Virus record (IMG/VR): IMGVR_UViG_3300006754_000096
Location: 1 to 29,662 of that record
From: a virus
Strand: one strand, 5' to 3'
Length of the DNA stretch: 29,662 nt
Shown here: positions 1-29,662 of the stretch, piece by piece
Layout: the number at the start of each line of letters is the position of its first letter
Position numbering within the stretch: position 1 is the first letter of the stretch
Translations under genes and position numbers: made by a program
The notes under the pieces: generated by a model
The model's database searches: none
The model's input: only the letters and a program-made list of their open reading frames with translations
What the model was told of the DNA's origin: nothing

Positions 1-1327
1 ATGTAGTTCCATCATTAGTAAATTCCCACCTATCAGATGATTCATTCCATCTAAAATCTACATTTGTAGAACTGCCTCTTTCAATTTCTACACCTGCATT
101 TTGTGAAGGTGTGCCACTTTCATCATTATTTAACACAATGATGTTGTCACCTACTGCTAGAGTATTGCTTGAAATTGTAGTGGTGGTGCCATTTACAGTT
201 AGGTTTCCACCAACTATCATACCTCCTGCGAAAGTAGCAGTATGGGCCGCATTTGTCCCAATTTGAAAGTTATCGCCCATGTTAGAAGCAAGTCTAGTCT
301 TGAGATTTGTTAAAGTAACATCAACGTCTGTATTAGTATCAGTTTCATGAGTATCAATCATACTCTTGATATCAGCAGGAGAATATCTTTTGATTGTAGT
401 AGAAGTTCCTGCGGTTCTTTCTCCTGAAGATACTTGAGCCACTTGTGCGTTGTATGCTGTTTCTATTTCAGCATTACTTTGGTCAGCAGTTGCTGCGGCT
501 TCTAACCCTAACATGGTCACAAGATTTGCCGGTGAAATTTCTTCAATAACTCCTGCTCCTGCACTATTTCTACCAAGTATTTTATTGGCAGACACATTTT
601 GCATTTTTGCATATGTTACTGCGTCATCTGCTATGTTGGCAGTAGCAGCACCACCACTTGGTAGTAATCCAGCATTGCCTTGTGAAATAGCAGAAGTGTA
701 TGCTATTTGACTATCTAGAGCCAATGTCCCACTTGCAGGTAGAGTAATAGTTCCTGAACCATTTTTAGTTAATGTCCCTTCTTTGTTGATTCTTAGAGTC
801 TCAGTACCAGCATTCATTATGCTGAGTTCTTTCGTAGATTGGTCATATCCTAAATATTGGACGAATCTACTTGTAGCATCATGGTCACTACCAGTAGGGT
901 ATTTGATAATCGCTACAGGTATATCTCCACCTAGTAAAGTAGAAACTTTAGCCGTAGAGGAAGACGAAGCATCGAAACGAATTTGTATTTCATTTGCGCT
1001 TTCATTACTTTCAGTCCCATCACAGACGACAACAATAGCATACCAATCATTTGCTCCTCTTTCCCCTACACCCGGATTGATATTATTCTTAGCATCCACA
1101 CTAATAAGTAAGCCATTTCTCAATATTTTACCTTCACCTACATCATATTGTGTGAAATTTCCATCACCCTCTTGTGTAATATTGAATCCACTTACTACGC
1201 TATTCCCACCTAATGCAACATTGAGTGCATTGATTATTCCACTGTGAATATTATCTGAACCATCAACTATTCTAGTTGTGGGAGAAGCAGACAGTGTACT
1301 CAAAAAGCCCGGATTTGTCTGTGGCAT
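1..1327 (-). CDS. Tail fibre protein, 3' end cut by window edge
   Basis: Reading the minus strand from ATG at 1327 gives 442 codons with no stop, so the gene runs off the left edge. The protein begins MPQTNPGFLSTLSASPTTR. It is rich in Thr, Ser, Asn, Ala and Gly and poor in Cys. It contains GTLTKNGSGTITLPASGTLA, a stretch resembling those before receptor-binding domains in phage fibres, then a helical-looking part (LEAAATADQSNAEIETAYNA), then GGNLTVNGTTTTISSNTLAV and a segment ending in VDFRWNESSDRWEFTNDGTT. From general knowledge, that last pattern is common in tail fibre or appendage proteins of aquatic tailed phages. The start overlaps the stop of the preceding gene (TAATG), which suggests translational coupling. 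It is probably a trimeric receptor-binding fibre; the tip domain lies outside the window. Confidence 0.72.
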   Translation of the reverse strand, partial: MPQTNPGFLSTLSASPTTRIVDGSDNIHSGIINALNVALGGNSVVSGFNITQEGDGNFTQYDVGEGKILRNGLLISVDAKNNINPGVGERGANDWYAIVVVCDGTESNESANEIQIRFDASSSSTAKVSTLLGGDIPVAIIKYPTGSDHDATSRFVQYLGYDQSTKELSIMNAGTETLRINKEGTLTKNGSGTITLPASGTLALDSQIAYTSAISQGNAGLLPSGGAATANIADDAVTYAKMQNVSANKILGRNSAGAGVIEEISPANLVTMLGLEAAATADQSNAEIETAYNAQVAQVSSGERTAGTSTTIKRYSPADIKSMIDTHETDTNTDVDVTLTNLKTRLASNMGDNFQIGTNAAHTATFAGGMIVGGNLTVNGTTTTISSNTLAVGDNIIVLNNDESGTPSQNAGVEIERGSSTNVDFRWNESSDRWEFTNDGTT

Positions 1328-1668
1328 TAATCTACCTCCAATCTAATCGTGAACGTAACTGTGTCTGTCGATGGTACTACTCCGGTATTAGTGAAAGTGA
1401 CTCGGCTCAATAGCGTTCCGGCAGCATTGAATATTCCTAACTCTGAAACTCCTTGTGTGCCTATTTCTGTTCCTGTAAATGAAGCCGACCAAATTAATTG
1501 ATTTCCCATTACTGATGGAATGATGTTTTTTGTTAAATTGGGAATTTCAGCATCTAATTTTGTTTGAGAAGCAGCCGTGTCATCACCTCCATTTCCAATT
1601 TTAATCTTCGTGTAAGTAGCCGCTATGTGCGCAGTGGCAATATCTTTTTTTCCTGCGTTAACTATCAT
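1327..1668 (-). CDS. Small tail fibre-associated structural protein
   Basis: The product has 113 residues and no membrane segment or signal peptide. The pattern IKIGNGGDDTAASQTKLDAE followed by SELGIFNAAGTLLSRVTF resembles the N-terminal part of phage tail-fibre or collar-type proteins, where a gene product is predicted to connect fibre to baseplate. An AGGAGG ribosome-binding site at 1676-1681 lies 7 bases before the ATG, inside the last codons of the upstream gene, and the two genes overlap by ATGA. It sits between the tail hub and the tail fibre, which fits a connector or fibre-base role. The family assignment is an inference from sequence pattern and position. Confidence 0.6.
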   Translation of the reverse strand: MIVNAGKKDIATAHIAATYTKIKIGNGGDDTAASQTKLDAEIPNLTKNIIPSVMGNQLIWSASFTGTEIGTQGVSELGIFNAAGTLLSRVTFTNTGVVPSTDTVTFTIRLEVD

Positions 1669-4600
1669 ATGTAATCCTCCTGTTCATAGAACCTACCTCC
1701 ATAACTCTTCTTAGTAACTGTACTATGTTCAAATCCTATCTCTTCAGTGAAACCTAATATGTCATCAAAACCCATATTAGAATTATATGAAAGGGCATTT
1801 GATGGTCCCACAATTTCATATGATACTCCTATTTGTTTTAGATTAATCGTATCAAATAGGAATTTACCAGCAGAAATCTCCAAAGCATCTTTCTTAAATT
1901 GCGTGGTACTACTGCTTGATTGTTGAGTACCTAATTCACTCAATCTTTCTGCTATTGTTTTGTTAAATGTACCTACAGTCATCTTCAAAGTTCCAGCAAG
2001 AACATTTTCTATCTCAAAAACGATATAGTCATTGACTGGGATATTGTGATTAGGGAAATTCAATCTCACAATATCTCCTGCTTCAATTAATTCTAACCCT
2101 TCTTTCTGTAGTGAAATTTCAATCTTCCTTACATCATCACTATGTAAGTCTAATAATTCTATTGCTCTAGTTTGTGCATCTATTTCTGTTTTTATTGATG
2201 GGTCTATCACTTTAGCAGTACGAGTTTGTTTTTTAGTTGGTTGTTCTAATTCATATTTGATTTTATCACCAATCACAATTATCTTATTTGCTTTATCAAA
2301 CATCGATTTATTGCTTTTAACTGACACTAATCTTCCTGATTCTTGATAACTAAGTGAGAACTTTCTAAGATTGCTTGTATCTTCTATGTTTCTAGTGACA
2401 AAAGTTCCATTTTTGATACTATAATCAAGTCCCTTCTTTACTATTAAAGAATTAATCGCATTATACATATTAGAATCATCAAACTTTAGATTAGTCACAA
2501 ATGTTTTCTTATTGATTTTAATGAGTTCATCATATTGCACAGGGACATAATATTTTTTCGTAAAAGTAATTACTGCGGCTGTCACATCGCTTACTTTACC
2601 AATCAAATGTCCATCATATGAATATATGATGTCATCGTCTTCAATTCCTGTCACATTTGCTGTACAAGTAATTGTGGTAGCAGATGTGGTTCCGCTATTC
2701 ACAATGTTACCTGTTGGGTTAGAAAAACTACGAGCGTTATTATATTCTAACCCTGCTTCTTTGACCATATTTTCTATTTCTTTTTCCAAATTAGAACCTA
2801 TAGAAAATGTAGTGCCAACAAAACACTTTTTGATATTTTTCAATTTAGGTCTACGCCCCAATATAATTTCAAATATTTCCCCAAAGGAAACTACCCCATT
2901 TCCAGTTAGTTTTCCATCAAAGGCTAATTCTAATCCGGGGCGAGTAATTAAATTGGCACTTCCTTCTTCCCCAATAGTGATAGTTTTTGATATGGTAAAT
3001 TTCTTACGTTGTTCATTTATTCCATCTGTGACATGCATATCTAACACATCTCCCGTACTTACATTTGCAAAAGATGCAATAGCAGCAGCAGCAGTACGCC
3101 TTTCCAAGAACGCATTAGAATTATCTATGTCTAATAACAGATACATGTAATATGCACTTTCTGAATAATGAAGATTGTCTGCGTATGTCCCATTAGCATT
3201 TACAGTAGCAACTCCTTCACCACCTGTTCTCCAATCTCTGCCCTTGCCATCTGATAGAATTGTATTAAATTGGATTTTATCTTCTAATTCATCAAAAGTG
3301 ACTTCTGAAGGTCGCATTAATCTATATTTCGTGCCATATGTACCAGTGACAAATGCTTGGTCAAGTGTTATTTTCTGTTTTTCTGTATTACTTGTTGTTG
3401 GGTCTGTGGTAATCGAATGTGCAGTGATTCTTCCTACCCATCTTACGATATCAGCAGTTTTGACATTGCGCAAAGTTGTAGAACCATAAGCACCAATATT
3501 CTCAGATACAAGATAATATCCTGTTAAGTCAGGCAGATAACTTAACCATGCATGTTTACTATTAGAACCTAAAGTGAATTCTACTTCAGTATTTGCAGTT
3601 TGCAAGTCGACACCATTAGAACCATCTGTGATATCAAAAGTAGGTTTAACAAGCATTTGTGCAGAAAATACTGAACCTCTTGAATTTCCAGTAGAATCAC
3701 CATCACTAGAATAATCATGGGCGATTATTGATGATAGATGTTGAGCATTAACAGGAGTGTAATATCTTGAACCCAAATGCCCATCATATGAATATACATT
3801 ACTGTCGACCAATGCAGGTAAATCTCCGAGAAAAGCAGATTCGCTTCTCGTACCTACCATTGCTAAACTAGTGGTATTATTTGCAACGACCACACCTACA
3901 GCATAATTAGCATTTAAATCTGGTACAGTAAGATATGGTGGGGTGGGATTCTGATTCTTACCTGTCCAAGTAAACGGTACACCATTGATGAAACCACTAC
4001 CAGTTTCACCAAATGAACTTACATCTTCTAGATAGAGAGTTGTGCCACCATCAGTATATGCTGTAGCAAGTGTAGTAGAAGCATCATCCATGTTGTAATC
4101 TTGTATCATTAAATTTCTACTGTGTTGGTCTACTGCTTCATTTACACCGCCATCTGCATAATTGGTAATGTAATTTTCATAGTTCGTATCTGTATCTAAT
4201 GAAAGCGGCGTACTTAGAACTATGTCAGTTGTTAACAAATCTAATCCCATACCCGAACGTGGATTTGTGATTCCTTGTTTGAATCCTCTGAAAATTCCAA
4301 TACAATTATCATAGATATGGGCTACTGTACCGGATGAAGCAGATGTTATTCCTGTACCGAATTTGAATAATTTCACTAAATCTGAAGAATTACTAAATTC
4401 TTTATGATACAATCCTGCCATAACTCTAGACATGTGAATATGAGTCCCACCTCCGAGATAATGGAAGGGCGAAGTTTTTCTATCTTCAAAATCTGGTTCT
4501 TTGGTGTATGCACCATTTGACCAAGTGCCTTTGATTTCTTCTGTGATGAGTGGCAAAATGATGTTATGTGGATAGAAAATATCTCCTATAGCATCATCAT

Positions 4601-7600
4601 CTCGCAAAGCCCAAGACCATTTGAAATTCTTGCCTTCTATTGTAGGGGAACATAACCAAACATGAGAAAATCTAATGTTTTTTGCTCCATTGAAACGCTC
4701 TGCTTTCAGGTTGCCTCCACCCAAAGTAGAATCTAGATTATCGATATTGTAATCTCCTGTCCTGAAGATTCTAAATGGCTGTACTCCTAAGATGTCCGAA
4801 TTTCCAGTAAATTTGAGTAGATTATCATGTGTAGAATCGCCAAGCACACCATCATCCATTAGAGAATTACCTCCACCTCTATCGGTTCCACCCCAAGCAG
4901 AATTAAGTGTAGTCCAATCGTTGTTCATGTAATGTGCAACAAAACCATTGATTTCAACAGCAGAACTGTTGTTTCTATATGCCCCACTAGGATTACTTCC
5001 TATGTAATCCGTTGTGTAGTATACATCCCCTACAACTTCTGTCAATCCACTTTCAGACACAACTGAACCTTGTTCAACAGTGATTGTGTCAGTAGAAGTT
5101 TCTAATGTTGGAGTGGCATCTAACATGACATAATCAAAATATTTCACTGTGGGTATTTCGTCTGCTGGCGGTAAGGATTCATAATCTACAGGATTGAAAT
5201 GCCAATCAAAAGTTGCTTCTACTAATCGCATTACTCCAAATCTTCTTGATGCACTCGTATCTTGTGAAGCAGAAGAAATAGTAGATTCTTCATACATATC
5301 ATCAGTAAGATAAGTTTGCTTTGTTTGTCCATTGTATTTTGCGTGTGTAGTTGTATTAATTGTTTCACTTTCTGATTGAAGCATAATACCAAAATCAGCA
5401 TAAGAAAGAGAAGCATGATATCCTAAATGGTTAGCCTTAAGTTTAGAATCAGGGAATAAATCACCAGTAGCCAATAATTCATACGTTTCTGCTCTAGGGT
5501 CTATTTGTTCAAAGGTTGAATATTGAAGGTCACATTCGACAGTTCCTCCCGGCGTATATCTATCATTGGCTGTTCCTAAGTAATCACCAGTTGGGTATGA
5601 TTTAATGAAAGCCGTACCACTTGAGGGTTGATAGAAATTACTTAGATATGTCCAACCATCTAGCGTATTGCTTCCTGCTAGTGGTTTACTATCATTCGTT
5701 GGGGATGGAGTAAAAACAGTACCGCTTGCCTTTACACCATAACCAACAGCATAACCCTGAAGCATCTGTCTTCTTTTACCGACACGATAAATGCTATCGT
5801 GATTTCTTTCTATTGTTCCACCAGAAAAAGATTGTAAATCCCAATAACGGATAGTTTCTTTGGGAGCATATATTCCTCCCGTCACAAAAGTATCTTGTAA
5901 ACGATGTAAGAAACCACCAGTATCGATATTACTGTTAACCAAATAAAAATTGCAATTTCCTCTAGTATCAGAACTATTAGTATCAATTCTACCTAATACT
6001 ATTGGAAATACTGGAGCAACTTGTAATGTTGTAGTCCCTTCTGCTTTTTCAGTTATTTTCACTACATCCAAAGATTCCTTATTTACAGTAGCAACTGAGT
6101 TCTTAGTGATAGTGACTCCATTTTCATCTCCAATGTTAAAAGCAAATGTAGAATCATTCGTAGATACAGATTGAGGACTAGAAATATCATATCCTAATGT
6201 TCTATCTTCTAGATAATTGCCTGTATTAGATGTTCCTTGCAATAAAGAAGTGGTAAAAGTAGCAGTAGTAGTATTGAAAGTCCCACCTAATTTTAATCCA
6301 TCATTAAAACCAAATCCCTTTTCACTAATAGATACAAATCCATTTGTCGAACTCCCTGCATGTAAATCATTACTAGCAAGAGCCTTAGTACCACTAATGA
6401 AATTAACATAACTAGAATTGTATGGATGATAATACTTCAATGAAGTCGTGGCTGTAGGAGTTGGACAAGCATTATGATAAAGTGTCAAACTTGTAGATGA
6501 CGCTAGTTCTTTCACTTCTCCAACTAATTCTCCAACTTGATTAAACAGTATAGCATGTCTATGTGGAGCAAATTCGTCTACACCAGACCAAGAAACTGTT
6601 TGTCCTGAGATACTAACGTTGGTTATAGTAGGGACTGTGGTTGCAGTAAGACTTGGTATTGGTGTAGAAGAATGTAAAATGTCTGAACTATGAGTTGTAT
6701 TTCTTGTGATTGTCTTGGAAAGTAATTTCGAAGTATCATCTCTACCTGTAAGCGAGAATATAGTCATTCCTTGTTCGGCCTTACTGCTAATGTCTTCTAC
6801 AATACCTGTGAATACAGTATCACTGATAGCATATGCGCCTTGATAATAATAGAATCTACCTGTTGCTTCATTGCTACGTTGATACATTACTCTATTTGGG
6901 TCTTGTAATCTTAAGAATTTGTTATCTCTATCTCCCATATCGATTTTGTTATCATGCCCACTGTATTGTCCTACTACCATTCTAGCATTGTAGAGTTTAG
7001 TGTTGAGTTTATCAACAGTAATACCACTCATTGATAATCTATCTGAAGCATACTCTATCTCAGTGTCCGGTTTCATTGAACAATTAATAATACCCTTAGT
7101 GCTTGGAGAATTGTATGGCATTAGATAGAGTGTTTTGTTTGATATATTTTCTGCTACAGCACTACCAGTCCATGTTGTGGCTGCAATTAGTTTTTTGTCC
7201 TTTATCGTAAATGCTTGTATGCCATCTGATTGTGCAGACACAACATTGACAGCATAGTAATATCCATCAATTTCTACCATATCGTCTGTAGAAAGAATAT
7301 GTCTCAAATCTGTTTCTTGTTTGATATCTTTCAATTCGAATTTATTGGTTTCAGAGGCATGTCTAGATACCGTTCCATGAGCAAATGCAATTTTTGATAA
7401 TGAACTATTAAAGATATTTTTTTGTATTACTAACGTGTCTTCTTCTTGTATTTTGAGATGTTGTAATCCTTGATTATCTAAGGTATCGATTTGTGCTAGT
7501 TGACTCATTTTGTTTCGTGGATTATTCAAGATTGAATCTTGTACCATTGCGATTTTGTTATTTTTGAAATTGGCTTTCTCAAATGTGATATATTTAACTG

Positions 7601-8960
7601 GCCCAGTCAAATCACCATCTTTGGTGTTTAGTGTAGCAGTCCGAAGATTGGCAGTGTGTCTATGCATATTTGGAAAAGCAGTATCCCATTTGTAGAAATT
7701 AGTAGAAGCAGATGTATCTGAAGTCAAAACAGTATCAACTAAGATTGCATCTAATTGTTCTCTACCGATATTGGGAATAGTATTGTTAAATTTTGCCTCT
7801 GTTCTAAAAACAACATTGTGTATTGTTTTTCCTATTTTTACATTGAATGGCCCTATATTAGCAGGAACTTCGTCTATTGTTACTCTAGCATAATCTAATT
7901 GAACATAATTACTATCAATGTTTTTTATGTTGCCTAAGAAAACATTACCCGAAGAGAATAATGACATACCTAAAGAAAGTTTATCAGTATTAGTAGAATT
8001 GCTAGTAGTAAATCTTGCACTATCACTACCACTTTCAAATCGTGTATGTTCATCTACTTCAGCCATTGATATATCAGTAGAATAATCCCACCAACGTAGA
8101 TGTGTAAGATTATATTTTGTCATGTAATCTAGTTGATTCTTTTCATCTAGTCTATCATTGTAGAAATACCAAGTAGGCAAACTGCAAATATTCACCCTAT
8201 CGTGTTTAGGAGTAGATGCACTAGTATCTCCTCTAAGCCCATAACTAACTGCCACTACATCAGTAGCAGTTTTTTCCGGTCCCTTGTATATCTCAAATTT
8301 AGTATTCTTACCTATTGTTGTGGGATATGCTGGACTAAATTCTATCCCATCACCAAATTCATCAAACGCTACTATACGAGTAATTTTGGCAAAATGTGGC
8401 CTTAGAGTATCTGTTCCCATTTCAAATATCTGTGGATTCAATAATATGAAGTAATCATAATTTTTTATATCTAACCCTACTTCGTTAGTGGAAGGATAAT
8501 CAGTTCCACTGCTTGTAGCATAGACAAATTTACGATTGGTTTCTGCATTAGATATTGCTGAATCATATACCTTGATTTTGAAGGAATGTGTTTCATCTCG
8601 ATTTAGTGCATAATCAGTAAGGGTCGTATTTGCTGGATATATACGATTACCTATTTCATCGGCTAATTCATTTACAATGGAAGCATTATAAGAGGTCTTT
8701 CTTATCTCTAAGAAATTAGCAGAGTTTTGTATTGCTTGTGTAGAATTAGTATCTATGCTATTCTCATACAGTAATTGATTTTGGACAAAAATGGGATTTA
8801 CTGATGTACTCATATATGCTTCTGTCTTTCTATCAGCATGGCTATCATAGTCAAAATCCGTATTCACAACCGGACCTGCTAAAGTTGAATCTATGATGTG
8901 ACTTTCATTATATCCTGCATTTAGCGGAAAAATTGCCTTACCTATAGAACCATGACCCAT
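1665..8960 (-). CDS. Giant tail-tip hub (Tal/gp27-like) protein
   Basis: This is the largest gene, 2431 residues. Around residues 670-750 it has a segment with FTGIVEDISSKAEQG and FSLTGRDDTSKLLS, the 'small deviation, then tGRD.tskLl' pattern of baseplate-hub (gp27/Tal-like) proteins. Around residues 2020-2350 a second hub-like segment follows: FEIILGRRPKLKNIKK, then AGLEYNN, KGLDYSIKNG, AQTRAIELLDLHSDDVRKIE and LELIEAGDIVRLNFPN. Between them lie about 1240 residues rich in Ser, Thr, Asn, Gly, Tyr and Asp, with no family I recognise. The first 650 residues also look beta-rich and extracellular. The gene follows the LamG adhesin with a 2-base gap. It probably forms the tail tip that carries receptor-binding or host-wall domains. 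The hub assignment is moderately supported; the rest is unassigned. Confidence 0.68.
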   Translation of the reverse strand: MGHGSIGKAIFPLNAGYNESHIIDSTLAGPVVNTDFDYDSHADRKTEAYMSTSVNPIFVQNQLLYENSIDTNSTQAIQNSANFLEIRKTSYNASIVNELADEIGNRIYPANTTLTDYALNRDETHSFKIKVYDSAISNAETNRKFVYATSSGTDYPSTNEVGLDIKNYDYFILLNPQIFEMGTDTLRPHFAKITRIVAFDEFGDGIEFSPAYPTTIGKNTKFEIYKGPEKTATDVVAVSYGLRGDTSASTPKHDRVNICSLPTWYFYNDRLDEKNQLDYMTKYNLTHLRWWDYSTDISMAEVDEHTRFESGSDSARFTTSNSTNTDKLSLGMSLFSSGNVFLGNIKNIDSNYVQLDYARVTIDEVPANIGPFNVKIGKTIHNVVFRTEAKFNNTIPNIGREQLDAILVDTVLTSDTSASTNFYKWDTAFPNMHRHTANLRTATLNTKDGDLTGPVKYITFEKANFKNNKIAMVQDSILNNPRNKMSQLAQIDTLDNQGLQHLKIQEEDTLVIQKNIFNSSLSKIAFAHGTVSRHASETNKFELKDIKQETDLRHILSTDDMVEIDGYYYAVNVVSAQSDGIQAFTIKDKKLIAATTWTGSAVAENISNKTLYLMPYNSPSTKGIINCSMKPDTEIEYASDRLSMSGITVDKLNTKLYNARMVVGQYSGHDNKIDMGDRDNKFLRLQDPNRVMYQRSNEATGRFYYYQGAYAISDTVFTGIVEDISSKAEQGMTIFSLTGRDDTSKLLSKTITRNTTHSSDILHSSTPIPSLTATTVPTITNVSISGQTVSWSGVDEFAPHRHAILFNQVGELVGEVKELASSTSLTLYHNACPTPTATTSLKYYHPYNSSYVNFISGTKALASNDLHAGSSTNGFVSISEKGFGFNDGLKLGGTFNTTTATFTTSLLQGTSNTGNYLEDRTLGYDISSPQSVSTNDSTFAFNIGDENGVTITKNSVATVNKESLDVVKITEKAEGTTTLQVAPVFPIVLGRIDTNSSDTRGNCNFYLVNSNIDTGGFLHRLQDTFVTGGIYAPKETIRYWDLQSFSGGTIERNHDSIYRVGKRRQMLQGYAVGYGVKASGTVFTPSPTNDSKPLAGSNTLDGWTYLSNFYQPSSGTAFIKSYPTGDYLGTANDRYTPGGTVECDLQYSTFEQIDPRAETYELLATGDLFPDSKLKANHLGYHASLSYADFGIMLQSESETINTTTHAKYNGQTKQTYLTDDMYEESTISSASQDTSASRRFGVMRLVEATFDWHFNPVDYESLPPADEIPTVKYFDYVMLDATPTLETSTDTITVEQGSVVSESGLTEVVGDVYYTTDYIGSNPSGAYRNNSSAVEINGFVAHYMNNDWTTLNSAWGGTDRGGGNSLMDDGVLGDSTHDNLLKFTGNSDILGVQPFRIFRTGDYNIDNLDSTLGGGNLKAERFNGAKNIRFSHVWLCSPTIEGKNFKWSWALRDDDAIGDIFYPHNIILPLITEEIKGTWSNGAYTKEPDFEDRKTSPFHYLGGGTHIHMSRVMAGLYHKEFSNSSDLVKLFKFGTGITSASSGTVAHIYDNCIGIFRGFKQGITNPRSGMGLDLLTTDIVLSTPLSLDTDTNYENYITNYADGGVNEAVDQHSRNLMIQDYNMDDASTTLATAYTDGGTTLYLEDVSSFGETGSGFINGVPFTWTGKNQNPTPPYLTVPDLNANYAVGVVVANNTTSLAMVGTRSESAFLGDLPALVDSNVYSYDGHLGSRYYTPVNAQHLSSIIAHDYSSDGDSTGNSRGSVFSAQMLVKPTFDITDGSNGVDLQTANTEVEFTLGSNSKHAWLSYLPDLTGYYLVSENIGAYGSTTLRNVKTADIVRWVGRITAHSITTDPTTSNTEKQKITLDQAFVTGTYGTKYRLMRPSEVTFDELEDKIQFNTILSDGKGRDWRTGGEGVATVNANGTYADNLHYSESAYYMYLLLDIDNSNAFLERRTAAAAIASFANVSTGDVLDMHVTDGINEQRKKFTISKTITIGEEGSANLITRPGLELAFDGKLTGNGVVSFGEIFEIILGRRPKLKNIKKCFVGTTFSIGSNLEKEIENMVKEAGLEYNNARSFSNPTGNIVNSGTTSATTITCTANVTGIEDDDIIYSYDGHLIGKVSDVTAAVITFTKKYYVPVQYDELIKINKKTFVTNLKFDDSNMYNAINSLIVKKGLDYSIKNGTFVTRNIEDTSNLRKFSLSYQESGRLVSVKSNKSMFDKANKIIVIGDKIKYELEQPTKKQTRTAKVIDPSIKTEIDAQTRAIELLDLHSDDVRKIEISLQKEGLELIEAGDIVRLNFPNHNIPVNDYIVFEIENVLAGTLKMTVGTFNKTIAERLSELGTQQSSSSTTQFKKDALEISAGKFLFDTINLKQIGVSYEIVGPSNALSYNSNMGFDDILGFTEEIGFEHSTVTKKSYGGRFYEQEDYI

Positions 8961-8962
8961 AA

Positions 8963-11899
8963 TTAAGTATCCCCAAATGTATAGTAAAATAGAATGTTAG
9001 AATAACTAGGAGTCAATGTATGGGTAGTTGCACATGGTTGTTTTCCTTTATGCATAGAAATCTCATAAAGTTCTCCAAAGAATTGTTCTGCATTTGAGGC
9101 TCCCCTACCAATCTTACAATCACTTGGATGTAATGTGAGTGAATTAAGTGAATGGCTTTGCTTTTTCAATAGTGCATTATTCAACCATAATTCTACACTA
9201 CCACCTTTGAGGAATACTAATGCTATCTTGTAAGTTTGTTCAAGATACAATGCTTCTTTCAATTGGTCAGTATAAATTGTAGAAGTTACTGTAGTAGCAG
9301 GATTTTCTGCTAATGTGATAACACTATTACTAGAACTGGAAACTGTTCCAATCAATGTCGTGCTTGAATCGTATATCTTATTTCCAGTGCCAATTTCTGA
9401 TGCTTCATTTGCTCCTACACTAATCTGATTAGTTTGAGTAGACCAACTGCCTAATGTCACACCTGATGAAATGTTATTGAGAGCAGAAGCCTCCTGACCA
9501 CCATTAGTAGTAGTGTTCACAGTTAACATATTGTCAGCCCTAGATACTGTTAGACTTCCATCATGTCCATCTTCATGCTCTATGGCAGTCTTGAGATTAG
9601 CAGCACTTGCATCTGTGTCTCCCCCATTCCGAAAATAGATGTATGTGTCATCATCATAACCTGTGGCTTCTGTTGTTGAAGCGTGATATTTCCTATTCTC
9701 TCCGGCTGCGTCTGTGATAGAGATGTATGCGTTTGGAGAAGTAATATTTGCTCCACCAGTAAAAGAACTTCTAGTAGTCTTAGAAGTATTACTAAGTGTA
9801 ATGGTAGTATTTCCAGCAGTTCCTGTAGTTCCTTGAGTTAGTGTCAATACTCCTGAAGACCTACTTACTGTAATACTTCCATCATGTCCATTGGTATGTT
9901 CTATAGCCGATTTTAAATTAGTGGCTGTCGCTGTAGCACTAGCCCCTTCTTGAAAGGCTATGCCACCCGAAACAGACCCTATTGAACCATTGTTGTTACT
10001 ACCAGTAGCAATAACATCTCCATTTGCTACAGGGACATATCTTCTAGTAACTGCACTTCCAGCCGCATCTATTAACTCAATATATGGTGTGCTTGACCCA
10101 TTGACTACATTTGTTCCATTTGCAAATCCAGTGACAACTACATCACTACTACCTAAACCAGTTAAAGAAATAGTGTTGTTTCCTGCGGTTCCAGTAGTTG
10201 CCTGTGTTAAAGTCAATGGATTATTTGTAGTAGAAACAGTAATTGTTCCATTATGTCCATTGGAATGTTCTATTGCTGCTTTCAAAGTATTAGCAGTACC
10301 ATTTAGACTACTTCCATTTTTGTAGAATACTACATTGACTGAACCATTGTTAGTTGTCCCTGTGCTTCCAGTAGCAGTACCATTAAAATCAGTGGCTTTG
10401 TAATTTTTAGCAGTACCAGCAGTATTTGTTATCGTGATATAGGAATTGACTTCTGTACCTGCATCCCCACCAGTTATATCTGTGATAGCGAAATCATTCC
10501 CATCATAACCACTACCTAGAGTTATACCTCCATTCCATATTGCTGTTGCTTGTTGTGTCAACAAATCAACTGTATCATTAGTTAAAGGTTGAGATGCTAT
10601 TATGCCAGCACTTAACCCATTAATGGCATTAATAGAAGCAATCAAATTACCAGCAGTCCCATTTACAGTCCCATCAATGAGAAACATATACGAATTCGCA
10701 TTCCACCCTAATTGTCCGGCTAAAATGCCACCATTAGCATTATTGCCCCCACTACTTCTAGGGTACAAATAATAAGTCGTAGTATTATTGTCTAAACTAA
10801 TGAAATCTGTATCTTTATCAGCAACATCTACTTGAGAAGGAACTGATTTTATCACAATATTTCCAGTACCTGCACTTTGTCCTGTATCTGCTGGAACAGT
10901 ATAATCTGAACCACTACCACCAATATCTATCGTGGCAGTGGCAGAAAGGGCTGAAGCATAATTAGTAACATCACCATCACCTGTAATTGATACAGTACCT
11001 GTGGCTGCTGTTGCAGGAGTATTAGTAGGGAGAGAAGTAGAAGATATTGTAATATCTGATGCGGGATAAGCATTAGAAGCAGAAGCAGATATTAGTTGAT
11101 GTGAAGTAGCATTATTCGAATAATAGCCTGAATCATCATAATATCCAAATAACGTATTTTCAGCAGTGATTACTGGTAGTGCGGTTTCAATTGTCTCAGT
11201 AGTACCATCTTCTGTAAGTTTGGCAACTATCTTGTATTCTGCTGGTTGATTGTAAGAACTACCTGTAGCACTTGTTGTATTTTCTAAATATAATTTAAGA
11301 TTTGTATTATGAAACAACATCATCTTTTGCGTAAGATAATTAGATGTTCCAAGATAATTTACACTTTCGTATGTAGCCCTTACTGGATTAGAATAGTCAT
11401 CACTAGGATAGGGAGGAGTCTTTGCTGAAGTCAAAATTCCATGTCTTCCGGCAGTTCTGCTACCTATTCCATTTACATCATAAGGCGTAATAATTGCTTC
11501 TAATGTAAATGAATCATCATGCGCCCAAATGCCTCTGTTTCTAGTAACCCCACTAGTAGTCACATGCTTTTTCAGATTTTCATTATTAGCCAACGCTACA
11601 GCATTAATTGCTTCAAGAGTAATTTGAGTGGCTGTAATTGCACTGACAATTCCTACTTCACCTGTGCCTGTAGCATCGAAAACAGTATCCCCAACCTCAA
11701 ATTTAGTAGTAGCATCTACTGTATCTACTGCAATAGTGGTGCTTGCGTTTGAAGTATACGTCGCGTTAACAAGAACTCCTGATGACTCAACAGCAGTAGC
11801 ACCCTGCGTTATTGCCATATTATAATCGAGATTGAGATAGCCATTACACATCAATGGGAAAACTAACTTGTATGAATTCTCAATATATGCATTGACCAT
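8963..11899 (-). CDS. Tail adhesin with LamG-like fold interrupted by repeats
   Basis: The product has 978 residues from ATG 11899, or 980 from an in-frame GTG at 11905 that overlaps the upstream stop. The N-terminal part contains IWAHDDSFTLEAIITPYDVN and later QKMMLFHNTNLKLYLENT. The C-terminal 95 residues contain YKIALVFLKGGSVELWLNN and LYEISMHKGKQ. Together these look like the two halves of a laminin-G/concanavalin-like jelly roll, a carbohydrate-binding fold. Residues about 240-880 are Thr/Ser/Gly/Asn-rich and hold about four repeats of 110-120 residues, three of them with the signature LKxAIEHxxGHxG. Its place between the Dit-like protein and the hub suggests a baseplate-borne adhesin. 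No catalytic motif is evident. Confidence 0.65.
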   Translation of the reverse strand: MVNAYIENSYKLVFPLMCNGYLNLDYNMAITQGATAVESSGVLVNATYTSNASTTIAVDTVDATTKFEVGDTVFDATGTGEVGIVSAITATQITLEAINAVALANNENLKKHVTTSGVTRNRGIWAHDDSFTLEAIITPYDVNGIGSRTAGRHGILTSAKTPPYPSDDYSNPVRATYESVNYLGTSNYLTQKMMLFHNTNLKLYLENTTSATGSSYNQPAEYKIVAKLTEDGTTETIETALPVITAENTLFGYYDDSGYYSNNATSHQLISASASNAYPASDITISSTSLPTNTPATAATGTVSITGDGDVTNYASALSATATIDIGGSGSDYTVPADTGQSAGTGNIVIKSVPSQVDVADKDTDFISLDNNTTTYYLYPRSSGGNNANGGILAGQLGWNANSYMFLIDGTVNGTAGNLIASINAINGLSAGIIASQPLTNDTVDLLTQQATAIWNGGITLGSGYDGNDFAITDITGGDAGTEVNSYITITNTAGTAKNYKATDFNGTATGSTGTTNNGSVNVVFYKNGSSLNGTANTLKAAIEHSNGHNGTITVSTTNNPLTLTQATTGTAGNNTISLTGLGSSDVVVTGFANGTNVVNGSSTPYIELIDAAGSAVTRRYVPVANGDVIATGSNNNGSIGSVSGGIAFQEGASATATATNLKSAIEHTNGHDGSITVSRSSGVLTLTQGTTGTAGNTTITLSNTSKTTRSSFTGGANITSPNAYISITDAAGENRKYHASTTEATGYDDDTYIYFRNGGDTDASAANLKTAIEHEDGHDGSLTVSRADNMLTVNTTTNGGQEASALNNISSGVTLGSWSTQTNQISVGANEASEIGTGNKIYDSSTTLIGTVSSSSNSVITLAENPATTVTSTIYTDQLKEALYLEQTYKIALVFLKGGSVELWLNNALLKKQSHSLNSLTLHPSDCKIGRGASNAEQFFGELYEISMHKGKQPCATTHTLTPSYSNILFYYTFGDT
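9450..10830 (-). repeat. Four degenerate tandem protein repeats of ~115 residues
   Basis: The signature lines, in transcription order, are AGNLIASINAINGLSAG, ANTLKAAIEHSNGHNG, ATNLKSAIEHTNGHDG and ANLKTAIEHEDGHDG. The last three are followed by TxTVS....LT(L/V), TTGTAGN-like turns and a new domain starting with Y(I)xITxxAG. Similarity is still visible at DNA level: variants of 'ccat(c/t)atgtccat' followed by 'tgttctat' or 'tgctctat' recur near 9558, 9888 and 10250. The first unit is the most diverged. This looks like duplication of a beta-sandwich module within the adhesin. Confidence 0.7.
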
Positions 11900-11901
11900 G
11901 T

Positions 11902-12621
11902 TCACCCATCCAAGAAGTTATCAGCCAGTACCAATGCTTCTTCGAATTCCATATTGAAAGTGACTACAGGAAATTCCGTACCTGTCAGAGCAGTACCGAA
12001 GGACCGAATAAATCCAGTCACTCCCATAGCATTTTCATCACTAGCAGTTGTTGATTCAAAATAACTAGCATTACCATCAGTACCCTGAAATTTTGTAAAT
12101 GAATTATCATACCCTCTATTCTTCCATGAAAAGGGAATGGTAATTAATTCTGAGATATCCACAGCACTAGCATGGTTTGGGTCATGAGTATTATCGTGAT
12201 AATCAAAGTTCTTGTTTACTCGACTAGGAATGAGAATGACTAATTTATTCAAGGATTGGTCATCTTGAAGTGCGCTTGAATCTACATAGGAATGTAGGAG
12301 TTGTGCTAATTCAAATGATGTCATCGCCACTGTAGAAGGGTCTTCTGCTCCCCCCTTGTTTTTGATAATGGTTTGGCCTAGTAATACACCTTCCAAACTA
12401 ATTGTCTTTTGTGCCATACCTATGTCTAATGCTAGATTGGTAGCCTCTCCTCTAATTGCCCCTGAGAATGGAATTGGTACATTCATCACACTCTTATTCG
12501 TTTGAATATTTATTGAATTTACAAAAAGTGGAATGCGATTCTGTTGACCAGTATTGAACCCATCATTTCGCCTTTGCAGTTCTAAGAACACTTTGAAATT
12601 TGTGAAAGATTCGCCCGCCAT
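11902..12621 (-). CDS. Distal tail (Dit-like) or baseplate protein
   Basis: The product has 239 residues from ATG 12621, which shares a base with the upstream stop (TGATG); AGGAGG at 12628-12633 lies 6 bases before it. The N-terminal 75 residues (RIPLFVNSINIQTNKSV, then ISLEGVLLGQTI) have the layout of distal-tail or baseplate beta domains that set a constraint such as 'xxISLxGxL'. The C-terminal part ends in FPVVTFNMEFEEALVLADNF. Position directly after the tape measure and before the adhesin and hub is where a Dit protein normally lies, joining tail tube and tip. I cannot confirm the family from sequence alone, so this is mostly a gene-order call. Confidence 0.5.
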   Translation of the reverse strand: MAGESFTNFKVFLELQRRNDGFNTGQQNRIPLFVNSINIQTNKSVMNVPIPFSGAIRGEATNLALDIGMAQKTISLEGVLLGQTIIKNKGGAEDPSTVAMTSFELAQLLHSYVDSSALQDDQSLNKLVILIPSRVNKNFDYHDNTHDPNHASAVDISELITIPFSWKNRGYDNSFTKFQGTDGNASYFESTTASDENAMGVTGFIRSFGTALTGTEFPVVTFNMEFEEALVLADNFLDG

Positions 12622-13970
12622 CAAAATCCTCCTGTAGCACTTGTGGTTCTATTCATGCGTATTCCTATCTCTCTCGCAACCTTCTGTGCGATATCGCGTA
12701 TCTCCATATCAGATGCACCTACGCGCCCATTAACATGAACGTGTATAGTATTCCCACCCATTCCCCTACTTGTCGCATTGGAGTGAACTCTTGCACCTGC
12801 TGGTAATGATACTAATTCCGGTCCTTCTTCTCCTACTAGGGCTATTCCATCAGAACCTGCAAGCAATCCTCTTGCCCCTCCTCCTAAGAATTTAGGCAAC
12901 TTTGCCTTGATTCCAGCAATTATTGATGCGCCTAATGCTCTCAAAGCAGCAACCACAATCTTGCCTAATGCCACCACTGCCGCTACTAGAATGACAAACA
13001 CCGAAAGGAATACTGTCCTCATCCCCTCCCATACTTTTCCAAAGTCACCTTCAAAAATTCCTTTGAGTATCGTCCATATTCCATCTAACATCTCCGATAG
13101 GCGTTCTTTGATAATCCGCATTTCGTTGCCTATTCCTCCCATACCGTCTAAGAACTTCTTGAATCTAGGCCACATCTTTCGTAATATCATCATTACCAAA
13201 GTTGCACCCATGATGAACAACATTACTTTGAGGAAAAAAGATAGTCCCACATCGATTAATCTACCCAATTTAGTTAACTTCTTTCCCATCCATTCTCTAA
13301 CCTTTTTTCCTTTCGCTGCCCAAGTAGTTTGCTTGTGAATATCTCTAGCCATTTTTAACTTTTGAAACATTCTTGTAAATTTATTTCTAGTAAATCCAAA
13401 TGGCCCTTTTGCTTCTACCATCTTATTTTTATATTCGCCTGTTTCTTTGTCCTTTTCCAATTCTTGAACCATTCCTTTGTCGCCTTTGAGGAATTCCATT
13501 ACTCCTGCTTTGCCCCCACCACCCATTTTCTCTTCTAGAGCAGTGATTGTTTTGGAATATTGTTCAGTTATTTCTTGTTCTGCTTCTTTAGCAGCCGCAA
13601 TGTCACTATAACCTTGAGCAATTTTACCTTTCATCACGGCTTGATAATACTCAGATTTTGTTACGTTCTCCAAATCATATTTCAATCCTGTCATTGTTTT
13701 GCCCATTTTTTGAGCAGCCTCTGTTTGCTCCAATTGAGATTTCAACATTTTATTGTTGGCTTCATTGAACACATTGATAACGTTACCCACAGCACGAATG
13801 CGGTTTTGTAACTTCCAAAGACCGGAACCTGAAAGTATCCTTGAAGCAATATTCCAAAGTTTGCTCTCATTAGATATCTGACCAAACTTAACAACGAGAC
13901 TATCTGTTTCTGCATTGAGTAGGGAAATAGCATCTGTAAGTGCAGAAGTGGAAGAAGCAACATCTGCCAT
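12621..13970 (-). CDS. Tail tape measure protein
   Basis: The product has 449 residues. The N-terminal half is helical and charged. Hydrophobic stretches fall around residues 243-265 (FFLKVMLFIMGATLVMMILR) and 320-355 (VFLSVFVILVAAVVALGKIV). The C-terminus has GIALVGEEGPELVSLPAGAR, a signature seen near the end of many phage tape measure proteins, followed by a short TIHVHVNG segment. It follows the tail chaperones and precedes the tip genes, the canonical place. The length is short for the family; at about 0.15 nm per residue it would give a tail near 67 nm. Its ATG starts one base after the stop of the frameshift extension of the chaperone gene. Confidence 0.85.
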   Translation of the reverse strand: MADVASSTSALTDAISLLNAETDSLVVKFGQISNESKLWNIASRILSGSGLWKLQNRIRAVGNVINVFNEANNKMLKSQLEQTEAAQKMGKTMTGLKYDLENVTKSEYYQAVMKGKIAQGYSDIAAAKEAEQEITEQYSKTITALEEKMGGGGKAGVMEFLKGDKGMVQELEKDKETGEYKNKMVEAKGPFGFTRNKFTRMFQKLKMARDIHKQTTWAAKGKKVREWMGKKLTKLGRLIDVGLSFFLKVMLFIMGATLVMMILRKMWPRFKKFLDGMGGIGNEMRIIKERLSEMLDGIWTILKGIFEGDFGKVWEGMRTVFLSVFVILVAAVVALGKIVVAALRALGASIIAGIKAKLPKFLGGGARGLLAGSDGIALVGEEGPELVSLPAGARVHSNATSRGMGGNTIHVHVNGRVGASDMEIRDIAQKVAREIGIRMNRTTSATGGF

Positions 13971-13971
13971 T

Positions 13972-14531
13972 CTAACTACTCCTACTTGCCTTTTCTATTT
14001 CCCTGCCTTTGAGTGCTTCCACTTCCCCATGAATCATCAGCATATCCAACATCGTAGACATTGGCGTGTGTTGTGCGTCAAGTGGATTGATTGCGAAGAT
14101 TTTGCAGTAAGTGTATAGAAGGATTTGAGCGACTATCTTAGGGTCGCTTTTTCTTCCTTCTATTGCTTTCCTAACTAATCTTCTTTTCCCGTATCAGCCT
14201 CCATTATATCAGCGAAAGGATTCGGTAGAACGTCTTTCAATTGGTTTCCAATGTATGGACTCAATCTCAAAATTTCTACAGTAGATAATTGAGGCTCAGT
14301 TTTCTCAATGAACTGTTCTGCCATGAATCGATACATCTTATTCAGGTCTAAGTTCATACTGTTTTCTTTCATATCCATGACCGAAGATAAGGCTTGTTCT
14401 ACTTGTAGCCAAGTAGGTTCCCTAATCCATATTTTCATCACTTCGGATGAATCCGGGCTTACTTTCAGTTCATGGCATTCTGTTTCTGTTCTTGCGAACA
14501 GCATATTCTTGTCGCTTACTAATACTGTCAT
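13972..14531 (-). CDS. Tail assembly chaperone GT fusion made by -1 frameshift
   Basis: Ribosomes slipping back one base at GGGAAAA (14184-14190) would leave the G frame before its TAG at 14175-14177 and continue through 70 more codons, ending at TAG 13972-13974, one base before the tape measure ATG. The extension reads RRLVRKAIEGRKSDPKIVAQ, ILLYTYCKIFAINPLDAQHT, PMSTMLDMLMIHGEVEALKG and REIEKASRSS. The fusion would have 186 residues. No stop codon interrupts the shifted frame, and without it about 200 bases here would hold no gene. This matches the lambda G/GT arrangement between tail tube and tape measure. The product is predicted to bind tape measure and tube subunits during tail assembly. 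Frameshifting itself is inferred. Confidence 0.8.
14128..14148 (-). other. Hairpin downstream of frameshift site
   Basis: AGCGAC and GTCGCT form a perfect 6-bp stem around a 9-base loop on the minus-strand transcript. It begins about 35 bases after the slippery site, inside the T extension. Stimulatory structures normally sit 5-9 bases downstream, so it may be unrelated or part of a larger fold. Confidence 0.35.
14175..14531 (-). CDS. Tail assembly chaperone G (0-frame product)
   Basis: The 118-residue product starts at ATG 14531, with AGGTGG 10 bases upstream; an in-frame TTG at 14567 is a weaker alternative. The protein (MTVLVSDKNMLFARTETECH at its start, then REPTWLQVEQALSSVMDMKE) is mostly helical with a conserved-looking hydrophobic middle. 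From family knowledge, this size, the position between tail tube and tape measure, and the overlapping -1 frame identify it as the short tail assembly chaperone, like lambda gpG. It ends DTGKED. Without the frameshift there would be no reason to call it more specifically than a hypothetical tail protein. Confidence 0.78.
   Translation of the reverse strand: MTVLVSDKNMLFARTETECHELKVSPDSSEVMKIWIREPTWLQVEQALSSVMDMKENSMNLDLNKMYRFMAEQFIEKTEPQLSTVEILRLSPYIGNQLKDVLPNPFADIMEADTGKED
14184..14190 (-). promoter_or_regulatory. Programmed -1 frameshift slippery site GGGAAAA
   Basis: In the zero frame the codons are ACG GGA AAA GAA GAT TAG. The heptamer G GGA AAA matches the X XXY YYZ rule, so both tRNAs can re-pair as GGG AAA. 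The equivalent lambda site is GGGAAAG. The stop of the zero frame is only two codons later. Confidence 0.85.
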
Positions 14532-14603
14532 TTTATTCAATCCACCTATTACTAACTTACCAAACAAACAAACAGTGTTTGGTGGAATTTGAAATTATGT
14601 TGC

Positions 14604-16169
14604 TTAATTTTGTGTAGCAACACCTCCAATGGAGACTATGCCCCAAGTGCCTTGATAGGTGGCTGCATCCAATGTCCTTGCCGATACAGTCAACTCTACC
14701 TCTACTGGTCCCTTGTCTTCAGGGAAAGGAATTGATACGCCATTGACTAAGTAGTTAGAAAACGTGAGTTGGAACTTGTCTCCATTGCTTTTAGCGAATG
14801 AGAAATCAATAACACCAGTAGTATGTTCTGTTTCACTTCTCAGTTCATCCCATAGTTTTGTGTCAGTAATGAGCATAGTGAAAGACAACTCATATGTGCG
14901 CTGTGCCGGAAGATGCGCAGAAGTCACTTCCCTACTATAATTACCAACGAACCTTTGAGGCTGTAAATTATTTGCTATTGCTATTGAACCAGATTTGATT
15001 CGTGCATACGTTTGACCAAATACCTTGATTGCTCCTTCTGAGAACATAAAGGGTTGATTGTTAGCATCGGTACTATAATTCTGTAAATCGCCAACAGTTA
15101 TCTTACCACCATTTGGAATATGCCCATTGAAATCTGAATGTATGTCAGTATTGGGAATATCAAATGCTCGACGGGTGACATAATCAATACTACACTTGAC
15201 TTCTTGTGCTTCCTCAAAATTCAGTGTTAGGTTATTCACTTGACAACCAGTGAACACTCGTGATAGCATGTTCTCATTAGGGTTATTCGTATCAAGAATG
15301 GTAGTTGCGGTTCGCCCATCCTTCCCATACACTACTTCTAAAGAGAAAGAAGGAAGAATGTCACCATTGACTTCTGTGAATGTATATGCTATTGGATTGC
15401 CAGTCCACTTGAATATATCAGCATTCATACTTGCATCGTCATGCCTATATCTTGGTACATTAGAAACATGTATGGGTGGGTATAGACATCCACTAATACC
15501 ACGAACGATGGTTTCTGCGCTCTCATCAAGGAAATAATCATTCACAGAATCATTTGCTAATGCTGTTGTTGATTGGATGGTTGTGGTAACCCCTCCTGCT
15601 CCATCATTATCATCGATAGTCATCTTACCTAGAGTGTAGTATAACCATGAACCGTTATTCATAGAAATATCCATTGAACCTCCACTAACGGTTTCATTAC
15701 CTTTGAATTGATATGTGAGATTCCTTGTGCCACTTACTGCGAGATTCAACTGTTTCACTTCTACTTCAACATTGGGCGGATTAAATGTGTTTACTAATCC
15801 AAGCCAGTTATCTCCTAGAAGAGAAGTTTTGTCTGATGATAGAATTGGTCCCGGCACAGGTGAACCATATGCCAAGATATGCACATCTACTGCACCTGTA
15901 GGAGTTTGAGATATGTTCTCATTGAAAGTAATAGTTAGACTTGAATTATCTTTGATAACTAGATATTGCTCAGGTGTAGTATTGTTATTCGTTTCGATTT
16001 TAGCCACACATCCTTTGTATAGACCCGGAATCAAAAGGAAGTCATCATCTACTGTCCCTGCCAATGTTGCAACTGCCCCACTAACTGCACATTCATCCAA
16101 AAAGATATCACACTCAGGAACCAATGTTGCCATTGCCCCCGCGCCAACAAACACTTCATTGCTTACCAA
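14604..16169 (-). CDS. Major tail tube protein
   Basis: The product has 521 residues. Two related halves can be seen: VEVKQLNLAVSGTRNLTYQF near residue 135, then a repeat of the theme further on with YARIKSGSIAIANNLQPQRF, YELSFTMLITDTKLWDELRS and FSFAKSNGDKFQLTFSNYLV, ending VEVELTVSARTLD. This 'immunoglobulin-like strand plus tube-domain' pattern fits siphovirus tail tube proteins, and the gene lies just before the chaperones. The first 130 residues (MVSNEVFVGAGAMATLVPEC on) may be a separate extension. The TTG start has AGGTGA six bases before it; the next Met is residue 13. It should polymerise into the hollow tail around the tape measure. Confidence 0.78.
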   Translation of the reverse strand: MVSNEVFVGAGAMATLVPECDIFLDECAVSGAVATLAGTVDDDFLLIPGLYKGCVAKIETNNNTTPEQYLVIKDNSSLTITFNENISQTPTGAVDVHILAYGSPVPGPILSSDKTSLLGDNWLGLVNTFNPPNVEVEVKQLNLAVSGTRNLTYQFKGNETVSGGSMDISMNNGSWLYYTLGKMTIDDNDGAGGVTTTIQSTTALANDSVNDYFLDESAETIVRGISGCLYPPIHVSNVPRYRHDDASMNADIFKWTGNPIAYTFTEVNGDILPSFSLEVVYGKDGRTATTILDTNNPNENMLSRVFTGCQVNNLTLNFEEAQEVKCSIDYVTRRAFDIPNTDIHSDFNGHIPNGGKITVGDLQNYSTDANNQPFMFSEGAIKVFGQTYARIKSGSIAIANNLQPQRFVGNYSREVTSAHLPAQRTYELSFTMLITDTKLWDELRSETEHTTGVIDFSFAKSNGDKFQLTFSNYLVNGVSIPFPEDKGPVEVELTVSARTLDAATYQGTWGIVSIGGVATQN

Positions 16170-16179
16170 ATTTAATCAC

Positions 16180-16770
16180 CTACACTGTCCGAGCGAACCT
16201 CTTCATCTCAACCGCTAACTTGTAGCCCAATAACCTTTTACCTCTGTCATTTGCCTCTGACCTACTTTGCAATTTAATGATTTCTGCGCTTTCCTCTACT
16301 GCGTTCGAAGAATTGCCATCTACATAGACTGTTGGTTTCAATGAGTTATTTTCTAAGATATAACGTGTAATTCGAAATAGTGCTTGTAGTCTATCTCGTG
16401 AATAAGTTAACCCTGTTTCAGTATTTTCGGCTGTAGGTGTTTCGCTAATGGGATAACCATCAGCAAAATCTCTCCTATGCAATACTCGTAGATGTAATGT
16501 AAAATTATATGTCTCATTTCTAACTGCATGGTCAATCGTAGGATATTCTGAACTATTGCTATCTTCATACACAATCATAATGGCTTTGCTATCTGCATCT
16601 ACCCGTCTTCCTTCATTGGGTTTGACAGAACGGATATCAATAAATTTTGGAGTTTCCGCATGACCTGATGTTATTGAGCCAGCACTCACTAATGTTGTAG
16701 CGGCGGTAGACCAATTATCAGTTAGTAGTCTAAGTATGAATGTGACTTCATCCACGAGTAATCGCCTCAC
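16180..16770 (-). CDS. Neck or tail terminator protein (putative)
   Basis: The product has 196 residues from ATG 16770, or 191 from GTG 16755, which has GAGG 9 bases upstream and may be the true start. The core reads AVRNETYNFTLHLRVLHRRD, then YSRDRLQALFRITRYILENN and KRLLGYKLAVEMKRFARTV. The alternation of a beta pair with a helix and a final strand is like tail terminator or minor tail (neck) proteins. It precedes the tail tube protein and follows two neck genes, which supports the role of capping the tail. The assignment is tentative because the sequence itself gives no unique motif. Confidence 0.45.
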   Translation of the reverse strand: MRRLLVDEVTFILRLLTDNWSTAATTLVSAGSITSGHAETPKFIDIRSVKPNEGRRVDADSKAIMIVYEDSNSSEYPTIDHAVRNETYNFTLHLRVLHRRDFADGYPISETPTAENTETGLTYSRDRLQALFRITRYILENNSLKPTVYVDGNSSNAVEESAEIIKLQSRSEANDRGKRLLGYKLAVEMKRFARTV

Positions 16771-16960
16771 TCATTTGTTTCGCAAATGCCACATCAGCCG
16801 CTTTAAGTGCCTCTACGGTAGCAACATCTTTTGATAATGCAAATTGCCCAAACCCTATTTCCTTAAGCATTTCATTGCGTTCTAATTCTCTTTCTGCCGC
16901 ATCCCTTCCAATCTTTAAGGCTCGAAGAATATTATTTTGTATCTTAGTAGGATTAGCCAT
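16748..16960 (-). CDS. Small neck-region protein, function unknown
   Basis: The most likely start is ATG 16960 (MANPTKIQNNILRALKIGRD), which lies 4 bases after the stop of the connector gene; an in-frame ATG at 17023 would add 21 basic residues that overlap that gene. The 70-residue product is predicted mainly helical, amphipathic and Ala/Glu/Lys-rich, with no Cys. It could be a second head-tail connector or a small tail protein, but nothing in the sequence decides this. The stop overlaps the start region of the next gene. Confidence 0.6.
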   Translation of the reverse strand: MANPTKIQNNILRALKIGRDAAERELERNEMLKEIGFGQFALSKDVATVEALKAADVAFAKQMSEAITRG

Positions 16961-16964
16961 AGTA

Positions 16965-18041
16965 TCACGAAATGAAGTGTATGAGGTTCTTCTTACCCTC
17001 AAGAATCTTATGTGCTTCTTCAATTAAGATATCGTGTTTAGTTTTCAAATCTATGTTTGAGCCAGTGTCAGCAATAAGGATAGAATTGTCATCATGTCTA
17101 ATGACTTCTGCTGCTACTAATTTTGTCGCGGCTTCGTGTATGGTTCCCGGCACTCTATAATCTCCGGCAACATAAGTGACTCGTATCGAATGCTTCATTG
17201 TAAATGGATATTCTTTCAAGAAGAAAATTTTACCTTCAGAATTTATTGTCCAAAAATCTTCTAATCTTGATTGAGTTTCATTATCAGTGAATGCAGTCAC
17301 ATTTCCAAAAGTAGAAGTTATTCCACAATTAGAACCGTCATCTCCCATAAGTTTTGAAGAGATAACTACAGTATCACTTGCTTCAGTATCTGTGGTAGCA
17401 TAAAAGAAATCTGAAATATTGACACTAGCATTACCATTAGCAGTGACAGATTTAGCAACCGTTTCACCAGTAAATCCAGCAGTTTGTGCAGGAAATACTT
17501 CATTGATTGCATCTGCTATTTGACTGGCCGTAGTTTTAGGTCCGTATGTATCGTAGAAATGTGAATTTTCTGCGACTGCAAACGTATGACTTCCAACAGT
17601 CAACACAATTTGCCAATCAGAAGTAGTAGTAGTGGCAGGTACTTTCACTTTAGCCGTGGCTGATGCTATATCTAGCCAATTGTCACCTTGCCAAACTTCT
17701 AATCTCAATAATTTTCGAACTTTCGGATATTCTAATTGTACAAAACCAATGTAATTTTGCCAATTCCATACTGGATAATTGCTATGTCTAAAATTCGAAA
17801 ATGAAGAATATTCATCTTTGTAAACTATGGGACGATACGAATGTTTTGTGATATCGTCTATTCTTTCTTCTACTCGCTTAATCAAAGCACCCACTTCTGC
17901 TATGGTTGGTGTGGTAAATGCCGTGAAAGATTCTATTTGGAGAAGATTGGATACTTCTGTATGTGTAGTGTAATAACCCTTACCTGTAGTATAATTTGGG
18001 TCTATAGTAGTGAAATCGCTAGGTGAAGATAGTTTACCCAT
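16965..18041 (-). CDS. Head-tail connector (gp6/adaptor-like) with inserted beta domain
   Basis: The product has 358 residues from ATG 18041; AGGTG six bases upstream overlaps the end of the previous gene, and a GTG at 18050 is a weaker start. The N-terminal part, LIKRVEERIDDITKHSYRPI, and the C-terminal VPGTIHEAATKLVAAEVIRH, together match the helical core of head-tail adaptor proteins of the HK97 gp6/SPP1 gp15 kind. Between them, about residues 110-260, is an insert rich in Ser/Thr/Ala, with TASQIADAINEVFPAQTAGF resembling the repeat modules of the adhesin. It would sit below the portal. Confidence is moderate; the insert makes the protein about three times longer than a typical gp6. Confidence 0.55.
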   Translation of the reverse strand: MGKLSSPSDFTTIDPNYTTGKGYYTTHTEVSNLLQIESFTAFTTPTIAEVGALIKRVEERIDDITKHSYRPIVYKDEYSSFSNFRHSNYPVWNWQNYIGFVQLEYPKVRKLLRLEVWQGDNWLDIASATAKVKVPATTTTSDWQIVLTVGSHTFAVAENSHFYDTYGPKTTASQIADAINEVFPAQTAGFTGETVAKSVTANGNASVNISDFFYATTDTEASDTVVISSKLMGDDGSNCGITSTFGNVTAFTDNETQSRLEDFWTINSEGKIFFLKEYPFTMKHSIRVTYVAGDYRVPGTIHEAATKLVAAEVIRHDDNSILIADTGSNIDLKTKHDILIEEAHKILEGKKNLIHFIS

Positions 18042-18042
18042 G

Positions 18043-20709
18043 TTAAGCACCTAGTCCTTGTTTCATTTGTGCATAGTTGTATTGTATTCTTTTCAATGCT
18101 GTTACTTCCTCTGCTTTCTCTTTATCGTGCATACTACTCTTGCTTCGCCAACCCTTCTTTGATGAGAATACAGTATGCTTTGTGTTTAAGGCCTTTCTTG
18201 GTGATAACTTATCAGATTGTTTATCCTTGTGTTGCCCAAGCCACATTAAATTCATTTCGGGTTGGTCAATTGAAATGTCTTCTTCGTCTATGCCAGCATA
18301 TTTGTACAATGCTTCGTTAAGTTCATCTTCTTCTAATAGATGAATTAGAATGGCATCATCTCTTTTCCCTACCCACCCCACTAATCTATCGAATGTCACT
18401 TTATGCTTAGACATATCATCATAGAGTTCATGAATTTTAAATGTCATAGGTAATTTTCCTTTCGGATTGTAGAATAATTTTGCGTTTCCTAAATTGACTT
18501 TTGTTCCTGTCTCACCAATTTCTACTTCCCCTACTTTCCAACCTTCGTCTATCGCTTTCCAAAGTTTGGTTAAATCATCATGGAGTTCTCCTATTTCATC
18601 GAGAGAAGTTCCATACTTTTGAGTAAACTTATTCCAGTCTTGAGTCAAAGTTGGTACTCTTTGGAAACTGGGTTCATCTGTTTCAACAGGTTTAGTGAGT
18701 TGTCTGCCTCTAGCCTTTGAAGGTCTAGGTTTTTTGATTCTATTGAACCAACTTTCCACTGATTGTGGAGTATCCTTAGATTCCCCAAATTGATGTTCTA
18801 TTGGTTTAGTTTCATCAGGCTTACCTTCTTCATCTGTTTCATAGAATTGTGGTCTACCTTCTTCATCTGTTTGAGTTTCATCTTCGCTGAAAGATTCTCC
18901 CCTTTCAAGTGTCTGCTTATCCTCTAATATCGCAGACATTATTTTGACAATATCATTACGGAAAGTAGAATCATCACTCCCATATGCATTCAATAGACCT
19001 TCTACATCTAATTTCATTTGAGTCTTTAATGCATGATACCGCACAAGTATATACCCCACTTTGAGCAATTCAGGCAAATATACCTCATCATAATCTTCAC
19101 TTATAGTGAGATGTTTTCGTAAATTCAATAAAAATTTATCATATCCTGAATCATCATCTTTCCAATTTGGCATGATATATTTGATTGTGGTCATCCCAAT
19201 TTCTATTTTTCCATTTGATGGGGTAATTGAGGCTAAAATATTACGCTTCAATCCATTATCTGAATCGGATAACAATGCCCTTTTGATGTCATCTTTCTGA
19301 AGAGAATGTAGCCGATTATTCCAAAGTTCTCTTGGTGAACTGTATTTCACTTCTTCACCCTTGTAATTTTTAAATTTGAAAGTAATTCCTTCCCAATCAG
19401 AGAGTCCTTCTCCCCAAGTTTCCAACAGTTTACCTGTTTCCTTCCCATCGATAATTTCTATCTTACCTAATAGTGTGACATACTCTATACTATTCTCATC
19501 TACTCGTTTAATATCTCTAGATTGCCCATATGCCTTTCGTATGATATTAATAGCCTTCAACATTTTTTCTTCTATTTCAGGTTCTACAACTGTTACTTCA
19601 TCACGTTCTTCTTCTTCGTCTTGTTGTTCTCCAACATTAAATTCTTGAATTTGTGCAGATTCTCTATGTTGGGATGTTGCTTCTTCAAACCTACTGTTAA
19701 CCCTATCAAGCATTTCTTTTGCTTTATCTGCATCGAACCATCCTAATCTTTTGAGTTTTCTAATGTATTTTTTAGCACTCTCTTTTTGATTTATTTCTGT
19801 ATTGATGTCAGATGATTCGTCTGAATTTATCAATCCCTCTATTTTTAATTCAAGTTTCTCTCCTTCTTCTGAAGACACCGAATGTTTACTGGTTTTTGCT
19901 TCTGAAATATCAACTTGCCATTCATCTGTTTTCGTATCATAATACCCATACAAACCCATAACATGTTTCATATATGCTTCAGTATTAATTTGAATTTCTT
20001 TCTTATCTACTGTGATATTTTCTAAAAATGATTCGAAAAGTTTACTACTTCTATCTAAATCAATAACTGGTGTTCCTTTATCGAATTTATCCAATAGATT
20101 TTTGTTCCTATATTTTGTCTCAGTTTCCTTTGTTTCTTTTTGAGTCTTACCTTTAGGTACATCTGTTTTTAGTCCTACACCGAACTTATATCCAATTACT
20201 TTCTGTATCTTGTTATCACTTTCTAAATCTCCCATTAGAAAGTTGTCATTATCACTTTTCATATTTTCAAAGCCTGACTTACTTATTTTCAATTTATCAA
20301 ATTCTTTGGGAAGATACCCAAACAAATCTTGTTGTAGAAGACTCAATACTGAAACCAAATTCGTGTCATCAAGTTTTTTGGTGAAAAGTTTCAACGCTTT
20401 GTTCAATTTCTTTTCTGTAAATCTCAGTTCTTTACTAGAATATTTGTATTCTCTGAAATCACTTTCATCTAAATCTATTAAAATTGGTACATTACTATTG
20501 ACTGTCTTCATTTTACTAGTTCTTGATTTTGCTAAGTCTTTGAACGCATATGCTGCTAACATGGCATATGCTTGATTTTCCATAAACTTTTCAAAATCAT
20601 CAGAAGCATTGAGTTTCTCAAAGACAAGATTAGTCATCTCTAAGTCTATCAACTCACCCGGAATTTTCATTCTTGGGTCAGTGCGGTTAGGAGCCTTAGA
20701 AATTACCAT
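18043..20709 (-). CDS. Large charged protein of unknown function
   Basis: The product has 888 residues and no signal peptide or membrane segment. It is very rich in Lys, Glu and Asp, with predicted helical and disordered stretches. The N-terminal segment includes DFEKFMENQAYAMLAAYAF. An acidic stretch, QQDEEEERDEVTVVEPEIEE, lies in the middle, and a short duplicated motif, TDEEG(R/K)P, occurs near residues 620-640. The C-terminal 220 residues look more globular (VTFDRLVGWVGKRDDAILIH). I recognise no family, no nuclease, protease or ATPase motif. It separates the GTPase island from the connector gene; a packaged internal head protein is one possibility, but that is only inference. Confidence 0.8.
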   Translation of the reverse strand: MVISKAPNRTDPRMKIPGELIDLEMTNLVFEKLNASDDFEKFMENQAYAMLAAYAFKDLAKSRTSKMKTVNSNVPILIDLDESDFREYKYSSKELRFTEKKLNKALKLFTKKLDDTNLVSVLSLLQQDLFGYLPKEFDKLKISKSGFENMKSDNDNFLMGDLESDNKIQKVIGYKFGVGLKTDVPKGKTQKETKETETKYRNKNLLDKFDKGTPVIDLDRSSKLFESFLENITVDKKEIQINTEAYMKHVMGLYGYYDTKTDEWQVDISEAKTSKHSVSSEEGEKLELKIEGLINSDESSDINTEINQKESAKKYIRKLKRLGWFDADKAKEMLDRVNSRFEEATSQHRESAQIQEFNVGEQQDEEEERDEVTVVEPEIEEKMLKAINIIRKAYGQSRDIKRVDENSIEYVTLLGKIEIIDGKETGKLLETWGEGLSDWEGITFKFKNYKGEEVKYSSPRELWNNRLHSLQKDDIKRALLSDSDNGLKRNILASITPSNGKIEIGMTTIKYIMPNWKDDDSGYDKFLLNLRKHLTISEDYDEVYLPELLKVGYILVRYHALKTQMKLDVEGLLNAYGSDDSTFRNDIVKIMSAILEDKQTLERGESFSEDETQTDEEGRPQFYETDEEGKPDETKPIEHQFGESKDTPQSVESWFNRIKKPRPSKARGRQLTKPVETDEPSFQRVPTLTQDWNKFTQKYGTSLDEIGELHDDLTKLWKAIDEGWKVGEVEIGETGTKVNLGNAKLFYNPKGKLPMTFKIHELYDDMSKHKVTFDRLVGWVGKRDDAILIHLLEEDELNEALYKYAGIDEEDISIDQPEMNLMWLGQHKDKQSDKLSPRKALNTKHTVFSSKKGWRSKSSMHDKEKAEEVTALKRIQYNYAQMKQGLGA
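18822..18872. repeat. Direct repeat of 18 bases
   Basis: The sequence taccttcttcatctgttt occurs at 18822-18839 and again at 18855-18872. It encodes the duplicated TDEEG motif of the large charged protein and is a short in-frame duplication (33-base offset). Confidence 0.7.
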
Positions 20710-20724
20710 CCATCAAACCCCACC

Positions 20725-21435
20725 TTATGCAAGCCATTTAGCCCAAGCGATTCCTTTACTAACAGCGTTCGCCAGTCCAAGACCACTTGCAGGTGGCGTG
20801 TAAGACATTTGACCCGTTTGAGGGTCTATCCAATATGGATTATTCATGTTATCATATCCCGCAGGTGGAATAGGATATCCTGATTGGTTATTCATTGCCA
20901 TTTGCTGTTGCACCATTTGATTGTTCATTCCAACAGCAGCACTACCTCCTGTAATCATCGAAGGGTCCATCCCTTGTGAATTACCCATCATAGGTTGTTG
21001 CATCTGTTGCATCTGTTGCATCTGTTGTTCTTGTGGTAGAGTAAAACCTTGTGATTCAAGATATTGTGTTTTAGCCATCCTTCGCTGCATAACCACTTCT
21101 GAATTAATTGCCGCACCTAGTAATGCTTGCAAATCTAATGCTATGTTTGCTTGTGTAATATTATTCAAATTATTAGTAGCATCTGTAGACAAGGCAAGAT
21201 TGCCATTATTGCTAGAAACAAATTCAAGATTTGTAAGGACATCGCTAACGACTTTCTCAACAACATCAGTTACTAATTGTGCTAATGCTCCAAGAAATGC
21301 TTCACCATGATATTGAAAGAAATCTTCAACATGATTTTCTTGCAAAGTCAACAAATTATTCATGGCTTTGAATTGACTTTGTTGCCCTGTTTGTAATTCA
21401 TTGTAAATTGCTTTGTTACTTGTTCCCCATACCAT
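20725..21435 (-). CDS. Gln/Met-rich protein of unknown function
   Basis: The product has 236 residues. The N-terminal half (residues 1-130) is mostly helical and hydrophilic, with FFQYHGEAFLGALAQLVTDV forming an amphipathic helix. The C-terminal half is disordered-looking: a QMQQMQQMQQ run, then PMMGNSQGMDPSM, NNQMVQQQMAMNNQSGYPIP and a short GLGLANAVSKGIAWAKWLA tail. The start shares one base with the stop of the zinc-knuckle gene (TAATG). It could be a self-associating virion protein, but I recognise no family. Confidence 0.7.
   Translation of the reverse strand: MVWGTSNKAIYNELQTGQQSQFKAMNNLLTLQENHVEDFFQYHGEAFLGALAQLVTDVVEKVVSDVLTNLEFVSSNNGNLALSTDATNNLNNITQANIALDLQALLGAAINSEVVMQRRMAKTQYLESQGFTLPQEQQMQQMQQMQQPMMGNSQGMDPSMITGGSAAVGMNNQMVQQQMAMNNQSGYPIPPAGYDNMNNPYWIDPQTGQMSYTPPASGLGLANAVSKGIAWAKWLA
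21001..21027. repeat. Tandem 9-base repeat
   Basis: The unit catctgttg occurs three times in a row and encodes the QQM runs of the Gln/Met-rich protein. It may expand or contract by replication slippage. Confidence 0.85.
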
Positions 21436-22118
21436 TACTGTTCACTCTCCTCTCCGACGAGTTCTGTTGTGACCTTAGTGCCTTCGGTCAATAACATTTT
21501 CACTCTCTCGTTAATTGAATCTTGTTCAATGACCAATCTAAATAATTCTTCTTCCTTGCTTTCTATTTCGCTTTCAGGTGGTTTAATTGTCCAACCTACA
21601 CTTGATAATGACATGATATCATTTTGTTTTAATGTGGTTAAGGGTCCAGTTACAACTGCTAAAGGATTCAAAGATGAAACCTTTGGAACATATGCACTAA
21701 ATGAAAGCCCATGTTCTTCTGCAAGTATTTGTTGCTCAAGCATCTCATACTGTCTATGTAATTGAGCGTGTTTCTCACAATAAGTACCTCTCATTGGATA
21801 TCCTTTACGAACTTTATGAAGTGGTAAAGGTGGTCGTAGAGTATCGCTTGCTTCCCATATTTTATGAGTTCCACATATCACACATCTGTCCTTAATATTG
21901 TATTTGAACTTGTATGGGATTTTGAGAAATGTTTTCTTCTCAGGCCACATAACCCTGATAATTTCTTGCAATTGTTTCTTAGGTTTAATATTTTTATACT
22001 CATATTGCATGATAGAACCAGCAGCCCTTGCTTGGCCGAATCTATCCATGAATGCAGAACTTGCAATGTTTGTTGTTGCTGCTCCAATTAAACTTGGGGG
22101 TTGAAATTGCATTGACAT
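21435..22118 (-). CDS. Zinc-knuckle protein of unknown function
   Basis: The product has 227 residues. Residues 79-117 hold CVIC (Cys79, Cys82) and later CEKH (Cys114, His117), a CxxC...CxxH pair that would bind one zinc ion. After the knuckle, residues 118-150 form a charged helix (LHRQYEMLEQQILAEEHGLS) and the C-terminus ends in a Glu/Lys-rich helix. The first 45 residues are Ala/Ser-rich. It lies between the GTPase and the Gln/Met-rich gene. The fold resembles no family I can name; a nucleic-acid or protein-binding role is possible. Confidence 0.65.
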   Translation of the reverse strand: MSMQFQPPSLIGAATTNIASSAFMDRFGQARAAGSIMQYEYKNIKPKKQLQEIIRVMWPEKKTFLKIPYKFKYNIKDRCVICGTHKIWEASDTLRPPLPLHKVRKGYPMRGTYCEKHAQLHRQYEMLEQQILAEEHGLSFSAYVPKVSSLNPLAVVTGPLTTLKQNDIMSLSSVGWTIKPPESEIESKEEELFRLVIEQDSINERVKMLLTEGTKVTTELVGEESEQ

Positions 22119-22131
22119 CTACACCACCGAG

Positions 22132-22803
22132 TCAGTAGTCCCTTATCATCGTTAGGACTCCCCTGTAAACCATTTCTGAATCTGATTTAGCACTAACAAT
22201 ATATTTGTAGCAAGGAACGCCTTTATCATTCAAACGTTGTATTCCATCTCTAAATGCTGCAAAAATAGGATGTTGTTCTATTGGGCCATCATGTTCATAT
22301 TTATCTTTCCACAAGTCAAATTTATTAGCCCATATTCCAACGGCTAAAGGAAAATCAGAATCGCGCTTTCTCTTTCTCTTACTGTTAATGTTCCATTCAT
22401 TTGCACAAATAGTATCTACAAGAAATGTCCAACATAATTGTTGTTCAATATCAAAATGTTTGTCCATGTGTCTATCATCAATCATGAAAATAATATATTT
22501 CACATGACGAGTTCTCATATCAGTCACCCAATCATTCCAATAGACTGTCTGCCCCCCAATATCGGCAGTTTTCACAGTATGAGCATCGCCGTCTATTTTG
22601 ATAAATTTCCTTGATGCACGTTGAGTACCTACAGTCCTAGTTTTGATATCAGGGACATCTCCCCTTGTACGAAGTTGGTGATTCATTGTGGTTTTACCCA
22701 CTTGAGAAGCACCATAGATTCCGAAATTAATAGCATGGATTCGTTGATATAACTTATTTAGTCCCTCGACAAACAGTATGGCGAAACCCGCCATTACTGA
22801 CAA
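22132..22803 (-). CDS. Ras/Arf-like small GTPase
   Basis: The 223-residue product carries all the G-domain motifs in order: G1/P-loop GASQVGKT (31-38), G3 DIGGQ (81-85), G4 NKFD (160-163) and G5 SAK (204-206); Thr residues before G3 (for example Thr60) could serve as G2. The DIGGQ form is that of Arf-like GTPases, and Gln85 sits at the catalytic glutamine position. Residues 2-24 (SVMAGFAILFVEGLNKLYQR) form a hydrophobic, amphipathic-looking helix like that by which Arf proteins bind membranes. A basic insert, SKRKRKRDSD, lies near residue 145. The TTG start at 22803 has GGTGA four bases upstream; ATG 22794 is the alternative. It follows two small membrane-protein genes closely. A GTPase in a virion-assembly operon is unexpected. 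Confidence 0.85.
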   Translation of the reverse strand: MSVMAGFAILFVEGLNKLYQRIHAINFGIYGASQVGKTTMNHQLRTRGDVPDIKTRTVGTQRASRKFIKIDGDAHTVKTADIGGQTVYWNDWVTDMRTRHVKYIIFMIDDRHMDKHFDIEQQLCWTFLVDTICANEWNINSKRKRKRDSDFPLAVGIWANKFDLWKDKYEHDGPIEQHPIFAAFRDGIQRLNDKGVPCYKYIVSAKSDSEMVYRGVLTMIRDY

Positions 22804-22807
22804 AGTA

Positions 22808-23041
22808 TCACCACAGTTTACCTAGTAAATCCGTAAATCCGTTCCAAACAATTGAAACTGTGTTTATTCCAAAGATAGCAAGAACTTGTCCTATAGTGAA
22901 ACTTGTGACACAAGCCATAATCCCCCAAAGCCAAAATCTTGCTCGTAGAAACCAAATGTCTGCGGAGTGCGCTCGTTGTAAGTCATATGCTAAGGTGGAT
23001 TCATCGAATCCCATTAAAATTTCGCCAACCAAACAACTCAC
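22808..23041 (-). CDS. Small single-pass membrane protein
   Basis: The product has 77 residues. One hydrophobic segment, about residues 37-60 (FWLWGIMACVTSFTIGQVLA onward), could span a membrane; the N-terminal half is soluble-looking and acidic. The start is GTG, 4 bases after the stop of the preceding membrane-protein gene. It is not a recognised holin, though holins also are small and have such segments. It lies immediately upstream of the GTPase gene, so a shared membrane-linked role is plausible. Confidence 0.6.
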   Translation of the reverse strand: MSCLVGEILMGFDESTLAYDLQRAHSADIWFLRARFWLWGIMACVTSFTIGQVLAIFGINTVSIVWNGFTDLLGKLW

Positions 23042-23045
23042 TCCC

Positions 23046-23459
23046 TCATTGGTCTATTGTCAAAAACTTCGGACTAAGCGTTTCAGGTTCAGGTTCATTT
23101 TTGATGGTTGGTAAGTTAGTATCCCCATAGGGTTGAATGTTGTAGGACTGTTGGAATTGTCGTAGAGATTCTCTAACTCTTCGCTTGTTGTCTTCTTCCC
23201 TTTGCTTCCTAGCCCAATAACCATCAATAGCCCTACGCAATAGAAACTCTTCAATGTAATCCGCAGCGAATAAATCCATCATCACCATCATAATCAATAT
23301 TGCTCCCATTGTGCTAACACCAAACAAAGTAGCATGTGCTTCTGCTCCGTATGGGAATGAATATCCATATTGGGCATAGAACCATACGTTGGCGGCACTT
23401 ACACCACCGACGAATAGAATGACCATCACTAATCTAGAACGTACTGATAAACTCGGCAT
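23046..23459 (-). CDS. Membrane protein with two helices and basic tail
   Basis: The product has 137 residues. Two hydrophobic segments can be seen, about residues 9-31 (VMVILFVGGVSAANVWFYAQ) and 43-65 (TLFGVSTMGAILIMMVMMDL), followed by a charged helix (WARKQREEDNKRRVRESLRQ) and a proline-containing tail. No holin or transporter motif is seen. It is followed 4 bases later by the single-pass membrane gene. The pair could form a membrane complex, with the basic helix facing the cytoplasm by the positive-inside rule. Confidence 0.65.
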   Translation of the reverse strand: MPSLSVRSRLVMVILFVGGVSAANVWFYAQYGYSFPYGAEAHATLFGVSTMGAILIMMVMMDLFAADYIEEFLLRRAIDGYWARKQREEDNKRRVRESLRQFQQSYNIQPYGDTNLPTIKNEPEPETLSPKFLTIDQ

Positions 23460-23465
23460 ATTTTC

Positions 23466-23792
23466 TCACGCCCAACAAACCGTGATTCCACATGACCCTG
23501 AACCTGAAATCTCAACATATATTCCATCTGAAAGCAACGCGCCATGCATATCAAACTCAAGATTAGCACCAGTCGCAGGAAGTTCAATTCTTATTACTTC
23601 ATCTGATGCTGTCGTATTATTATCATGACTATCCCATATTTTGACTGTATTTGTTGCACTATCATCTTCCTTAGTAGCATACACTGCTATCAGTTTAGTT
23701 TTAGTTGCTTGTCCGTATGCGCCCGTCACACCACCGGGCGTAATTACTGCACTACTTGTTATTCTCTTACTAATTGCGCATCCACCTGTCAT
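23466..23792 (-). CDS. Small beta-rich structural protein
   Basis: The product has 108 residues, with the N-terminal MTGGCAISKRITSSAVITPG and a beta-strand pattern (KTKLIAVYATKEDDSATNTV, VIRIELPATGANLEFDMHGA, IYVEISGSGSCGITVCWA). The layout resembles a small virion structural or decoration-type protein, but no family is recognised. It overlaps the upstream gene by ATGA (23789-23792), so translation is probably coupled. The three Cys (residues 5, 102 and 106) are unusual for this operon. Confidence 0.65.
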   Translation of the reverse strand: MTGGCAISKRITSSAVITPGGVTGAYGQATKTKLIAVYATKEDDSATNTVKIWDSHDNNTTASDEVIRIELPATGANLEFDMHGALLSDGIYVEISGSGSCGITVCWA

Positions 23793-24226
23793 ATTGATTC
23801 CTCTATTTTCTTATTATTCGCTTTTGCTTTTGAAGATTTCTTAGGAGTATCCTTTGGCATTTTTTCTTCTACCGGAGGTTTAGGCTTAGGTTTAGGTTTG
23901 GGCTTGGGCTTGGGCTTGGATATTCTAGGTTTAGAAACTCGCTTCTTCTTAGGAAAGAGTTTCTTAATCATAGATTTACCATCATCGTCTTTTTCTATGC
24001 CTTTATGGTGAGGAACTAATTGCTCTCGTTTGTATTTTGACAATTTAAGCAAATCTTTTTCATCTTGCTCATCTAGAATAATTTCTATATCGTCACTGCC
24101 CAAAATACTAACAGCATAACTAAGGGGCATGTAAGTGTCTTCAAAGTGTGAAATGGCATATTCTTCGCCACCCTTCTTGAGAAGTAGGGGTTGTAAACTT
24201 CGTGATTTAAGTCTCAATTTTGCCAT
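23789..24226 (-). CDS. Lys/Pro-rich protein, function unknown
   Basis: The product has 145 residues. The first 60 residues look folded (EEYAISHFEDTYMPLSYAVS, then DDIEIILDEQDEKDLLKLSK); the C-terminal half is very basic, with a (KP)n run and then KKSSKAKANNKKIEESI. The long KP run would be extended and could bind nucleic acid or serve as a linker. An AGGTG site lies 6 bases upstream of the ATG. It is the first gene after the capsid-decoration pair and its hairpins. In typical phages this slot holds a head-completion protein, but this assignment cannot be made from sequence. Confidence 0.65.
   Translation of the reverse strand: MAKLRLKSRSLQPLLLKKGGEEYAISHFEDTYMPLSYAVSILGSDDIEIILDEQDEKDLLKLSKYKREQLVPHHKGIEKDDDGKSMIKKLFPKKKRVSKPRISKPKPKPKPKPKPKPPVEEKMPKDTPKKSSKAKANNKKIEESI
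23881..23920. repeat. Short-period repeat encoding KP run
   Basis: Six-base units of the type ttgggc/ttaggt recur about six times and encode the Lys-Pro run. Different third bases show the repeat is older than a simple fresh expansion. Confidence 0.75.
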
Positions 24227-24241
24227 GTTAGCACCTAACTA

Positions 24242-24257
24242 GAGGGTAATGACCCTC
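24242..24257 (-). other. Perfect 6-bp hairpin
   Basis: GAGGGT, loop AATG (CATT on the transcript) and ACCCTC form a perfect stem in the gap between the decoration gene and the Lys/Pro-rich gene. It abuts the larger hairpin at 24256-24278. No U-run follows, so a factor-free bacterial terminator is unlikely. Confidence 0.5.
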
Positions 24258-24278
24258 CTCCTGAGTTTATCAGGAGGA
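24256..24278 (-). terminator. Hairpin after decoration gene; terminator or processing site
   Basis: TCCTCCTGA and TCAGGAGGA form a 9-bp stem around a five-base loop, 22 bases past the stop of the decoration gene. There is no U-run on the minus-strand transcript after it; the adjacent 24242-24257 hairpin follows instead. It may weaken read-through or protect the 3' end of the capsid transcript. As it lacks the canonical tail, I give terminator function only modest confidence. Confidence 0.4.
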
Positions 24279-24300
24279 AGGCCACTACTTTATGTTTTAC

Positions 24301-24645
24301 TCAAAGATGCCCGTAAACTCTAACTCGTACCGAGCCATAGTCCACAGCGATGCCTTCAGTGTTTGCGCCTGAAGCACCAATAATGGTGTTCAACTTGAAC
24401 GAGTCACCAGCAGCATATGCACCAGCAGCATCAGTTTCAGCAACCACATAGGCTATGACTGAATCTTGTCCAGTTACCATAACCTGTGTTACTCTAGCCA
24501 AACCTAGACTTGCAGCAGTCACTGTTAGACCACCGGTAGCATATGTATCCATGTCGATGAGAGCATCAACAAAGTATTCATCTCCCGATACTCTAGGTGT
24601 CGTCATGCCTTTATGGTCAGCAAGTAGTGTTATTGCAACAGCCAC
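24301..24645 (-). CDS. Head decoration / capsid-associated protein
   Basis: The product has 114 residues and starts at GTG, with GAGGTGG four bases upstream overlapping the capsid-gene stop. The sequence (MAVAITLLADHKGMTTPRVS, then TGGLTVTAASLGLARVTQVM) is close to a pattern seen in small proteins directly after the major capsid gene in marine phages, in which 'tGGe.lta..lGls.v..v' is typical. It shares the GC-richer codon use of the capsid gene, in line with high expression. It probably coats or stabilises the head. No trimer motif can be checked without structure. Confidence 0.62.
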   Translation of the reverse strand: MAVAITLLADHKGMTTPRVSGDEYFVDALIDMDTYATGGLTVTAASLGLARVTQVMVTGQDSVIAYVVAETDAAGAYAAGDSFKLNTIIGASGANTEGIAVDYGSVRVRVYGHL

Positions 24646-24654
24646 TTAACCACC

Positions 24655-26046
24655 TCAAGCCGACTTCAAGTTCGTAATCTTACCTTGACCTCGGAAGAAA
24701 GAACAAGCAGTCTCGCCCATCGTTCGGTACAGTCCAGTGTTACCTAGCCTGTCAACTCCGAATGGGTTACCGTTAGTTATTCCGTCCTCAAAGTATTGGG
24801 TAGGCTTCATCACTGACAGCCACAGATGGTCTGTGTCTAGAATCATGATGTCACTTAATCCGTTGGTGATAGTAGACTCGGTTGTAGAACCCATGTCCTT
24901 CGCGGGGATGATGGGTATGTCGTAGTATGTTGCCACACGGAAACCGACTTCTGCACCCTTCGGACCCCTAACCCCGTTATGGGTAGGTACGATTTCTTTC
25001 CTGTCCATGAATCGCTCTTGCGATTGTAGCAGGTCAGAAATGTGCTGGATGGTATCGTATCCAGTTAGCATTACCTTCGGGTTACCACCGTTCTGTCGTA
25101 GTCTCCTAATCATGTCGTTCAGAAGAGTAAGGGTCAAGACCCTGCAACCTGCAACTGTATACGCGCTACCATAGTCAATTTCCGCATCAAGGAAGGTAGG
25201 GGAAGATGAAACTGTAATAGTCTCACTGTTATGACTTCCTCCAACCGTCGCTACCCTCGCATCTCCGAAGATGCGCAATAATTCAGGGTCTACATCAGGT
25301 GTACCGGCAGTGGTCGCATTTGTGTTCACTAAGTCATCCAAGTACATCTGCCCAATCTCAGCAGCCGAAGACACTATCTTGTACAAAGAAGTGTAGTTCT
25401 TGTCTATGTTCACGTTTGCGGTGTCAGTGTCATCGTACCTCTCAAGAGGGGTCAACAACATAACGTTCTGAACCTCTGCGTGGTGCTTGCCCATGTCCTC
25501 ACGAACAATGGCCCGGATGTCACCTACACCATCATCGATGGCGGCCATCTCCATACCTAGTTCCGAGAACTCAAACTTGTGAGCAATCGTCTTCGGGCTG
25601 ATGTACAGTTTAGTGTACTCAGGAGACAGTGCAACGATGTTACCCAGTGACTCATTCTCAAGAACGCCACCTATGTCATCTGCTGCGGGTGAAGTAGAAC
25701 CTGCGGCTCCACCTCCAAGTGAGAATGCTGCATTAGCACCACCTTGAGGTCGTGACTTTAGCACCCTCCAACCAGACGAGGTGTAAGGTCGCTTTGCTAT
25801 CATCGAAAGTGCGTTAACTTCCTGATTCAGCATTGACCAAACCTTCTGTCCGTAGAGAACACCATACAAGTCAGTTAGCCCAGTAGCAGCAGTGCCGCTA
25901 AATGGGTTTCCTGATGCGTCGTCGTGAGGAGTTCCGAATCCTCCAACAACACCTGCGCTCTTCAGTATTGGGTTTCCACCTGCAAAGCCCCTTAACCCGT
26001 AGGTTGAGGCTTCCAAGTCCTTCATGGTCTTGATGTATCCTGCCAT
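24655..26046 (-). CDS. Major capsid protein (HK97-fold)
   Basis: The product has 463 residues from ATG 26046, with GGGGTGA six bases upstream; GTG 26052, overlapping the protease stop, is an alternative. It begins MAGYIKTMKDLEASTYGLRG. Later blocks, LYGVLYGQKVWSMLNQEVNA, SPEYTKLYISPKTIAHKFEF, REDMGKHHAEVQNVMLL, and near the end SDIMILDTDHLWLSVMKPTQ, LGNTGLYRTMGETACSFFRG, follow the order of N-arm, E-loop region, spine helix and P-domain of HK97-type capsids. Position after protease-scaffold and before a small decoration protein agrees. Codons such as AAG, AAC, TAC and ATC are favoured, unlike neighbouring genes; one 60-base row at 24961 has 31 G/C. This points to strong translational selection. 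Confidence 0.85.
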   Translation of the reverse strand: MAGYIKTMKDLEASTYGLRGFAGGNPILKSAGVVGGFGTPHDDASGNPFSGTAATGLTDLYGVLYGQKVWSMLNQEVNALSMIAKRPYTSSGWRVLKSRPQGGANAAFSLGGGAAGSTSPAADDIGGVLENESLGNIVALSPEYTKLYISPKTIAHKFEFSELGMEMAAIDDGVGDIRAIVREDMGKHHAEVQNVMLLTPLERYDDTDTANVNIDKNYTSLYKIVSSAAEIGQMYLDDLVNTNATTAGTPDVDPELLRIFGDARVATVGGSHNSETITVSSSPTFLDAEIDYGSAYTVAGCRVLTLTLLNDMIRRLRQNGGNPKVMLTGYDTIQHISDLLQSQERFMDRKEIVPTHNGVRGPKGAEVGFRVATYYDIPIIPAKDMGSTTESTITNGLSDIMILDTDHLWLSVMKPTQYFEDGITNGNPFGVDRLGNTGLYRTMGETACSFFRGQGKITNLKSA

Positions 26047-26048
26047 GT

Positions 26049-26672
26049 TCACTCACCCCTCGCAAAGTTGTGTATATCTGACCACGCAAGTTCACCTGCG
26101 GCCTCAACTGACGTTGGGAATCCGTTAGGGAACTCAAATGCGACTTCCTCAATCTTCCGAATGCTTTCGTTCTTTTCAGAGAGAGACTTGCGAAGGTCAG
26201 CGAACTCTTCCTTCAAGTCAGCAACCTCAGCGCGAGCATCGTACTCTCTCCTCTCTGCGTCTGCTTTCTTAACGGAGATTTCACCCTCAAAACGAGCAGC
26301 GAAGGTCTTGCTTAGATTATTATAAGCCATTCTCTCCAATTGCTCTGCCTTGTAGGTTTCATACGCCTTCTCCACATTCTCGTTGCTAAGGTCAAGAGTA
26401 GTGAAATCACTCGACTCTAGACCCTTAGAGACTGAGAGTGGAGCAGGTGTTGCCTTGGGCTTACCGCCACTAACAACTTCCTCACCAGCCTCATATTCTC
26501 TTGTGGTGTCCTCATCGAGTGCCTTCTCTTCGTCGTCCAAATCGTCCTCATCTTCAGATTTGTCCATTTCCTCAAGCATCTCATCTTCTTCTTCTTCTTC
26601 CTTGTTGAGTTGCTCAACCTGTTTCATCAGGCCGTTCAATTCCTCAAGTGCTTTTTCCAGTTTTTCACTCAT
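26049..26672 (-). CDS. Internal in-frame scaffold protein nested in protease gene
   Basis: Inside the protease gene an ATG at 26672 is preceded by GGAGGTGA (26681-26688) with an ideal 8-base spacer. It would give a 207-residue protein identical to the C-terminal part of the protease. The product is a helical, highly charged protein: a leading coiled-coil stretch (MSEKLEKALEELNGLMKQVE), an acidic low-complexity region (SEDEDDLDDEEKALDED), then a long Lys/Glu/Ala-rich helix (ADLKEEFADLRKSLSEKNES). These are scaffold-like features, and lambda C/Nu3 is a known example of the same arrangement. GC content rises near this start. The product should fill the prohead and be cut by the protease. Confidence 0.75.
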   Translation of the reverse strand: MSEKLEKALEELNGLMKQVEQLNKEEEEEDEMLEEMDKSEDEDDLDDEEKALDEDTTREYEAGEEVVSGGKPKATPAPLSVSKGLESSDFTTLDLSNENVEKAYETYKAEQLERMAYNNLSKTFAARFEGEISVKKADAERREYDARAEVADLKEEFADLRKSLSEKNESIRKIEEVAFEFPNGFPTSVEAAGELAWSDIHNFARGE

Positions 26673-27224
26673 TTTTGTTTTCACCTCCGACTCTTGTTTT
26701 AAGATGTCGAATTTTGCTTCCGGGTTGATTCCTTTTTCACAGATAGTAACTTCATGTAATTCCAACTTGTCTATTTCGTTGTATTCTCCAAAATCATCAG
26801 AAGTTTTCTGTTTCTTTGAAATCGCTTGCCCTCCTATACTGAATGAACGTAATGTTCCTTTTCTGATGCCTCTTGAAATTTCCTTTGCCTTCTCTATGTC
26901 ATCTCGCATTTTGATTACAACATAGAACCCAACGTCATCTACACCTGTTTTGTGTAAGACCCCGTTATTATCTCGGTATTTCTCGACAACCTCCCCAACT
27001 TGTACATTTGAATGATTTGACATTACATTACGATATTTCTGCTCTTCCATGTATTGTTTGACTGCTAAATCTAATGCATCTAGTGTAATCAAGTCATTTT
27101 GCTTGTCTACAATTTCTATTGATGCATATCCTCCTATTATCAGTTCATCTGACTTCAGTATTGTAAATTCTCTCTCCAAATCTGCCTTCAGCAACAGTTC
27201 TCCTGATACTAACACTTCATTCAC
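26049..27224 (-). CDS. Prohead maturation protease with C-terminal scaffold domain
   Basis: The product has 391 residues. The first 175 look like the Caudoviricetes prohead serine protease fold (S78/U35-like): IIGGYASIEIVDKQNDLITL, MSNHSNVQVGEVVEKYRD with a candidate catalytic His71, GTLRSFSIGGQAI with a candidate Ser (127 or 129), and LHEVTICEKGINPEAKFDIL, the conserved 'EvtivekP..NPEA'-type end. The C-terminal 207 residues form the scaffold that is also made separately from an internal start. It lies 21 bases after the ligase stop, with AAAAAGGTGA directly before its ATG. It should cleave capsid, scaffold and itself during head maturation. The choice of catalytic Ser is a guess. Confidence 0.85.
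   Translation of the reverse strand: MNEVLVSGELLLKADLEREFTILKSDELIIGGYASIEIVDKQNDLITLDALDLAVKQYMEEQKYRNVMSNHSNVQVGEVVEKYRDNNGVLHKTGVDDVGFYVVIKMRDDIEKAKEISRGIRKGTLRSFSIGGQAISKKQKTSDDFGEYNEIDKLELHEVTICEKGINPEAKFDILKQESEVKTKMSEKLEKALEELNGLMKQVEQLNKEEEEEDEMLEEMDKSEDEDDLDDEEKALDEDTTREYEAGEEVVSGGKPKATPAPLSVSKGLESSDFTTLDLSNENVEKAYETYKAEQLERMAYNNLSKTFAARFEGEISVKKADAERREYDARAEVADLKEEFADLRKSLSEKNESIRKIEEVAFEFPNGFPTSVEAAGELAWSDIHNFARGE
26681..26688 (-). promoter_or_regulatory. Strong internal ribosome-binding site of scaffold
   Basis: GGAGGTGA lies 8 bases before an in-frame ATG inside the protease gene. It is one of the strongest such sites in the window, and decides that a second protein starts here. 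Confidence 0.75.
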
Positions 27225-27245
27225 CTTTTTCTCTTACTATTTAAC

Positions 27246-29654
27246 TTACGTTGAACTTTCTGTTGGAAAACCCAGTTCTGCATGTTTATCTTGAGTAATA
27301 TCCCATAAGTTGCTATCATCTTTCAAGTCTAGCATGTCTTGCTTCTTTCCAGTCCACACTATCCAAGTTTTCTTTTCGTTCATAGGTACTACGCGCACAT
27401 GAAAGCGAGTTTCAAACTTATTTCCTTCTAACTTGTATTCATGGTAACCATTCTTTTGCACACCAAGAGTTAATTTCCCTGAATCTATTTCTTTTCTATG
27501 TTCACCTAATGTTTTACCAACAACAGCAGGGAACTTTTCAGATTTACCGAATAAATCATAGATGTCTTCTGCATCTTCAATATCAATATGCCAAAAGTTA
27601 CGCTTATCATTAACATCTATAATGAAATCTAAATTTCCATCTTCTCTTAACGCAAGATTAAATTTTCCAATTTTAGATTCCTTCTTCAATTCCTCAACGT
27701 CCTTTTCTAAAACATCTTCCAATGCTGTAAACTTGTTAGGATGATGGTATCGTAGAGATTCTTGTTTTTTCATCCAAGTCATAAGTCTACCATCTGAATT
27801 ATCAAAGACCTCTTCATATGTTTCAGGGAATTCTTTCTTAACGAAGTCAACAATCTTACCAAACGCGGTAGGTTTGTTAGCATATATCTCAAGTATCTCA
27901 TTCTTAATCGCAATACGCAATTCAGAACGCCTTGTCTTCAATAATTGTTCTAGTTCAGTTTTCCATATATCTAGATTATAGAGAGCATTTTTCTGCATGA
28001 GTGAATCGCCTTCAAACCCATAAATTGTGAAACCATTCAAATCAGACTTAAGAATTATCTCAGCAGTACCATGTATATTATCTGTGATAAAATAAGACTT
28101 TTTTGTTTCATTTTTATCTTTTAACCCACTTGTAATGCTGAATGGATTAATTGTTTGCTTAATGCCAATTACTGCATCCTGCATATAGGACTTTTTGGTT
28201 TTGGTTGATAATTGTTCAAGAGTATCCAAATTATCAGATTCAGTGACTTCAGGAATTTCTATGACTTTTGCTGAATAGAGAGTAAATCCATTCTTACCCT
28301 TTTTTACTTCATCCACTTTGACCCTTACAATATCACCAATCTTTACTTTCTCTTTCGTGTTAAGTGCCTTACCAACTGATAGATACGCTTTGTCTTCCAT
28401 CTCTACTGTTTTGTAATTCCTAGCAGTTTCTGCGGAAACTGGTCCGATACCCATTGTGTATGAATTCAATCCACTCTTGGTGGTTTTCTTGTCTAAAACA
28501 ATTACATCCAAATCTACAAATTTTTTCCATTTAATCCACTTAGGATTTTTCTTCTTACCTGTATGATAAGTAGATTCTATGTCCTTGATTACCACTCCCT
28601 CAGAAGCAGGAAGTTCCATGATATCTTTCGCATAATCCCCAACTTCCTTTATTGAATCTGCTATTCGTGTATCTTGCTTAGATGGGAATGCTAACGCATC
28701 TGAGGAATGTTGACTGAATTGATAGAGAAGTATGTTATGCCTTTCACGCAAAGTTTCGTCTTTGGTATCTTTTCCATCATGGAACATAATATCAAACACA
28801 TGCGCTTTCAGTTCTCCCCCTTTTTTATTCTTGAAAACGTGTGCAATAGTGTCTGCTCGATGAAGTGGTTCCTTCCCATCAAACAACATCAATTCCCCAT
28901 CTAAGATGCAATCTCCAAATTGTTTGAGTTTCAATCTCTCAACTTGTTTTTCACATTTGTCAGTAATGTCCTTTTGATTGTATGAGTAAATTTTGATATT
29001 ATCCTTTTTCTTATGGAGTTGTATTCTCATTCCATCGTATTTTTCTTGAACCAACCATTCTCCACTGAATCCCTTAAGTTCTTTCATGTCGTCTAATTCA
29101 AAGATTCGATACATTGGCTTGTTTGGTAAGACAAAATCTATTTCTGCTTTCTCATCGTCGCTTTTTGTATCATCACTTTTCTGCATATCCAATTCAACGA
29201 GATTATCCCACTTCTCTTCGTTATATGATTCGTTGTAGAGTTTGTCAAGCGTTTTGAGTGCGCCTTTGAATTTGGATTTGACCCTACTCGTGTCTTTGCC
29301 TTCTGCACCATAATGTTCTATGATGTACAGAGGAATGTCTTCTAATTCTAAATCTAATCCCATTACTCCTTGAGTAACGTCATCAGGTTTCAAATTCATT
29401 GATTCCCATATTTTATCAGGAAGAGCATTGGTGTGTGACCTCAAAGCATAATGCACAAATGCGACAAACAAACGTTCATTCTCAATTAATGTGTCAATGA
29501 CTTCCTCACCGAACTTCTTCGAGAAGGGGTCACTCACTTTGTTTGATTGAAAGCGCATGTCCTTGATTGCTTCAAAGAGTCGTTTGGCTTCCAATGTAGT
29601 TGGGTCTTTGGCTGATGTTTCAAACAGAGTCTTCTCATCTAAATAAATTTTCAA
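27246..29654 (-). CDS. ATP-dependent DNA ligase with long C-terminal extension
   Basis: The visible part has 802 residues. Nucleotidyltransferase motifs are in order: motif I EKYDGMR with catalytic Lys205, motif III DGE (252-254), IIIa HVFDIMFHDG (285-294), motif IV EGVVIKD (352-358) and motif V WIKWKKF (373-379), followed by an OB-type domain to about residue 480. Residues 1-195 are a DNA-binding-type helical region. The remaining 320 residues are an extension of uncertain fold. The first codon shown is a TTG (29652-29654) with no stop upstream before the window edge, so the gene may begin further right. It joins nicks using ATP. It lies just before the protease gene, an unusual place for a ligase. 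Confidence 0.88.
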   Translation of the reverse strand: MKIYLDEKTLFETSAKDPTTLEAKRLFEAIKDMRFQSNKVSDPFSKKFGEEVIDTLIENERLFVAFVHYALRSHTNALPDKIWESMNLKPDDVTQGVMGLDLELEDIPLYIIEHYGAEGKDTSRVKSKFKGALKTLDKLYNESYNEEKWDNLVELDMQKSDDTKSDDEKAEIDFVLPNKPMYRIFELDDMKELKGFSGEWLVQEKYDGMRIQLHKKKDNIKIYSYNQKDITDKCEKQVERLKLKQFGDCILDGELMLFDGKEPLHRADTIAHVFKNKKGGELKAHVFDIMFHDGKDTKDETLRERHNILLYQFSQHSSDALAFPSKQDTRIADSIKEVGDYAKDIMELPASEGVVIKDIESTYHTGKKKNPKWIKWKKFVDLDVIVLDKKTTKSGLNSYTMGIGPVSAETARNYKTVEMEDKAYLSVGKALNTKEKVKIGDIVRVKVDEVKKGKNGFTLYSAKVIEIPEVTESDNLDTLEQLSTKTKKSYMQDAVIGIKQTINPFSITSGLKDKNETKKSYFITDNIHGTAEIILKSDLNGFTIYGFEGDSLMQKNALYNLDIWKTELEQLLKTRRSELRIAIKNEILEIYANKPTAFGKIVDFVKKEFPETYEEVFDNSDGRLMTWMKKQESLRYHHPNKFTALEDVLEKDVEELKKESKIGKFNLALREDGNLDFIIDVNDKRNFWHIDIEDAEDIYDLFGKSEKFPAVVGKTLGEHRKEIDSGKLTLGVQKNGYHEYKLEGNKFETRFHVRVVPMNEKKTWIVWTGKKQDMLDLKDDSNLWDITQDKHAELGFPTESST

Positions 29655-29662
29655 CTCAGAAG

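Follow-up and report, generated by a model that had tools for sequence, protein, structure and literature searches.

A predicted Ras-superfamily small GTPase in a conserved membrane-protein cassette of marine archaeal tailed viruses

Tailed viruses build and release their virions with ATPases, proteases, holins and endolysins; to our knowledge, this kit for assembly and release includes no GTP switch of the Ras type. A 29.7-kb virus record, analysed over its whole length and referred to here as the window, carries within its virion operon an open reading frame with the motifs of a small GTPase. The locus raises three questions: whether the protein is a GTPase of the Ras type, whether the gene belongs to the virus or was acquired by chance, and which step of the viral cycle it might control. 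An earlier note on this DNA, made from the letters alone, had described it as an Arf-like GTPase gene placed just after two membrane-protein genes. The family occurs in two virus lineages, that of the window and a sister lineage described below, and the features of the window's gene are as follows.

22132..22803, minus strand: small GTPase, an ORF of 223 aa with a G-domain and an N-terminal hydrophobic helix
22738..22800, minus strand: N-terminal helix, residues 2-22, from the AlphaFold helix and from hydropathy and moment
22690..22713, minus strand: G1 (P-loop) GASQVGKT, residues 31-38; G31, G36, K37 and T38 invariant in 69 sequences
22633..22635, minus strand: G2 (switch I), Thr57 of 'RTVG'; both lineages conserve R56 and T57
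22549..22563, minus strand: G3 DIGGQ, residues 81-85, the last of which varies between Q, E and D family-wide
22315..22326, minus strand: G4 NKFD, residues 160-163; N160, K161 and D163 invariant
22186..22194, minus strand: G5 SAK, residues 204-206; AT[KR] in the sister lineage

Fold, motifs and family placement of the GTPase

The complete set of G-motifs that had been reported (GASQVGKT, DIGGQ, NKFD and SAK) is present, and key residues of G1 to G4 are invariant (G31, G36, K37, T38, T57, D81, G84, N160, K161 and D163) in 69 non-redundant sequences from the two lineages, between which the protein is 26-38% identical. G5 is degenerate in the sister lineage (AT[KR] versus SAK). The start codon is TTG in the window, with ATG at the same codon in 19 of 36 representative relatives. 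The 'catalytic Gln85' of the earlier note did not hold up as a conserved residue: this position, which corresponds to Gln61 of Ras, is Q in 17 and E in 19 sequences of the window's lineage, and E in 16, Q in 10 and D in seven sequences of the sister lineage. An acidic residue here does not imply a dead enzyme, because the Q61E variant of Ras still hydrolyses GTP.

Structure prediction, which had been proposed as a check, gives a G-domain. The AlphaFold model, built with 36 relatives, has the topology of a P-loop GTPase after the helix at residues 2-22 (pLDDT 73, pTM 0.73), with moderate confidence near switch I and the P-loop (pLDDT 53-62). Foldseek matches it to Rab33, Arl8b, Arl3, Rab3 and Asgard ArfR (E about 1e-8 to 1e-7, best 2e-8; TM-scores of about 0.5-0.57 by query length), and a two-lineage profile matches Rab33B (1.2e-5) and the GTP-binding protein 8oun (2.8e-5); these structure and profile matches make the predicted fold secure. 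The NCBIfam model small_GTP matches all 36 representatives (best 1.8e-7), and the single-sequence Pfam matches of the window protein are weak and split among Roc, SRPRB, MMR_HSR1 and Ras. The viral protein can thus be classed securely, by predicted G-domain fold and motifs, as a Ras-superfamily small GTPase, and it would be expected to bind GTP.

Its position within the superfamily is less specific. The Pfam models Arf, Roc, MMR_HSR1, SRPRB and Ras differ little in score over the family as a whole, with the window protein below the cut-off. The Arf model (PF00025) has no match to the window protein at E <= 1 and matches 22 of 36 relatives (best 5e-5), and SRPRB (PF09439) reaches E 0.0018 with the window protein, below the cut-off, and matches 24 of the 36 (best 3e-5). 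There is no Gly2 myristoylation site (in the window's lineage, residue 2 is Ser or Thr) and no WDxGGQ in G3, where the box reads [TSA][AS]DxGG[QED], without Trp and with a Gln that is not conserved. The label 'Arf-like' is, therefore, not supported: by these scores the protein seems to fall between the Ras, Rab, Arf and SRP-receptor-beta models, such that no single family can be assigned.

The N-terminal helix, which had been likened to the membrane-binding helix of Arf, is indeed predicted (residues 2-22), but it lacks Gly2 and is hydrophobic, resembling a transmembrane segment in many members. It has a narrow polar face (S2, G6, E13, K17, Q20 and R21) and is otherwise hydrophobic; Glu13 is invariant in the window's lineage, in which Kyte-Doolittle values over 19 residues lie between 1.2 and 2.06 and polar or basic residues follow at positions 20-21. 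The helix reaches membrane-spanning hydrophobicity in about half of the members and is milder in the sister lineage (about 1.0-1.3). It is closer to an anchor of the SRP-receptor-beta type than to a myristoylated Arf helix, and it may lie in the plane of the membrane or pack against the two neighbouring membrane proteins, TM-A and TM-B.

Genomic setting and conservation of the five-gene cassette

The virion operon of the window lies on the minus strand and starts with an ATP-dependent DNA ligase, an S78 prohead protease, an HK97-type capsid protein, small head genes, TM-A and TM-B. The GTPase gene is followed by genes for a Zn protein, a Q-rich protein, a large variable protein, a connector-type gene, a tail protein and a tape measure. 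The genes on which the comparison draws are listed here.

26049..27224, minus strand: prohead protease, Pfam Peptidase_S78, 8e-9
24655..26052, minus strand: HK97-type major capsid protein, PHROG 24667, E 4e-22
23046..23459, minus strand: TM-A, 137 aa, two predicted TM helices, then a basic, coiled-coil-like cytoplasmic tail; in 98/98 loci
22808..23041, minus strand: TM-B, 77 aa, invariant RAHSA motif, then one predicted TM and an amphipathic end; in 98/98 loci
21435..22118, minus strand: Zn protein, 227 aa, invariant CxxC...CxKH (C79, C82, C114, H117); predicted structure poor (pTM 0.47)
20725..21435, minus strand: Q-rich protein, 236 aa, with a core and a C-terminal helix that are both conserved
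16965..18050, minus strand: neck/connector-type gene downstream of the cassette, PHROG 17057 (function unknown), E 3e-19, the 'neck' label being drawn from gene order relative to HVTV-1

A scan of viral contigs with the window protein alone yielded 77 relatives of the GTPase, and one with a profile yielded 382. Across 117 loci compared, the five genes of the cassette (TM-A, TM-B, GTPase, Zn protein and Q-rich protein) follow the capsid gene in this one order wherever the contig extends. To avoid circularity, loci were found through the capsid protein alone and kept if at least 4.5 kb lay downstream (n = 98); all five genes are present in every one of them. The GTPase gene is, thus, a core gene of the virion-assembly operon. 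The earlier note had stated beforehand that the lack of a homologue in related viruses would point to a chance capture, and had called for a search for the gene between capsid and connector genes: the gene is universal in the capsid-found set, with the same placement throughout. Its position after two membrane-protein genes is equally constant (98/98), with gaps of a few bases: at most 16 nt between TM-A and TM-B, and a median of 6 nt (at most 57 nt) between TM-B and the GTPase gene, which are adjacent throughout, with no intervening gene. The gap between the GTPase and Zn protein genes reaches 540 nt. Among the proteins compared, the median of the pairwise dN/dS values is lowest for the GTPase (0.057), followed by TM-A (0.074), the Zn protein (0.085), the capsid protein (0.105) and the tail protein (0.33), which points to strong purifying selection on the GTPase, above that on the capsid gene. 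Chance capture and a host cargo gene are ruled out by the presence of the gene in 98/98 loci, its occurrence in two lineages and this low dN/dS.

Two other genes of the operon deserve mention. The ATP-dependent DNA ligase (window 27246-29654, 802 aa) has extra N- and C-terminal parts; in at least 97 of the 117 loci, its gene adjoins that of the prohead protease and thus lies inside the virion operon. A protein of 888 aa, encoded between the cassette and the connector gene (window 18043-20709), is poorly conserved, being found in just 15 of the 117 loci, although its neighbours are highly conserved.

Full-size relatives of the window (88-103 kb) encode a family B DNA polymerase, a terminase, an S78 protease and, in some cases, a GroEL-type chaperonin. 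Among the genomes G001-G017, many have the polymerase as two separate open frames, and others have it intact (986-987 aa in G004, G008 and G013); split and intact forms occur within related groups. Magrovirales are described as viruses of 90-110 kb with a family B polymerase, an ATP-dependent ligase, an HK97 capsid and an S78 protease (ICTV), and Poseidoniales are reported as the hosts of magroviruses (magrovirus literature). The window can be assigned by gene content to a marine archaeal tailed virus of the magrovirus type, of which it is a fragment, because the gene set of the window and its full-size relatives, and the size of the latter, fit this description.

In the capsid tree, the relatives whose cassette follows the capsid gene form a single clade (support 100/100), and its sister clade lacks the cassette at that place. 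Whole records of the sister clade (92-109 kb) hold a homologue of the GTPase elsewhere (E 1e-34 to 1e-38), within a block encoding a two-TM protein with a coiled-coil tail, a small TM protein, the GTPase, a Zn protein and a Q-rich protein, in the same five-gene order in all 71 complete sister-lineage loci. The terminase gene follows this block at a distance of about 7 kb, and the protease and capsid genes at about 20 kb, all on the same strand. Homology between the lineages is detected with hhalign for the GTPase (E 3e-33, 32% identity), the Zn protein (4e-9) and the Q-rich protein (2.5e-5); for TM-A and TM-B no sequence homology was detectable (E 0.14-0.37), and their equivalence was set by position, size and topology rather than sequence. 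The order of the block is fixed while its site in the morphogenesis module shifts, and the block therefore seems to travel as a unit. Conserved order at a changed site is good evidence for a functional unit, and the cassette is probably older than its present place in the genome.

The GTPase was absent from HVTV-1 and from 17 other distant-capsid records, mostly partial, detection in the sister clade serving as the positive control of the method. In lineages with HVTV-like capsids, none of 49 loci has the gene near the capsid gene; this does not mean that the sister clade (18 rows) lacks it, because there it is elsewhere in the genome. Directly upstream of the sister cassette stand series of small genes whose products share an N-terminal leader of the approximate form 'M(x)PF(D/E)xAWxLLK' (e.g. 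L366:194-5748, L357:4116-4957, L438 and L402); there are nine such genes in L366 and seven in L438, and none on the opposite strand, used as a control. The leader, which is absent from the window, could be a signal for head targeting or for the prohead protease.

Searches beyond these viruses agree with the earlier remark that no standard assembly GTPase of tailed viruses is known. No PHROGs family matches the protein; among GenBank phages there was no match for the window GTPase and one insignificant match for the sister GTPase; a viral structure library gave at least 50 matches, of which those listed are all proteins of giant eukaryotic viruses. Scanning 84,980 species genomes with conserved peptide patterns, which bring only close relatives within reach, produced just two matching contigs (L079 and L080), which had been binned in a Maricaulis sp. 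MAG but have the gene content of viruses. This MAG is therefore contaminated, and no cellular source of the GTPase came up within the reach of the scan. The term 'GTPase' does not occur in the magrovirus literature surveyed, and the founding papers (Philosof 2017, Zhou 2023, Prabhu 2025) could mention the gene. The G-domain is of a known kind; what appears to be new is that tailed viruses use it as a core gene of a membrane cassette of five genes.

A possible membrane switch and its alternatives

The reading that we prefer, with a probability of about 0.5, is that a virus-owned G-protein of the Ras superfamily acts as the switch of a five-protein membrane module gating a late step of assembly or release. 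TM-A, with its two-TM hairpin and cytoplasmic coiled coil, and TM-B, with its single TM, would reside in the host membrane, and the GTPase would dock beside them via the hydrophobic helix at its N terminus. Once bound to GTP, it would recruit or release the cytoplasmic Zn and Q-rich proteins, thereby gating a membrane-linked step late in infection, most likely the siting or triggering of proheads at the membrane, or the release of progeny; GTP hydrolysis, probably assisted by a partner, would reset the switch. The controlled step may be assembly or egress alike, the data being compatible with either. The G-domain with its nucleotide-binding motifs, the gene order of two lineages, the strong purifying selection and the membrane-type neighbours are seen in the sequence, and three points count against a switch module: TM-A and TM-B are unlike in sequence between the lineages, the model is of moderate confidence at the P-loop and switch I, and G5 is degenerate in the sister lineage. 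The membrane-linked switch of the earlier note thus stands as regards the gene, a real small GTPase that is a core member of the assembly operon and is tied to two membrane genes, but its function is something that we infer. The broader picture, of a hitherto undescribed five-gene viral machine universal in two abundant lineages of marine archaeal tailed viruses, moving as a unit and operating a GTPase-gated membrane step, is tentative, and we would put it somewhat short of an even chance. If true, no earlier case of assembly or egress gated by a G-protein would be known from tailed viruses.

Of the alternatives, the one that survives best takes ArvA as its model. This Arf-like GTPase of archaea carries an amphipathic helix at its N terminus; in Haloferax it brings about the formation of vesicles, and its operon also encodes a Zn-ribbon partner, ArvC (PMC10927574). 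The GTP-bound viral protein would insert its helix and bend the host membrane, the virus leaving in or by way of vesicles or buds. The hydrophobic helix, the DxGG[QED] G3 box and the Zn-type neighbour fit this scheme; it nevertheless seems unlikely, given that OapB/ArvB (DUF2073) was found in none of 18 virus records, with the Haloferax control detected, that the Zn protein has no Pfam family match and no DUF2072 (ArvC) was found in it, and that the Arf assignment of the viral GTPase is not significant. A lysis or exit timer, with TM-A and TM-B as holin-like proteins and the GTPase setting the timing with the Zn and Q-rich proteins, would account for two small membrane proteins adjoining the GTPase and for the one TM protein at the matching place in HVTV-1 (gp124). 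We consider it rather improbable, as TM-A has no convincing holin-family match in Pfam or PHROGs and carries a long conserved cytoplasmic tail, and five conserved proteins exceed the needs of known holin systems.

Little credence can be given to a role of the five proteins as parts of the virion (at the vertex, inside it or injected) in entry or DNA delivery, with the GTPase acting after injection: the genes do lie within the structural operon, and the sister block follows small genes with a shared leader that is a possible head-targeting signal, but the cassette proteins themselves lack this leader and the position of the block relative to the head genes differs between lineages. Least probable is a nucleotide-binding fold serving as a structural scaffold, without switching or hydrolysis, which would suit the variation of residue 85 (Q/E/D) and of G5, but not the invariance of the P-loop Lys and Thr, the switch-I Thr, Asp81 and NKxD over two deep lineages.

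Returning to the switch module, a core GTPase under stronger constraint than the capsid protein, in viruses common in the ocean, implies a membrane step controlled by a G-protein. The cassette is also a testable candidate for the host exit of archaeal tailed viruses without known lysis genes, and the GTPase adds a divergent, virus-borne branch to the non-eukaryotic GTPases of the Ras/Arf type.

Comparison with known systems

The nearest cultured relative by capsid is HVTV-1 (Druskaviridae), the capsid protein of which is 25% identical to that of the window. The head-neck-tail order is the same in both, and a single TM protein of HVTV-1 is encoded at the equivalent position, whereas no GTPase of this family is encoded anywhere in its 102-kb genome. 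This TM protein, gp124 (L120:14196-14528), annotated as hypothetical and encoded between head and connector genes, has one predicted TM and a helical tail, a layout that looks holin-type. Giant eukaryotic viruses also encode Ras/Rab-like small GTPases, but their hosts are eukaryotes and the genes are similar to those for Ras, Rab or Ran, whereas the gene described here is a core gene of the virion operon in archaeal Caudoviricetes.

Among cellular systems, the ArvA/ArvB/ArvC operon resembles the viral block in combining a GTPase bearing an N-terminal helix with a Zn-type protein, and in its expected archaeal host range; compared by description and neighbours, the viral block differs in having two TM partners and a Q-rich protein, and no ArvB. 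The Ras-superfamily GTPases at large (Rab, Ras, Arf/Arl and Asgard ArfR) have the G1-G4 motifs and the fold in common with the viral protein, which is set apart by its hydrophobic helix without Gly2, by Q, E or D at residue 85 and by its location in the virion operon of a tailed virus. SRP receptor beta, like the viral GTPase, has an Arf-related G-domain with an N-terminal membrane anchor, but there is no SR-alpha partner in the viral operon, and the viral G3 ends in GG[QED].
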